Part shown: positions 1-64,000 of the stretch, piece by piece
Numbering within the stretch: position 1 is the first letter of the stretch
Layout of the letters: each line of letters starts with the position of its first letter
Origin: Macrocystis pyrifera
Lineage: Eukaryota > Sar > Phaeophyceae > Laminariales > Laminariaceae
DNA: 64,000 bases
Assembly (NCBI GenBank): GCA_031763025.1
Contig: JASSKH010000016.1
Coordinates: 5,208,001 to 5,272,000 of the forward strand
Direction: 5' to 3'
The notes under the pieces: generated by a model
What the model saw: only the letters and a program-made list of their open reading frames with translations
What the model was told of the DNA's origin: nothing
Databases searched by the model: none
Translations under genes and position numbers: made by a program

Positions 1-408
1 AAATAGTACGGTACGTACCTGGTACCAAAACAGCAGCACAAGCACCAGGTACACCAGTTTTTATACTTCATGTGATGTGCGTACTAAAAAGTAGTAAAAG
101 TAGTAAAAGTAGTAAAAGTATAAACGAAAACAGCAGTTACTGCGCAGAGGAGGCTGTGACGCGGACAAATGACAGGGTTTCGGCAAAAAATGGATGAACT
201 CGCTCCGCCTGGGTGACCTTCACTGACTCCCACCCCCCCCCGCCCCTCCATCCCACGCCATGTCCTCGACCATGTCAAGCGTGGTTCTACGGCCAGCCTA
301 GCCTTCCTTCCAAGAGGGACCCCTTCGCAAACATTCAACCGCTTGGTTCCTTCGGGGTGTGCGAGAAAGAAAGAGAAAGAAAGAAACAAGAAAGAGCAAC
401 AAAATTCA
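1..408. other. No gene seen; microsatellite and CT/AG-rich tract
   Basis: Positions 86-122 hold a short tandem repeat of the type AAAGTAGT, 232-243 a C run, and 365-395 an AAAGAAAGAAAG tract. A minus-strand reading frame crosses the area and could be a continuation of the candidate exon at 625-706, because a pyrimidine-rich stretch ending in AG (about 355) would join it in phase. The translation has no recognisable domain, so it is not called as a gene. Confidence 0.4.
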
Positions 409-551
409 GCATGTCCGGAAATTTAAGGACCGTGTAATTATTAATAAGGATACCAAACGTTTATTACATTAAAGTACATTATTGTCTTAAATATAAGGAT
501 GGTATACATTATAATATTGATAGTACATGATCTTTACGTTCCCGGACATGC
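409..551. mobile_element. Small AT-rich inverted-repeat element
   Basis: The ends are inverted copies of each other: GCATGTCCGGAAATTTAA at the left and, read on the minus strand, GCATGTCCGGGAACGTAAA at the right. The interior is AT-rich and non-coding. No convincing target-site duplication is visible, so the family is not assigned. It interrupts whatever lay downstream of the candidate exon at 625-706. Confidence 0.45.
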
Positions 552-624
552 ACAACGAGTTCCTGCAGACAGCACAAAACCGTGCCGGTATGCAAGTAAG
601 TCTCTCTCTCTCTCTCTTTCTCAC

Positions 625-706
625 CAGGCTGTTTGAACCGCTGACGGAGGTACGAGAGCTCGTCAGCGTCCAGCGTAGCTCCCATCTTGGCTGTGTTCGG
701 CGCCAT
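625..706 (-). CDS. Candidate first exon of an unrecognised host gene
   Basis: Read on the minus strand, an ATG at 706-704 opens an 82-nt coding stretch (27 codons plus one base). It begins MAPNTAKMGATLDADELSYL and ends at a good splice donor (G|GTGAGA, GT at 624-623). A purine (GAGA) tract follows in the presumed intron. The residue mix is that of an ordinary soluble, acidic protein; no family is recognised. The following exon is uncertain: the small inverted-repeat element at 409-551 lies where it might be, and a possible continuation near 350 is only in phase, not otherwise supported. It could be a chance frame of good composition. Confidence 0.35.
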
Positions 707-964
707 GTTCGTGTCCGACTTACACCACCACACGTAGTAGCCGCTTCCTGCTTGCTGTGTGGGCTGTGCGGTGCAACACACCAACATCGTCGTAATCAGT
801 CTCCCATCTTTAATGAATATGATTCCATGATTTCGTATTTTGGTACCATGTACCTGTATTTTACGTTTAAAAAACTACCTGGTACCTGGTACGTACCTGG
901 TATTTTGGTATCATGTCAAATGTCAACCAATGAACGGAATGACAATTATTACGCGGCATAGTAA

Positions 965-1068
965 TATTGGACCAAATATTGATGGCAAAAATAGGTAAAT
1001 ACATCCCTGGTAGGTTTTTGTCTCTACCGTAGATCCTACCAGGTATTTACTATGGTCCCCCCTAATAG
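965..1068. mobile_element. MITE family 1, copy a (left tip lost)
   Basis: This copy contains the family core (GACCAAATATTG, then AAAATAGGTAAATA, then a right arm ending TATTTACTATGGTCCCCC). The left terminal arm is missing. It carries a TACCAGGTA insertion at 1037-1045 where other copies have a plain TA. Confidence 0.75.
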
Positions 1069-1537
1069 GACCTACATGCCTCCGTGCCTAGCTATTCACT
1101 GATCATAAACAAACCTGCTTGTTCGTGAACTATAATAGCCCGACGCTTTTATGACGCAAGAGAAAGTAAAAATATCATAAAATGTGGTGTGGGCGGGCAT
1201 GTGGGTATAAAATAATAAGCGGTATCCTTAAGGATACGATCATACAACACGTACATACCGGTACTACAGCCCAATTCATACACTCTCTCGAAGATATATA
1301 CATACCAGCCACCTGGTGCAGTAGCTGTGGGTTGTATCAACGAGTCAATGCGTACGTACTGCTTGTAAAATAACGTTTGGGGGGCTTGTGACGCATGCAT
1401 GCAACACGCATGCATGTATAGTTCGAAGTATATTATATGCACAGACAGGGGCATCAGCAGGCTGCATCCTACTCTCTCCTCGTGTACGAGTATGTTTAGC
1501 CGAAATTTGATTTCGTAAGGTTTTTCGGATCTTCCTA
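1069..1537. other. No gene seen between MITE copies
   Basis: Short frames occur on both strands but none shows coding character. The stretch lies between two MITE copies and holds no other repeat that I recognise. Confidence 0.4.
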
Positions 1538-1643
1538 TTAAGGGGGACCATAGTAAATAGGAGCTGCGGTACAGACAAAGATCTGTATATTTACCTATTT
1601 TTACTAACAATATTTGGTCCTATTTACTATGGCCCCGTAATAA
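1538..1643. mobile_element. MITE family 1, copy b
   Basis: The element has a left arm GGGGGACCATAGTAAATAGG and a right arm ending CCTATTTACTATGGCCCC, with TTTTTACTAACAATATTTGG inside. It is about 105 bp, non-coding and foldback in form. Confidence 0.8.
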
Positions 1644-1863
1644 TAGGGCTCCAGCACCTTTTTTTGTGTGTGACCACGGACTCCTTGATTTAACAGATGA
1701 GAGAAAACAACAACATCAGTGCGATCGCTCCTACAACATGTTACACCAGCAATGCACAATGCACGTATGATAAAATACCGGTACACTCGATCGATGTGAA
1801 CAGCCCGCAACCAGCTCATATTCGCTGACTGAGGTTGCTTCTTCCGCCGCGCGTCTTGGCCGT

Positions 1864-2874
1864 TTGACCGATGACCGCGCTATGCCCGTGTCATCTAACC
1901 TTGCCCACGACCGAACTTCGGCGATCGACTCCGCCGCCGCTACCGCCGCGAAAGAGCACACTGCCGACGTTCAACGGGCGTACAAACACCTGGGACTGAA
2001 GGATATTTCGCGCATTTCTGTCCTACCTTTTCCCTCCTTGATCGACCCTTGCGATGCCGCGCAACAACTCACTCGTTCGGTAAAGGCCCCCGCCTCTGAT
2101 ATTCTCATGATGTGCAACGATGGCAGCCATGAAGGCCTTAGTTCTACTATTTGGATCCCCGGTTGGGAGTACCCTCCTAAGAAATCCTTCGCGCGCGCCA
2201 TCGCGCCTGATAAGCCCACGACCGCCCCTCTCACTACCTTGATGGATGATTTTTTTGGACAGGTGTCGCGCGCCCTCGCAGCTGGATCGACGGGACCGGA
2301 GGCGTTCACGCTCCTCCTGAGGTTGCAGAGCAACCACTTCGACCGCACCAACACGGGGGCCAGCTACACCAAGTTGCATAATTTTGGCGTGTCTAACGGG
2401 ACCCCTTTTGGCGATTTTAGCCGCGCATTTCGAGGAGTGGTGTCGGCAGCGACGGGGACTGAGCGTGTTTTGGCACCGGGGGTGGAGGTAGTTTTGGAGG
2501 TAGTTCGGATGGCAGTGAACGAGCAGTACCCCAGCTTGACGCCCACGCTGCACCCGGGAGTTTTGGCTACGGTATCGAGGCCGTTCGGCACTTTGGACGC
2601 CGTGTGGTTGGCTTTCGAGACTCTCGCGAATAATAAGACACCTGCCGTCAACGGCGAAAAATATTTTTCTTTGCCTGCCTCTTCGACGCGTGTGCGGTCA
2701 TCCGCCCGTCGGGGCCCCGGCCCGCCAATAATGGTCGGTCGCGGCCAGGGCCGAACGCTTCCCCAGTCGTCTTCTTGGCAGACGGGATCGCGCAATAATC
2801 CGCTTGTGATGAATGTCAACAAATCCATCCCTGACTGCCTCGACCCGTGGCTTGACACCTCTTCCAACTGCTGA
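1864..2874 (+). pseudogene. gag-like protein (matrix/capsid part), Ty3/gypsy
   Basis: This is a 336-residue open frame at the 5' side of the element. It would supply the structural protein that packages element RNA in cytoplasmic particles. No catalytic motif is expected. The call rests on position and on the zinc knuckle that follows in the same frame after a single TGA at 2872-2874. The C-terminal third is basic and Gly/Arg/Ser-rich, as in nucleic-acid-binding gag ends. I would not recognise it as gag by sequence alone. The first ATG at 1864 is taken; another in-frame Met lies seven codons later. Confidence 0.7.
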
Positions 2875-3516
2875 CCCCTTGAAGAACACCACCATGCTGA
2901 AGTTCACGCCGTTTGCATGTCCATCCAGACCGAGGACCCCCCCCTCTGGAGCGGCCTACTTTCATCGTCCGCTCGCGCAGCCGCCCTCAGCGAAAACCGA
3001 GGGCACTGTTTAAACTGCCACGAAGACACACACTCTATCCGACAGTGTAGACACCCCTTTCTAAATCTTAGTGGTATCTTAAACCCCGACCTCGGAACGC
3101 TCGGCGACGACGGCGAGGCGTTCCGTCGTTGGCAAGAACGCATGATCAGACACCGCCGCCAGAACAATTCACGACCGAACAAACACAACCAGAAGAAAAA
3201 CAGGCGTCGTCCCGGCCACTCGCGTGGGCAACATCACGGCCAGGGTCAGCAAAACAAGCAAGGTGACGGCTACAACACACACGCGGCACGAGGACACCAG
3301 CAGTCGAACTCCGATCATCACGGTGGTGGTTCGACCGCCCCTACCTCTTCCGTCCCGGCTCCCGTCTCGGGGGTTCGCTACGGTGCCTCGCATAACTCGG
3401 CGGAAACCCGAATGGGCGCCAGCCAGGCACCTTCCGCGCCGGCAACTGACAGGTCGACGGCGGTTCGGCTCCTCCTGCCCGCCCGCTGCCGGCATTGCCG
3501 GGAGAAAAAACATTGA
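2875..3516 (+). pseudogene. Nucleocapsid-like region with CCHC zinc knuckle
   Basis: In the same frame as gag, after the TGA at 2872-2874, the translation contains CLNCHEDTHSIRQC. This is an exact C-X2-C-X4-H-X4-C knuckle, the RNA-binding signature of retroelement nucleocapsids. A long basic tail rich in Arg, His, Asn and Gln follows (about residues 85-140 after the stop), then a Pro/Ala/Ser-rich stretch to a TGA at 3514-3516. The single stop between capsid and knuckle is most simply a mutation. Programmed readthrough is possible but nothing specific supports it. Confidence 0.8.
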
Positions 3517-4803
3517 TTTCACAAGATGATTGCGTCCCAGGCTCGCACTCAGCGTCGACCTACTCCGCTCCCGCCCCGCGCGTTACTCCGTACGTCGGAC
3601 CGACGCAGCGACTCAGCTCTACTGCTTTCTCCGGGGAGCCCCCGGGCGCCTTCCCCGACGTCGGGAGCCCGCGCCTCAAACGCCGCTCCCCTCAACCTGG
3701 GCACGAGAGCAGGCGCGATAAACGCCTCTCTCCCGAACCACGCACCGCGTAGCACGACGAGTGTCGCGCCGTCGCGTCGTTTTTTTTCAGCGAGGGTGTC
3801 TCCCTCCTACACCTCCCGGCCATGCGGTGGCGGTCGGTTTGAGGTGCGGGAAGGCAAACACCGAAACCCCGAGATCTCGGTTGAAGCTCGACTCGGCGTT
3901 TCCTCGCAATAACGGTTGCCGCTCCACCCTTTTTCCTATCAAGGAGGAGTCGACAAGATTAACTACCTCGTCCCCCTTCCCCACCAGGTCTACAGGACGG
4001 AAGCCCTCTCCGGCGGAACCTTTGTTGCCCCCCACCCGAGCACCGTTCTTGAAGACATCTACAGGGTCTGCAGGCCCTCTTTCGTCTTCGCGCACGCCAC
4101 TCCACGTGCGCAGCGCTCTTTCGACTCCAGTGGAACAGGAGAAACCTGGCACTGTCCGTCGAGCCAGTGGTGACTCCACGGCCTCCGGTCAGATCAACCG
4201 GACAGCATACCCGTTAAAATTCGGAAGAACCGCAGCTCTCGTCAAGCAGAACGGGCTAAGAGCCCCCTGCCCCCTTTGGTCCAGGACAGAGATCATCGGG
4301 CGCAGCAAGAGAACCTTCTGGCGATTTTTTGCCTACGGGCAATGGTGACACAGAGCCAGTATACGTGGAACCGGACTCGTCTCGTGCACCAGGGGCTCAG
4401 TGTTCTCAGAGAAGCACACTCCCCCCCCCACACGCCGCAACTGCGGCCACCGACGACTCGACACCGTCGGTCTTTGACCCTACTCTCGAGTATTCAACGG
4501 AGCGAGTGGTACTGTTCTGGCAGCCCCCCTCTTATTTTTCGCAGTGGTCCCCCTCGTCTTTTGGCACCGACATGTGTCATATTCCTGCGCGGAGCAGTAC
4601 ATGATGGCTGAAAAGGCTCGCCTTTTTCAGGACCACGGCACAGCGGAGGGGATTATGGCCCCGCCAGACCCACGCGAGCACAAACGCCTCTGTCGAGGCG
4701 TGCATACTTCGACTGCGCTATCTGAGACCGTGTTCCGGAAGACGCCGTCCTTGCCGGTATTTTTGCCAAATTCTCGCAGAACCCGCTCATAAAGCAGCAC
4801 CTA
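3517..4803 (+). pseudogene. Low-complexity linker between gag and protease
   Basis: The stretch is GC-rich and translates in all plus frames to Pro/Arg/Ser-rich sequence without domains. Open pieces of the gag frame (3526-3912, 3916-4173) are broken by stops. It sits where gypsy elements carry the gag-pol junction, so it is probably decayed linker. Confidence 0.5.
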
Positions 4804-5620
4804 TTGAGCACTGGCACCAAGTTTTTGGCTGAAGCCAGCCCTTTTGATGCCGTGTGGGGCATCGGTCTCCGGGCAGACGACCCCGAAGCTCACGACCCCT
4901 CTCGGTGGCGTTGGAAAAAAAAAATCCTCGGTAAAGCTCTTTCCACCGTTCGCGACACCCTCAGCTCAAGTGAGGCCGGGTTGGCACACCTCGCCTGCTC
5001 CCATCAATTCTGCACCCCAACCAGGACTGACAGAATTCATGAGATTGCACCAGCGCCGCCCCGCCATTTGGCCGAGGCCCGCGCTTGTCCAGGTCCTCCT
5101 TTGGAGCTTTCGACCTATTTTTCTGACGCGCCGGTTGATCACAGTCCCGGGGTTTGGACTGTCGCACCTAGTGTCGACCCCTCCCTCGCGCTGCCAGAAC
5201 ACGGCCCCTGCCTCGTCGGGGGCACCATTACCCTCGATGACGCCTCTTTTACAACCAAAATCGCGATTCACAGTGGAGCTGGTGTTCTTGCAGCTTTTGG
5301 TTGCGTGGCGCTGCTTGACACTGGCTCCCCGCAGACTTTCATCCGACGAGATGTTTTGGATCGCATGCACTCGGTTGGTGCGGCATCCCTCGCGTGCTAG
5401 CAGAAAGGCGCCCCTCGTTCTTGGGGGGGGGTTGGCGAATCGGCCCCTCTGGAGACTTCGACGAGTGTGCGCCTGAGCGTCCAATTTTTTCGGGAAAATG
5501 AGCCTACTTGCTCCCTCGCAGTTTGGGCCTGCGTGGTTCCCCCCTCAGTGATGCCGCATGCTGTACTATTGGGACGTGACAGCTGGATGCGTTTTAATAG
5601 CCGCTCCTACCGCTCTCTGC
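4804..5620 (+). pseudogene. Retropepsin-like aspartic protease
   Basis: The translation contains CVALLDTGSPQTFIRRDVLD; the catalytic Asp is encoded at 5317-5319 in a DTG(S) motif, the hallmark of retroviral-type aspartic proteases that cut the polyprotein. A stop at 5398-5400 interrupts it. Further on in the same frame, HAVLLGRDSWMRF (around 5552-5590) matches the conserved C-terminal ILGRDFL-type motif of this fold. Both halves of the active domain are thus recognisable in a broken reading frame. The region before the DTGS codes for about 170 residues without a recognised domain. Confidence 0.8.
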
Positions 5621-6055
5621 CACCTCGGCCGTCTGATCAACGCATTTTTGGTGAGCTGGAGTTAGTTCACCACGCCCCCGACAGGCATGTCCGTGTACGC
5701 CATCGACCCCGCCGCTTCTTGGGGGGGGGGGTGGAGACTTCCATCTACGCTACGAGGGCGCGGCAGGCGTCACCCTGTCCGACGATCCTCGACTGCTTGG
5801 TGTTAACTTGGTTCGAAGCGATGGCTCCCCGGCCCTCACTGGGCACTACTTGGTCGACATGATGCCCCAGCCCGACCTACCCTCGGTCGAGGAGCACTTC
5901 GTCTCCTCCGGACGACAGGCTCTTCCCCTCAATGGAGTGGCGGCTCTCGAGCCGGGGGATATCCTCGGTGTCGCCCACGCCCCACTGCTGATCGTCCCGC
6001 TGGACGTTGTGCAGCAGGACAACCGAGCCCCAGCCCTCCCTCCGGACTAGGTGAG

Positions 6056-6985
6056 GTGTGTCCGGTCTCAGCAGTTACTGCTCCCCCCCTCGCAGCTCCA
6101 GCCTCGCCCTCGCCTGCACAGCTTGAGCGTTTGACCTCAGAACAGCGCGCTTCGTTCCTGCGCGTCTCGGTACGCTTGCCGTCACATCTGCGGGAGGTGG
6201 CTTTTGACCTCCACGGCACAAGCTGGACCCCTGGGGTCATCGAACAGCTGGGGGACGTTCTCTGCGAATTTCCTGACGTTTTCTCGAAGTCCAAGTCTGA
6301 TTTTGGTTCCTGCTCGTTGATGCCTTTCGTGATCTCGGTCCCGGAAGGAAGCGCTCCTGTCACGTCCAGCCGTACCGCATCAACCCCATCCTGGCCAAGG
6401 AAGTGGAGGCCACCTTGGACCACCTTGGATCAGTACCTAGCGGCAGGTCTGATCCAGCACTCGACTTCCCCGTACTCGAGCCCGCTGGTGGTCATCCCGA
6501 AGAAGTCTGGAGAGGTTCGGATCACTGTGGACTACAAAAAACTCAACCAGATCAGCAACCTCAGCCAGCTGCCTATTCCTCGTGTGGACTAAGTCCTCGA
6601 CTCCCTGGGGAAGGGACGGGTGTTTTCCCTCTTCGATTTGGTCTCCTCGTTCCACCAGATTACCGCACCCAAGGACACCGTCCCTCTCACGGCGTTGTGC
6701 ACTCCCACGGGCCTTTACGAGTGGCTCGTCATGCCCCAAGGCAGCAGTGCTTCGCCCGGCTGGTTCGTCAAAGTGATTAACGAAGTCATTAAAGGCCTGG
6801 CACAAGCGGCGGCCTACCTTGATGATGTGATCGTTTTCGACTCTGACCCGACGGCCCACGTCAGGATGATACGAGCCCTCTTCGAACGCCTGCGCAAACA
6901 CAGCCTCAAGCTCTCCCCGTCGAAGGTTCGCCTCGGCGCCACGGACGCCAATTTTCTGGGCCACTCCATTTCGCCCGCGGGTTAA
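6056..6985 (+). pseudogene. Ty3/gypsy reverse transcriptase, fingers and palm
   Basis: This would copy element RNA into DNA. The translation shows SSPLVVIPKKSGEVRITVDY, then KLNQISNLSQLPIPRVD, a TAA at 6590-6592, then FSLFDLVSSFHQI and the active site YLDDV (YLDD at 6815-6826), followed by LSPSKVRLGATDANFLGHSI. Order and spacing match gypsy reverse transcriptases, and the two catalytic Asp residues are intact. At about 6982 a one-base loss shifts the frame in the conserved GHxIS..GxxPN motif. The N-terminal part (6056-6400) fits the usual protease-RT connector. Confidence 0.92.
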
Positions 6986-7195
6986 GCCCTAATGCGGAGA
7001 AAGTTTCGGCTTTGATGAAAATGCCCATGCCCAAGAACCTCAAGCAGATTCGCGCCCTGATGGGTGGCGTATGATATTATCGCAAATTCCTGCCCGATCT
7101 GTCTAAACGGATACGTCCTCTCACCGCCCTTCTCCGGAAGGGGGTCAAGTACGTCTTCACGCCGGATATGGAAGTTATCGTCCGTCAGATTCCGT
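6986..7195 (+). pseudogene. RT thumb/connection segment after frameshift
   Basis: After the one-base loss, the shifted frame reads SPNAEKVSALMKMPMPKNLK, then a segment with YYRKFLPDLSKRIRPLTALL. This is the conserved connection found between gypsy reverse transcriptase and RNase H. A TGA interrupts it at 7070-7072, where the family usually has Gly, Cys or Trp. Recognition of the family is strong despite the breaks. Confidence 0.85.
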
Positions 7196-8039
7196 CGTGA
7201 GCACTGCTCCGGCCGCGTCTTCCCTTTCAGGCCAGGGCTCTGCAGAAGCCCCCGCTGCAGCAACGATTGTCGCCCAGCACGCTCCTCCCCCGACGAGCAC
7301 TTTGTAGGGAAACGATTCCGCTGTGATCACTGGTCCGGCCGCGTCTACCCCATCGCCGCCTGGCAACCCGGCGCCTGTGAACGTTCTGCCGTCTTCAGGT
7401 CGCATCTCAACTCGGACGCGCCGACGAACAGCCGCCGCCGCTGGCACCGTGCCGCCTGCTGTTGATTATGGCTTCGGGCCCGGCGGAGCCCCTAGACCAT
7501 CAGCCCGGCGTGCTATCACCCCGCCGCGAGCCCCACGGCCGCCACCGCCCGCACCCGTCGTTTTGGCCCCGACTCCAGCCGCCTCGTCCGTCCCGACGGT
7601 ACCCATCCCGTCCGACCGCGACCGCGCCGAGCCCGTGGGAACTCCTCTTATACGGCTTCTGCCGCCAACTGACGCACCTCTCGTCACCTCGACCGACTTG
7701 GACGCCCTCGGCGCAGCTGCCAAATTTCAGTTCGGTGATTCCGCAGCGCGCTATTCGCACGCCGACTAGGCTCGGGAACAACAGGCTGAGCCCGCGTGCA
7801 ACGCTGCCATGCGCTACATAGCCCTTGGCCAGCCGGAAGTTTTGCCAGACGACTTTTTGTCGGGTTTCCCTTCCCACCAGCGCCCTCCCTTTTCGGAGGT
7901 TCAGGAGCTGGCCAAAAAAGGCCGCTTGCACACCACCGACGCGGGCATCGTTCTACTTGTCCGACAGCCGCCCCCCCCCCCTGCATCCGCAACGCCCGGT
8001 GGGTCGTACGGCCTGTTTATTGAACGACGAGCCTATTCG
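7196..8039 (+). pseudogene. Degenerate region in place of RNase H
   Basis: RNase H should lie here, but no DEDD-type motif set is recognisable in any plus frame. What is seen is GC-rich, Pro/Ala/Arg-rich translation in several overlapping frames. Deletion or heavy decay of the domain is the likely reading. Non-coding filler from another repeat is also possible. Confidence 0.45.
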
Positions 8040-9025
8040 CATTTTATGTTCCGCTGCTCATGCGCCCCTGGGTCATGCAGGCTTGCCATTCCACGGCTTC
8101 CTGCCACCTAGGAACCGCGCGCACCCTACGCATGCTCAAACGTTTCTACTGGTAGATCGGTGTGAGCATCTGCACCCGGTGGTGGTTTCGCAACTGCTTA
8201 AAGTGCCAAGCACGGAAAACATCGCGGCAGACGGTCTGGTGGCCCTCCGTCACGTTGCCCTTGCCAGAAGGGCCCGGCATCGCCGTCAGGATCGACTGTT
8301 TCGGCCCTCTCCCGGTGATGCCTCGAGGTATTACCTACATCTTGCCTTTCACTGATCGTTTCAGCCGCCGAGCCGACATGTACGCCGTCACAGCGGCAGA
8401 GTTCGCCGCTGAGGGCACGGCTAACATTCTCATCAACCGGTATATCCCTCTTTCGGGGTGCCCGCGCAGCATCCTCTCGGACAACGGCCGCCAGTTCTGC
8501 TCCAAGCTTTCGCACGCCGTATATCAACTTCTCGGGGTTCGAAAAATCGCCGCAAGCTCCTACCACCCAAACGGCAACGGTGGGGTGGAACGTGTAAACC
8601 ACACGATGGTCCAGATGCTGGCAATGGTCGTCAACGAGCTCCAAAACAACTGGGATGAACAGCTCCCTCACGTCGAATTTGCGTACAACAACTCCGTCAG
8701 TGCCGCCACGGCTCCCAACGAGGTATACATGGGTCGGCTGCCACGCCTCCCTCTCACGATTTTCGAGCGTGCTGGAGTCGCCGGCCACCAGAGCTTGGCC
8801 CGCGACCACCTCGCCTGCTGCGACTTGGCGACAGACCGCCAGCAGCGCGCGTACGATATCGTTCGCGAACACCACGCCCTCACTGTTGCTCGCATGAACC
8901 GCCGCAACTCCGCCCTCTCCGACGCTCTGCGTCCGGTCCCCAAATTTGATGTTGGCGGTTGGGTGCGGGTGTACAATACGGCGGCCACCATCCGCCAGGG
9001 CGCGAAACCAGACACGGACGCCTAG
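8040..9025 (+). pseudogene. Retroviral-type integrase (DDE) of the gypsy element
   Basis: It would insert the element DNA into chromosomes. A zinc-binding HHCC-like start is suggested by HAPLGHAG near 8056 and CLKC near 8204, though in different frames. The catalytic core is largely open. The first Asp (IDCFGPL) is at 8294-8296, the second (LSDNGRQF) at 8480-8482 and the Glu (GGVERVNHT) at 8588-8590, giving the expected D-35-E spacing. YHPNGNGGVERVNH and FAYNNSVSAAT are family-typical. A TAG at 9023-9025 ends the frame, but the same frame continues with recognisable integrase C-terminal sequence. Confidence 0.92.
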
Positions 9026-9622
9026 GTCCTCAAGATCAAGCTCTCACTCAACTGGACGAGCCCCTACAAAGTTCTCGCAGTTGGCCCCTGCTCCTCAGCG
9101 GACACCCCGGATGGATCTCCTCTCGGAGCAAAGCTCCTGTATTTGGATCTTCCTTCCGATATACTCGGCGCTGAGGCTCTCCGGCGCGTATCTGTTCAAC
9201 GCTGCAAGCCCTGTGCCAACCCCCACGACCGTGGCGACATGCCGAAGTATTTGCGGGCGGGGTTGACGCAATACGTGCTCAACAATTTCTCCAAGAAATC
9301 CCCCCCGTACCACGTCACCGAGGACGACGTTTCGACCCCTCTTGAACGACTCGAAATGGAAAAGGTTACTGGACATCAATCGGTTAGAGGTCGAGGTGGC
9401 GTCATCGCGGTGATGTACGAGACGCACTGGACAGGACTATCCCGGCCATCCTGGGAACGGGAAATGGACCTTCAGCTTTCTCGCCACGCAATTTTGCGCT
9501 ACTGGGCCTGCATCCCGAACCAGCACCGCCAAACCAACCGCCTGTACCGCCGAATGAGAATTGGCGCGGCACAACGGGAGCTTTCTCGGAGTAACGGCGA
9601 GCGGTTTCTGGCACCCGACTAA
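9026..9622 (+). pseudogene. Integrase C-terminus with chromodomain-like tail
   Basis: In the integrase frame beyond the TAG, the translation runs SLNWTSPYKVLAV, the usual GPYKV-type C-terminal motif. It then reaches ETHWTGLSRPSWEREMDLQL followed by AILRYW (about 9420-9510). The pattern HW.G....SWE...L......YW is that of the chromodomain at the end of chromovirus integrases, thought to steer insertion toward marked chromatin. A TAA ends the frame at 9620-9622. The chromodomain call rests on the spaced aromatic and Trp-Glu residues and needs a profile search. Confidence 0.65.
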
Positions 9623-9880
9623 AGCTGCGTATCGCACGCCGATTGGCTCCGCCGATACAGGAATACTGTGCTTCCCAACGGGGCCCACTTTTGGTACAAG
9701 GGCGACGACGGTCTGTGGTGGCTCGGGAAAATCAGCGCAACTACACCAACGGATGGAGTACATTTGGTTCGGTTTTTGGACGACCCGGGACCAATCAAGC
9801 TTCCTCTTCTCCGGCGCGCTACACGATTCGACGAGAGATGTACGAGGTTCTTGGTGTCTGCAAATTCACTTGGCTAGCGC
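9623..9880 (+). pseudogene. Second Trp-rich C-terminal domain, Tudor-like
   Basis: Still in the pol frame after the TAA at 9620-9622, the sequence reads PNGAHFWYKGDDGLWWLGKI and then TDGVHLVRFLDDPGPIKLPL (9671-9810). Closely spaced aromatics followed by a V.V.FLDDPGP strand are reminiscent of Tudor/PWWP-type barrel domains that read modified histones. No such domain is standard in gypsy elements, so this may be an added chromatin-reader module. The family assignment is inference; the coding character in the same frame is seen directly. Confidence 0.45.
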
Positions 9881-9944
9881 GTTTGCACGGGGGGTCCAGC
9901 GTAGCGTAGATGAATCTCGAGGCGCCGCCGTGGATAGCTGATTT

Positions 9945-10498
9945 TTGCTTGTTGACTGCACTCGATATATTTTTTTTTTGTCGTTTTCCTGGACTTTAGC
10001 AGTTTTTTTTTGTTCTGCTCGATGTGTTTCTGGTTTGTTTTCTTTTTTCTTTTTTTTTTGGGCTAGGTTGGGGATGTGTTTTTGCTTCTATCTCCCCCGC
10101 TCAGTGTCGGGTCTGGTCTGGGTAATCGGCCGCTCACTTGCGGCCCAGGACGCGTTTTCAGAGTTGTGGGCTGGGTTTAGGTGGTTCTTGCCGTCTTCCG
10201 TGTTATTTTTCTTTGCGTTTCCGTATTCACTTTTCGCTTTTCCATGCATCTTCCTCGCCTTCCCCCCCCGTGCGGGTGGCATGGCGATGGCTTTCATTGA
10301 CGATTTCTTCCTGCCCCTTAAGGCTAGGTCTTCCCTTTTTTTTTTTTACGTACTTTGCCGGCTTCGTTGCCTCGCCGTCCAGAGGTGTGGGAGTGGGTTT
10401 TGAGGAGCCGCATCTTCGACTCGTGTTCTAGTTCGTGGAATCGGGGTTTCCATGAATTTCCCATAATTCTGCATATACGGCTCATCAGAGTGGGCTAG
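9945..10498 (+). other. 3' non-coding region of the gypsy element
   Basis: T-rich stretches (9968-10060, 10330-10350) alternate with GC-rich sequence. Positions 10275-10498 are repeated at 11991-12210 in front of a second LTR, which shows they belong to the element. The last bases before the LTR (CAGAGTGGGCTAG) are the probable polypurine priming site. Confidence 0.75.
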
Positions 10499-10779
10499 TG
10501 TTATGATATTGCTTTGCATGAGGATTGAAAGCCCGGCAATTCCCTGGGTTCAGCCACTAGGAACGTATTCGTAGTGCTTGGAAGGCGTATCTTAGGTGGA
10601 AAACCAGGGGTTTTCCAGAGACGCTCGAGCTTGGTCTCAGTCTCCGCGTGCACCAAAGGAATAAAAATGCTCTTCTTCTATAGCTAAGCAAGCAACACAC
10701 GTGAATACCAACGAGTACCGACGTAATAGGCAGGCCTGTCCAGGGATGCAAAGTGCCCCGCATGCATGACATCATACCA
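10499..10779 (+). repeat. 3' LTR of the gypsy element
   Basis: It starts TGTTATGATATTG and matches LTR copies at 12211-12484 and 13043-13320 along its length. An AATAAA at 10660-10665 is in the position of the polyadenylation signal. The last bases (near ATCATACCA) are mutated relative to the TAACA end of the other copies, so the right limit is approximate. Confidence 0.85.
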
Positions 10780-11438
10780 TACATGGCGCATAGATACACC
10801 AACCAGTAGATAGTTGGCTGGTATCACAACCTACAACAGTGCTGTGTTTTCGCTGGAGTCCGCGCGGAGCTTCTTCTGTTGCAACTACTGTAAATTCTGT
10901 TTGTTTCACATACTGATTGACTGTTTTTGTGGGCGTGAGTTGTGACACTATCCACTCACTCGCACGCAGCTCGTGCAAGAGTACAAGGATCAAAGAGAGG
11001 GAGAGGTCTACGAACGCGCGGCATATATATATATATTATGCTTTGATAATAGTGCAGGTTGTCAGGTATATATATATATATAATATATCATGAGTAGCGA
11101 CGAAGAAAGTTTCAGACTCTCGCCCTGCAGTTGTTGTTCTTCTCACATCAGCTCATCGCCACAATACAATGCAGTCCGTGGACGCAGGACAGTAGGCTGC
11201 AAAATAACTCTCTCTGGAGTCAAGCTGGAATGTCGAATACCTCGGGGGAAAAAAATAATAAGCTAAGAACAATACACATACATTATTATTATTATGCTTG
11301 CCTTCCGACAATATGGCGTAGATGCCGTTCCTACACACCTCAGACAAAATGAAAATGAGGTCCGCGCACGAACGTATCAGATACATGCGGTAAGCTGTAC
11401 AAGGCACCACAGAAACCGAGAAGACCTGATAATAATAT
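10780..11438. other. No gene seen; AT microsatellites and a small retroposon end
   Basis: Two (AT)n tracts lie at 11023-11038 and 11068-11086. At 11281-11345 there is a minus-orientation copy of a short repeat (GATGCCGTTCCTA core) that ends in an ATT-type microsatellite; other copies lie at 13345-13415 (minus) and 15085-15155 (plus). Confidence 0.5.
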
Positions 11439-11667
11439 CCGTATATCCGGTCCGTTCCAGGAGGGAAGAGTGTTTTATGGCTTAGATTGGGTAGGCGATC
11501 GGTTAACCTTTTACCAGTACGTAGCCTAATAAGACCTTAACAAGTGGCGTCTTCGGCTCAGGATGCCACGAGACCGTTGGGCTACGCACTGGTAAAAGGT
11601 AAACCGATCGCCTACCCAATCTAAGCCATAAAACACTCTTCCCTCCTGGAACGGACCGGATATACGG
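11439..11667. repeat. Long hairpin: inverted 88-bp arms around TRIM LTR
   Basis: Positions 11439-11526 and 11580-11667 are inverted copies with only a few mismatches, around a 53-base loop. Each arm contains most of a short LTR of the type seen at 58978-59050 (TGTTTTATGGCTTAG...). The loop has its own small foldback (GTGGC...GCCAC). Confidence 0.85.
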
Positions 11668-11975
11668 GTCGACGCGTGACACCAACACGCGGTTCCAATT
11701 TCTGGGGATCCACAAGGACGTATTTTTCAGATTCTTGACATGAGGAAATTTATTTGTCTTGTGATTTCATGGTGGACGTGAGATTCGAACTCACGACCAA
11801 CGACCCATGTCCTGCCGATGACGCCATTTGTTAGGATCATGAGGGCGGGACAGTTTGTATCCCTGGACAGGTTTGCCTATTAAGTCGGTACTCGTTGGTA
11901 CTCACGTGTGATGCTTGCTTTGAGATAGAAGAAGAGCAGTTTTATTCATTTCATGCACGCGGATACTGAGACCAA
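11668..11975 (-). repeat. TRIM/gypsy internal piece plus truncated LTR, minus strand
   Basis: Read on the minus strand, 11829-11975 is the right part of the gypsy-family LTR ending GATCCTAACA. It is followed directly by AATGGCGTCATCGGCAGGAC, a primer-site-like TGG start, and by GTGAGTTCGAATCTCAC, a tRNA T-arm look-alike ending in CCACCA. The same internal sequence follows the short LTR at 59050. This links the 280-bp LTR family and the TRIM-like element. Confidence 0.7.
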
Positions 11976-11984
11976 GCAAGGGGG

Positions 11985-12210
11985 GGAGGCGATGGCTTTC
12001 ATTGACGATTTCTTCCTGCCCCTTAAGGCTACTGGTAGGTATTTCTTTCATTTTTTTTTACGTACTTTGCCGGCTTCGTTGCCTTGCCGTTCAGAGGTGT
12101 GAGAGTGGATTTTGAGTAGCCGCATCTTCGACTCAAGTTCTAGTTCGTGGAATCGGGGTTTCCATGAATTTCCCTTAATTCTGCATATACGGCTCATCAG
12201 AGTGGGCTAG
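11985..12210 (+). repeat. Gypsy 3' internal fragment, second copy
   Basis: It is near-identical to 10275-10498, including GATTTCTTCCTGCCCCTTAA and the purine-rich stretch before the LTR. It is truncated on its left, where it abuts the minus-strand LTR fragment head to head. Confidence 0.8.
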
Positions 12211-12484
12211 TGTTATGATATTGCTTTGTATGAAGATTGAAAACCCGGTAATTACTTGAGTTCAGGCACTGGGATCGTATTTGGAATACTTAGAAGGCGT
12301 ATCTTAGGTGGAAAACCAGAGGTTTTCCAGAGGGGCACGAGCTTGATCTCAGTCTCCACGAAAGGAATAAAACTGCTCTTCTTCTATCCCTAAGCAAGCA
12401 ACACACGTGAATACCAACCGAGTACCGACGTCACAGGCAAACCTGTCCAGGGATACAAAGTGTTCCGTCCGCATGATCTTAACA
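12211..12484 (+). repeat. Gypsy-family LTR, second copy
   Basis: It is 274 bp, starting TGTTATGATATTG and ending GATCTTAACA. It contains the family GGAATAAAAC polyadenylation signal region. It follows an internal fragment directly, so it is a 3' LTR and not a solo LTR. Confidence 0.88.
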
Positions 12485-12536
12485 CCCACAAGAAAAAGAC
12501 AGCATGAGAAAAAAAATAACTCGACGAAGAAAATCG

Positions 12537-12663
12537 ATCGAAATCGAAATCGAAATCGAAAAATCGAAAAGGGAAAAGAGAGAGAAAAAAAGAAAAAGAC
12601 AAAATCAAGCAAGAAAGCAAGCAAAAAAGCAAGAAATAAATCAAGAAAGGGAAAACACGTTGT
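12537..12663. repeat. A-rich microsatellites
   Basis: Repeats of GAAATC (12537-12562) are followed by A-rich AAGCAAGCAA-type sequence. Frames through it encode only Lys/Arg/Glu runs and are not genes. Confidence 0.6.
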
Positions 12664-12746
12664 CAAATAGCAATCGACACGTACACTAGGTACGGCCGTA
12701 TCAACCTCCTCCAGGAAGAGCGTGTAGAAATATACCTGGCAGTCAG

Positions 12747-12845
12747 TACTTCTAGGACTGCAGTCAGCCCCGCTTGGGGACAAAGCTGTCAAATTCTAAG
12801 TATTGTCCCCAAATCGGGACTGCAGTCGTAACAGTCCTAAAAGTA
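12747..12845. mobile_element. MITE family 2, copy a
   Basis: Terminal arms read TCTAGGACTGCAGTCAGCCC at the left and GGGACTGCAGTCG...CCTAAAAG at the right, with GGGGACAAA and TTGTCCCC inside. Foldback, about 95 bp, non-coding. Confidence 0.7.
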
Positions 12846-13042
12846 TATCACCCTGCTGACTGAGTGCGTGTCGTGCACCCCCTTCGTTTGCAATTCGAGC
12901 TTTCAACGCATCCCCTACTTCACCCGCACCACTAGTGACTGCTCACCACAGCCCAGGCTGCTACGTGTGGCCGATGCAACAATCATCACTTGACTTCGTA
13001 CAAACTCGCGTGCCACGGAAACGGCGGCCACAATGGGGATGG

Positions 13043-13320
13043 TGTTAAGATATTGTCTTGTATGAGAATGAAAGCCCGGTAACTACCTGGGTTCAGTCAC
13101 TGGGAACGTATTTGTAGTACTTGGAAGGCGTATCTTAGATGGAAAACCAGGGGTTTTCCAGAGGAGCATGAGCTTGGTCTCAGTCTCCGCGTGCACGAAA
13201 GGAATAAAACTACTCTTCTTCTGTAGCTAAGCAAACAACACATGTGAGTACAATGTTTACCGACTTAAAAGGCAGACCTGTCCAGGGATACAAAGGGTCC
13301 CGCAACCCTTGATCCTAACA
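13043..13320 (+). repeat. Solo LTR of the gypsy family
   Basis: It is 278 bp, from TGTTAAGATATTG to GATCCTAACA, and is flanked by the 4-bp direct repeat ATGG at 13039-13042 and 13321-13324. TG...CA ends, TAACA termini and a short duplication are the marks of LTR insertion followed by recombination between LTRs. GGAATAAAAC inside is the probable polyadenylation signal. Confidence 0.93.
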
Positions 13321-13344
13321 ATGGAACGTTGATGAGGAATATGA

Positions 13345-13858
13345 TATACTATTATTTATTATTATTATGATTGTGTCTTCCGACTATATAGCGTAGATGC
13401 CGTTCCTATATAAACCGAATATCCTTCCGTAAATCCGTAGTATCCCTCAAACGCGGAGTGAGCTTGTACACAAAGTATTCGCGACTAAGAGTATATACGA
13501 GAGCGGGCGAAAACACTGAGTGAGGTTGAACACGAGGCACTGAAGTAACTAAAAAAAGCGGAAAAAAAATCCGAAGCGGTCGCGGAAAGTATCGGCACAA
13601 CAGCAAAAACACACTTCGCGTACCCATGTGTATATATGTATGGAAATCGGCACACAGATCGGAGTGGACGTACTTTAAGAAGTTTGTAACCCAACAGAGC
13701 AGAGAAATCACGTCGAACTCGATACGTGGAAAGTGCCTGATCTGTTGCAGGCGCGTCTCCACCAATAAAAATGTGCCCGTTGTTGCACAGAGTCCACTAC
13801 CACGGCTACCGTACCGTTGAATACATACACACCTTCATATCATTCGGACTAACAGCAG
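13345..13858. other. Small retroposon end, then no gene seen
   Basis: Positions 13345-13415 are a minus-orientation copy of the short GATGCCGTTCCTA repeat with ATT-type tail. The rest carries only short frames without coding character. Confidence 0.45.
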
Positions 13859-13970
13859 TATTACAGGGGTCCATGGGTAATAGGACCTATGGTATAGATA
13901 AAAACCTATATATTTACCTATTTTTACTAACAATATTTGGTCCTATTTACTATGCCTCCCCGAAATAGTA
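13859..13970. mobile_element. MITE family 1, copy c
   Basis: The left arm is of the GGGGTCCATGGGTAATAGGACC type and the right arm is TCCTATTTACTATGCCTCCC, with flanking TA on each side. It has the typical ~110-bp foldback core. Confidence 0.85.
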
Positions 13971-14119
13971 ACAACGGTAAATTTGATAGTATGACAGAGG
14001 GTATAGGCTGGATACCGGATAACAAAAAGGGCGGTATGCGGCTGGCCCGACTACTACTACAACCTGTGACGCAGGTCGAGCCAGACGCGTGCAGTTACTC
14101 AGAGTTTTGTGTCTCATCT

Positions 14120-14750
14120 TGACAATTCCCACTTTCCTGGTTCTCAGAGGGTTCTGAGAGCAGTCCCACTTTCCTGGTTCTCAGAGGGTTCTGAGAGCAG
14201 GGGGTGTGTATAAGTTAATTGTTTGGCGCGTTTCATCGGAAACACGCCTCCTCGACAATAGAAGGGATACGGGATACATACCATGAATACCATGACACAA
14301 GCCCACCTTGAAGGGCTGCATGTGCAGATGTATAGAAATCAGAAGGGTACAAAATCCATCTAGAAAATTCTGAGAAATGGATCGAATGCACGGCGCGTCA
14401 CAACCCACTCTCACACCTCTACTTGCAGCGCGAGGCGAAAGCCGGTTAAACCAATACAAATCTGCATCCAATAGGAAGCAGGTCGCGAAAGGGACTCGAG
14501 GAATCGGGAGATACGCGACGTGCAGCGTGGCAAGAAAAGGGTCGCGAAGAAAAGCAACGATGAAAACAGCTCGGGACGATACTCACATTGATGGCTTATC
14601 CTGATGATTTCCACTTTCTTGGGTCTCATAGAGTTCTGAGAGCAGGAGTGTTGCATATATTGTATATTGTTTGTTTGGCGCGTTTCATCAGAAACACGCC
14701 TCCTCGACAAATAGTGGGGAAACGGGATACGATGAATAGCATGACATGAA
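14120..14750. repeat. Two copies of a hairpin-bearing repeat; 37-bp tandem pair
   Basis: A 37-bp unit (CACTTTCCTGGTTCTCAGAG...) stands twice in tandem at about 14127-14200. The block with GGCGCGTTTCATCGGAAACACGCC-type foldback (stem GGCGCGTTTC / GAAACACGCC) at 14223-14260 recurs with its flanks at about 14603-14735. No coding sequence is seen. Confidence 0.7.
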
Positions 14751-14954
14751 TCTATGCCTTAATAATACGCATGCTACGTACGTAATATGTACCTGGTATG
14801 TATACTTACTCGTGCGGTAAGCGTGACCTAGGCCCTAGACGTGTTTAATGTTATTCTCTATGATACGGCACAATGGACGGATGTATATATCGAATTGTAT
14901 GTATAGGGATCTACTTGAAGTACGTACAGTACCGGACATCCAGTACGTGGGAAA

Positions 14955-15178
14955 ACGATCAATGGAACGTCCATGAGGAATAGAATATACTATACTGGTA
15001 GCTAAAATGAAATGTTGTGGGGAATGGGAATTTGGAAACGACAGGCAGAGAAGTGTATGGGGGATACTACTGATTCAAGGAAGGATACTTGGTTTATATA
15101 GGAACGGCATCTACGCTATTTTGTCAGAAGGCAAGCATAATAATAATAATAAGAAGAAGAAGAAGAAGAAGAAGAAGA
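14955..15178 (+). repeat. Short retroposon with TAA-type microsatellite tail
   Basis: The stretch ends TTTATATAGGAACGGCATCT, then a tail of (ATA)n and (AGA)n at 15138-15178. The related minus copies at 11281-11345 and 13321-13415 share body and AT-rich tail. A non-LTR retroposon end is the likely origin. Confidence 0.55.
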
Positions 15179-15239
15179 ACGAGGCTGAAAATAACTGGAA
15201 CATAAGAAAATCGGGAGTCGTCGTCCTGAAATTAAAGTA

Positions 15240-17340
15240 GAACGCACCGGTCACTCTCAAATAAGAAAGCCAGCCTGGGCCAGCTTTCCTGTTTCCTACT
15301 ACAGTAGGTGTCCTGTAGCCTGTAGTACTGTACTATTGTGAGAGTGATGAGTCTCACATTTGTTTTAGTCTGTTCCCGTGCGCGCGGGATCACGAACGAA
15401 CGAATGACTGCACACACAAACGAACGAAACAACAACGATAACAACAACAGATGATGTAGCAAATAGCAGAGCAGTACGAAGTGGTTTGGAACTCGCGGTG
15501 TATGATATCATACAGGTATGAAAATAGAAGAACGCAGGAGGCCTTGTCTATGAATTCATCGTTATGACGTTCTCGCATTGATAAGCACACACCTGATGCC
15601 TGGTAGGCGTTACTGCAGTAGACTTCGCCGAGAAAGTATTGAATTCTCACATCACCGCCGTTCCGGCACAATTTCCGTGAGACAAAAGAAACGACTCACG
15701 CTCATATGCAAACCAAATAAAAAAAGGAAAAAAAAAAAAGTCTACCCGGCCTGACGACTGCTCGCTCGTGTACGCACGTCGAAGGGCCACCTCACGCGCA
15801 TACGCCCCTCCCCCCTCCCAAAAAATGCCAAAAAGTGCACCCTGTCTCATGATCTACTGATCACTTGTTCCGCACGCACGCACCCAGGAGAAAAGTCTCA
15901 CGCTTACACGCCCCTTTCCCACAGAAAACAACGCAATCGATCTACCGCGCCTAATGGTTTCATTGTTCCCTGGCGCACGCAAGCACAAACTGCACAAAAC
16001 TGCTCCAGTTCTTCCTTCCGAAAAAGCCAAACATCCCAATAAATAGGAATCCCGAGCCAAGCATCTCTTCATACAAGAGCGTTCAGCAAGTTCGTTAACC
16101 TCGATCTAATAGACCGATTATAAATTATGGAGTGGTTGAACATCCATATGGAACACCATCTACAACCTTCGCTTGGTGCAGCCCAACATGAAGAGAAAAC
16201 TGCGCTTGTCTTGTGTATGGAACCCGAACCGAACACCACCTTGTATTACAGAGGGAGCCCGACCGATCGAAGGCCACGTTCTCTATCGGTCGGCAGCGTA
16301 CAGCACTCACAAACCAGGAAACGCGGGCACAAAACACGGGCACGCCTACACCCTCCCACCAACACCAGTGTGTACGTACAGTAGTGTGCGGTAGACTACT
16401 ACTACTGTCAATCCGCGCAGAACAAACGCCGCGTTCACGGTGGGGGTGAATTACTTCAAAGCCCGTGCGGAGCGTTTCGGTGCGAACGACGCGGACAAAA
16501 GAGCGGCCTCTCCGTGTACAGATGGCCGCGCAACTGGCGCGTAGACACACGGCGGAAGCCCCGCAAGAGAGCCCTCCGCTTCAAGAAGGGAGACCCTCCG
16601 GCAAAACTGGAGACCCTCCGGCAAAACAAACTGCACTCTCACATTTTCCAGTCGAAACAACACGCTTGGAGTATAGCATGGGACAAATTTCTGCAGTGCA
16701 TACATAAGTACCAAGTACAAGGGTCAGCTAACCTCGAAATGATCTGCAAAACATATCCATCCCGACGCATGCTGTAACGCGATGTAGCGGGAGAACCTAA
16801 TTTTTCTGAGCCTCCCTCCTCGCGTAAAGGAGCGCTCCATTTATTAGCAGTAAATCACCCACTATTGATGCTTGAGAAAATAATAAGTAAGCTTAATCCC
16901 ATGAGCAATCCCATGACCTGCGTATGTAGGCGCTGACGAAAGTATAGTGCAAGACAAATGGGATAAATTGGATAAGGCATGCCTTGTAAGGCACACGCCT
17001 TATTGGGGAGTTCCTCATATGAGGAGATCCGTCAGTCACGAACATGGCCTTGTAAGGCAAAAAAATGTACAGTACCCCGATCGTAGCACGCGTTTCCCGC
17101 ACTAACTTCAAGTATTCTGTATCTCCAACAGAAGCGTGCGTTTGTTCGTAAAGGGGAAAAGACTGCTGCGCTGTGCCGACGACTCCGATTTTCCTCGTGG
17201 CATTTCTGTCTCTCGACTTCCGCGCAGAATTTCATATTTTCTCTCTCGCCGCCGCCGCCAGACAGGACACACAGCAGACAGCCAGAAACGGCCTCGCCCA
17301 ATAAGCGGCAACGTTTACGGCGTGTGGTTACGCGCGGAAA
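15240..17340. other. No gene recognised
   Basis: Short frames occur on both strands without domains. A 19- to 20-bp unit GGAGACCCTCCGGCAAAAC stands in tandem twice at about 16590-16627. Sequence composition is less repeat-like than elsewhere, so small undetected exons cannot be excluded. Confidence 0.35.
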
Positions 17341-17346
17341 TCTGGC

Positions 17347-17550
17347 TCATAGTTCAGTCGGGAAGGTGATGATAGCGGGGTCGTCCAGGATGCCGGGGTT
17401 AATTCGGACGAATCCAGCGATGGCCACTGAGGTGTTGAAGGAGAAACGGACGCGGGAATAGCAAAACGCGGGAGGGGCGCCGAAAAGAAGTAGTTTTGTT
17501 AGAACCGAGCAGGCGAGAACCACCTGCGGCTTTACGAGTATTGATGGCAT
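17347..17550 (-). CDS. Small ORF with signal-peptide-like start, unrecognised
   Basis: The frame encodes 67 residues from an ATG at 17550. The N-terminus has a Lys and then a hydrophobic stretch (VVLACSVLTKLLLFGAPPAF), the look of a signal peptide or membrane anchor; the rest includes FNTSVAIAGFVRINPGILDD. Codons look protein-like and the ORF lies on the same strand as the candidate gene upstream (18068-18713). It may be a complete small secreted or membrane protein or a first exon whose donor I cannot place. No family is recognised. Confidence 0.35.
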   Translation of the reverse strand: MPSILVKPQVVLACSVLTKLLLFGAPPAFCYSRVRFSFNTSVAIAGFVRINPGILDDPAIITFPTEL

Positions 17551-18067
17551 GATGACGCTTCGTGTTTAGTTATGCTTTTAACCCTTTAAGAACCGCACCC
17601 ACCTTTTTGAGCCACGTTCTTGAAGACAAGCTACTTGTAAACAGTGAAGGAAAACCTTTTTTTCGCAGTGTTCAGCGAAACGGTAAACGAAGCTCACCCA
17701 CCTGACGAGACGATCGCCGCCGCTATGCGATAGAAGTCCCCCTCTAGGGTATATACAGACAGGGGAGACAACAATAGCGTTGACAGCCCTGGCCACGGCG
17801 TTTCGCCAAGATCGACCAACGACTGTAGCGAGCGCCGATGCGAGTCAGGGGGTCGCCAAGGTATTGTGAAGAATGCATACCCTGGCATAGCGTGTACAGT
17901 AGTAGTAGCGGTATCGGCTCTCTCATAAAAAATCGGGGTCCTGGCCCAGGCTATGCTCTTATTCGAGAAAAGGTGTGTTCCACACTAACTTTAGCTCAAC
18001 CGCTCTCGAAATTCTTACGAGTATTTCCCTGGAACTGTCTTACGCTGAGTTTCTTGTGGGCCCTTTC

Positions 18068-18141
18068 TTATGGCACGCTTTGTGAGAGGGCCGGTAGTAT
18101 TTTATTTACATCAGTAAATTCAAGATCGCCCCTGTCGTCTT
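18068..18141 (-). CDS. Candidate last exon of a small host gene
   Basis: It follows an acceptor (GCGGTACACCAG|A, AG at 18143-18142). Joined in phase to the exon at 18578-18713, it reads E-DDRGDLEFTDVNKILPALSQ and ends SVP with TAA at 18070-18068. The in-phase join and sensible composition support it. The intron between is the AACCA/AAGC-type low-complexity region. Another exon may lie between them. Confidence 0.42.
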
Positions 18142-18577
18142 CTGGTGTACCGCAAAACATGACCAAAGAATAAACAAGCAAGCAAGCAAGCAATTCAAGC
18201 GAAGCCACACCACCAAAACAAGCTACACAATTTCAAACACAACAAGCAAAATAAGCACATCAACCAAAGCAAAACAAGCGTAACAAACAACGGTAACGAC
18301 CAAGCCCATTACAAACACCCGGACAAACACGCAAACCAATCACGCAAAAACGAGCAAAGGAAACCAAGCCGAACAAAACAAGCCCAACCGAACCAAACCA
18401 AACCACACTAAACACACCATACCGAATCATACCAAACCAAATTGAACGAAACCGAACCAAACCAAGCCAAACCAAACCGAACCGAACCAAACCAAACCAA
18501 GAAAAGGCAAGGGGGCGAAAACAAAAACAAGAAGCACGGAGCATACGATACTGCTGCTCTTGTGCACCACCACGTAC
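18142..18577 (-). repeat. Low-complexity, strand-asymmetric probable intron
   Basis: On the plus strand the sequence is built from AACCA, AAGC and ACAAG-type units and is almost free of T. The minus strand is correspondingly GGTTTGGTTTGG-like. It lies between two exons that join in phase, so it is best read as an intron with a biased simple repeat. Confidence 0.55.
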
Positions 18578-18713
18578 CTATTACGATGGATATGACGAGG
18601 ATCCAGTTCTGCTTGTACGGGTTGACTATCTCCGCCTTCATCTTGGACTGGGCAAACTGGTCGGCCGCGGGAGCCTTCGCCCTCGCTTCTTTTCTAGCGG
18701 CTTTCGCGTCGAC
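18578..18713 (-). CDS. Candidate internal exon, small protein with a hydrophobic segment
   Basis: The 136-nt stretch is bounded by an acceptor (TTGTTACCAG|G, AG at 18715-18714) and a donor (G|GTACGT, GT at 18577-18576). It encodes a Lys/Ala-rich helix (DAKAARKEARAKAPAADQFA) followed by MKAEIVNPYKQNWILVISIV, a likely start of a membrane segment. Composition is clearly protein-like. It continues in phase into 18068-18141. The first exon, upstream of the G run at 18890-18933, is not identified. No family is recognised; a small single-pass membrane protein is an inference. Confidence 0.5.
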
Positions 18714-18887
18714 CTGGTAACAACGACAGGGACACGCGGACCAACGCCACGGACGATAGAGGGGAGAGGGGGTCATTTGGGGCCCACTAAACTTTGACGG
18801 ATAGGGTTTCTCGCGACCTCCGCGTCTAACCTGGCAAGGACAAATCGATAAGCACCCGGAGGGACACCACGGATAGCAGCATCAATA

Positions 18888-18934
18888 GGGGGGGGGGGGG
18901 TGGGGGGGGTGGGTGGGGGGGGGGGGGGGGGGGG
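18888..18934. repeat. Interrupted poly-G tract
   Basis: The tract is about 45 bases of G with a few T interruptions. On this strand it can form G-quadruplexes. Similar G or C runs lie at 19801-19824, 20140-20164, 60875-60920, 60977-60994 and 63327-63354. Confidence 0.9.
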
Positions 18935-19209
18935 TACTCATTTGTTGCTTGCCTTAGTCATTTGACCATTGACCTTGCATGGGAGGGGTGTTTCACAACC
19001 CGAGACTGAACCTCGCTGTGACTATTGCGTACCGGCACTCGTACTTCGTTGCACAACCCAGCGGGTGCTCAACGTAATTCGACACCGCTCCTGGGGCGGA
19101 AGGGTGTGATGGCGCGCGCAAGCCGCACAGAGCAGTGGGCACCTAGTCGGATCGTTCCGGAGGCGTGGTATCAAAGCCAACCGGCCATGCCGCTAACAAA
19201 TGTCACCAC

Positions 19210-19318
19210 TATTACGGGGGTCCGTAGTTAATAGGACCTATGGTATACATAAAAACCTATATATTTGCCTATTTTTACTAGCAATATTTGGTCCTGTTTA
19301 CTATGGTCCCCCGTAATA
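19210..19318. mobile_element. MITE family 1, copy d
   Basis: It has a left arm GGGGGTCCGTAGTTAATAGG and a right arm TCCTGTTTACTATGGTCCCC, bounded by TATTAC and GTAATA. The two arms belong to the two different tip variants of the family. Confidence 0.88.
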
Positions 19319-19419
19319 GTTTTTGTTCAAGTTTACGGTGCGCTGTACAAACATCACCGAGAACGAGAGGAGGAAGCGGATTGAGCGGCGACGTACAGAA
19401 TTACAGCCTCGCACAATGT

Positions 19420-19665
19420 CGGACAGACCACTGGTCCCCGCGTCATGATGTAGACCTTTCAGGGCAGATAATTTTCCTGATTTTGCACGATCTAGCTCAT
19501 GTTCCCGAGTTGGTGCCCGCAAACTCCGCATAACCCAGCACACCTTTTATTCGTTGGACCAATACTACACAGGCCCTGTCCAACATCTCATGAAGGCAGG
19601 TGAGGAACTACCATGGTACAGTAGTTACATGATCTACAGCAGATGATCTACAGTAGATCGTGATT
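19420..19665. repeat. Non-coding repeat related to 33770-34015
   Basis: Shared features with 33770-34015 are GTAGACCTTTCAGGGCAGAT, a degenerate GATC-rich middle, CATCTCATGAAGGCAG and an end with GATCTACAGTAGATC. No open frame of interest is present. Confidence 0.5.
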
Positions 19666-19794
19666 ATTTCTGACGTGTGCGGGCGGACCTTCGCCATTAT
19701 GATGCAAAGCAGGGTCGAGCGATCGAGCACGACCAACGCACGAATCAACTCAACCAGCAATTCCAACACAGCAGTGGTGCCACGTCAACTGTTT

Positions 19795-20545
19795 TCCTCT
19801 GGGGGGGGGGGGGGGGGGGGGGGGCGAAGTACAAGATCACCTCGCGGTAGTCGATCCAGTAGTCCTCCCCCCTCAGGACGCTCTCCCGGTCGGTCTTGGT
19901 CACGAGAGGGCGGAACTCGCCCTCCTCCTCGCCGGTTGTCCTGCCACGTAAGGAGGCCGATTCAGGAGGGGGGAAGGGAGGGAGGGAGGGGAAGGCAGAA
20001 ACCTCAAAATACGACAAGTACATTTCTGCCCTCTACAACAGACACCGCGGCGGGAGCTGTGACGAGGAGACGGAACTCGCCCTCCTCCTCGCGACTCATA
20101 TTTCTTGCCTTGCCACGTAAGACGGTCCAATTCCGGGAGGGGGGGGGGGGGGGGGGGGGGGGGGTGGTATTTTACGGCATGACACAAAAACTGACGAAAA
20201 TCATCGTTCTGTCATCTACAGCAGACAGCGACGAGCATAGTTCTGTCGTCTACGAAAGACAGCGACAATGACCGTTCTGCCTTCTACGACAGACACCGTG
20301 GCGGGAGCAGACACAAGGCGGCGGAACTCGACCTCCTCAATCCTCGCCGATGATTCTGCCACAGAAGCCGGAGAGTTTGAGGATGGGGGGGAAGGGTGTG
20401 ATACTGTGGAAACCCCAGACGACTTACCACTGCCATCAGTCTGTTCTCTACGACAGAGACAGCGACAACCATGGTTCTGCCTTCTACGACGGACAGCATG
20501 ACAGTAGGTAGTACCAGCCACGAGGGGACGGAATTTTGCCCTGCT
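19795..20545. repeat. Degenerate tandem array of about 185-bp units
   Basis: At least three units share CGGAACTCGCCCTCCTCCTC, a following CTGCCACGTAAG, and a G run (19801, 20140, 20384). A shorter motif TTCTGTCGTCTACGACAGACA recurs between them. Frames through the array on both strands reflect the repetition and are not taken as genes. Confidence 0.7.
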
Positions 20546-20787
20546 TTAATTTCTTTTTATGCATGTTTTAATGCTCCGACTGGTAAAAACTACTGCTCTG
20601 GACGTAAACACAAAGACCTCTGAGACATTAATATGAAGACGAATCGGTCCTTATATTGACAGACACCCAGAGTGGTCAAGCTCAACTTCATTACAATGCA
20701 GTATCTCTGTACGGAAGACAATAATACGAAAATAAATTCCGAAATGAAACAGAACACACAAGACGCAAGGATATCAGAAAGCTGCTG

Positions 20788-20915
20788 GACGGAAAGCGTA
20801 CGTACTCAGGACGGACAGATAGCTGCTGCACGGACGAAGCAACGCGAAGGAGAGGAAGATACCGGCACGATGACGGCGGGGAGCGGAAAGGAAGCAAAGG
20901 GGGAGACAAGGTGGC
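20788..20915 (+). repeat. Dispersed repeat, paired with 25836-25955
   Basis: The sequence (CGGAAAGCGTACGTACTCAG start) recurs inverted at 25836-25955 with moderate divergence. It is non-coding and lies beside LINE 3' fragments in both places, so it may be another part of the LINE 3' region. Confidence 0.55.
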
Positions 20916-20959
20916 GGTTTCTGTTTATGGCAGCATTGTGTTTAGTTTCATTGTGTATT

Positions 20960-21268
20960 TTGAATTGTCTGTCGCGTCTCCTCCCGGGGAGCACGACACT
21001 TATTTGTTTCTTTTTTTCTCTGATTCTCTCTGTTTTCGTCTGTCGCTATTTTCTCTCAAGAATTGCTGGCGTGTGTTGTTTGTTGTACTTTTCGTATCCA
21101 GTACGACGGCGATGGCATTGCGTTGTCTACTCTCCTGCAGCTGCATCACAACGTAGTATTTATGTATCGTGGTTTTGTGGCCACAGAGCTTGTATCCTTC
21201 TAGGATTGAAGAATCGATACGGACACTGGTTGTGCTGCATGTCGGCGAGTAGAAAAAACGGTTTAGAG
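20960..21268 (+). repeat. LINE 3' end, 5'-truncated (plus)
   Basis: It matches the 3' UTR of the LINE at 22037-25118, from the GGGGAGCACGACA block through GATTGAAGAATCG and ACGGACACTGGTTGTGCTG to AAACGGTTT. The last bases (ATGTGAAGAACAC) are missing, where the foldback element at 21282 begins. Confidence 0.75.
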
Positions 21269-21281
21269 CCGTCCCGAACGG

Positions 21282-21835
21282 CCCGAAAAAAAAATCACGA
21301 TTCGTGACTTTTTGGCATGAGCCAACTCTCGCGAGTGGGGCACGGCCAGGGCTGGCCGGGCCGACCGTGCCTGGCCCGGTCCGTGACATACTCGAATCAC
21401 GGGGGCCGAAGCCTGATCCAGCCTGCGAGATTCCAATCTCATCGACCGTCGGCCAAGCCCAGTCTGCGAGATTCCATCTCGTGGGCCGTTTGCCCGGCCT
21501 GGCCTGGGACATCCTCAGACCATTTTCGCTCTGGTCTTCGAGCTGTGGCTCCTCCTCCTCAAATGTGGAGGCCACAACGTGCTCGTTTGCTCGCGCCCAG
21601 CGGTGTCTTTGGGTAGCCGCCCGTTGTCCACAAGTGGCGTACAGAGCAAGAGTCTGACATGCCCCTATCCCGGCCTTCGGACACCGTTGGTGCGCGTGGA
21701 TTGCGTAGTGCTTTGATCAGGCGTAATTTGAGACTCGACAAATGACACGAATCGTGTTTTTTTTTTCGTGATTCATGACAAAAAAAATCACGATTCACGA
21801 CAAAAATCTCACGAATCGTGATTTTTTTTTTTTTT
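21282..21835. mobile_element. Foldback element with ATCACGATTCGTGA ends
   Basis: Both ends carry A/T runs beside ATCACGATTCGTGA-type palindromes (21290-21305; three copies at 21750-21822). The interior is GC-rich, with a pair of GCGAGATTCCATCTCG-type units. No transposase is seen and no target duplication is clear. Confidence 0.55.
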
Positions 21836-21929
21836 CTCCTTAGGAGTGGCCTTTAATGTAAACATACACACAGCAGTCGTAGACGACACACAAGAAGCCG
21901 CCTGGGCCAGCCAGGAGCAGAGTACATCA

Positions 21930-22036
21930 GTATTAGGTGTGTGTATTCTTCACATTAAACCGTTTTTTCGACCCGTCGACATCCAGCACAACCAGTGTCC
22001 ATGCCAATTCTTCAATCCTAGAGACGACAGCGAGGG
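21930..22036 (-). repeat. LINE 3' end fragment (minus)
   Basis: On the minus strand it reads GATTGAAGAATTGGCATGG, then the GTTGTGCTGGATGTCGACGG block and TTTAATGTGAAGAATACACA. It is joined tail to middle with the plus-strand LINE starting at about 22037. Confidence 0.8.
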
Positions 22037-24190
22037 AGGATGCACAACAATTCTTGCGTGCCCATCCCCAGGATAGAAGCGCGTGGAAGACACTGAGATC
22101 TGCGTGTGCGAACCTGCGGGAGGTGATTGCCGCAGGACTGCATGTGTACTTCGAAGAGTACCTCACCGAAACCGAAAGACTCCTAGCGAACAATGACCAG
22201 AGGGGATTTTATAAGCACCTGAAAAGTATGGTGGGATTGGAAGAGACTAAAGCGAGGAGCGAGCAGTTCACAAGGGACGAGGATGGCACGCTGTTGCGGG
22301 ACAAGGTGCGAATTCGTGAACGATGGGCGGGGTGCTACCACAAACTCAACACGAAATCGCCGAATCTCGATCCCACGATCATCGACCTCTTGCCACCTCG
22401 ACCGCTTAAACCGTCGCTCGGACACGAACCATCTATGGACGAGATGACGGAAGCACTCAAGGGCATGTCAAATAGGAAAGCTGTTTGGCCAGATGGCGTC
22501 CCGGCCGAACTCCTAAAAATCGACCACCCCGCATTCGCCCAGTGCTTTCACAACACCCATGTCAATGTTGGGGTAACAGAAGACGTGCCCCAGGAATGGA
22601 AAGATGCGATCATCAAGGTCCTTGACAAAAAGAAGGACCGAACTGATTGCAACGACTACAGATGGGTCTCACTTGTTGCCCACGCAGGCAAAGTGTTGTT
22701 GAAAATCGTCGCGTCCAGCCTTAGCAACTACTGCGAGACCCAGGGATTACTCCCGGAGGAGCAGTGCTCGCACGATCAACGATAGATATGTTGTTCGTCG
22801 TGCGCCGGTTGCACGAGCTCGGACGACTGATGAAAATCCCCCTGTACGTGTGCTTCATCGATCTGCAAAAAGCGAACGACTCTGTCGACCGAGAGCTGCT
22901 GTGGAAGGCACTCACACGTTTTGGCGTACCAACCAAGCTGCTTACAATTATCCGCAATTTGCACGACGGCATGCGGGCTCGCGTGCGTACGGGTGACGGC
23001 GAGCACTCGGAATGGTTTGAAGTAACGCAGGGGCTGCGACAAGGCTGCGTGCTATCACCGTTACTGTTCAACGTGTTCTTCGCCGCTGCGTTACACGTCG
23101 TACTGGTACGCTTCACCAAAGACAGAGCCATCCTAAGGGATTAGGTTCAACTTAATGACGATGGAGTAGCCGGACCAGAGGAGCAGGAGCCATTGGCATG
23201 CGTGCGACGGGCTGTACGGGGCATGTCGTACGCCGATGACGCAGGAATTGTCTCGAAGTCGGCTGAAGGGCTCGCGAAAATGATGGCAGTCATCGTGACT
23301 GTCTCCGAAGCAGCAGGCCTCACGGTGTCGGAAAAGAAGACAGAGACAATGCTTGCACAAACACCAGATTAGACAACCCTCGCACCACCGCTCGTCATCG
23401 AAGCAGCAGGCCAGAGGTGTAAGCAGACGGACCAGTTATTATACCTAGGCGACATTATGCACGAAAACGCTGATCTCTCGCTCGAAATCGACCGACCGAC
23501 CCGTCTCATGCGAGCATGCCTCAAACGGTTCGGCCCGGAGTTGTATGATAGGACGACCGCCCCCCTTAGCCTGAAAGTCCGAATGCTGGAGGCCGAGGTG
23601 ATTGAGACCCTGCTGTACGGGTGTGTGACGTGAACCCTCAAAGCTGAACACTTTGCCAAGCTTCGAACGGCTCACCACCAAGTCCTCTTGCGAGTCATTG
23701 GCTTCCAGAGCCGACTTCGTACCAAACACGCCACCCTCTCGTACGCGAAGGTCCATAAGATAACAAGTTGCGAGAGCACCGAAACGACCATCCGTAAACG
23801 GCGGCTCATTTTTGCGGGGGCCATGGCACGGCAAAGCAAGGAGCGAATACCCAGTCGGGAAATGTTCGGGACGATGGCTGGCGGGGAGAACCCGAGAGCT
23901 GGCGGGCAGTTCAAGGCTTGGCATAGATGCATAGTCGAAGACCTCTGGGAGTTCCGAGCCACCGAAGGGTCAACGGAACCTGCCCCCTTGGTGTTTGAAG
24001 TTGAGACCGCACTGTGGTCGACTGCAGCAAAAAGGCGGGGAAGTGGTACCGGGGGATCCTCGAATCAGCCGAACGGTTCATGGTGAACAGGCACGAGGAT
24101 GAGGCTGAGCAGAGTAGGCAGCGCCGCGCATCCACTAGTTGTGGGTGGTGCCCAAGGAAATAGGCGGGGGGGGGGGGCAACAGCTGGGAG
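22037..24190 (+). pseudogene. LINE reverse transcriptase (copy 1), broken
   Basis: The protein would prime reverse transcription on nicked target DNA. The first part (frame 1, to about 22785) holds [20 protein letters not shown], a classical LINE RT motif region. After a frameshift near 22770, frame 3 holds [20 protein letters not shown] and the active site MSYADDAGIV (about 23225-23250), then the long C-terminal region with [16 protein letters not shown] and [20 protein letters not shown]. Stops in that frame lie at 23142-23144, 23370-23372 and 23631-23633 (TGA where the paralogue has Trp). A C-terminal CGWC-type motif may precede the stop near 24165. Confidence 0.88.
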
Positions 24191-25118
24191 GAGTGGCAGA
24201 AAACCCGATCAAGGAAATGCGGGGAGGGGGGGGAACAGGAGGAGTACAAGGGAAACTGCGATGGACGAAATTAGGAAGCAGATGGCAGACACGGTAGCAA
24301 TGCACCAGGTCGACTATAATAGTAAGTAGATCATGCCTACACTACTCGTGCCGCCAACTGGTGCAGCTGGTTCGAACGCGGTCTTCCGTTGTCTTCTTTT
24401 TTTCATCCGTGATTTTTCATTTCATTTCTTTCTCTTCCTTTCTTCGATTGATAAGCCTCATTAAAGGAATCGTGTGGCGTGCGTGGATGACGAGCCTGCT
24501 TTGCTTGATTCGTATTGTCTGACGCCGAGGGGCGGGGAATAGTTGACGAACGCAGGACGGAGACGGCAGACAGGGTAGCAAGGTACCAGGCGAACTAGCA
24601 GGGAGAGCCTGGCTATGCTACTCGTACCACAAACTGCTGCCGCTACCTGGAGGATGCTTTGTGCTTTGGTTTGCCCTGTTATTTTCCCTTGGCTTGGTTC
24701 TTAGTCTTACTCTGTTTACAAGTAGTGGTGTTTTCTTCTTTTTCTTTTTTTCCAAGCTCGTTCTTTTCAAGAGTCTGCCACATCCCCTGCGGGGAGGCAC
24801 GACAGTTTGTTTCTTTTATTTTCTTCTTTCTTCTTTTTCTCTTTCGATCTGTCTTCTGTTTCTGTTTCTCTCTTTGATTCTTTCGTTTCTCTATTTCATG
24901 GAATGTGTATGTCGTGCCTGTCGTATCCAGTCTGATGACATGCCATTGCATTGCCCACTGCTACTGTGTTTACTGCATACGTGGCAACGAAGTATCGCTG
25001 TGGTGTAGCTTTGTGACCACGGAACCTGTATCTCTTCTAGGATTGGAGAATCGGCACGGACACTGGTTGTGCTGGATATCGACGGGTAGAGAGAACGGTT
25101 TAATGTGAAGAACACACA
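24190..25118 (+). other. LINE 3' UTR with internal 90-bp duplication
   Basis: A unit with GCAGACACGGTAGCAA...CACTACTCGTGCCGC at about 24280-24370 recurs at about 24565-24650 (GCAGACAGGGTAGCAAGGTA ... GCTACTCGTACCACA). The same duplication exists in the other two LINE copies, so it is old. T-rich stretches lie between. Confidence 0.7.
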
Positions 25119-25248
25119 TGCTCGTCATACTGGATACGAGAGACACGACATACACATTCTATAAAGTATAGAGATGGCCAAAGGAAACAAAAAGAAAGCA
25201 TCAATAGTAGTCTGTTCAATCATGCCATTTCGTACTGCTGTTTCTTTT

Positions 25249-25616
25249 TAGCTCGTTCTTTTCGAGGGTTTGCCACATCTCCTGAGGGGAGGCACGACAT
25301 ATTATAAAATTTTATAATTCCTCTTCCTTTTTTTTCTTTTTGATTTGTTTCGTTGCTTCCTGATTTTTTTTTTCTGTCTACTTTTACCATCTCTTTTTTA
25401 AACTATATGTCGTGCCTGTCGTATCCAGTATAATGAACATGGCATTGCGTTGGTTGTTTACTCTGCTTGCTTCAATAGCAATGTAGTATCTCTGATGTGG
25501 CGTGGTTTTGTGGCCACAGAAGTTTAACCTCTCTAGGATTGAAGAGTCGGCACGGACACTGGTTGTGCTGGATGTCGACGGGTAGAAAGAAATGTATAAT
25601 GTGAAGAACACAACAA
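25249..25616 (+). repeat. LINE 3' end, 5'-truncated (plus)
   Basis: It runs from the TTCGAGGGTTTGCCACATCT block to AATGTGAAGAACACAAC. After CACGACAT, where the full LINE continues directly, it carries an extra palindromic stretch (ATTATAAAATTTTATAAT, about 25301-25318). Confidence 0.8.
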
Positions 25617-25835
25617 ACCAGGTACGTGTCACGTGGGAAGAATTCGTACTGCTTCAAGCGAAATTTCCCCGCACCGGGGGGCGACAGCGGTAGTACTGAT
25701 ACGTGGCACCGCTATTGGCGAGAGCAGGAAGGAGACGGCAAAGGGTGTGGCTAGGTTCCCGAATCGATATTCTAGCTCAGACGGGCAACCATATTACCAT
25801 CACCGTCTGGAATACGATGTTTTTTTTTTTTTTTT

Positions 25836-25955
25836 GCCTTGTCTCTCCCTTTGTTTCCTTTCCCCGCCCCGCCGTCCGTATGCCGGTATCCTTCTCTCCT
25901 ACGTGTTGCTTCGTTCGCGCGGCAGCTATCTGTCCTTCCTGAGTACGTACGCTTT
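25836..25955 (-). repeat. Dispersed repeat, inverted partner of 20788-20915
   Basis: Its reverse complement matches 20788-20915. It is followed at once by a MITE family 1 copy. Confidence 0.55.
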
Positions 25956-25960
25956 CCGTG

Positions 25961-26071
25961 TATTACGGAGGACCATTGTAAATAGCCCTACGGTACACAC
26001 AAAAACCTAAATACTTCCCGATTTTGACCAATAATATTTTTTGGTCCCATTTACTCTGGTCCCCCGTAATA
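25961..26071. mobile_element. MITE family 1, copy e
   Basis: TATTACGGAGGACCATTGTA at the left and TTTACTCTGGTCCCCCGTAA at the right, with typical core. The copy is more diverged than most. Confidence 0.85.
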
Positions 26072-26289
26072 GGTATTAATAGCAGCCTTTCTGATCTCCT
26101 TGCGTCCTTCGTATTCTGTTTCATTGCAGAGTTTATTTTTGTTTTATTGTCCTCCTGTTCTTATTTTCTAGTCTTGCTTGTGTTGCTTGTGTGTTATCGT
26201 ACCCGATACGCTGGTGCTTCACTTGCTTGACTCTTGAATTTGCGATTCTTTTTTTCGTTTTTTTTTTTTGGTCTTCCTCTGTCTCACAG

Positions 26290-26388
26290 TCTGTGACCAC
26301 GGAATCAGGATCTCTCTAGGATAAGGAATCAGGACCAGACACCGGGTGTACTGATGAAGCTGGGTAGAAAGGACGATTTAATGTGAAG

Positions 26389-26419
<31 letters not shown>

Positions 26420-26420
26420 C
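26290..26420 (+). repeat. LINE 3' end with (AAC)n tail
   Basis: A short piece of the LINE 3' UTR (GTGACCACGGAATCAGGATC...) ends TTTAATGTGAAGACAACAAC and then about ten AAC units. The tail differs from the (AC)n tail of other copies. Confidence 0.8.
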
Positions 26421-26621
26421 TCGATCCGCCACTCAGCGAGTTGCTACTCGTACAGAAAAGCGCCAACATTTTTTTTGTTCAGGCGCCAAAAAATTGCTCA
26501 GCAACAGCACATTTTCTTCCCCGCACGGACTGCTGTTCTTCATATACTTTTGATATTAATAAATTATCGATCAACCAAGCAAAAGGCACAGACCAGTAAA
26601 GCAACCCCAGCGGTGTGGTAT

Positions 26622-26690
26622 CATATGTGTGTTCTTCACATTGAATCACTCTTTCTACCTGTCGACATCCAGCACAACCAGTTAATTTTA
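26622..26690 (-). repeat. LINE 3' end fragment (minus)
   Basis: Reverse complement of the last 70 bases of the LINE (GTTGTGCTGGATGTCGACAG ... AATGTGAAGAACACAC). Confidence 0.8.
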
Positions 26691-26742
26691 AATATCATCA
26701 CGCTTGGTTGCGGTCTGGGGGATGGTATAGGATATGCAGCAG

Positions 26743-26866
26743 TATTATTACTGGGGACCTTAGTAAATAGGACCTACAGCAGTACAGACAAAAACCTATA
26801 TACTTGCCTATTTTTACGAGCAATATTTGCTCCTATTTGATTTACTATGGTCCCCCGTAAATAATA
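26743..26866. mobile_element. MITE family 1, copy f
   Basis: Left tip CTGGGGACCTTAGTAAATAG and right tip TTTACTATGGTCCCCCGTAA. It carries ACAGCAGTA in place of the usual CGGTA, and an extra TTGATT before the right arm. Confidence 0.85.
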
Positions 26867-27044
26867 GAGAATAGAGTCATCCCCCACAGGTCGCGGTACT
26901 ATTTCGTCCGCTGTATACGAGACATGGTTGATCGGGTCTGATTGTCTTAGACTAAGCTCTACAGGGGTTTTGTTGAGAAGTGATTTCTGGCTTTTCCAGC
27001 GATCTCCGAAGCCCAAAAAATCTGAACCATCTGTTAATACCTGG

Positions 27045-27205
27045 TAAAATTTATAAAATGAAAAACAAGAGCTGCTGCTGCTGTGAGGTCGAGGATTTCG
27101 TCGAAACCAATCTTCGCAAGCTGTGCGTGATATTAGTGATAATTCGATCGCGCGTACTGCGGGTTTCATTTGGCCGCATCCAGGATATACAGCAGTCCGT
27201 ATGAG
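27045..27205 (+). pseudogene. Coding remnant, homologous to 50470-50650
   Basis: The translation reads CEVEDFVETNLRKLCVIL and, after an insertion, IRSRVLRV. The locus at 50470-50650 encodes the clearly related VSIEDLVATHVRNLCVILRS in an open frame. This copy carries a (CTG)3 insertion and a TAGTGATA insertion relative to the other. It is a decayed copy of an unrecognised gene or element ORF. Confidence 0.45.
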
Positions 27206-28270
27206 GAGGACAAACAAAAAGCTGACGCTGCAGAATTCAAGGAGTAGGTGTGTTTATCTGTCAGAAATAAATTAAAAACATATGTGTATACCATGGTATA
27301 CATACGGTATATATCAGATATACCCGGAGGTTGCACGTAGCTTGCCACCAGTGAGAAATCCCCCCCCCCCCCTTCCTTTCCCGGGTGCGTATTTCATACC
27401 TATTCTTCCCGTTTTATAGTATACCTGGTATATATTAGGATACCATCATCATCACCACTACCGAGCAGCAAGAAATAATAACGATATGATAAATCATTTT
27501 TTTGGAGAAGGATATTATACGTAGAGGGCGGGAAATCGTCCCCATCAGTTTTGTTCTACGTATGTTCTTAGAGGGGGCAAAATTACAGCGAATGATCTCG
27601 GAACTACTGCTGCTGCTGGCTGCGCACAGCAGTTCCTAGCGGTTTCTCGTGCCTCCAGGAACTGAGAGTCGCTTGAATTTTATGTGCTCACTACAGCAGC
27701 AGCAGTACTACTGGCCATCTGTCGAGTCTATCCGTCACCAACGGCAGAGCACCACACCTGCGGCGGGCTGTACCCACAGGCTATGGCGCTCATGCAAGAC
27801 GTGGCCTTTCCTCGGATGGAAGCGATAGCAGCTGCAGCAGCAGAGAGCAGCAGCACCATCAGCAGCACCGAGGGCGATTCGACGTCGCCGGCGAAAATGC
27901 ATCCGTAATTGGATGCCGAAACCACGTCCGTTCGCGGCGGCGCGGCAGCCGCTGGCTTTGAGTCCTTTGACGTAAACAAGACCAACTGACACTGCTGTGT
28001 ATAGAATCAGTTTCCAAAAATCAGAAGCCATAGTAGATGGTCCTTATTCCTCATGCACATATGGCTGGATCCTCGAAACTAGAAAAATAATGGCCATAAA
28101 TCACGGCTCAATTTTTTCTCATAATAGTTGTGGCCTTGGGCTTAGGGTTACAAGCACAGATAGTACTATAATATTAATACGACGTAGTTATATTCGTCTT
28201 GTAAACAGCAGTATTAATAGTAGTGACCCTCAACTGTTTTTTCAAATGCTTACCAGGGTACCATCTACCC
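27206..28270. other. No confident gene; weak minus-strand candidate at 28031
   Basis: On the minus strand an ATG at 28031 begins MASDFWKLILYTAVSVGLVY, a membrane-anchor-like start, and possible exons follow (27735-27985). Splice sites are not convincing, so no gene is called. A C run lies at 27361-27372. Confidence 0.3.
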
Positions 28271-28383
28271 TAGAAAATGGTTGACATATCATACCTGTGC
28301 GAGACGAACATGACTTCCGGGTAAGCCAATCTGACCAAATCAACTATTGGTTAACGATATTCCCCAGACATATCATAGTGACT
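28270..28383. repeat. Dispersed repeat with GTTGATTGGGTCTGATTG-type core
   Basis: Related sequence (motifs like GGTCTGATTGTCTTAGG and GCGACCCTCAACCATTTTCT) occurs at 26905-26960, 28130-28250, 29455-29860 and 55660-55775. Copies are short and diverged, and none is coding. Confidence 0.5.
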
Positions 28384-29440
28384 GAGAAACGAGACGGGAC
28401 GGGACGGGACTACTGCTGTTTTGACTTGTTCGGCAGGAAAATAAATGAAGACGGGACGGTAAAACGAGCTTGAAACTGGTGGGCGAGGCGGGACGGGACG
28501 GGACAGTGGGTGTACAACTTCTCGACGGGACAGGACGGTAGATTTCAACGGAAACGATTTTCACGACGGGAAAGGACGGTACAGCAGCAGTGCAACGGAT
28601 TTCCCATCACAGCAACGGAACGGGACGGGGACGGGTAAAATCCAACGGGATTCTATTTCACGACAGGAAGCGACGGCAACTCGCAATGGGAGCACTGCTT
28701 CTTCTGTGGTGGTGGTGGTGGTGGTGGTGGTGGCGGCGGCGGCTGCAGCGACGATGGTGACATGGTGATGCTGGTGCCAGTGCTCGTTGGTCGTCCTCAC
28801 TCGCGAGATACGCATCTATGGCGCCGGTACCGGCCACGGCGGCGGTGCTACCGGTGGCGTTGTAGTGGAGGTGTTTCGTCCGTGGTGCGTGTGGTCTGTG
28901 ATGATCGCGTGTGTGGGTAGGGAGCTGCTGGTGGATGTTACCGCGGAAAATATGAAGATTCGTGCACAGCAGCAGTCATGATTGTGATTTGATCGATATT
29001 TCAGTTTTAGCTTTTCGCCGTTTGGTATTTTCGGCGATTTCATTGATTCATAGTTTACATTTCCATCTACTGTAAATATCAGCATGTTTGCTGCTGTGAA
29101 AAATAACAATTCAATGGACTTCCAACTTCAAATATTGCATATTCAAAACCTCAATTTCTTGATGGAAATGTACGGGAAGCGACAACGGGCAGGACTGTTT
29201 GCTGGACGGGAGGGGGCGAGTTTTGTCGGCGGGACGGGACGGCAAAGTAGAACGGGAGTGATTTTATCGACGGGACGGGACGGTACAGTACAGCGGGGCG
29301 GAGTTTGGTGGCGGGACGGGACGGTAAATGACAACGGTTAGATAATTTGTCGACAGAACGGGCCGGGACGACGGGATCAAATTGGTGACGGTTTTACCGT
29401 CCCGTCCCGCCGCTACCGTCGCTCCCGTCCCGTCAATATA
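28384..29440. mobile_element. Non-coding element dense in ACGGGACGG motifs
   Basis: About twenty copies of ACGGGACGGGACGG or its shorter forms are spaced 30-60 bp apart in 28384-28680 and 29165-29375, all on one strand. Inverted copies (CCGTCCCGTCCCG) end it at 29395-29437. The middle holds a GGT/GGC microsatellite (28708-28743). No transposase frame is seen, and the exact ends and target duplication were not resolved. Confidence 0.5.
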
Positions 29441-29860
29441 CCGTGATAAGCCTTGACCATTCCCGGTGTTTCATACACAGTGTGCGCCAATCATTTCCTG
29501 GAATAAGTGGTCAGCTCTACAGGGATAAGCGGATAAGCTAGCCCTCCAGTAGAGCTCAAGGGTTGATTGAGTCTATTGGCTTGGGATCAGGGTTAGGACT
29601 AACCATTCGTCTCGTACGCAGTGACCCTCAACCATAGTGGTGCCTTTGTCTCGTGGCTTCGTCTCATACACAACCATTTTCTCGAATGAAGTTGGTAACC
29701 TCTACGGCACACGGCACACACTCGGTGCGAGACAGAGGGACCAAACGCTATTGATAACCAATGGTTGATTGGGTCTGATTGTCTTAGGCATAGGGGTTAG
29801 GGATGGCTCTATTCGTCCCGTACATGGCGACCCTCAAGCATTTTCTCCGATAGGTGGAAA
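29441..29860. repeat. Dispersed repeat, two adjoining copies
   Basis: Two related units are present, each with TGATT-G-TCT, GGGTTAGG and GACCCTCAA motifs (around 29555-29640 and 29765-29850). They belong to the family also seen at 55660-55775. Confidence 0.55.
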
Positions 29861-30015
29861 TTTGGAGAAATAATGTAAGAGTCGTGCGTCACCCGCTCAG
29901 CGCATACAAGATGGGCACGAGGGACGAGGGGGTTAAACCAAAATCGAGAAACCTTCGAAGCCAGACGCTTTGCGTGAACTATGAGCTCCCAACTGCAATC
30001 AAATGCTTGGGGGCG

Positions 30016-30192
30016 TGTTTGGTACAGTACCTACCGTTTTTTTTTTTTTTTTTCGAAAGTACCTTACGGAAGTCTTCGGTGAGCTTCGGTACGGCCTCAA
30101 GATCTTACCGAACACTCCGATAAGGTTCGGTGCGAACTTCGATGCCGGTACCCGACACTTCGGCAAGTTTGGTACGCCGACCAAACAACAGG
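30016..30192. mobile_element. Small inverted-repeat element, TGTTTGGT ends
   Basis: The left end is TGTTTGGTACAGTACC; the right end read on the minus strand is TGTTTGGTCGGCGTACC. A T run (30038-30053) and TTCGGT-type motifs fill it. No target duplication was found. Confidence 0.4.
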
Positions 30193-30239
30193 GTACAGGA
30201 TTAGGCTTCTAATCTTCAGGATAAAGCTTGGGTAGACAC

Positions 30240-30610
30240 GAGCCTGTCGGAGTGTACCACAGGTCAGACAGCAGTTTTTTTGTCTGGTGTGGGCTTTCAG
30301 GCTGATATCCCCCTTCCCCCCCCTCGAAAAACGGGAGCACTATAAGCAGCATGTATATTGCCTGACCTGTGGCTTGCTCCCACAGACGCTCAGACAGTAG
30401 TATACCAGTTAACCACTATTTAGTCTGACCTGTGGCTTTCTCCCACAGGCTCTCAGACAGCCATAGTATGCCGGTTCTAGAGTGGTGAGTTTTCAGGTGA
30501 AGGCTGGCATCTCCCTTGCCCCCCCCCAAAAAACGGGAAAACAACCAAAATCAGTACATATTTTGTCTGAGCTGTGGCTTTTTTCCACAGGCTCGTGCCT
30601 ACAAATACTC
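30240..30610. repeat. Tandem hairpin repeat with CCTGTGG/CCACAGG stems
   Basis: Four units (about 30246, 30370, 30425, 30568) contain GTCTGACCTGTGG, a short pyrimidine loop and CCACAGGCTCTCAGAC, or half of it. Two C runs (30308-30322, 30519-30530) mark a longer repeat of roughly 200 bp. It is non-coding. Confidence 0.65.
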
Positions 30611-31056
30611 GAGCCGAACGTTAAGCAACCGTCTCCACTTTGTCCCAAAACAAAGGATATTTAGTACCATGTATAATAGCGATATACTAAGACCTACCTG
30701 GTATGCCAATGGAAATGCGAAGTCCGAAAAAAAAACTTCGGAAAATGTCGCTTTCAAATAACAGCCGAGAATATCCTCGTACCGCCGCTGTGGGAAAAAG
30801 GGAAAAAAAACAACGTTTTTTTGTTTTCTTCTTTTTTCTAACGGCTGCAGGCGGCGCAGTTTGTTTTTTCGCGTTGCAAATTTTCAACACGCTGATAAAA
30901 ATCAGCTCGTGCGACGATAGACGCTCGATCTTGACATAGGCTCAGCCTACGGTCAACCCGCTTGGTGTCGGGCAAGGCCAACCAGGATAGATGACGGCCT
31001 CGAAGATAGAAGGTGGATCCATGCTCCAGGGGGCGAGAGCGTCCTACGGTATCCTC

Positions 31057-32984
31057 CACACCTCGGATAACGTAACACTTAACGTCTTATGTTAATGTTA
31101 GGCGTCAGCGAGAAAAAAACGTAATACCAGGTATTACGTTACTACGTTAACGACTTTCTGGATTTTGTGATAACATAGTGTTAGTGTGTTACTATATTGG
31201 CGGGCGATCGCGAAACATTATGTTAGAGTGTTACCTAGATCTCGTACTGACCGCAGTATATGTGCTACGGTGTTGGGGTATGCAGCCCATAGCGAGTAAC
31301 ACTATGTTAGCGTGTTAGCGGAATTCCTTGTGGCTACCGTAACACACGTTGAAGGGATAACGTACGAGTACATGGTCAATTAAACGTTAACATTATGATA
31401 CCGTGCTGGCGGCATCAGCCCGTAGGGAGTAACGTTATGTTAGTGTGTCCGCGGGATTCTTCGTGCTACCGTAACACCCTTTCGACGGATAACGTACACG
31501 GCCAAATAAACGCGTACATAACACTATGTTAGTGTGTTAGTGAAACTCCTATTACTAGGGGCTATCGTAACACGCGTTAGAGGGATGACGTACGTATATT
31601 ATTATGGTCAATACAACGTTAGCATTATGTTACCGTATCAGCCGCGGCAGCAGTCCGTTTCGAGCGACGTTATGTGAGGGTATTACGGAAGTCTTGCTAC
31701 CATAACAACATAACATACGTCAAACGGATAACGTATATGATCGATGAAACACTATTAAAAGCATTATGTCAATGTTATTAACTTGTATGCAATGTATTTA
31801 GTGACACAAGTTAATACAAAACGTAAACCCCCAATCTAAAGTCAACAATATGTTACTGCCGTGTTAACTCGTACGTGCGAGTGTGCAGATTACGTTATAG
31901 ATGGATAACGTGATGTGTTATACATGGATAACGTACTGGCGGGGTTAAAAAATGAGGCGTTTTTTGCGGGGATCCCTCCTAAATATCCCCTGTTTTGGGG
32001 TTTTAAAATATGGAGGCGTTTGTTTTACCGGGGATGCCATGCTATCCTCCCCCGGGGATATTTTGTAGGTATCCCCTACTGGGATGTCAGCGAAATTGGA
32101 TAACACGGCTACGCTATGTTACTCCCACACGCCCGCTTTACCACTAACACAGGTAACACATGTTAGATCTCGGGAAGATCCAAAGGGTAACGTAGTAACA
32201 TTACGTTAGAACGACTTCGGCCCCAACGGTAACTCAGTAACATAAAGTTAGACCCGGATTGGTTTTTATGGTAACACGGTAACGGAATGTCACCATCAGA
32301 TCTTTACTGACGGTAACACCGTAACATACAGTTACAGAGACTTCCGCGTTTAGGCTAACATCCTAACATAATGTTACGTATGGGCCGGCTAAGACTGTAA
32401 CGTATCTAACGTACGTTAAGTGTTACGTTATCCGACCCTAAGGCAATCAGATGGGGGGTCCAGATAACGTAGTGTTAGTAGTGCTGGTCATTGCGTTATG
32501 TGACATTAGTGGGTTATCTGTAACACAATGTTATGTGTTAGTAGTGCTGGCGAACATGGCAACGTTATGTTAGGGTGTTATGTATAACACTCCTCCAAAG
32601 GGTAGCACAATGTTATTGTGTTACGTCTAACGCTGCGTCGACTGTAACATTATGTTATCGTGTTAGTAAATATGCGGATATCGATCTGGGCATGTTAGAG
32701 TGATAACGTACGTGTTTGGTCACAGCCTAACACTGTGTTACGGTGTTAGTTCAAGGACTGATCACGGCATAACATAATGTTACTGTCCCAGAGCTGGACA
32801 AGACCGAGCAGCAACATAACGTTAAGGCTCGTGCTCGTTCGTGAGTTTCCAGTTGACACTGTGTTACCGCGGTACCGTGATCGCTCCTCTAGTGCTAACA
32901 CTATGTTAGTACGTTACCACGTTCCTGTGTTAGACCCCATAACGTAGATAAGTGTTATCCGAGTGTTACGTTATCCGAGGTGTG
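31057..32984. mobile_element. 1.93-kb palindrome-saturated transposon with 8-bp TSD
   Basis: Both ends carry the same 23-bp inverted terminal repeat, beginning CACACCTCGGATAACGTAAC. The flanks are the exact 8-bp direct repeat GTATCCTC at 31049-31056 and 32985-32992. The body contains several dozen imperfect copies of TAACATNATGTTA and half-sites, in both orientations, from end to end. A G/C-box piece (31965-32085) has its own foldback. There is no transposase frame, so it is a non-autonomous cut-and-paste DNA transposon. The 8-bp duplication fits hAT, P or related superfamilies, which I cannot separate from the ends alone. Confidence 0.92.
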
Positions 32985-32992
32985 GTATCCTC

Positions 32993-33770
32993 CCAAAAAC
33001 CTATTTTTTGCCATTCGAGACGGATCGAGAAATTTTGTCATCTGTTTTGTGCATACCAGCGGCCAATTGTTTTTTATCATACGCCTGGCCAGCGCCCGCC
33101 ACACGTCACCGGCCATCGTGTGAGCACGGTAACCCTAGAGTGGGTCGGAGCCCCTAACGAGCGCCCTCCGTGCAGAATTCATGACGCAGTCGTTGGTTTG
33201 GTCAATCGGTGTCTGTCGAGGACTCGGGACCTCGCCGCTTCGAACCAAACATCCGCCTGAGTTTTTCCGATTCGAGCTTGGCTCAACATTGGCCCCAGAA
33301 TTGTTTTTTTCGGGGTTTTCCAGATGTTTGGAACTTTCCGTTTTAATAATCGTGCTCGTAGCAAGCTGTACCCGAAATTTTCTGCGGGTATCTGCGAAAT
33401 TCAAACTTTTATGGGAACTTTACGTTTCCATTGGCATAGGTCTAACGGCGGTCATATTTCGGGACATATTCGAAACTTGTATCAGACGCCATAAACTAAG
33501 GCTTACAATATACCACTGTGTCCGGAAATTCAAGAAACGTTTGGGTCTAAGAAAACCAAACGGTCTTTACATGTACGGATGAAGCGGAACCTGGTACAAT
33601 AGGACAACCCGAGCTACGACACGGACTTACTACTTGAGACAGGCGAGCGTGGACCTGCGTCGGGGACCGTTGGACACTGCCGTTGACATTTGCTCTTGTC
33701 CCTCACACTAGACGGGTTATTTCTACGCAACGACATCCAGCACACGCAGCAGTGCATACATCGGACAGAG
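32993..33770. other. No gene recognised
   Basis: The longest frame (33181-33582, plus) translates to a mixed sequence without domains and with no splice or start support. Nothing else is seen. Confidence 0.35.
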
Positions 33771-34015
33771 CATGTACAGATCATTTACTGATCTGCAGTA
33801 GACCTTTTAGGGCAGATGCACACCTCATCTGTATCATCTACGGTTAAAGCATGTTTTCGGGTGGGGGGATTGACTAATCTGCAATACCAAGGGTCATGTT
33901 TTCTGGGTTGGATCTGTACTATACAGATCCTGCACGATCTGTATTATACAGATCCTGCACAATATCTCATGGCGGCAGCTCAGGATCCAGAAGATCTAGA
34001 TGATCTACAGTAGTA
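33770..34015. repeat. GATC-rich non-coding repeat
   Basis: It contains GTAGACCTTTTAGGGCAGAT, two copies of TACAGATCCTGCAC, CATGGCGGCAG and ends with GATCTAGATGATCTACAGTA. It shares motifs with 19420-19665 and with the array at 61750-62345. Confidence 0.6.
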
Positions 34016-34127
34016 TATCCGTCAGTAAGACGTGCGCAAGTAGCGCCCGTGCGTCCGTGCCGATTTTTCGATTTCATCCCAGAGGGATACAAGCCATTGG
34101 GCATTTAAACCAATACCCCAGACAGGG

Positions 34128-34335
34128 TGTGTGCTCGATATCATGCACGGCCGTAGTCGTGTGACCATAGACCCTCGCATCCCTAAGTTGCCGGGACGGA
34201 GTACGTCGGGTTTTCACCGATCAGACAGACATTGCTTGCACCAAGCGCGAAGCGCCGTGAGGTGTTGGGCGAGTCGCATGAAGGGTGAGCTGCATCCTAC
34301 GAAGAACCGCTTTGGAGGCGGATGTTCTTGCAAAG
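34128..34335 (-). repeat. Dispersed ~215-bp repeat, copy 1
   Basis: The reverse complement contains GGTGTTGGGCGAG-type, CGCTTGGTGCAAGCAATG, CCCGACG and, near its end, CGACTACGGCCATGC. Other copies lie at 51795-51945 (plus), 60665-60875 (plus) and 63405-63605 (minus). A G run stands at or near one end in most copies. Confidence 0.8.
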
Positions 34336-35139
34336 GGGGGCGGGGGTGCATCACAAAGGAAACGAGGTCGATCAGATGAACTTCCCAGCGTACCGGATAC
34401 GAAAGAGCACAGCAAAAGGCAAACCACAAGAGAAAACCAGATACAAATACCAAACCAATGCAGCAGTGCCGGTACAGCAACAGCAGTAGAGGCAACCGAA
34501 GTAGGAGCAAGAACCCGGTCAAGATTATTCAAATACAACGTACTTGAAGAAGTCCGCAAAATGCACCTTGTTTTTTGTTGGTGCGATTTTTACTACACCA
34601 ATGTCCTCGATCGTACCACTCCGTCCTGAAATACCAGGGGACCGTTTGGATACTATCGTGATATGAATACGTTTAGGTTCTTCACTTTACAGCCTGAGTG
34701 GTACAATGCACCCTTTGTCCGCTGCCCCGGGCGGACGGATCGCTATCGGCACGCTAGCCACAATGTAGCACCGAGCTCAAGCACCACGCGAATATTCTCG
34801 CAAATCATCGAATGATGACGGCAAGAACGCGCTCTTGTAGTGAGTGGGTGGTGGTGTGTCGGTCGGTACAAACAGCTGCGCGTTTACGTAGAGGCTTGAG
34901 GAGTTGGTAAGCGAAAAGCGATGTGCTGGGGTGGCAGTGAAAAGGAGCAGAAAGGGTCATGTCTAACCCTCGTGCTCGAATGGCATCTTACAGCAGCATC
35001 TGCTACAGCAGCATGCTACAGCAGCATCTGCGACAGCAGCAGTAGCAGTAGTAGCACCTGCACCAGCACCAGCCTGTGGGCTACGACAGTGAAACATAAA
35101 AACAGCACTGGTAGTTTTTTTTCAACTGCCGTAGCCCGT

Positions 35140-35195
<56 letters not shown>

Positions 35196-35640
35196 CGCAA
35201 CACACTGAAGAATACCTGGTACAATGCACGAACAGCACAGCAAGCAAGTGCTGTTGTCCAATCGTAAAGATGGCAAACCAACCATGTTGCTGCACCGTTA
35301 CCTTTCGCTCTCCCACAACCACAGCTCACCCAGCTCCCACAACTCCCACACACCCCTCACCTACCACAGCTGTCACAACTTCCTCACCCCCTACAGCTCC
35401 GACAGATCCCACGGCTCCCACAGCTGCCGCAACCCTCAAAATCTCCAACAACACACCCCACAGGCTTCACAGCTCCCACAGATCCCAAGCCCTCCCACAC
35501 TTCCCACATCTCCCACCAAATATGTCGCTGACGGCACTCTCAATCCTTGACGGGTCAAGGAAAGCCGTCAAGGGCCTCCCCAGACTATAAGGAGTATACC
35601 AAGTCTAAAGACGTCCTGACGGGCCAAAACTACAGTAGAC
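34336..35640. repeat. No gene recognised; CAG microsatellite
   Basis: (CAG)n of about 17 units lies at 35142-35194, preceded by interrupted CAGCAT/CAG units at 34991-35060. Frames through it give Gln or Ala runs only. A C/A-rich stretch at 35310-35530 is of low complexity. Confidence 0.6.
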
Positions 35641-35674
35641 CGTGACGTCAACCTACATGTTTGCCCCCCACACC

Positions 35675-36057
35675 TTACCTCCTCTTCGGTTTGATGCGCT
35701 TCAGCTGGCTCAAGGGCAGCGCCCGACGGCGCTGGTTCTCGGTCTGAAGCGCCTCCAGCCCCGGCGGAGCCTCTGCTATCCTCGCCGACCGCTTCTTGCC
35801 CACGCCCGACGATGCAGACACGCGAGTAGCCTCCTGAAGAACCTCCGCCGCCGTCCGCAAGCCGTCATCTTCGCTCCTTGGGGGTGTATCCGCTGATCCC
35901 CCCCCCCCTCGCCCCGCCTGCTTCTCCTGCAATTCCAACTCCGCCGCTGCCACCGCCGCGACGGCCGCTGCAGTTTCCGCTTCTGCGCTTGTCGGTGGGC
36001 GTTCTTTCGGTAGCGGTGCCCGCCAATCGGCTGGAAACTGCGAGTACGGAGTCGGTG
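35675..36057 (-). CDS. Candidate last exon of a spliced host gene
   Basis: It follows a strong acceptor: a long pyrimidine tract and CTCCAG (AG at 36059-36058). It runs 383 nt to a stop at 35677-35675 and joins in phase to the short exon at 36672-36696. The encoded part opens PTPYSQFPADWRAPLPKERP, then an Ala/Glu-rich helix (ETAAAVAAVAAAELELQEKQ), a Gly linker, and a basic end LSQLKRIKPKRR that could be a nuclear-localisation or nucleic-acid-binding tail. The predicted protein is 135 residues. No family is recognised. Confidence 0.5.
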
Positions 36058-36671
36058 CTGGAGGGGGAGGGCGGTGGGTGGAAGGAGGCGGGAGGGAAGA
36101 AGGGGGCGCGCGGGGGTGGGGGTTATGAAAGGGTGAGGTGGGGAAATATAAACGTACCAGGTACGGCAGTGAGTCTGCATGCACGCGACGCAACCCGCGT
36201 CTGTGCATAGACTACTGCACATGGATTCTGGATACTGGACACCTTGTATCTCGCGCTTGTATCTCGAAGATACTTGTACAAAACGAGAGCGAGTAGCCCG
36301 TCCAGGGTCCAGGTGTACTTCAATCCTGTATACTGCTTGCTGTCTGTATGTCGGCATTGTGAGCATCCATACGTACACGTACACTGCTGCTACGTACAGT
36401 ACTATGATACACGTACGTACTACGCACACAGTCAGTAGCAGCAGGCTCGCCAAACGACAAGAGTAGGAGGAGGAGGACAAGGGGACGATTACACAAGCAG
36501 TTATTGATAGTAGCAGCAGGCTCGCCAACTTCTGACACATAAGTAAGAGGGGGACAAGGGGACCTATATTTCTGCTCGAAGCCGCCTGACAGCAGCAGCA
36601 GCAGCAGCAGCGCCGACCTGAGATATAACTCTTGTACTGCTGTACGTATAAGCTTGCAAGCGTTGGCGTAC
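36058..36671 (-). other. Probable intron of the candidate gene at 35675-36696
   Basis: It is bounded by GT (36671-36670) and AG (36059-36058) on the minus strand. It contains a CAG microsatellite (36591-36612) and a C-rich 3' end on the minus strand. Long open frames through it are out of phase with both exons. Confidence 0.4.
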
Positions 36672-36696
36672 CTTCCGTGCCCTCGCTCACGGTCAT
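36672..36696 (-). CDS. Candidate first coding exon of the same host gene
   Basis: An ATG at 36696-36694 gives MTVSEGTE plus one base, ending at donor G|GTACGC. The preceding bases on the minus strand keep the same frame open and Ala-rich back to an AG near 36739, so the true start could be further upstream. Confidence 0.4.
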
Positions 36697-36960
36697 CTGC
36701 CTGGGTGCGGCGGTGGCCCTGCTCGCGCTGGCACTTGACCGAAAAAGAGGACCGCAAGACGTAACGAAACCACAGGTGCCTGACGTAGATACAATGTATC
36801 GAGGGAGATAGGGTCACAGAGAAGAAGCGAGAGAAAATAGAAGAGAAAGAGAGAGGGGTCATCACGGGAGACCAAGATCTCTGTCTCAGGTCGGGATCGA
36901 GCACCGATCCTTGGCAGCGTGGGTATCAACATGAGATCATGATCATGAGTACATGCTGCG

Positions 36961-37300
36961 ATGGAGAAACCTGACCCAGAAGGTGGAAAACGTCATTATC
37001 TAACATTGTTTGAACGCGGTGGAAATACTTGGAGAGATAGCTCGCTCGATTTCGCACCTCCTGTTGAGGCTCCACCCCTCGCTGAGGGGATACATGACAT
37101 GGACCCTAGAAGAATGAGAGCTTTCATTCGGCTGTGGCGAGCCATGCTTCAGGGATTGCCTACGTAGGACACTAACAAGGAGAGGGTGGGCAAAAGTTTA
37201 AAGAGGAGTTCAATAATATCCAGAAGCGTTTCTTTCCCGGGGCCACAACTGCTGGATGGTTCGCAGTGTTGGGGCCTGAAACCTTTGTGACGTAGGCCAA
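36961..37300 (+). pseudogene. Coding remnant, unrecognised
   Basis: The first part is an ORF of 68 codons (36961-37167), with YLTLFERGGNTWRDSSLDFA and MDPRRMRAFIRLWRAMLQGL. After a shift of frame the sequence reads FKEEFNNIQKRFFPGATTAG and FAVLGPETFVT. Both parts look protein-coding and consecutive, suggesting one gene or element ORF broken by a frameshift. The hAT-like element at 37408 lies just downstream. Confidence 0.35.
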
Positions 37301-37407
37301 TCACACACACTAAAATCAACCAAATTGTGACAAAATTCGTACGCGATTGGATGATGACTTGAAGAAATAGACAGCCGTTAATTCCGCCGCCGATCGCAGC
37401 TCGGCAC

Positions 37408-38754
37408 TAGAGGTCGGTATCACTTCTGAAAACGCTCTGATATGATATATGATATATTTGTAAAAAAAAAGTGATATATGATATGATATGATATATCATA
37501 TCATATCATATATCATATCATATGATATGATATGACAGAAAACCCTCCCAAAAGCGCCCGAGAATCTCCCGAGATCCACTTTTTTCTTCGAAGTTCCGAG
37601 TTCTTCGAAATACCCTGACATGGCTCTAGCTAATCTAGCTCGCACACAAGGAGCCATCATAGCTTGTCTGCTGTAGTCCACAGCAGCAGTCGTTCTCACG
37701 GCATGGTCTTCTTTGTGGTTCGCGTTGAAGTTGGAGTTGTCATTGTTTAATCTTTATAACGAAGATTTTCGTATTTCGGCTTTTGCTTTTGTGTTAATAT
37801 TAGTAAAAAAAGAAAGGCGGAGTGCTGCTGTTGATTTCAGGGTGAAGATTCTAGTATGTGTCGTCAGTGTTATATTGCAGTCTTCATGATACTCTATTTT
37901 GAGGACAAGCGGTTGAAATTGTCTGGTGATTGCACACAGCTAGCTGCTGCTGTGCATGCCTTGGGCCCGAGGTATTCCTGATTGTTGCGTGCGTAATACC
38001 TTATAGCAATGTGCGCCTTGTTTATTCCGTGGAAGCGAAATATATGCTGTTGCACCACCATGTACGTACGTACGTGGTACGTATGTACCCCTAGTATAGC
38101 TGGTATTTTATACTGGTATAAAACTAAGAAAGCACGTTATAATAATATAGCCTACCAGGTACTATACTGCTGTATATAGTATAGGTGTTGTAGGCGAGTA
38201 GAGCCTGGTAGAGGAGTTAAATATATACTACTAAATACCAATTAAAAAAATGTTAAGGTTTCCAACAACTATAATAACTCTCGGCATCATGCCACATGAA
38301 TACATCATTATTGCTACTGATGCTACTTTATGCTGCTCTTCTCGCTGGCTGTGTGTGTGTGCATCATCACCCACCTTTCGTCCCAGCTTGTGCTCGAAAA
38401 CGTTATACGAGTAATATATACGGTTCGCCCTACTATTACTGACTGACGCTGGACACATGTTTGACTATTGAAATATGTGCTTACCAGCAGTGCAAGAAGA
38501 GCATTACACCCCACCCCAACCCAAGAACGTCCTTGGCTACTGCTGTGTGGCCTCAAAGAAAGTTGAAATCGTGACTTTTATTCCATATCATATCACATAT
38601 CATATCATATGATATGATATATCGATATCATATCATATGATATGATACGATATGATATATCATATCACGGTTTTTTTTTTGTGATATTGATACGCTTATA
38701 TCATATCACATATCATATAATATATCACATTTTGTGATATGATACCGACCTCTA
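37408..38754. mobile_element. hAT-like non-autonomous transposon with 8-bp TSD
   Basis: The ends are TAGAGGTCGGTATCA and its inverse, a 15-bp perfect inverted repeat. The exact 8-bp direct repeat CTCGGCAC flanks it at 37400-37407 and 38755-38762. TAGAG-type ends and 8-bp duplications are typical of hAT elements. Just inside both ends lie dense GATATGATATATCATATC arrays (37437-37532 and 38580-38735). The interior is AT-rich, without a transposase. Confidence 0.93.
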
Positions 38755-38762
38755 CTCGGCAC

Positions 38763-39730
38763 ACCTGCCACAACCAGTGTCTGCAGGAGAAGCTCCTCAC
38801 TACAGATAGAAAGCTCTGCTCGATGGAGGAAGCATCTGACGACCGCGCAGCACGCAGCTAGCAGCTGCGACACGCAGCAAGCACGCCGCCCACAATCGTG
38901 GGATGCCACCGGACAACCCCGAGACCAGAGACACAGATCACAGCAGCTGCTAGCAGCAGTAGAGAAAGAAAAGAGTGCGATGGCAAAGCTTGACAAGCGG
39001 TTTTGCGAGCGAGAACAAAAAAATCCAAACGTATGAACGAGAGGCAGAGCCACCTCGACACCCCGGCAGCAAGCATATACATCTGCTGGAACTCGTACGA
39101 TCACAGGGACTAGCTATGTCGTTGCTGCTGTTGTTGCAGCGTGTGTGCAGCAGCTGTTTGTTATTTTGTCGTAGAGAGAGAGCGCCTACTCCCCCAAGTC
39201 CGAACGTCGATTGGCGAGAGAAGAGACGAGGGAAGGGGCTTTGGGAAGAGCGTGGCGGAATTGTAAGGACCGTTGGGGCATAAATATGAAGACCAAACGG
39301 TCGTTACATTATTGCATCAGAATGGCACGTGCGTATCATTCGGCGTCGTGGATGGCTGGGGTCATTTATAAATATTCCACATGCTCCGACGAATTGAGGT
39401 GATTAGGTTAAATGCCTATGATGTAGCTCTACACAACAAGATCTTTCGAATGTGGCTATTTTCATGGCGAGGTTCCAACTACAGCGCTCTCGCAGCGCTC
39501 TCGTGGTGGCGTCGCAGCAGAGAGCACATACATGACATGCCACCGTCAACAACACAAAACTCGAAAATTTGAGCGACCCGTATCGAGAATGCCTGCGCAA
39601 GCCTTGGAAATGTTTCCCTCTCCTTTTTTCGCCTCCCCCAGGCCCCACTACTAAAAAATTGCGTTCGCGTACACTCAGGTTTAGTGCTGAGTGGTGTTCT
39701 CTTTCCCGCTTGCTTCTCAAGATTTACCGG
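38763..39730. other. No confident gene; small hairpin at 39259-39310
   Basis: 39259-39310 is a foldback of about 50 bp (TGTAAGGACCGTT ... AACGGTCGTTACA). Frames on both strands lack domains. The last 100 bases may be the 5' UTR of the candidate gene at 39738. Confidence 0.4.
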
Positions 39731-39737
39731 AGAGAAG

Positions 39738-39750
39738 ATGGAGAAGGACG
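39738..39750 (+). CDS. Candidate first exon of a small spliced gene
   Basis: ATG GAG AAG GAC G is followed by a strong donor (GTGAGT at 39751-39756). It joins in phase to 39865-39944. The exon is very short, so support comes mainly from the donor and the downstream phase. Confidence 0.33.
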
Positions 39751-39864
39751 GTGAGTGGGACGAGTAAAAGGGGGTAGTTCGGTGCGCTATGGCACTCAGT
39801 TGATTGCCGTCGAAGTTGCCGGAGGAATTGTTAGACGACTGTGATGCTCGTACTTAGGCTGCAG

Positions 39865-39944
39865 GTCTTCGGGTCTGTCATGTGTGTGATATCTCCAGTT
39901 ATCTCCAGTTTGACGATTTCTTCAATGCAATACAAAATGTACCG
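39865..39944 (+). CDS. Candidate second exon of the small spliced gene
   Basis: It is bounded by GCTGCAG| and |GTATGT. With the phase set by exon 1 it reads LRVCHVCDISSYLQFDDFFN and AIQNVP, a protein-like segment with two close Cys (CHVC). The opposite strand also has an open frame here, so strand choice is not certain. Confidence 0.35.
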
Positions 39945-40002
39945 GTATGTAGGTACTGCTGTAGCCCATTCTGACGGCTCGGAGGAGCTTCCAGCACCCC
40001 AG

Positions 40003-40143
40003 GCTCCAGTAACAATTGGTGCGTCCCGCTTTGTAGTGCGTTGCATCGCCAATTGCAGTCCCTCACGAGTCGGCGCGAGTGGAGAGATAGCTGGCCCTCT
40101 CGTGCAGTCCGTGCTGGACCTACTGGACGTCGGAAGTCTCTGA
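40003..40143 (+). CDS. Candidate last exon of the small spliced gene
   Basis: After acceptor CACCCCAG (AG at 40001-40002) the frame reads APVTIGASRFVVRCIANCSP and ends QSVLDLLDVGSL with TGA at 40141-40143. An AATAAA polyadenylation signal lies 31 bases later. The full model encodes about 77 residues. No family is recognised. The two introns would be 114 and 58 nt. Confidence 0.38.
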   Translation, partial: APVTIGASRFVVRCIANCSPSRVGASGEIAGPLVQSVLDLLDVGSL

Positions 40144-40173
40144 TACGTGGGAGCAAGTAATATATACGAGCAG

Positions 40174-40179
40174 AATAAA
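40174..40179 (+). terminator. Polyadenylation signal AATAAA
   Basis: AATAAA stands 31 bases after the predicted stop codon of the candidate gene ending at 40143, the expected place for a 3' end signal. Confidence 0.35.
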
Positions 40180-42270
40180 ATATTGGTTCTTTACTTTCTC
40201 CATCAAACGAAGGGACTTCAAAATGCATGACCGCGAAATTCCGATGTTGGTTCATCGGTGACTGATTACTCTGCTGCACTCTGCACCCACCACAACGTGA
40301 TTTATGTTCTATTTTAGAGCCGATCTTAACGGGAAACGCTAAGTTTCGTTATTAGGAAATAAATTTCAATTTCAATGAATTTTATTCAATAGTTCGATTT
40401 CGAAAAAAAAAAAAACGTGTTTGTATCCTATCGGGAAACGGCGCATTCATTGTCAAACAAAAAGGAATTCGAAACAACCTGGAATAATTCACCGCGTCAC
40501 ACAACGCCCAGCCGACAGCGAAGGTTTGCGTTGTCGCGTGCGCGCCGCCGCCAGCTTCTGTTTCTTTTTGGTGGCGCAGGATAGGAAGCTATCACTTTCA
40601 GGGTGTCGTGGGTGGGCGGAGAGAGCTCTCAAGCGCCACGTGCGGAACAGCAACGGTGATGCAGCTATCGAGGTCTCGAGCGTATCCTCTGTTTTTTTGC
40701 TCGTTTGCTCGATTTTCGTGATGGTTGGTCGATCGAGCAGGCCGAAAAATTGGGCTTGCGGCCGCCATGATTTATTTTGAAGCGCCACCGCCGGGGTACG
40801 ATGTGCTATGGTCTGTGGCCGTGGGCGCGGCGATTGCTCCGGTCGCCTGTCGTTGAGGTTCGGGTTTTATCGCCTCGACCGTGGTCACCGAAGCGGCCAA
40901 GAATCACCCCAGATTTCAACGGGGGTGTTGACCCACCATGAACATACATCAAGGCTGATCAACTTCCAAATTCGAAATTGAAATTAAAAAGAGAGAATCA
41001 CACGAAAAAAGTCCCAAAAGACTTTTCACTCAAATTGATTTTTTCTAATTTGCCACTCCGACTCCTGGCTGGTGATTCACTCTTCGGCCGATCAGATGCA
41101 AATTAAAAACTAGAAAAAAAAAATCAAATCAAATTGAAAGAACGAAAAGTCCTCGATAAGATGGGCCCTTAAGTGTCACCTGCAAACAGCAAACAGGCGC
41201 TATATCGCCGGAGAAAGTAAAAGGTAAACCACTGTTTTCGCCGACGGAGCGGAAGCACCTACCTCCGTGGAGGTGTTTCCACTATTTCGTCCCAGTGGTT
41301 GTTGTTTTTGTTGTTTTTCTCGCCATACAACATACAGCAGTACAACTTTTCAAAAGTGCATTCCGTGGTCACAGGACAGGCTCCAGTGCGTGCGGTGAAT
41401 CTGGAGTAGAGTATACATATCACAGGAGGAAAAAATAAAAACGCTCTACTTATAGTCGGGTTCCGCGGTAAAGAGGAATTGCTCACCCTACCTCGAAGAA
41501 AAACAAGAACAAAAAATCGTCTTTTTCGTTCGTTATAAAACACACCCAAAAACGACCTCTAAAAAAAATTCCCCCAAAAAAAAGTTCTCCCTGGGGTCGA
41601 ACTTTTTTTTTCGCCGCATTTCCGAGCGTTTTTTTTTTTTCGGAATTTGCTCCATTCGACCCCGCTTGGTCGATTTAGTTGGGGTAGAGCCACTCAGAAT
41701 GAGGATCAGATCGAAACTCGAGGTAGGAGGCGCCTCAGTATGAGTGGCTCTCAGACCGGCCCGCAGGGCCCAGCTATTGTGGCCAGTGGCCGGTTCTGAC
41801 GCAAGATGTACGCTGGTGTGGACGAGTATGAAGTCGTCCAAACCTGGGCCCCACACGAGAGAGGCCTCAAACTAGTAACCACACTCGTCGACCCAAAGAA
41901 AAGAGGCCAAGTCGGAACGAGGAGCATCACCTATGTAAATAAATCGCCGGAGAAAATAACGTACACCACTCTGAGGCTGTTTGATGCGACGGAGCGAAAG
42001 CATCTCCGTTTAACTCTGTGTGTGCAGCTGCGGCCTGCCACAATTTTGTTCTTGCAGACAAATAAGAATACACTAAAACCAGGTGTACTGATCATATTCG
42101 TAGTCTACTGCTGTATGGTTGTTCGTATGCTCAGTACATGTTAATGTTAATAACTAATCGTTAGGAACCCGAGGCTACTACCGAAATTGATTACTTTGCT
42201 GTCGGCAACCGCGCGTCCGTCCACCATTAGCGTAAGCGCGCAGCAGCCCAGCAGTAGGATCATGCTGCGC
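40180..42270. other. No gene recognised; duplicated block and a hairpin
   Basis: A block with ATCGCCGGAGAAA and GACGGAGCGGAAGCA at about 41201-41265 recurs at about 41942-42010. A foldback AGAGCCACTCA...TGAGTGGCTCT spans 41687-41752. Poly-A/T stretches are frequent. An ORF at 41806-42144 covers the second block but has no domain. Confidence 0.4.
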
Positions 42271-42279
42271 CCATACAGA

Positions 42280-42480
42280 ATGTGTGTGTTTTTCACATCA
42301 AACCGTTCTTTCTACCGGTCGACATTCAACACAACTATTAATAGTGTCCGTGCCGATTCTTCGAGCCTCGAGAGTCACAAGTTCTGTGGTCACAAAACTA
42401 CCCCACCGAGATACTACTTTCTTATGCAGTATGCAGAGTAGACAGCGCCACGCCATGTATGCATGTACGACTCCTTGCTT
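42280..42480 (-). repeat. LINE 3' end, 5'-truncated (minus)
   Basis: Reverse complement of the last 200 bases of the LINE. It carries TATTAATA at 42337-42344, where other copies have a short CCA. Confidence 0.82.
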
Positions 42481-42909
42481 TGTAGTTCGGACATTAACTG
42501 GTACCATATATATACCAGGTATAATGTGATCCACCCCAATCATGCAGTGGCTAAATAAACTGTGAAATATCAATACGACAATGTAATCGTCACATTTTAT
42601 CGTCATTTTTTTCCCACTCTGAAGTCCCTACAGGGATAATGTGAAGAACACACAAGCATATTATTATACGTACGTACTGCTATAGAGCTGTACCTACTGC
42701 TGTAGACCTATGACGCACAGCTCCCGGACCCGGGCCTGATCCCATTTGACACCCTGTCCCCATTTACTATTTATAGTGATTGGTGGTAATGAGGCGCGAC
42801 CTCAGCAGTACCTGCAACAGTCAAATCTACGATGCATCATGCTGGGCGAACACGGATTGTACACCAACAGACATCTGCGTACGCGGTCGCATGTATCCGT
42901 GACGTTAGG

Positions 42910-43008
42910 GTTCATTTTGAGACTGCAGTCAGTCCCGTTTCGGGGACGAACTACTTAGAATTTGACTGGTTTATCCGCAAAATGGGACTGCTGCAGTCCC
43001 AAAAGGGC
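42910..43008. mobile_element. MITE family 2, copy b
   Basis: Left arm GACTGCAGTCAGTCCCGTTT, right arm AAATGGGACTGCTGCAGTCC, with GAATTTGACTGGTTT between. Confidence 0.75.
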
Positions 43009-43028
43009 CAAGAACAAGAAAAACGTCG

Positions 43029-43185
43029 GCAGCAGCAGCAGCGGCAGCAACAACAACAACAGCAGCAGCAGCAGCAGCAGCGGCAGCAGTAGAGCACACG
43101 AGGCCTGGGTCAGCGTCGCTGTACGCTCGGCTTCTCGGTCTGATAACCCTTGAACCCTTCGTACACGTAATCGATTTTTTCGCGT
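43029..43185. repeat. CAG/CAA microsatellite and dispersed repeat
   Basis: 43029-43091 is an interrupted (CAG)n(CAA)n. It is followed by GAGCACACGAGGCCTGGGTC...GTACGCTCGG...CTTGAACCCTTCGTACACGT, which recurs at 45630-45712 after another CAG-rich stretch. Confidence 0.7.
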
Positions 43186-43189
43186 TTGT

Positions 43190-45465
43190 ATTCTTCACTT
43201 CAACCGTTCTTTTTCTTTCTTCCCGTCGACATCCAGCACAACCATTGTCCGTGACGATTCTTCAATCTTAGAGAGATACAAGTTCTGTTGCCACGAAACC
43301 ACCCGGTACGCCACAGCAGAGATACTACGTTGTTATGCAGTAAACAGAGTAGACAATGCAATGTCATCTCTTCATACTGGATACGACGGGCACGACATAC
43401 GCATACTATGAAAAGAGAGAAACAAAAGGAACAAGAAAGTAAGTCCAAATGAAGAAGAAAAAAATAAGGGAAAAAAGTACCGTGCCCCCCCGTAGGGGAT
43501 GTGGCAGACGATACAGAACGAGCGAAAGAAACGATACCACTATCAATACATCTCAACAGAGAAAGACTAAGAACCAAGGGAAACAACAGCCAAAGAACCG
43601 AAGCACACAAAAAAAAACACGAAAACCAAAACCAAAAGCACTCTCCAGTCAGCCGCAGCAGTTTGTGGTACGAGTAGCTATTCATTGGACAGATTCTACC
43701 TACTATTAATAAGCGGTCTGGTACCTTGCTACTCTTTCTGCCGTCTCCGTCCTGCTTTCGTCAACCATGCCCCACCCCCGAAGAGGATGCGTAGGACGTC
43801 GAAACAAGCAAAGCAGGCTCGTCATCCACCCACACCACAAGACTCCTGTCAGGAAGAAAGATGAAAAGTATCAAGACAATCACGGAGGATCAAAGAGCAA
43901 GAAGAAAAGGGAAACAAAGGAAGACCACGTTCGAACTAGCTGCTGGAGTCGGCGGCACGAGTAGCATGGAAATGTTCCACTTACTACAGTAGTCGCCCTA
44001 GTGCCTTGCTACCCTGTCTGCCGTCCCCTTCCTACTTTCGTCCACCGCGGTTTTCCTTCTACTCCTGCTGCACCCCCTGCCCCCATTCCCCTGGACACCA
44101 CCCACAGCGGATGCGCGGCGCTGCCTACTCAGCTGTGCCTCATCTTCGTGCCTGTTCACCATGAACCGTTCGGCTGCTTGAAGGGCCCTCCGGTACCACT
44201 TCCCCGCCTTTTTTCTGCAGTGTACCGCGGCGCGGTCTCAGCTCCAAACACCAAGGGGGCAAGTTCCGTTGATCCTTGGGTGGCCCGGAACTCCCTATAA
44301 AGGTATTCTACTATGCATATATGCCAAGTGTCCGCCAAGTCTCGGATTCTCCCCACCAGCCATCGTTCCGAATATTACTTGACTGGGTAATCCCTCCTTG
44401 CTTTGCCGTGCCACGGCCCCCGCAAAAATGAGCCGCCGTATACGGATGGTCGTTTCGATGCTCTCGCAACGTGTCATGCTTGAGGGCCTTCGCGTACGAG
44501 AGGATGGCGTGGTATGTACGAAGTCGGTGCTGGAAGCCAATGACTCGCAAGAGGACTTGGTAGTGAGCCGTTCGAAGCTTGGCAAAGTGTTCCGCTCTGA
44601 GGGTCCACGTCACACACCCGTACAGCAGGTGGGTTCTCAGTCACCTCGGCCTTCAGCATTCGGAGTTCCTGACTAAACGGAGCGGTCGTCCTATCATACA
44701 TCTCCGGGCCGAACCGTTTGAAGCATGCTCGCCATAGACGGATCGGTCGGTCGATTTAGAACGAGAGGTCGGCGTTTTCGTGGATAATGCCGCCTAGGTA
44801 TAAGAACTGGGCCGTCTTTTTGTACCTCTGGCCTTGTGCTTCGATGACGAGCGGTGGGGCGAGGGTTGTCTAGGCTGGTGTTGGTATTAATAGAAGCACT
44901 GTCTCTTGTCTTTTTTTCCGATACCGTTATGCCTAGTGCTTCGAAGACTGTCACGACTTTCATCATTTTATCCTTCATCCGACTTCGTTTAATGTGAAGA
45001 ATACACGCACACACACAATTCCCGCGTCATTCGGCGGACAACATACCCCATACAGCCCTCCGCACGCATGCCAACGGCTCCTTCTCCTCTGTTCCGATTA
45101 CTCCAGCATCATTGGGTTGAACCAAATCCCTTGCTTACGATGGCTTCGTTTTTGGTGAAGCGTGCCAGTACAACGTGTAACGCAGCAGGGAAGAACACGT
45201 TGGACAGCAACGGTGATAGCACGCAGCCTTGCCGCAGCCCCTTGGTTAGATCAAACCTTTCCGAGTGCTCGCCGTCATCCGTACTCACGCGAGCCCCCAT
45301 GCCTTCTTGCAAATTGCGGATATTTGTAAGCATCTTGGTTGGTGAGCCAGAGCGTGTGAGTACCTCCCACAGCAGCTCTCGGTCGACATGGTCGTACGCT
45401 TTTCCCAGATCGATGAAGCACACGTGCAGGAAGATTTTCCTCTGCCGTCCGAGCTCTTGCAACCC
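43190..45465 (-). mobile_element. LINE copy 2, 5'-truncated (minus)
   Basis: Its 3' UTR spans 43190-44160 (same order of blocks as in copy 1, inverted, including CCCCCCGTAGGGGATGTGGC near 43485) and the RT region 44160-45465. The 5' limit near 45465 is where homology to copy 1 stops. Confidence 0.87.
44160..45465 (-). pseudogene. LINE reverse transcriptase (copy 2), broken
   Basis: On the minus strand, 45109-45462 encodes [40 protein letters not shown] and [20 protein letters not shown]. Further on are [20 protein letters not shown] and ARQSKEG. The YADD active-site stretch is damaged: at 44985-45018 a short insertion derived from the LINE's own 3' terminus lies in it. Several frameshifts are present. 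Confidence 0.82.
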
Positions 45466-45469
45466 AACT

Positions 45470-45870
45470 CGGCTTTCGGCATAATTTTAAGACGAAAAAT
45501 CTGTACCTGACATGTGTCCACCACAGGGAGCATCTCGTAGCAGGTGCCACTGCTACGACTGCTGTACGACACTTACAGCAGAGCTTCTCCAGCAGCAGAA
45601 CAGCAGCAACAGCACCAGCCGTAGTAGGACACACGAGGAGGGGGTCGGCGTCGCTATACGCTCGGTTTGTCGGTCTAACCCTTGAACCTTTTGTACACGT
45701 ACTCGATTTTGGTACGTGTTTCCTGATTGCCCAACTCGAAATTCGGCATAAATTGAAGACGAAAAACCCACAACCTGACATCTGTCCAACAGAGCTTCTC
45801 GTGGCAGATGCCACCACTACTATTAATACTACTGTTGTACAACATCTACAGCAGAGCTTTCTCCTGCTTC
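45470..45870. repeat. Tandem pair of ~230-bp units
   Basis: CCCAACTCG...TTCGGCATAA...GACGAAAAA...CCTGACAT.TGTCCA occurs at 45462-45520 and again at 45728-45790. The following CTACAGCAGAGCTTCTCC also occurs twice. The second unit has TATTAATA where the first has a single G. Confidence 0.7.
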
Positions 45871-45989
45871 TCCGGACGGTGGGTCTGCCAACACCACCGG
45901 CAGCATGCCTTAGGGATACGGCGCGGGTGTTGCTGTGGGCAGTGGGCAGACGGGCACATTCTGTCTATGAGTACTTGTAGCGTTGGGAT

Positions 45990-46700
45990 TCGTTAGGGAG
46001 AACTCAACAAACTAAAACCGTTAAGATATTTTACGATTCTGTTTTTTTCAAACCATGGCCCAGCCATGTGCCTACACGCGTTGCCGTACCTAGCTCGACC
46101 AATTCTGAACGACGTACAACCGCACCAGCACGAGAAGGTTTCGTTAGTGTGTGTTTTTGGAAATTTCGGGAAAATACTGAAGAAAAATGAAGAAACAGTC
46201 CTCGTTAAGATCGACCCTTCCTTACTGGTAGGAAAAACGAGGCTGAAGTACCGGTAAGTACAAACAAACGCAGGATGCACACGAAAAATAAGAGCGAAAA
46301 TCGAAAACAAGAGCGAGGCAACCGTCGCGAGGTCGAGCACCAGCACTGATGCACCATCCAGCTGTGGTTCCTGAAGAATGGCGGGGAGTTCGCCCACACG
46401 GCGTTCAATAGCCGGCGTACAATAAAATAGACTGCTGCTGCAATGGCATCGACATGCATTCTGAAGCGCGGGATTTTTATTTTTGTATTTTTATCATCGA
46501 TTTTATTATCTCCGCCCTTCTCTTCTGCTCTCTCCCTCCTATGAGCGTAACTCAGATCCGGGGCGACATGCAGGGTCTCCTTCCCCCCTCCCCACTACCA
46601 CTCGTTCCTTGTATTTTATCGCTAGAAGACTTGATGATCGCTTTTCCCCCTCGTCGACTCGCGTCGTATTGCGCTCGCGCCTAATGCATTGCATTGTGGC
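45990..46700. other. No gene recognised
   Basis: Only short frames on both strands. Nothing repeats elsewhere in the window that I could see. Confidence 0.35.
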
Positions 46701-46702
46701 GA

Positions 46703-46746
46703 TGAGTTAATGTGAGAACAACAACAACAACAATAACAACAACAAC
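46703..46746 (+). repeat. Extreme LINE 3' terminus with (AAC)n tail
   Basis: GTTAATGTGAGAACAACAAC and further AAC units. Only about ten bases of LINE body are present before the tail. Confidence 0.55.
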
Positions 46747-46912
46747 ATGCCCACGCTATGTACGCGCTCTCAGCGGTTTATTTTGCTCTTTGTTTCTGCA
46801 AAAATGTGCGCAAACTTCACCACGGCGGTACTCGTAGGGGTTTGAACTCACGAAAACAACGAACGTTAGCAGTAGCAGCATTCGAGGGTCACCTCCACAC
46901 CTCGGTTAACCC

Positions 46913-47028
46913 TTTCACCTTTCAAAGCTAATTGCAGTCCCCTTTTTGGCAACTAAAGCAACTACTTAGAGTTTGACTGGACTGCCGTCCCACAAGGCAC
47001 AATGGGACTGCAGTCCTAAAAGGGTCAA
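46913..47028. mobile_element. MITE family 2, copy c
   Basis: TAACCCTTTCACC at the left and GGGACTGCAGTCCTAAAAGG at the right, with TTAGAGTTTGACTGG inside. Confidence 0.75.
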
Positions 47029-47104
47029 TACCTGGTTTTATTTACGTATAAACCACCGCGACCGGGGCGACTGCTGTTGCGCTGGATAACAGATAAAGTA
47101 CCGA

Positions 47105-47225
47105 TGACCACAGAACTTGCATCTCTCCAGGATCGAAGAATCGGCGCGGACACGGGTTGCGTTGTGCTGCATATCGACGGGTAGAAAGAGCGGTTTAATG
47201 CGAAGAACACGCACACGGCACAGCA
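47105..47225 (+). repeat. LINE 3' end, 5'-truncated (plus)
   Basis: It reads CCACAGAACTTGCATCTCTC through GGTTTAATGCGAAGAACACG, with a short (CA)n tail. Confidence 0.82.
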
Positions 47226-47350
47226 GCAGAGTATCGGTGCTGTTCAAGCATCATCATCTATCGCTTGTTACATACCTGGCACCAAGGTACACAGTTACAA
47301 TAGATGATTTTTTAATGTATAAGCGGCACTCTACTGCTGTTTGATATGTT

Positions 47351-47422
47351 TTGTGTGTGTTTTTTTCACATTAAAACCGTGTCTTTCTACCCGTCGACAT
47401 CCAGCACAACCACTTCTGACTG
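47351..47422 (-). repeat. LINE 3' end fragment (minus)
   Basis: Reverse complement of the last 70 bases, including CGTCGACATCCAGCACAACC and a (GT)n tail at its left. Confidence 0.82.
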
Positions 47423-48457
47423 ATGGTCTACGGGGCGTTCGTAGAGCTGAGATTGTCGCCATAATCTCGCTCATTCGTGGGCTCTTCGTTTTCAGCTTTT
47501 TGTTTTCACCTTGTTGGTCCACGAACGAAAAATGAAAACGAGCACAGCCCGTCTCTCCTCGGCATCACTCTAAAGTATTTGCCTAATCCGAGGGAGTTGT
47601 ATCTTCCCATCTCATCTTCGCCATTGTTTTTCGCTTCAGAGCGCTCCGTTTGGACCAAAGATGTCAGGAGACAGCGTCTTCACCCCTCGACAGGCAGCAA
47701 ATTCGCCTTGACATGCCGTGACTGACACCAAACCACTAGGCTTTAGTGTATAACACTCCCTTGACAGCGCACGTTTTTGCTTGCTTGACATGTTTGCTGA
47801 CATATTTGGGTTTGGACGGGCTCTTGCGCCCTTGCCCTTCTACTAAGGACATGTCATACCAGTACGAAAAGTTCCCTCTATTTCCGGACAGAGTGGCAGT
47901 ATTTTATAAATTTTGAAATACGTCAGCTGTGAGTTCGACTGATTAAATAGTTGATACTCAACTTTGCAAGCTGCGTATAATACGCCTCGTCTATATTCCA
48001 TTTTTACCGAATTTTACAAGTATTTTATATTATACCAGGTAGTATTCTTAGTATCGATGGTATTTGTTTATAATAGTATTCATAGTGGTGTCTGCACAAA
48101 TATCATACATACCTGATACAGCTGCGGCAGCTCCCTGTGTGCTCAAAACCAACGAAAAATCGAAGTCTGACCGCCTACCTACAAGAAGTCGTTAGTGTTG
48201 CACATTCATAGCATTTCTTCCCGCTTGCACGTCCATTTTGGCTCATGCTCGGGGTATGTGTCTGAGCTTTGGCTTCCCATTTTATTTATTCACTTGAGAT
48301 TCTTCTCCTTTCTTTTTTCGGTTTGGTTTCTTCGTTGCTTCTCTTTCTTTATGGCGTTTTTTAGTTGCTGGTGTATGTATGTACGTTGTGTCGGCCGCAC
48401 CTACCTATTAATAGTGCGAATGCGTAGGCTATTATTGCATTACGGTGTGTTATCTCT
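47423..48457. other. No gene seen; dispersed repeat at 47907-48033
   Basis: 47907-48033 (TTTTATAAATTTTGAAATAC ... ACCGAATTTTACAAGTATT) recurs at 53418-53541 with small indels. The rest shows no coding signal. Confidence 0.5.
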
Positions 48458-48459
48458 GT

Positions 48460-48575
48460 GTCGTAGTCTGTGACCACAGAGCTCGTATCTTTCTAGGGTA
48501 AGAGTCAGCACGGACACTGGGCTTGCTGGATGTCTACGAGTAGAAGAACTGTTTAATGTGAAGAACACACACACA
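48460..48575 (+). repeat. LINE 3' end with (AC)n tail (plus)
   Basis: It reads GTCTGTGACCACAGAGCTCG to TTTAATGTGAAGAACACACA. Confidence 0.82.
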
Positions 48576-49077
48576 ACATAGGCATCGTGGATCGTGTTGG
48601 ACTCTCCGTCCGGACCATTCGCATTTAATTTTCTTGTGAGGGAGCGTAGCGGACGAGTTGAGCGTAGCGGATGGGGGAAGCTGCCCGCGGAACGAAGCGC
48701 CTTGGGTATTACATACATTATGCTGTAGTTGTTATTGTTGTTGTTGTTTTCTTCGCATTATACAAGGTATTGATGCGTCGCAGCTTGCTATTAATAATAC
48801 AGTACGAGTTCCGACAAAAATCCTAGATCTCACAGCTTTCGCTTCTTTTGTTTAATTTCATCATACAGATATAAATATATGGATATATGGATGTGTGTTG
48901 AAGGAGATGAGTTGTTGTGGGGCAATTTCATTACTATCACCAAATAGAGACGCGTTTCATTAATTCTCGATTTTTTAATATTACGTATCAATAATAGTAA
49001 CACGTACGAGCACTCGTATTAATAGTGTGAATTAAGTGGTTTCTATGCGTTGTCTACTACTGCATACGTAATAATGT
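48576..49077. other. No gene seen
   Basis: AT-rich sequence with a TTG microsatellite near 48728-48748. No coding or mobile-element signal recognised. Confidence 0.35.
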
Positions 49078-49150
49078 AGTGCTGGATGTCGACGGGTAGA
49101 AAGAACGGTTTAATGTGAAGAAAAAAACAACAACAACAACAACAGCAGCA
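49078..49150 (+). repeat. LINE 3' end with (AAC)n tail (plus)
   Basis: TGCTGGATGTCGACGGGTAG to AATGTGAAGAAAAAAACAAC, then AAC units that pass into CAG. Confidence 0.82.
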
Positions 49151-49240
49151 GTATCTCTGACTCCTGTGGCGTAGTTTTGTGACCACAGAGCTTGTATTTC
49201 TCTATTATTAATATTCGAAGAATCGGCACGGACACTAACA
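49151..49240 (+). repeat. LINE 3' UTR fragment (plus), internal
   Basis: It covers GTGGCGTAGTTTTGTGACCA to AATCGGCACGGACACT, with ATTATTAATATT inserted at the usual CTAGGATTG site. It lacks the terminal 60 bases. Confidence 0.75.
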
Positions 49241-49439
49241 ATTAGTAACTCTTCTCTGTCGTAAAACGTTTTCAATTTTAATTGCAAGTAATAGTGGTAC
49301 AAAGTGTGGCCTGGAAATGTGAACGCGTTTCCAAAGAATCTTGAATCTCCGAATCTCTGGATGTCTTTGGATGTCATCAGTCGAGTATGGGTGACGCTAT
49401 TTAATTCAGCTCTGCAATAGATAGGGGCGGGGGGAGAGG

Positions 49440-49505
49440 AGGTTGTACTGGATGTCGACGGGTAGCGGGCAGAAAGAACGGTTTCATGTGAAGAACACAC
49501 ACACA
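49440..49505 (+). repeat. LINE 3' end with (AC)n tail (plus)
   Basis: GTTGTACTGGATGTCGACGG to CATGTGAAGAACACACACAC. Confidence 0.82.
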
Positions 49506-49797
49506 ACCTCCGAGACCCGAGACACCCTACGAGTATATTCATATAATAACCAGGTACGTATATGTAACAGGCGTATGTGGTGATCCCTTCTGTTCTAACC
49601 TCTGTTCTAAGTGCTGGTTTGCGCCAGCCAATCACGCCGGCAATTTTGCGGCAGTATGCAGCAGTATACCATACTCAACCGGAACTAGAGAGGCAGCACC
49701 ACCGCCGAACTGCTGTCTGCTACTGCTGTCTGTTGTCTGCTGCATTTGCACCTCTTGTTAACCAATGGTTTTTACTGCTGAAGGCTTGGCGATTGGT

Positions 49798-49890
49798 TAA
49801 CCCTTTTAGTACTGCAGTCCCGTTTTGCGACAAAATCACGTGGGATTAGAGTAGTTTGTCCCCAATTTGGGACCGCAGTGCTAAAGAGTG
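49798..49890. mobile_element. MITE family 2, copy d
   Basis: Left TAACCCTTTTAGTACTGCAG, right GGGACCGCAGTGCTAAAGAG, with TTTGTCCCCAA inside. Confidence 0.8.
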
Positions 49891-50251
49891 AAGAGTGAGA
49901 ACAACAGCAGCAGTAAGTTATTACATGTACGAGTATCTTATGGCTGCTTATTCGTAACGTATGCCTTGGGCGACAATGAGGGACATATTTCGCGAAAGGT
50001 GATAAATGGTTTGCCATGCAACAACACAAGCGTTTTGCCAAAAAAAAATCGCCGAGACCCCGAAAACAGTCCTGAAAATTGTCACAACAAATATAAGAAT
50101 ACGGGAGAATAATCAAGGAAAATTCAAACATACCTTCATGCGGGCAGAACGAGAACGAATCACGACATCACGACACGCTCCAGGATCGCTTAGAGGGCAG
50201 GAATTCGCCGAGGTATCCCGACGTTGAGGCAGTGCACGAGATGCGTGCGGC

Positions 50252-50460
50252 GTGCGGCCGAAGCGGACGGATCCGCGGCGCCGCTTGGGGCACACGAGGC
50301 TGGTGCGCACCCCGGCGGAGAAACGGCGCGGAAAGGCCGTCGGTGACGGGAGAGATCCGCGCAGGGCATGTTCAGTACATGGAGATCAACTTCAGAAGCA
50401 GACGGCTACAAGCCTTCATGGGTTGGATACGTATGTATATGGGATACAGGTCGACGACAT
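50252..50460 (+). other. Long plus frame of unclear status
   Basis: An Arg-rich frame runs through this GC-rich block toward IQVDDITAIFMKLLENQS near 50500. It might be an exon leading into the coding remnant at 50470-50650, but no clear splice site or domain supports it. Confidence 0.25.
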
Positions 50461-50469
50461 AACTGCAAT

Positions 50470-50650
50470 ATTTATGAAATTATTAGAAAACCAAAGCTGT
50501 GAGTATCGAGGATTTGGTCGCAACTCATGTTCGCAATCTGTGTGTGATCCTTCGATCGCGCGTACTACCGGTTTTAGATGTCCTCATGCAGGAAATACGG
50601 TCCGTGTATGCGGAAGACAAAATCTATGTGCCGTACGACATTATCACACT
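50470..50650 (+). pseudogene. Coding remnant, homologous to 27045-27205
   Basis: An open stretch reads VSIEDLVATHVRNLCVILRS, RVLPVLDVLMQEIRSVYAED and KIYVPYDIITLG before TGA (about 50660). It is the better-preserved of two copies. Composition is typical of a globular helical protein. No family is recognised; two copies in a window full of transposons suggest an element-encoded ORF or a duplicated host exon. Confidence 0.5.
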
Positions 50651-50737
50651 AGGGTGATAAGACAACACACCCCCTCCGACGGTTTTCCAATCCGATTTTT
50701 TCGGGACAACGAAGAGGGTGCAAACGCCGAGAGGAGA

Positions 50738-50826
50738 GGATTGAAGAATCGGCACGGACACTGGTTGTGCTGGATGTCGACGGGTAGAAAGAACGGTTTA
50801 TTTAATGTGAAGAAAACAACAACAGA
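50738..50826 (+). repeat. LINE 3' end with (AAC)n tail (plus)
   Basis: AGGATTGAAGAATCGGCACG to TTTATTTAATGTGAAGAAAA, with an extra TTTA duplicated before the terminus. Confidence 0.85.
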
Positions 50827-50865
50827 GTCTACGCAAAGGCCTGGGCGAGATACTTAGTTGAGCCT

Positions 50866-50956
50866 ATCTGGACCGCTGTCCCTTGTTTGGGGACAAAGCA
50901 CTCAAATTATAGGTAGTTTGTCCCCAAAACGGGACTTCTGTCCTAAAAGGGGCAAG
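50866..50956. mobile_element. MITE family 2, copy e
   Basis: Left GGACCGCTGTCCCTTGTTTG, right CAAAACGGGACTTCTGTCCT, followed by AAAAGGGG. Confidence 0.75.
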
Positions 50957-51299
50957 CAGCAGTCTCGTCGGGTGCAGCCCCCATTGGCTTCGGAGGAAAC
51001 CGGTTCGGGATTTCGCTCTATTAATAGGGGGTGTGATAGATTATCACCCGTGTGTTATCTTGCGTGTTGCGCAGTGAGGGGCAGGAAACCTGGTCCAGGT
51101 TCAGTTGCTGTAGTGGATTGCTTTCTGCAGAAGAGAAAGACGCAATATGAATAGACGAGAAGGGTTGCACATCAAATGCTCCCAGTATACCATCTGTATA
51201 CTCCTGAGTGTACTCGGGGAGTATCGAGTACGTTCTGTTCTCTCCCGAGTGCTGAGAGTATTTCCGTGCTGGCGTCCTAGACGAACACTGCGCGTACTG

Positions 51300-51570
51300 G
51301 GGGTTTGTGTGCGTGTTCTTCGCAGCAGTGCACCATTCTTTCTACCCGTCGACATCAGCACATCCGGCGTCCGCGCGGATTCCTCACCTACCTGCCGTAG
51401 AGAGACAAGTTTTGTGGCCAAAAACCACGAGATGATACTACAGTACAAAAAAACTAGCAAAGTAGACAACGCAATGTTACTATCAACACTGCTTGTGCAG
51501 AGAAACTACATTACAATGAAGCAAGCAGAGTAGACACCGCCATGCCATGTCATTTGTACCGAATACGAAA
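51300..51570 (-). repeat. LINE 3' end, 5'-truncated (minus)
   Basis: Reverse complement of the LINE 3' UTR, moderately diverged, from the GTGTGTTCTTCGCAG end through CCCGTCGACATCAGCACA to the ACGAAAGGCACAGCATG block. Confidence 0.75.
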
Positions 51571-51794
51571 GGCACAGCATGGGCAGTGCTGAAGGTCCAA
51601 CTACTGCGAGTACTGGGAGTGTAACGTGAGCGGTACAGAACCCCGAGTGCAAGCAGTAGCCGCAGCACCAACATCCGGAATACTTGAAGTATAATACTCT
51701 AGGTATTCGGAGAATTGAAGCCGTTATAATTTGAATAATCACACTGGTAGATACACCTGAAATACTCCAGGTACTCCCAAGTATTCCAGTTGCC

Positions 51795-51945
51795 CCCCCC
51801 GCCCAACACCTCACGGCGCTTCGCGCTTGGTGCAAGCAATGTCTGCCTGGACGGTACAAGCCCGACGCGCGCTCCGTCCTGGCATTGTAGGGATGCGAGG
51901 GCCTATGGTCCTATGACTACGGCCATGCACGATAATGAGTATACC
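51795..51945 (+). repeat. Dispersed ~215-bp repeat, copy 2
   Basis: It contains CTTCGCGCTTGGTGCAAGCA, CCCGACG, CCTATGGTCCTATG and ACTACGGCCATGC, and is followed by a C run at 51945-51961. It lacks the left third. Confidence 0.8.
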
Positions 51946-52434
51946 CCCCCCCCCCCCCCCCGCGAAAGTAATTTTCTCCAACTTCCGCTCGTGGGACCAC
52001 CTACAAATGTTTTCTGCACAGAAAAGGGGACGGAAGTATCGAATCGAAGCGGTGGACGACTGGTCGAAGAATACTTAATGCTGCCAGTGTACTGCGAGTA
52101 TACTGCGCATGTTGAGAGTATTTTGGCTCTGCGAGTACTCGCAGAACACAAACCTGGAATACTTCAGAACACAAACCTGGAATACTTGAAGCACAGGGAG
52201 CGTCCACAACGTTTATCGAACGCTGAAATGCTGCGAGTCCGGAAGCATCGGCAGTACTGACTTTCGAAATACTTGGGAGTACTCGCAGTATCCGCAGCAC
52301 ATGAACCCGAAATCCTGTCGACTACATGAAGCACGTTGCGGTATGTCCTGTCAATAATACTGTACGTTACTCCCAGACACTAGGGGCATCTGTGAAAGGT
52401 TGCCTCAATCGACGGCCTGGTGTTTGGGGGTTGT

Positions 52435-52530
52435 AACCGTTTTGAGAACTGCAGTCCCGTTTCGAGGACAAACCACTCTAATTTCAAGTAGTTTGTCCCC
52501 AAACGGGACTGCGGCCGTAGAAGGGCTAAG
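52435..52530. mobile_element. MITE family 2, copy f
   Basis: Left TAACCGTTTTGAGAACTGCA, right CCAAACGGGACTGCGGCCGT; internal TTTCAAGTAGTTTGTCCCC. Confidence 0.8.
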
Positions 52531-52675
52531 GGAGTAACGGGAATAAGTAGATACACGTATGCCGGTAACACGTACCATTTTGTCCCGAAATATAGGGAAC
52601 ATTTCTATACTAATATTCAATGCAAAAGTTCCTTATATGTAAGGATATATTATATGATATACTGCCGTGAGCGAG

Positions 52676-52852
52676 CGGGGTTGTGAACCGAAAACGGACA
52701 TTCGATATGGGACGATATGCTCGCTTTTTTTTCGTTTTTTCTTCGGTTTTGGTTTGCCTGAAAACCCCCCCCGACCGAAACCGATCGACGTTTGGGTGAA
52801 AGAAAGAAGAATTTTGGAGCCATTTTTCATTTTCGGTTCATGACCAACCCTG
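52676..52852. mobile_element. Small hAT-like inverted-repeat element, tentative
   Basis: The left end CGGGGTTGTGAACCGAAAA and the right end read on the minus strand, CAGGGTTGGTCATGAACCGA, are similar. CAGGGTTGG is a common hAT tip. Flanks (GTGAGCGAG, GCCGCGAGTGAG) are similar but not an exact 8-bp repeat, so the call is tentative. Confidence 0.4.
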
Positions 52853-53930
52853 GCCGCGAGTGAGCAGTTCGATGGTTGATGCTGTAAAAACACGAATACT
52901 TGTACAAGTAGTACTCTTGTCACGGGGAACGAAGAGGATGAGCCCTGGGTGGATGAAACCGGTTAGGCACCCAAGTGCGGCACTTAAGATAGCAACACTG
53001 CCTCGGAGGAATAACCCAAGTCGATTTCCACAACATCGGAGGGTGAAAACATGAAAAAGCGATGCATGTACGCCGTGGATAGAATTTTCTATGTAAGATC
53101 TCGACGAGATCTTCCCAACGCCGCCATTTTCGTTTTGGTTGGTCGCCCCTCAAGTTGCGGAGAAATTCGTCTCTGAAATTTGCCCCAGGGGGTGTTTTGT
53201 TTGGTCACCCGTGTGTTGCGTATTCGGTAACATGCAATCGAGTGTTGTCGATCATCGTGCTGCGATATCCGAGCGAGCAGCAGCTATGGATGGAACTAGA
53301 TAGCTGCCTACTGAAAGTTATAGCTGAAGCATTTCAGGTCAACATAGCACGGGCGAGAGCCATGCACGGAACGGGTGTCTATACCGTCGTAAGCGATCGT
53401 CAGCGGTCTCTCGTATATTTTATAAATTTTGAAATACGTCAGCTGTGAGTTCGACTGATTAAATAAATAGTTGATACTCAACTTTGCAAGCTGCGTAATA
53501 AGCCTCGTCTATATTTCATTTTTACCGAATTTTACAAGTATTGTGATAGACCCACACATGAATTTTACAGATAGATAGAGCGAAGCAGGCCAAAAATAGT
53601 ACGTACGGTACTGGTGGTCGTAGCAAACGCACTTTTTGGCAGTCGGTCCTGACAGGCCGCCGTTGTTGAGGGATTTGCATCATTGGCGTTCGCTCAGTCT
53701 TGATCGCGCGGATCTTTAGCGCAAGTTTTTTTTTGTCTCAAGAACTGGCCGAGCGTTCACGGTCACCACTTCGGAATCAATCGTCGTCCGCAGTTCAGAA
53801 TTATTATCGCTCGATTCGAAAGCGGCGCAGCCGCGTTTCTGGCCAGTTGTGGCCCGTTTTGGCCGGGGGTTGGGGTTAGTTAGGGTTATCGTCCTTTTAT
53901 ATACCAGGTAGGACTGTTATTATTTACGGG
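52853..53930. other. No gene seen; dispersed repeat at 53418-53541
   Basis: 53418-53541 pairs with 47907-48033 and has AAATAAATAG where the other has AAATAG. A frame at 53155-53448 is open but has no domain or splice support. Confidence 0.45.
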
Positions 53931-54033
53931 GGGGCATATTAAGTAGGACCTACGGTACACACTAAAACCTATATATTTTGATATTTTTACTAACAATATT
54001 TGGTCCTATTTACTATGTATGGTCCTCCGTAAC
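53931..54033. mobile_element. MITE family 1, copy g
   Basis: Left TATTTACGGGGGGGCATATT, right CTATTTACTATGTATGGTCC, with a 4-bp TATG duplication in the right arm. Confidence 0.82.
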
Positions 54034-54040
54034 AGTACTA

Positions 54041-54122
54041 CTGCAGTCAGTCTCGTTATGGAGACAACCTAGTCAGAATTTGGCTGGTTTTGTCCCGAAC
54101 ACGGGACTGCAACACTAAAGAT
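54041..54122. mobile_element. MITE family 2, copy g
   Basis: ACTGCAGTCAGTCTCGTTAT at the left and GAACACGGGACTGCAACACT at the right. It adjoins MITE family 1 copy g. Confidence 0.72.
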
Positions 54123-54489
54123 GTTGATATAGGGGTTTGGCTGGGTATACGCCTGTCTGTACGTACGTAGACGCGTACACCGTCCTTTTCTATCGCACCC
54201 GTCGACATCCAGCACGCTATTCGTACGTGTGTTGCCTGTACCTTACGTAGTGCCGGTAAATAATTGCATTTCGCAAAAAAAAAAAAAAAAAACGAAAAAA
54301 ACGAAAAAAAATACCTGTACAGCAGTCAGTGGGGGTGGTACAATCTGATCGCGCTGATCTTTTAGCGGAAGTTTTCTTGTGTCGTAATAATAGTTGACTA
54401 ATAGTGGAGCGTGGTCCGCGCTTCGACATCGTGGTCCGCAGTTTTTTTTTTTTTTTCGTTTTTGATCGATGCGAAAGTGGCGCAGCAGT

Positions 54490-54597
54490 TATTACGCAGG
54501 ACCATAGTAAATAGGGCCAAATATTGTTGGTAAAAACAGGTAAATATGTAAGTTTTTATGTGTACCTAAGGTCCTATTAACTATGGACCCCTGTAAT
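54490..54597. mobile_element. MITE family 1, copy h
   Basis: TATTACGCAGGACCATAGTA at the left and TCCTATTAACTATGGACCCC at the right; the two tips are of different variants. Confidence 0.87.
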
Positions 54598-54707
54598 GGT
54601 TGCGTTCCTGGCAGAACACACTTGAAACACCCGGCGACAACTCAACTTAGCCAGCGGCGTGCAACAAATTTCCGGGAATCTAAAACTTGGCGGTACAGCA
54701 GTTAGTC

Positions 54708-54804
54708 TTCACCCTTTTAGGACCGCAGTCCCGTTTTGGGGACAAACTACTTGGAATATGACTGGTTTGTCCCCCAAAACGGAACTCCAGTGCTAAAGGG
54801 GTCA
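54708..54804. mobile_element. MITE family 2, copy h
   Basis: Left ACCCTTTTAGGACCGCAGTC, right CCAAAACGGAACTCCAGTGC then TAAAGGGGT. One of the best-preserved copies. Confidence 0.82.
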
Positions 54805-56014
54805 AGAGTAGGAAGAAAAAGTGTGTTTTCTGGTCGGTTGGGAGGCCAGTTCTCGAACGTGATAAAATACGAGAGAAATTTCCTCGGTGGCGAGGTGAAC
54901 GGTACTGGTCCGCTATGTGGACATTATATTTAATAGCATAAATTAAAAGGAGAAGGATGGTGTGGCGCCGGGGTCTATCAATAGTGTGATAAAATACGCA
55001 GCAGCAGCCCTACAACGCAAAACGCACACGCGACAGGCGGTGTTTTGGGCCATGAGAAACCACAAACATGTGCAAGAAAAAATCGCGCCTGAATGGCGGG
55101 CGCGCGGAGTCCACATTCCGGGCGTATGCATTAACATGCACATGCTTCGATCTTTTTCGTGATCATACTATTAAATATATGCTGGTGCCCAAAGTATAAT
55201 TCCTCACACAATCTCACCACGCGGGCAGACGGGGCGCACCAGCAGCGTATTACAGGTGCATGTTGCTGGGAGCCCACGCTACTCAAAGACGGTTGGTTGC
55301 TGAAACCAAGCTCGTCGGGTTTTTTTTTGGTGACTGCTGTTTCGTGGTGCCAAAGGGATTGACGCAACGGTAGTCGTATCACTGTACTATACTAATGCTA
55401 ATCTGCATACTATTAATATTACCTTGTACTGGCATAACGCACCTGATAGCAGTCGCGTGCTACAAGCAGTTCATAAAAATAGCTGGTGACGACGGCACCG
55501 CGCACGGAAGCGGCCTTCACTGCTACGGCCGCCGCCACACGGTTGGCCCACTTTCCAGACGACGGCAGGAGCAGAAGCTTACCGCCTAATTCGAGAAAAT
55601 GGTTGGCACAGACTGCTCTGCACCAGGTACGAGACGCAAGGGGCTATATTTGCAGCCAGTGTTTGATTGGCTCTGATTGCCTTAGGATCACGGTTAGAGA
55701 GCTATTAAATAGCGTTGTTTCTCATTCTCGGACACAAGTAGCGACCCTTGACCATTTTCTCTAGTAAGTGGTAAGCTCTCCTCGACGACCAGGCAGGGCG
55801 TGGCCGTAATGGTTGGTGAAGAGCCGGCGTTGGGCGGTTGGGGCGTGGGGACGGAGGGACCGACGCAAACTGGTGGGCGATGGGGTCAGAAAGGAACGAA
55901 GAGCCCACGACCCGACTACGAGGACAGCGCTAATTCGATTTTAAAAAAATGGTTTGAAACGCACTATGTACAAGACGAATAGAGCTACAGCAGTCAGAAG
56001 TATGAAGTAATATG
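54805..56014. other. No gene recognised; dispersed repeat at 55660-55775
   Basis: 55660-55775 is a member of the repeat family seen at 28270 and 29441. A short plus frame at 54962-55162 (with TRQAVFWAMRNHKHVQEKIA) is somewhat protein-like but unsupported by start, splice or homology. Confidence 0.4.
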
Positions 56015-56121
56015 TATTACGGGGGTCCATAGTTAACGGGACCAAATTTTGTTAGTAAAAATAGTTAAATATAGGTTTTTATGCATACCATAGGTCCTAT
56101 TAACTATGGACCCCCGTAATA
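56015..56121. mobile_element. MITE family 1, copy i
   Basis: TATTACGGGGGTCCATAGTT at the left and AACTATGGACCCCCGTAATA at the right. Both tips are of the GTCC/AGTTAA variant and almost perfectly inverted. Confidence 0.92.
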
Positions 56122-56580
56122 GTAGTTATCCATGAACGTTCGCGATTGCTACTGCTGCTGTGTCCCATCCCTCCGCGCAACATGCCTCTCTTGACCGGCG
56201 TCTCGCCCCAGACGGGTTCTTGTACATGCATGCGCACTCCCATCTGCCAGTTAGAGCTGCAAGCAGTAGCAGTAGCACTTCAATCTATCGTGTTGGCACT
56301 CTTGTATAATACATCATACGTACCTTGTACTCGTACCTGCTACCAGTACGATTTTCGTCCCGCGTTTGCGAAATTAATTACTTACACCCCCCCCCCCCCC
56401 CCCCCCGCCGCTCTGAAATCTAAACAAATGTTTACCAACGCAACCCCATTACAGCCAACCAACCCTATTTGATTATTGCTGTCCTTACACATACATCCAC
56501 GATCAGACCCAAGGGGCAACTATTTTTACCCTAGTTATGTGCGTAAAGTTAAATGGTTACCTGGTATAACAGCAGTAGGT
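56122..56580. other. No gene seen; C run at 56388-56406
   Basis: Short frames only. A TACCTGGTA motif stands near 56560. Confidence 0.4.
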
Positions 56581-56582
56581 TT

Positions 56583-56646
56583 GGGACGGACACTGGTTGT
56601 GCTGGATGCCGACGGGTAGAAAGAACGGTTTAATGTGAAGAACACA
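56583..56646 (+). repeat. LINE 3' end (plus)
   Basis: GGACGGACACTGGTTGTGCT to TTTAATGTGAAGAACACAAA. Only about 60 bases are present. Confidence 0.85.
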
Positions 56647-56708
56647 AACTACCGCGCTGCACCTTGGGTATTAATATTAAAAGTGGGTGCCTCGGAAGCT
56701 GGCACGGC

Positions 56709-56818
56709 TATTACGGGGGACCATAGTAAGTGGGACCAAATATTGTTGGTAAAAATAGGAAAAATATATAGTTTTTTGTGTGCACCGTAGGTTCTATTTA
56801 CTATGGTCCCCCGTAATA
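56709..56818. mobile_element. MITE family 1, copy j
   Basis: TATTACGGGGGACCATAGTA at the left and TACTATGGTCCCCCGTAATA at the right: a near-perfect inverted pair of the GACC/AGTAAA variant. Confidence 0.93.
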
Positions 56819-56998
56819 GAAGATCGCTCTAAATGCCTGTGTACCGCATACTGCTGATCTACCTGGTACCTCGTACGAGTGCGAACATACGTGGTACAGC
56901 ATTAACTCTAAAAATCTACACACACACGCGGTAGAGCGCGCTATGTATCGAATAATTAAACCAGGTTTGCAAAGATGAGTTCTTATTATTTTAATCAT

Positions 56999-57110
56999 AT
57001 TTACGCGAGGCCATAGTAAACAGGACCAAATATTGTTAGTAAAAATAGGGACGTAATATAGTTTTTTGGGTGTACCGTAGGTCCTGTTTACTATGGTCCC
57101 CCCCGTCGTA
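56999..57110. mobile_element. MITE family 1, copy k
   Basis: TATTTACGCGAGGCCATAGT at the left and TTTACTATGGTCCCCCCCGT at the right. Confidence 0.88.
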
Positions 57111-57734
57111 GTAAATAATTTTCGATCTCGCAGCAGCTAAGGTCGGTTTCATTTCTTTTTATTTTTCTTTTTCTTTGTATTAATACGAAGTATTAATAGT
57201 GTACACTATGTTGCAAGCACCGCGCATGTTCTCGGAAATGTATATATTTCATATCAGCGTTTCAGCCCCTGTGGACTTGAGACCAAAGGGTCACCGACTA
57301 AAACAAATAACGAAATAATCGCGGTCGGTCCTCACCAAGTCACGAAGTGGCTGTTTCGTGCCAGTACGACTATTATTTTATTTTTCCCTGAGGTATACAT
57401 CACATTCTTGAACTTCAGAGTTGTTGAAGGGCTACTACTTGTTGTACTGACATTGATTGGAGGACCACTACTTGTACTGCTGCTGCTGCTGCTGCTACTG
57501 CTGTAGATTTTCTGGCTACTACTTGTACTGCTGCGTTGGATTTATTTGGCTATGAGCTTTGTTATTATTAATAGTAAATAACATGTAATATGTAAAGTGT
57601 GGGAACAACAGCAACACTAGTAGTAACAACCATCGTCGTATATGCGGACAATATTGACAGCAGGATGTCAATAATGTGTCAATGTTGTCAAATGTGTTCT
57701 ATTAATATGAATATTATGTTTGTTCTTTGGAAGC
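57111..57734. other. No gene seen; CTG microsatellite
   Basis: (CTG)n interrupted by CTA at 57477-57505. No coding signal recognised. Confidence 0.4.
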
Positions 57735-58977
57735 CACTGCGTATCATATGTGTATCATGCATACGTCCACGACTGCTGTCTGTGCGTTATTTGCATGAAA
57801 CCGCTCTTTTTACCCGTCGACATTCAGCACAACCAGTGGCCGTGCCGATTCTTCAATCCTATTACATCGAGAGATACAAGCTTCGTGGTCACTAAACTAC
57901 GCCACGGAGATACTACGTTGGTATATATAGTAAGCAGAGTAGATAATGCAATGCCATGTCATCATGCTGGATACGACAAGCACGGCACACGCAGAGTATG
58001 AGAAAGAGAAAACGAAAGGAACCCGAAATTAAAAAAAAACGACTTGCTTGTAGCAAAAGGGAAAGAAAAAAAAATTGCCGTGCCCCCCCCGCAGGGGATG
58101 TGGTAGACGATACAGAACGAGAAGAATTACCACTATATCATACGTACATGTACACAGAGTAAGCCTAAGGACCAAGGGAAATAACAGGCAGACCGAAGTG
58201 CAAGCAAAAAAAAAAACGGAACAAAAAAACACCCTTCAGGTAGCCTCAGCAGTTTGTGGTACGAGTAGCATAGCCAGGCTCGACCTACTGGTCGGTCTGT
58301 TACCTTGCTGCCCTCTCTCTGCCGTCTCCGTCCTACTTTCGTCAACTATGCCCCACCTCCGAAAGGATGCATCAGACAGTACGAAACGAGCAAATCAGGC
58401 TCGTCATCCATCCACGCCACGAGACTCTGTCGGGAAGAAAGATAAAAAGTAGCAATAAGAAAATCACGCAGGATTAAAAAGAAAAGGAGAAAGAAAAAGA
58501 AAACAAAGGAAGATCACGTTCGAACCAGCTGCGACAGTTGGCGGCACGAGTAGCATAGAGATATTCTACTTGAAACTATAGTCGACCTGGTACCTTGCTA
58601 CCCTTTCTGCCGGCTACTTCCTACTGTCGTCCACCGCCATTTCCCGTCTACTCCTGTTGCCCCCTCTCCCCCCATTCCCTTGGTCGGGTTTCCTTCCACT
58701 CCTCCTGTTGCCTCCCCCTCCCCCCATTCCCTTGGACACCACCCACGGCGGATGCGCGACGCTGCCTACTAACCTGTGCCTCATCCTCGTGCCACCTACC
58801 ATGAATCGTTCGGCTGCTTCAAGGGTCCTCCGGTACCACTTCCCCGCCTTTTTTGCTGCAGTGTACCACAGCGCGGTCTCAACTCCAAACACCAAGGGGG
58901 CAAGTTCCGTTGACCCTTCGGTGGCTCGGAACTCCCGAAGGCCTTCGACTATGCATGTATGCCAAGTCTCGAACTGT

Positions 58978-59492
58978 TGTTATGAGGCTTAGATTGGGTA
59001 GGCGATTGGTTAACATTTTACCTTTAGCCCAACGGACTAAGACCTTAACAAATGGCGTCGTCGGCAGGACATGGGTCGTTGGTCGTGAGTTCGAATCTCA
59101 CGTCCACCATGAAATCGCTTTGTAAAGAAAAGTGAATTTCCTCATGCCAAGAATCTGAAAAAATACTTCTGGGTTCCCAGAAATTGGAATCGCGTGTTGG
59201 TGTCACGCGTCTATAACAAATGGCGACGACGGCAGCACATGGGTCGTTGGTCGTGAGTTCGAATCTCACGTCCACCATGAAATCCCTTTTTAAAGAAAAA
59301 AAAGTGAATTTCCTCATGTCAAGAACCTGAAAAAATACTTCGGGATCCCCAGAAATTGGAACCGCGTGTTGGTGTCACGCGTCGACCCTTATATCCGGTC
59401 CGTTCCAGGGGGGGGGGAGTGTTTTGAGGCTTAGATTGGGTAGGCGATTGGTTAACCTTTTACCTTTAGCACAACGGACTAAGACCTTAACA
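58978..59492 (+). mobile_element. TRIM-like 515-bp element with 73-bp LTRs and 4-bp TSD
   Basis: Direct terminal repeats of 73 bp (58978-59050 and 59420-59492; three differences by eye) begin TGTTNTGAGGCTTAG and end CCTTAACA. The element is flanked by CTGT at 58974-58977 and 59493-59496. Behind the left repeat stands AATGGCGTCGTCGGCAGGAC, a TGG-starting primer-site-like stretch. There is no coding capacity. TG...CA ends, 4-bp duplication and the shared internal start link it to the larger gypsy LTR family here. It sits inside LINE copy 3, so it is younger than that LINE. Confidence 0.85.
59051..59419 (+). repeat. TRIM interior: duplicated tRNA-3'-half-like unit
   Basis: A unit of about 165 bp stands twice (from 59051 and from about 59217). 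Each holds GTGAGTTCGAATCTCAC followed by GTCCACCA, i.e. a 5-bp T-stem, a 7-base TTCGAAT loop, seven acceptor-length bases and a CCA-like end. No matching 5' half pairs with it, so it is a tRNA-like remnant and not a gene. An A-box-like TAGCCCAACGG lies in the left terminal repeat 64 bases before the B-box-like GTTCGAATC. Confidence 0.65.
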
Positions 59493-60641
59493 CTGTCCGC
59501 CAGCTCTCGGGTTCTCCCCGCCAGCCATCGTCCCGAACATTTCCCGACTGGGTATTCGCTCCTTGCTTTGTCGTGCCACGGCCCCCGCAAAATGAGCCGC
59601 CGTATACGGATGGTCGTTTCGATGCTCTCGCAACGTGTCATGCTTGAGGGCCTTCGCGTACGAGAGGATGGCGTGGTATGTACGAAGTCGGTGCTGGAAG
59701 CCAATGACTCGCAAGAGTAGTTGGTGGTGAGCCGTTCGAAGCTTGGCGAAGTGTTCCGCTCTGAGGGTCCACGTCACACACCCATATAGCAGCGTCTCAA
59801 TCACCTCGGCCTTCAGCATTCGGACGTTCAGGCTATACGGGGCGGTCGTCCTATCATGCAACTCCAGGCCGAAGCGTTTGAGGCATGCTCGCATGAGACG
59901 GATCCGTCGGTCGATTTCGAGCGAGAGGTCCGCTTTTTCGTGGATAATCCCGCCTAGGTATAAGAACTGGGCCGTCTGTTTATGTACCTGGCCTGCTGCT
60001 TCGATGACGAGCGGTGGGGCGAGGGTTGTCTGGGTTGGTGTTCGCAGAAGCATTGTCTCTGTCTTCTTTTCCGACACCGTGAGGCCTGCTGCTTCGAAGA
60101 CAGTCACGACTTTCATCATTTTTGCGAGTCCTTCAGACGGCTTCGAGACATTTCCTGCGTCATCGGCGCACAACATGCCCCCTACAGCCCTTCGCGCGAA
60201 TGCCAACAGCTCCTTATCTTCTGCTCCGACTACTCCGGCATCAATGAATTGAACGAAATCCCTTACGATGACTTCGTCTTTGGTGAAGCGTACCATTACG
60301 ATGCGTAACGCAGCAGCGAAGAACACGTCGGACAGTAACGGTGATAGCACGCAGCCTTGCCGCAGTCCCTGCGTTACATTAAACCATTCCGAGTGCTCGC
60401 CGTAATCCGTAAGCACGCGAGCCCGCATGCCTTCGTGCAAATTGCGGATAATTGTAAGCATCTTGGTTGGTACGCCAGAGCATGTGAGTACCTCCCACAG
60501 CAGCTCTCGGTCGACAGAGTCGTACCTGGTGCGCTTTTTACCGATCGATGAAGCACACGTACAGGGGGATTTTCCTCTGTTGTCCGAGCTCTTGCAACCG
60601 AAAGCATGTCGTGCGCCGCACCGGAAAATAAACGAGCTCAT
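59487..60641 (-). pseudogene. LINE reverse transcriptase (copy 3), longest open copy
   Basis: 384 residues are open. Motifs in order are [60 protein letters not shown] (the active site, with Cys in place of the usual Tyr of YADD), [35 protein letters not shown] and [20 protein letters not shown]. The upstream frame shows an 8-base insertion reading CACCAGGT around 60523-60531 relative to copy 2. The continuation after the TRIM (58614-58895) includes ETALWYTAAKKAGKWYRRTL. Confidence 0.9.
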
Positions 60642-60664
60642 TGAAGCTATATATCGCCTATACG

Positions 60665-60872
60665 CAAGTCCGCCTCAAGAGCGGGTTCTTCTTATTAATT
60701 GTACGATGCAGCTCACCCTTCATGTGACTCCCCGAACACCTCACGTTTCGCTTCGCGCTTGGTGCGAGCAATGTCTGCCTGGTCAGTGAAAACCCGACGT
60801 GCTCCGTCCCGGCGTTGTAGGGATACGAGGGTCTATGGTCATACGACTACGGCCATGCGTAATGTAGAGTAC

Positions 60873-60875
<3 letters not shown>
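60665..60875 (+). repeat. Dispersed ~215-bp repeat, copy 3
   Basis: It runs from CCGCCTCAAGAGCGGGTTCT through CTTCGCTTCGCGCTTGGTGC and GACTACGGCCATGC to the C run at 60875. This is the most complete copy. Confidence 0.85.
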
Positions 60876-60922
<47 letters not shown>

Positions 60923-61020
60923 CGCGCCCCCGCGCGCGCTCCTCCTCTGGTCGGCCGTTGTTTATCCTCCTCTGCCCCCCCCCCCCCCCCCCCCGCGCGC
61001 GCGCCCCTCCTCTGGTCGGC
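60875..61020. repeat. Long C runs and a short tandem duplication
   Basis: A C run of over 40 bases (60875-60920) is followed by CGCGCG...CTCCTCTGGTCGGCC. A second C run (60977-60994) is followed by the same. Frames here encode only Pro or Gly runs. Confidence 0.85.
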
Positions 61021-61229
61021 CATTGTTGATGCTCCTCTACCCCTGCTGGGTGTCTGTGACTGCTGGTGTGACCTCTTTTGCGGACGATGATGAACAGAGC
61101 TACTACCGCTCAAGCCTGTGAGCCGTGCGCGAGCCGTGTTGACCAGACACACACGGGCCTCAAGCTTGGGAGCAGGCGAAGGAAGCGCTGGGGGAAGCGG
61201 TGGAGGGTTGAGGGGGGGCGTCAAGCTCG

Positions 61230-61355
61230 AGCGCCGGAGGGGCTCGTATGGTAAGGAGGGGAAGGAGGGGAAAGGGGAGGGAGGGAGGGAGGGAGGGGAG
61301 AGAGAGGGGAGGGGAGGGGAGCGGAGGGGAGGAGAGGGCAGGGGGGCGGCGCGTC
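61230..61355. repeat. GGAGG-rich purine tract
   Basis: Over 100 bases are almost purely purine on the plus strand (GGGAGG, GGGGA units), with potential to form G-quadruplex or triplex structures. Confidence 0.85.
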
Positions 61356-61749
61356 CTCATTTGTTTGCTTGTCGTGCGTACAGACGCTATGGCGTAAATA
61401 GAAGATGCGTTTTGGTAGAGCAGCAGTGCTTTTATTTCTGGCACATATTTACTGGCGTTATCTAGCAGGTGGCGGGGTGCTGCCTTATCTGACTCGGTTC
61501 ATCCCTACCGTGTCACTTGGTGTGATTTTACTCACTCCGTTTCTCGTGGTGTGTTTGTTCTCCTGTTGTTACACATGTTGTTCGTGTTCCTGTTTTTGCT
61601 ATTCTTTGTTATCTTGTCAGATGCTGTATGGAACCTTCCGGAGGTTAGCACCGCCATCGGCCGAGACCTGGTGGGGAAGGCGGAGAGGTGGAAGATCTTG
61701 GCTGGGTAAGGAGGACCAAAGATTCCACACGCGTCGAACAGATCGCGAC

Positions 61750-62345
61750 CTAGACCATCTAGATGATGTACAGTAGACCCTTTATCCCGTTGGGTCATCT
61801 GTAACATCTAGATCCTATTTTTGCATGTAGATCATCTAGAGATGATCTTGTTAGATCATCTAGATGATCTACAGTAGTTATAATCGCCTTCAGATCAATA
61901 GGATCCAATATTTGCCGCTAGATCATCTAGATAATCTAGACCCTATGTTTGCCGTTAGATGATCTAAATGATCTAGATCCGATGTTTGCCGTCAGATTAT
62001 GGAGATCCTATATTCGCTGTTAAATCATCTATTAGGTGATCTAGATCCTATTTTTGCGGAAATATCATGTAAATCATACCTTTGCCACTGGATCTAGCTC
62101 ATCTACTGCAGATCCTATATTTGCCGTTAGATCATCTAGATGATTTAGATACCTGTGTTTGCCGTCAGACCACGTAGGATCCTACGACTTGCCGCCAGAT
62201 AATGTACTGTAGATCCTCTGTTTGCCGTTGAACCATCCAGATGATCTACAGCAGATCCTATATTTGCCGTAACATCACGTAGATCCTACAGTTGCCGCCA
62301 GATCATCTAGATCATCTAGATCATCTAGATCCTATAGTTTCCGTT
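61750..62345. repeat. Degenerate GATC-palindrome array, ~45-bp units
   Basis: About a dozen units of the type TTTGCCGTTAGATCATCTAG / ATGATCTAGATCCTAT are arranged in one direction. Each holds the palindrome GATCATCTAGATGATC or a part of it. There is no coding sequence. Five units have TACAGTA, TACTGTA, TACAGCA or TACTGCA where the consensus has TA (61769, 61870, 62104, 62205, 62247). Confidence 0.8.
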
Positions 62346-62682
62346 TTTGTATGTTGTGCGAGGACCGTATCCTACGGATTGTACAGGTGATACAAAGACG
62401 ACGCATGCTACGGCAGAGGGGTACACCATTTTTTTTCTGGGGCTTGCCTCACTTCGAGGAGCTCGATACCATCAGCATGTAGATGCTGTTTTGGGAGGGA
62501 AAACAAAATGAGTGCTACCCGACGAAACAATCAAACCCCCGCTGGCCTTTTTTCAAGAATACATCCCAAAATATTTCCGACACGAGAGTGAAACTCCGAC
62601 GATTTGTTTTTGGGGCGGAGGATTTCCCCGTCATTCAGAAAACGTTTCAGCCAGTAAATGCTACCCCTTTATGCCCCTAGAA
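62346..62682. other. No gene recognised
   Basis: A short frame (62483-62680, with GEDFPVIQKTFQPVNATPLC-like translation) shows no domain or start/splice support. Confidence 0.35.
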
Positions 62683-62972
62683 CGGAGGACCATACCTGGT
62701 AGTAAATAGGACCTACTGTATTGACTTACGGGGGACCGTAGTAAATGGGACCTACTACTGTATTGACTAAAACCTATATACTGTATTCCCCTAATTTTAC
62801 TAGTAATATTTACCCCTAATTTTACTGTTACAGGGGTCCATAGTTAACAGGACCAAATATTGTTCGTAAAAATAGGTAAATATATAGGTTTTTATGTATA
62901 CCATAGGTCCTATTAACTATGGACCCCCGTAATAGTAATATTTGGTCCTATTTACTGTGATCCCCCGTAATA
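62683..62972. mobile_element. Nested cluster of MITE family 1 copies
   Basis: The left piece (62683-62725) is a truncated arm with TACCTGGTA at 62693-62701. A second arm begins TTACGGGGGACCGTAGTAAA (62727). A complete copy of the GTCC/AGTTAA variant (about 62829-62935) is inserted in the second one, whose right arm resumes as ATATTTGGTCCTATTTACTG and ends CCCCCGTAATA at 62972. Confidence 0.85.
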
Positions 62973-63076
62973 GTGTATAGCTCGTGTCTCATGACGTCAC
63001 ATGTCACATACATACATCCCACCCGGCAAAACACCATCTAAATCGTGCAGACATGTACATGGAACTGGGGATTTGA

Positions 63077-63110
63077 TCTGTGTGTGTGTGTGTGTGTGTG
63101 TTTTTTTTTT
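63077..63110. repeat. (GT)n microsatellite followed by T run
   Basis: TGTGTGTG... of about 11 units, then about ten T. Confidence 0.9.
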
Positions 63111-63326
63111 CTATTATGCACGAGGGGAACATACATGGTAGCCCGAACCGAAACATGGTTGGTGAGGGTACGGGTATAAGTTAGTTTCAGGTCCATGGCG
63201 GGTTGTGAGCAATGCTATCTATTTCCCCCCCCCGTACTGCTGCTGTCGTAGAAAAGAGGTTTATATCGTCACATGAAGGCGTTTTTTGTTCTCAACTTGC
63301 CAGGTTTTGGTGTAGGGAGGAGGTCG

Positions 63327-63380
63327 GGGGGGGGGGGGGGGGGGGGGGGGGGGGCGGCGGTCGGGAGGGAGGGGGGAGGG
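63327..63380. repeat. G run and GGGAGGGAGG tract
   Basis: About 28 consecutive G, then GCGGCGG and GGGAGGGAGG. It lies at the same end of the following 215-bp repeat as the C run does in copy 3. Confidence 0.88.
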
Positions 63381-63404
63381 TGTGTACTCGGTAGGGAATA
63401 GATA

Positions 63405-63605
63405 TTATTCGATCTCATGCTTGGCCGTGGGCGTATGACCATAGACCCCCGCATCCCCTGCAATGCCGGGACGGAGCATGTCGGGTTTTCACCGACCGGC
63501 CAGACATTTGGTTGCACCAAGCGCGAAGCGAAACGTGGGGTGTTCGGCGAGTCGCATGAACGGTCGAGCTGCATCGTACTATTAGTAAGAACCGCTTGTG
63601 AGGCG
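63405..63605 (-). repeat. Dispersed ~215-bp repeat, copy 4
   Basis: Reverse complement of copy 3: CGCCTCACAAGCGGTTCTTA through CGCTTCGCGCTTGGTGCAAC to CACGCCCACGGCCAAGCATG. Confidence 0.85.
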
Positions 63606-63734
63606 GACTATCTTGCATATGGGTGACAAGGCCAGTGGACGTACCCATTTGTTGCGGCGCCTTGAGCCGCCCATGCGAGGCACGATCCATACGTACCGCT
63701 CTGTCCGGATATGCAAGGGCCGGTTTTATGAACT

Positions 63735-64000
63735 ATGAATATGAAAATTGTCGGTATATTTTGGGACGGGATCAAGTGTGAAAAAACGCCAGTTGTAGTG
63801 TGGCCCGCGTTTGTATGGTTCCAACACTGCAATGTTGATGCCCGTGGGTGTGTGTTTCTCTTCATGCGCTTGAGTGTATTTCCCTCCCGACGTCTTTATG
63901 GGGTGTTATGTCTTGGGTGAACGGCATGTGTCGCCCGCGCATCCATAGTTCCAGTGCTTGGAATGTTGGCGCCCATGAACGAGAGTATGTCTCTTGATCC
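63735..64000 (+). repeat. Start of a tandem repeat running out of the window
   Basis: GGTTCCAACACTGCAATGTT GATGCCCGTG at about 63817 recurs, diverged, as AGTTCCAGTGCTTGGAATGT TGGCGCCCATG at about 63949, giving a period near 130 bp. A small frame (63735-63920) is covered by it. Confidence 0.45.

Follow-up and report, generated by a model that had tools for sequence, protein, structure and literature searches.

The footprint left by Sleeping Beauty has the form TAC(A/T)GTA. The cut that frees Sleeping Beauty lies 3 nt within the transposon, and the NHEJ footprints are identical to the 3′ overhangs, as stated in passages of PMC7827188; excerpts of two further papers give footprint lengths of 2-4 bp for Tc1/mariner elements (PMC7913693) and of 0-4 bp for the pogo-like Passer (PMC9976928). 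For rice DNA transposons, mariner included, passages of PMC4423477 report that the duplicated target site and nothing else remained after only 8 of 94 excisions, with deletions or filler DNA in all other cases. In Ectocarpus, Mariner-Tc1 elements comprise 17 families and 11,912 copies, mostly non-autonomous, in an account whose main text was found not to contain the words excision, footprint or MITE (PMC12477816). So diverse and mostly non-autonomous a population makes an element of this type plausible in kelp.

In this study, we relate a nine-letter word of the Macrocystis pyrifera genome, TACCWGGTA, to these systems. Like the footprints of Tc1/mariner elements (Sleeping Beauty, ZB), it would consist of a duplicated TA target with tip bases between the two TAs; unlike them, it has a core, CCWGG, of 5 bp, longer than the 2-4 bp given in the excerpted text of PMC7913693, its exact copies in this one genome number 121,279, and a parent was not found in the searches made. 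As such a core needs overhangs of 4-5 bases, the word would work like a Tc1/mariner footprint, length aside. As in rice, the excision traces would be legible by genome comparison, whereas in kelp, unlike rice, one short form, the exact 9-mer, accounts for about 70% of the surplus in words of the TACC-N0-6-GGTA type. We consider TACCWGGTA to be the excision footprint of a TA-specific cut-and-paste DNA transposon, with a probability of roughly 0.7. This is the best supported reading because the word is gained as 7 bp mostly at TA, shows a palindromic target preference, has its own TA used again, and has a parallel within the same genome in TATTAATA and MITE family 1. The initial annotation had left the choice between excision scars and ultrashort insertions of a TA-targeting element; the former is now favored, and the element itself did not come to light in the sequence searched.

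Within the window, by which we mean the whole 64-kb stretch of DNA analysed, the exact 9-mer TACCTGGTA occurs 19 times on both strands together, whereas 100 dinucleotide shuffles averaged 0.31 and never exceeded 2. The earlier estimate had been at least 15 copies by eye against under one by chance; every position then listed is present, with an offset of 0-3 bases, and the copies at 883, 894 and 35213 were absent from that list of examples. The enrichment extends to the genome as a whole, as had been proposed for checking: across 537,376,219 bases in 223 contigs, TACCTGGTA was counted 121,279 times on either strand (60,614 and 60,665 per strand), against 2,421 (1,182 and 1,239 per strand) for a control that was the reversed word and not shuffled sequence. 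A 264-kb sample, made up of the window and 20 further 10-kb stretches, of which 17 lie on the same contig as the window, held 44 exact copies against 1.76 expected under a third-order Markov model, and 10 more were found in 51,665 bases from twelve loci that were selected by transposase matches and are partly alike. The pattern is real and strong. Literature searches gave no report of a TACCWGGTA scar among the matches listed.

For the comparison between copies, each site was reduced to a TA joining its two flanks, and sister copies of this empty site were then sought. Querying 57 sites (TACCNGGTA and TACCATGGTA) yielded an alignable sister for only 6. Three of these (1037, 62693 and 30695) show a clean gain of 7 bp relative to sisters, as does the LINE copy at 60523. 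At 1037, all 26 sister alignments of the scar-bearing query have a 7-base gap; when the empty-site query was used, 28 of 35 sisters had TA, 5 had TG and 2 were gapped. At 62693, sisters read TA in 3 of 3 alignments and, in another run, in 4 of 4; a looser search gave seven TA and one CA among the 8 of 25 alignments listed. These two MITE copies had been put forward from the start as gaining 7 bp at TA, and the sister alignments agree. Site 30695, whose single sister L019:1448 reads TA, is a further clean case that was not part of the original copy comparison. The fourth site, in a LINE, has exactly 7 extra bases relative to two sisters in the window, as claimed, but the plus-strand word there is TACCTGGTG, one base off the 9-mer that had been reported; TA is indeed found in the sister at 45391, while the second sister, near 22866-22918, has TT. 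At the four clean sites, the word replaces TA in most sisters, with TG, CA or TT in others. A single TA at the empty sister site, as found for most of these sisters, characterizes TA-specific transposon footprints. Among controls with sisters, a majority gap of 7 was seen for 2 of 645 random 9-mers and for 1 of 220 other TA-N5-TA words. Three further sites were less informative: the exact scar at L012:4861 is ambiguous, with a gap of 11 bases; L015:5605 was dropped from the clean cases to the ambiguous ones, its sister carrying TACGTGGTA; and the TACCATGGTA site at window position 19609 has one weak sister, of 72% identity, without the insert.

Table 1. Coordinates of the word copies and related features in the window; "scar" is used in the sense of the preferred reading
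Feature	Position	Strand	Basis
TACCTGGTA scar in MITE family 1 copy	62693..62701	+	sister copies read TA
Scar in MITE family 1 copy	1037..1045	-	7-base gap vs sisters
Scar in dispersed repeat	30695..30703	+	sister L019:1448 reads TA
TACCTGGTG, scar one base off, inside LINE reverse transcriptase ORF (ORF on -)	60523..60531	+	7-base gap vs two sisters
Scar pair with one common TA, 7-bp step	876..891	+	exact word count
Third scar, beginning 3 bp past end of 876..891 pair	894..902	+	exact word count
TACCTGGTA	16..24	+	word match; no sister copy reported
TACCTGGTA	14790..14798	+	word match; no sister copy reported
TACCTGGTA	27038..27046	+	word match; sister weak, uninformative
TACCTGGTA	27422..27430	+	word match; no sister copy reported
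TACCTGGTA	31125..31133	-	word match; sister weak, uninformative
TACCTGGTA	35213..35221	+	word match; sister weak, uninformative
TACCTGGTA	36155..36163	-	word match; no sister copy reported
TACCTGGTA	38153..38161	-	word match; no sister copy reported
TACCTGGTA	42513..42521	-	word match; no sister copy reported
TACCTGGTA	48033..48041	-	word match; no sister copy reported
TACCTGGTA	53902..53910	-	word match; no sister copy reported
TACCTGGTA	56558..56566	+	word match; sister weak, uninformative
TACCTGGTA	56860..56868	+	word match; no sister copy reported
TATTAATA, second scar type, predicted MITE family 1 footprint	42336..42343	.	6-base gap vs sisters
TATTAATA, second scar type	44885..44892	.	6-base gap vs sisters
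MITE family 1 copy, TA-TTACGGGGG...CCCCCGTAA-TA, proposed TATTAATA parent	19210..19318	+	end search
MITE family 1 copy	56015..56121	+	end search
MITE family 1 copy	56709..56818	+	end search

Two features of the window stand apart from the copies of the word. Palindromic words of the GATCATCTAGATGATC type are clustered at 61760-62320. The LINE-type reverse transcriptase on the minus strand at 59487-60674 has among its relatives proteins annotated as products of bacterial MAGs, including Luteolibacter sp. (80% across 51% of the query) and Parasphingorhabdus sp. (71% across 54%); algal contamination of those MAGs may be the reason.

Four sites with a 7-bp gain, the scattered copies, the preferred target and the nesting are direct observations; from them we infer an element, its tips, the length of its overhangs and their repair. 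A Tc1/mariner/pogo-like transposon would insert at TA and thereby duplicate it, excision would cut a few bases within the element ends, and the flanks, still carrying the tips, would be rejoined. With tips of the form CCAGG...CCTGG or CCTGG...CCAGG and 3′ overhangs of 4-5 nt, the overhangs could anneal by C-G pairs on either side of one A:A or T:T mismatch in the centre and so produce TA-CC(A/T)GG-TA. The resulting 9-mer, with its TAs spaced 7 bp, would resemble the preferred target, so that scars hit again would form chains. The 9-mer does not qualify as a MITE in its own right, since a MITE has terminal inverted repeats around an interior and the gain is 7 bp with none.

A second word provides a parallel within the same genome. 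TATTAATA occurs 94,130 times genome-wide against 7,522 for its control, and 46 times in the 264-kb sample against 4.63 expected; the window holds it at 42336, 43704, 44885 and 45821. A gain of 6 bp relative to the majority of sisters was found at 4 of 6 testable sites, or at 3 of 7 with slightly different search settings, compared with 7 of 239 other TA-N4-TA words. At 42336, a 6-base gap appeared in 10 of 16 sister alignments, with CA, not TA, in 16 of 20; at 44885 it appeared in 2 of 2, the sisters reading CA and TG. These readings tell against the parallel; we tentatively ascribe them to mutation before or after insertion. MITE family 1 is bounded by TA-TTACGGGGG...CCCCCGTAA-TA, measures about 109 bp including both TAs, and is represented by 35 ends in 264 kb. 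The flanks of TATTAATA favor TAC before and GTA after, and the base next to the TA on its outer side is C at 23 of 35 MITE family 1 ends and on 42 of 92 TATTAATA sides. Three-base TTA overhangs of the MITE family 1 tips could anneal to yield TATTAATA, and to judge from these sequences TATTAATA is likely the footprint of MITE family 1; a scar of like construction would then be paired with its likely parent. Imperfect as it is, this parallel makes an excision scar the best reading of TACCWGGTA too.

The surroundings of the scars show a palindromic preference of the kind seen with transposases. When the two flanks of 53 TACCNGGTA sites are pooled, T stands at -7 in 42 of 106 (27.7 expected) and A at -6 in 51 of 106 (27.2 expected), with expectations taken from all TA sites, and A or T is favored at -4 and -3. 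Of 86 TACCWGGTA sides, 28 have a TA exactly seven bases off, two of these 28 belonging to one nested pair, as opposed to 7.2% for all TA sites; such a TA is present on 3 of 18 sides where the centre is C/G, on 1 of 8 sides of TACCATGGTA and on none of the 24 sides of TACCGGTA, or on 32 of 136 sides for all forms together. Such a symmetric target-site preference is a feature of TA-specific transposon footprints. A scar amounts to two TAs seven bases apart, and is therefore itself a favored target. Consistent with this, scar doubles with one common TA number 5,620 genome-wide against 0 in the control, about ten times the approximately 525 calculated for random choice among 28.0 million TA sites. 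Of these doubles, 2,018 are inverted (1,409 CCAGG-TA-CCTGG and 609 CCTGG-TA-CCAGG) and therefore cannot be explained by slippage. The other 3,602 are direct and make up 64% of all, above the 50% that independent centres would give, so that some of them likely stem from slippage. An asymmetry of 22:1 between the inverted doubles, seen in the first 50 places on small contigs, did not hold genome-wide, where it is only 1,409:609. A scan of a viral collection for the inverted double gave one place, with nothing notable there.

Taken together, TACC-N0-6-GGTA words number 223,935 genome-wide against 54,546 for the reversed control. About 30% of this excess lies outside the exact 9-mer, and other centres and lengths therefore matter as well. 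In the 264-kb sample, a C or G centre was found at 9 sites against 1.11 expected, and TACCGGTA at 12 against 2.52; the latter may have another origin, since it lacks the preference for TA at seven bases. Blunt-filled products are scarce: TACCWWGGTA reaches 4,646 against 1,915 in the control genome-wide, and TACCATGGTA occurs 4 times against 0.35 expected in 264 kb and is small genome-wide. The share of other word forms, the scarcity of filled products, the 5-bp core and the failure to find a parent in the searches made all weigh against the excision reading.

The initial annotation predicted a TA-targeting element whose tips begin with CC; such tips follow from the scar, but the element was not found in the 264-288 kb or the DDE_1 loci searched. 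No convincing CC-tipped element emerged from the 264-288 kb, a sample in which we estimate that a family of under about 5,000 copies would escape. Among 94 TACCWGG ends from the loci sampled, overlaps included, there was no recurrent long extension. TACCWGG without a following TA occurred 82 times in 264 kb against 52.5 expected, and among these 82 ends no 11-base extension was seen more than 3 times; the excess may consist of decayed scars. Searches for inverted repeats of the form TACC...GGTA returned 12 and 6 pairs. By eye, the pair in L016 is a LINE-like inverted duplication, that in L018 consists of interior words of MITE 1, pairs within longer inverted repeats of the window are not elements, and the pair 56558/56868 represents two scars matched to each other.

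Profile searches of the genome gave 0 matches for PF13358 at E 0.001, none above the cut-off for PF01359 (four sub-threshold pieces) and 39 for PF03184 (DDE_1), many of them on small contigs. Surroundings were taken for ten of the 39 (L030-L034 and L037-L041). Scanning L030, L034, L037 and L041 for CC tips gave none that convinced, and scanning L030, L033 and L034 for any TA-bounded repeat gave one weak pair, in L034. The DDE_1 gene in L031, L032, L033, L035 and L036 (contigs C162, C32 and C202) is about 96-98.5% identical in its main blocks; by their sequence, these amplified copies look like segmental duplications, and L031-L033 were rejected as parent, since they match along some 6 kb and the sequence examined shows no ends bounded by TA. 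A pogo-like DDE_1 element, decayed and about 1.7-1.9 kb long, was recognized at L037:622-2554, L038:1627-3294, L039 about 1605-3337 and in L040, the last without its right tip. It resembles the element sought in its terminal inverted repeats, its DDE_1 match and, in L037 and L038, the TA that flanks it at either end; it was rejected as parent in that its tips, CAGTACTGGGCCC, are of the CAG type and predict TACWGTA, not TACCWGGTA. TACWGTA itself occurs 89 times against 37.6 expected in the 264-kb sample, with C just outside on 94 of 206 sides (loci L009 onward); as a third, CAG-type footprint it is unproven, the majority gap being 5 bases at 1 of 12 sites with sisters. The parent of TACCWGGTA would have been excised by a DDE transposase; the three Pfam searches gave no fitting candidate.

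That no parent was met with in the searches made would also suit an ultrashort insertion, in which a 7-bp unit, TACCTGG, was added straight at TA by an enzyme or by templated repair and was never part of a larger element. It would further account for the gained 7 bp being one sequence and for the small number of blunt-filled products. Nevertheless, TATTAATA matches what an element present in this genome would leave behind, and a palindromic preference around TA is typical of transposases. We know of no process that adds such ultrashort units, and we regard this explanation as improbable.

That one nearly palindromic word should be so abundant might instead recall a selected or mutation-driven short motif spread by point mutation, comparable to HIP1 in cyanobacteria and to bacterial uptake sequences. 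Such motifs arise without change in length, whereas the four clean sites, within MITEs and a LINE reading frame, arose by a gain of 7 bp. One-mismatch relatives, central base excluded, number 87 against 44.0 expected beside the 44 exact copies in the 264-kb sample, and these resemble decay; from this ratio we would roughly put the decayed scars at one per intact scar, and hence suppose a long accumulation. A motif spread by point mutation therefore seems very unlikely. Just as implausible is that the 9-mer forms a fixed part of larger repeat families and was copied with them. Some copies are regularly spaced in contig C1, as this would predict, yet the sequence around the 44 exact copies of the sample varies, apart from the palindromic preference, sister copies in the clean cases lack the word, and only 3 of the 44 align to another copy in the 264 kb when the scar is kept in the query, with gaps of 7, 11 and 2. 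An assembly or sequencing artefact, for which no evidence was seen and which would leave the near-equal strand counts, the decayed forms, the target preference and the nested chains unexplained, has a negligible chance of being the cause.

Returning to the excision footprint, one may tentatively go a step further and think of a hit-and-run transposon, a possible but doubtful scenario. A low-copy or lost element with CC(W)GG tips, cut 4-5 nt inside, would have left well over 100,000 fixed scars that, as preferred targets themselves, grew into chains; its flanks would have rejoined as cohesive ends, mostly in one way, and few or no copies would remain.

If the excision reading is right, the history of excision in this genome, which as a rule is difficult to trace, would be readable site by site, including the number of jumps, their targets and their relative ages, for an element that may no longer exist, and the pair formed by TATTAATA and MITE family 1 would provide a built-in calibration. 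The scars would also provide ready markers with which kelp strains or species could be compared, and a gain of 7 bp can shift reading frames. Finally, the dominance of so long a scar form would point to an unusual cut or to unusually faithful end joining in brown algae.
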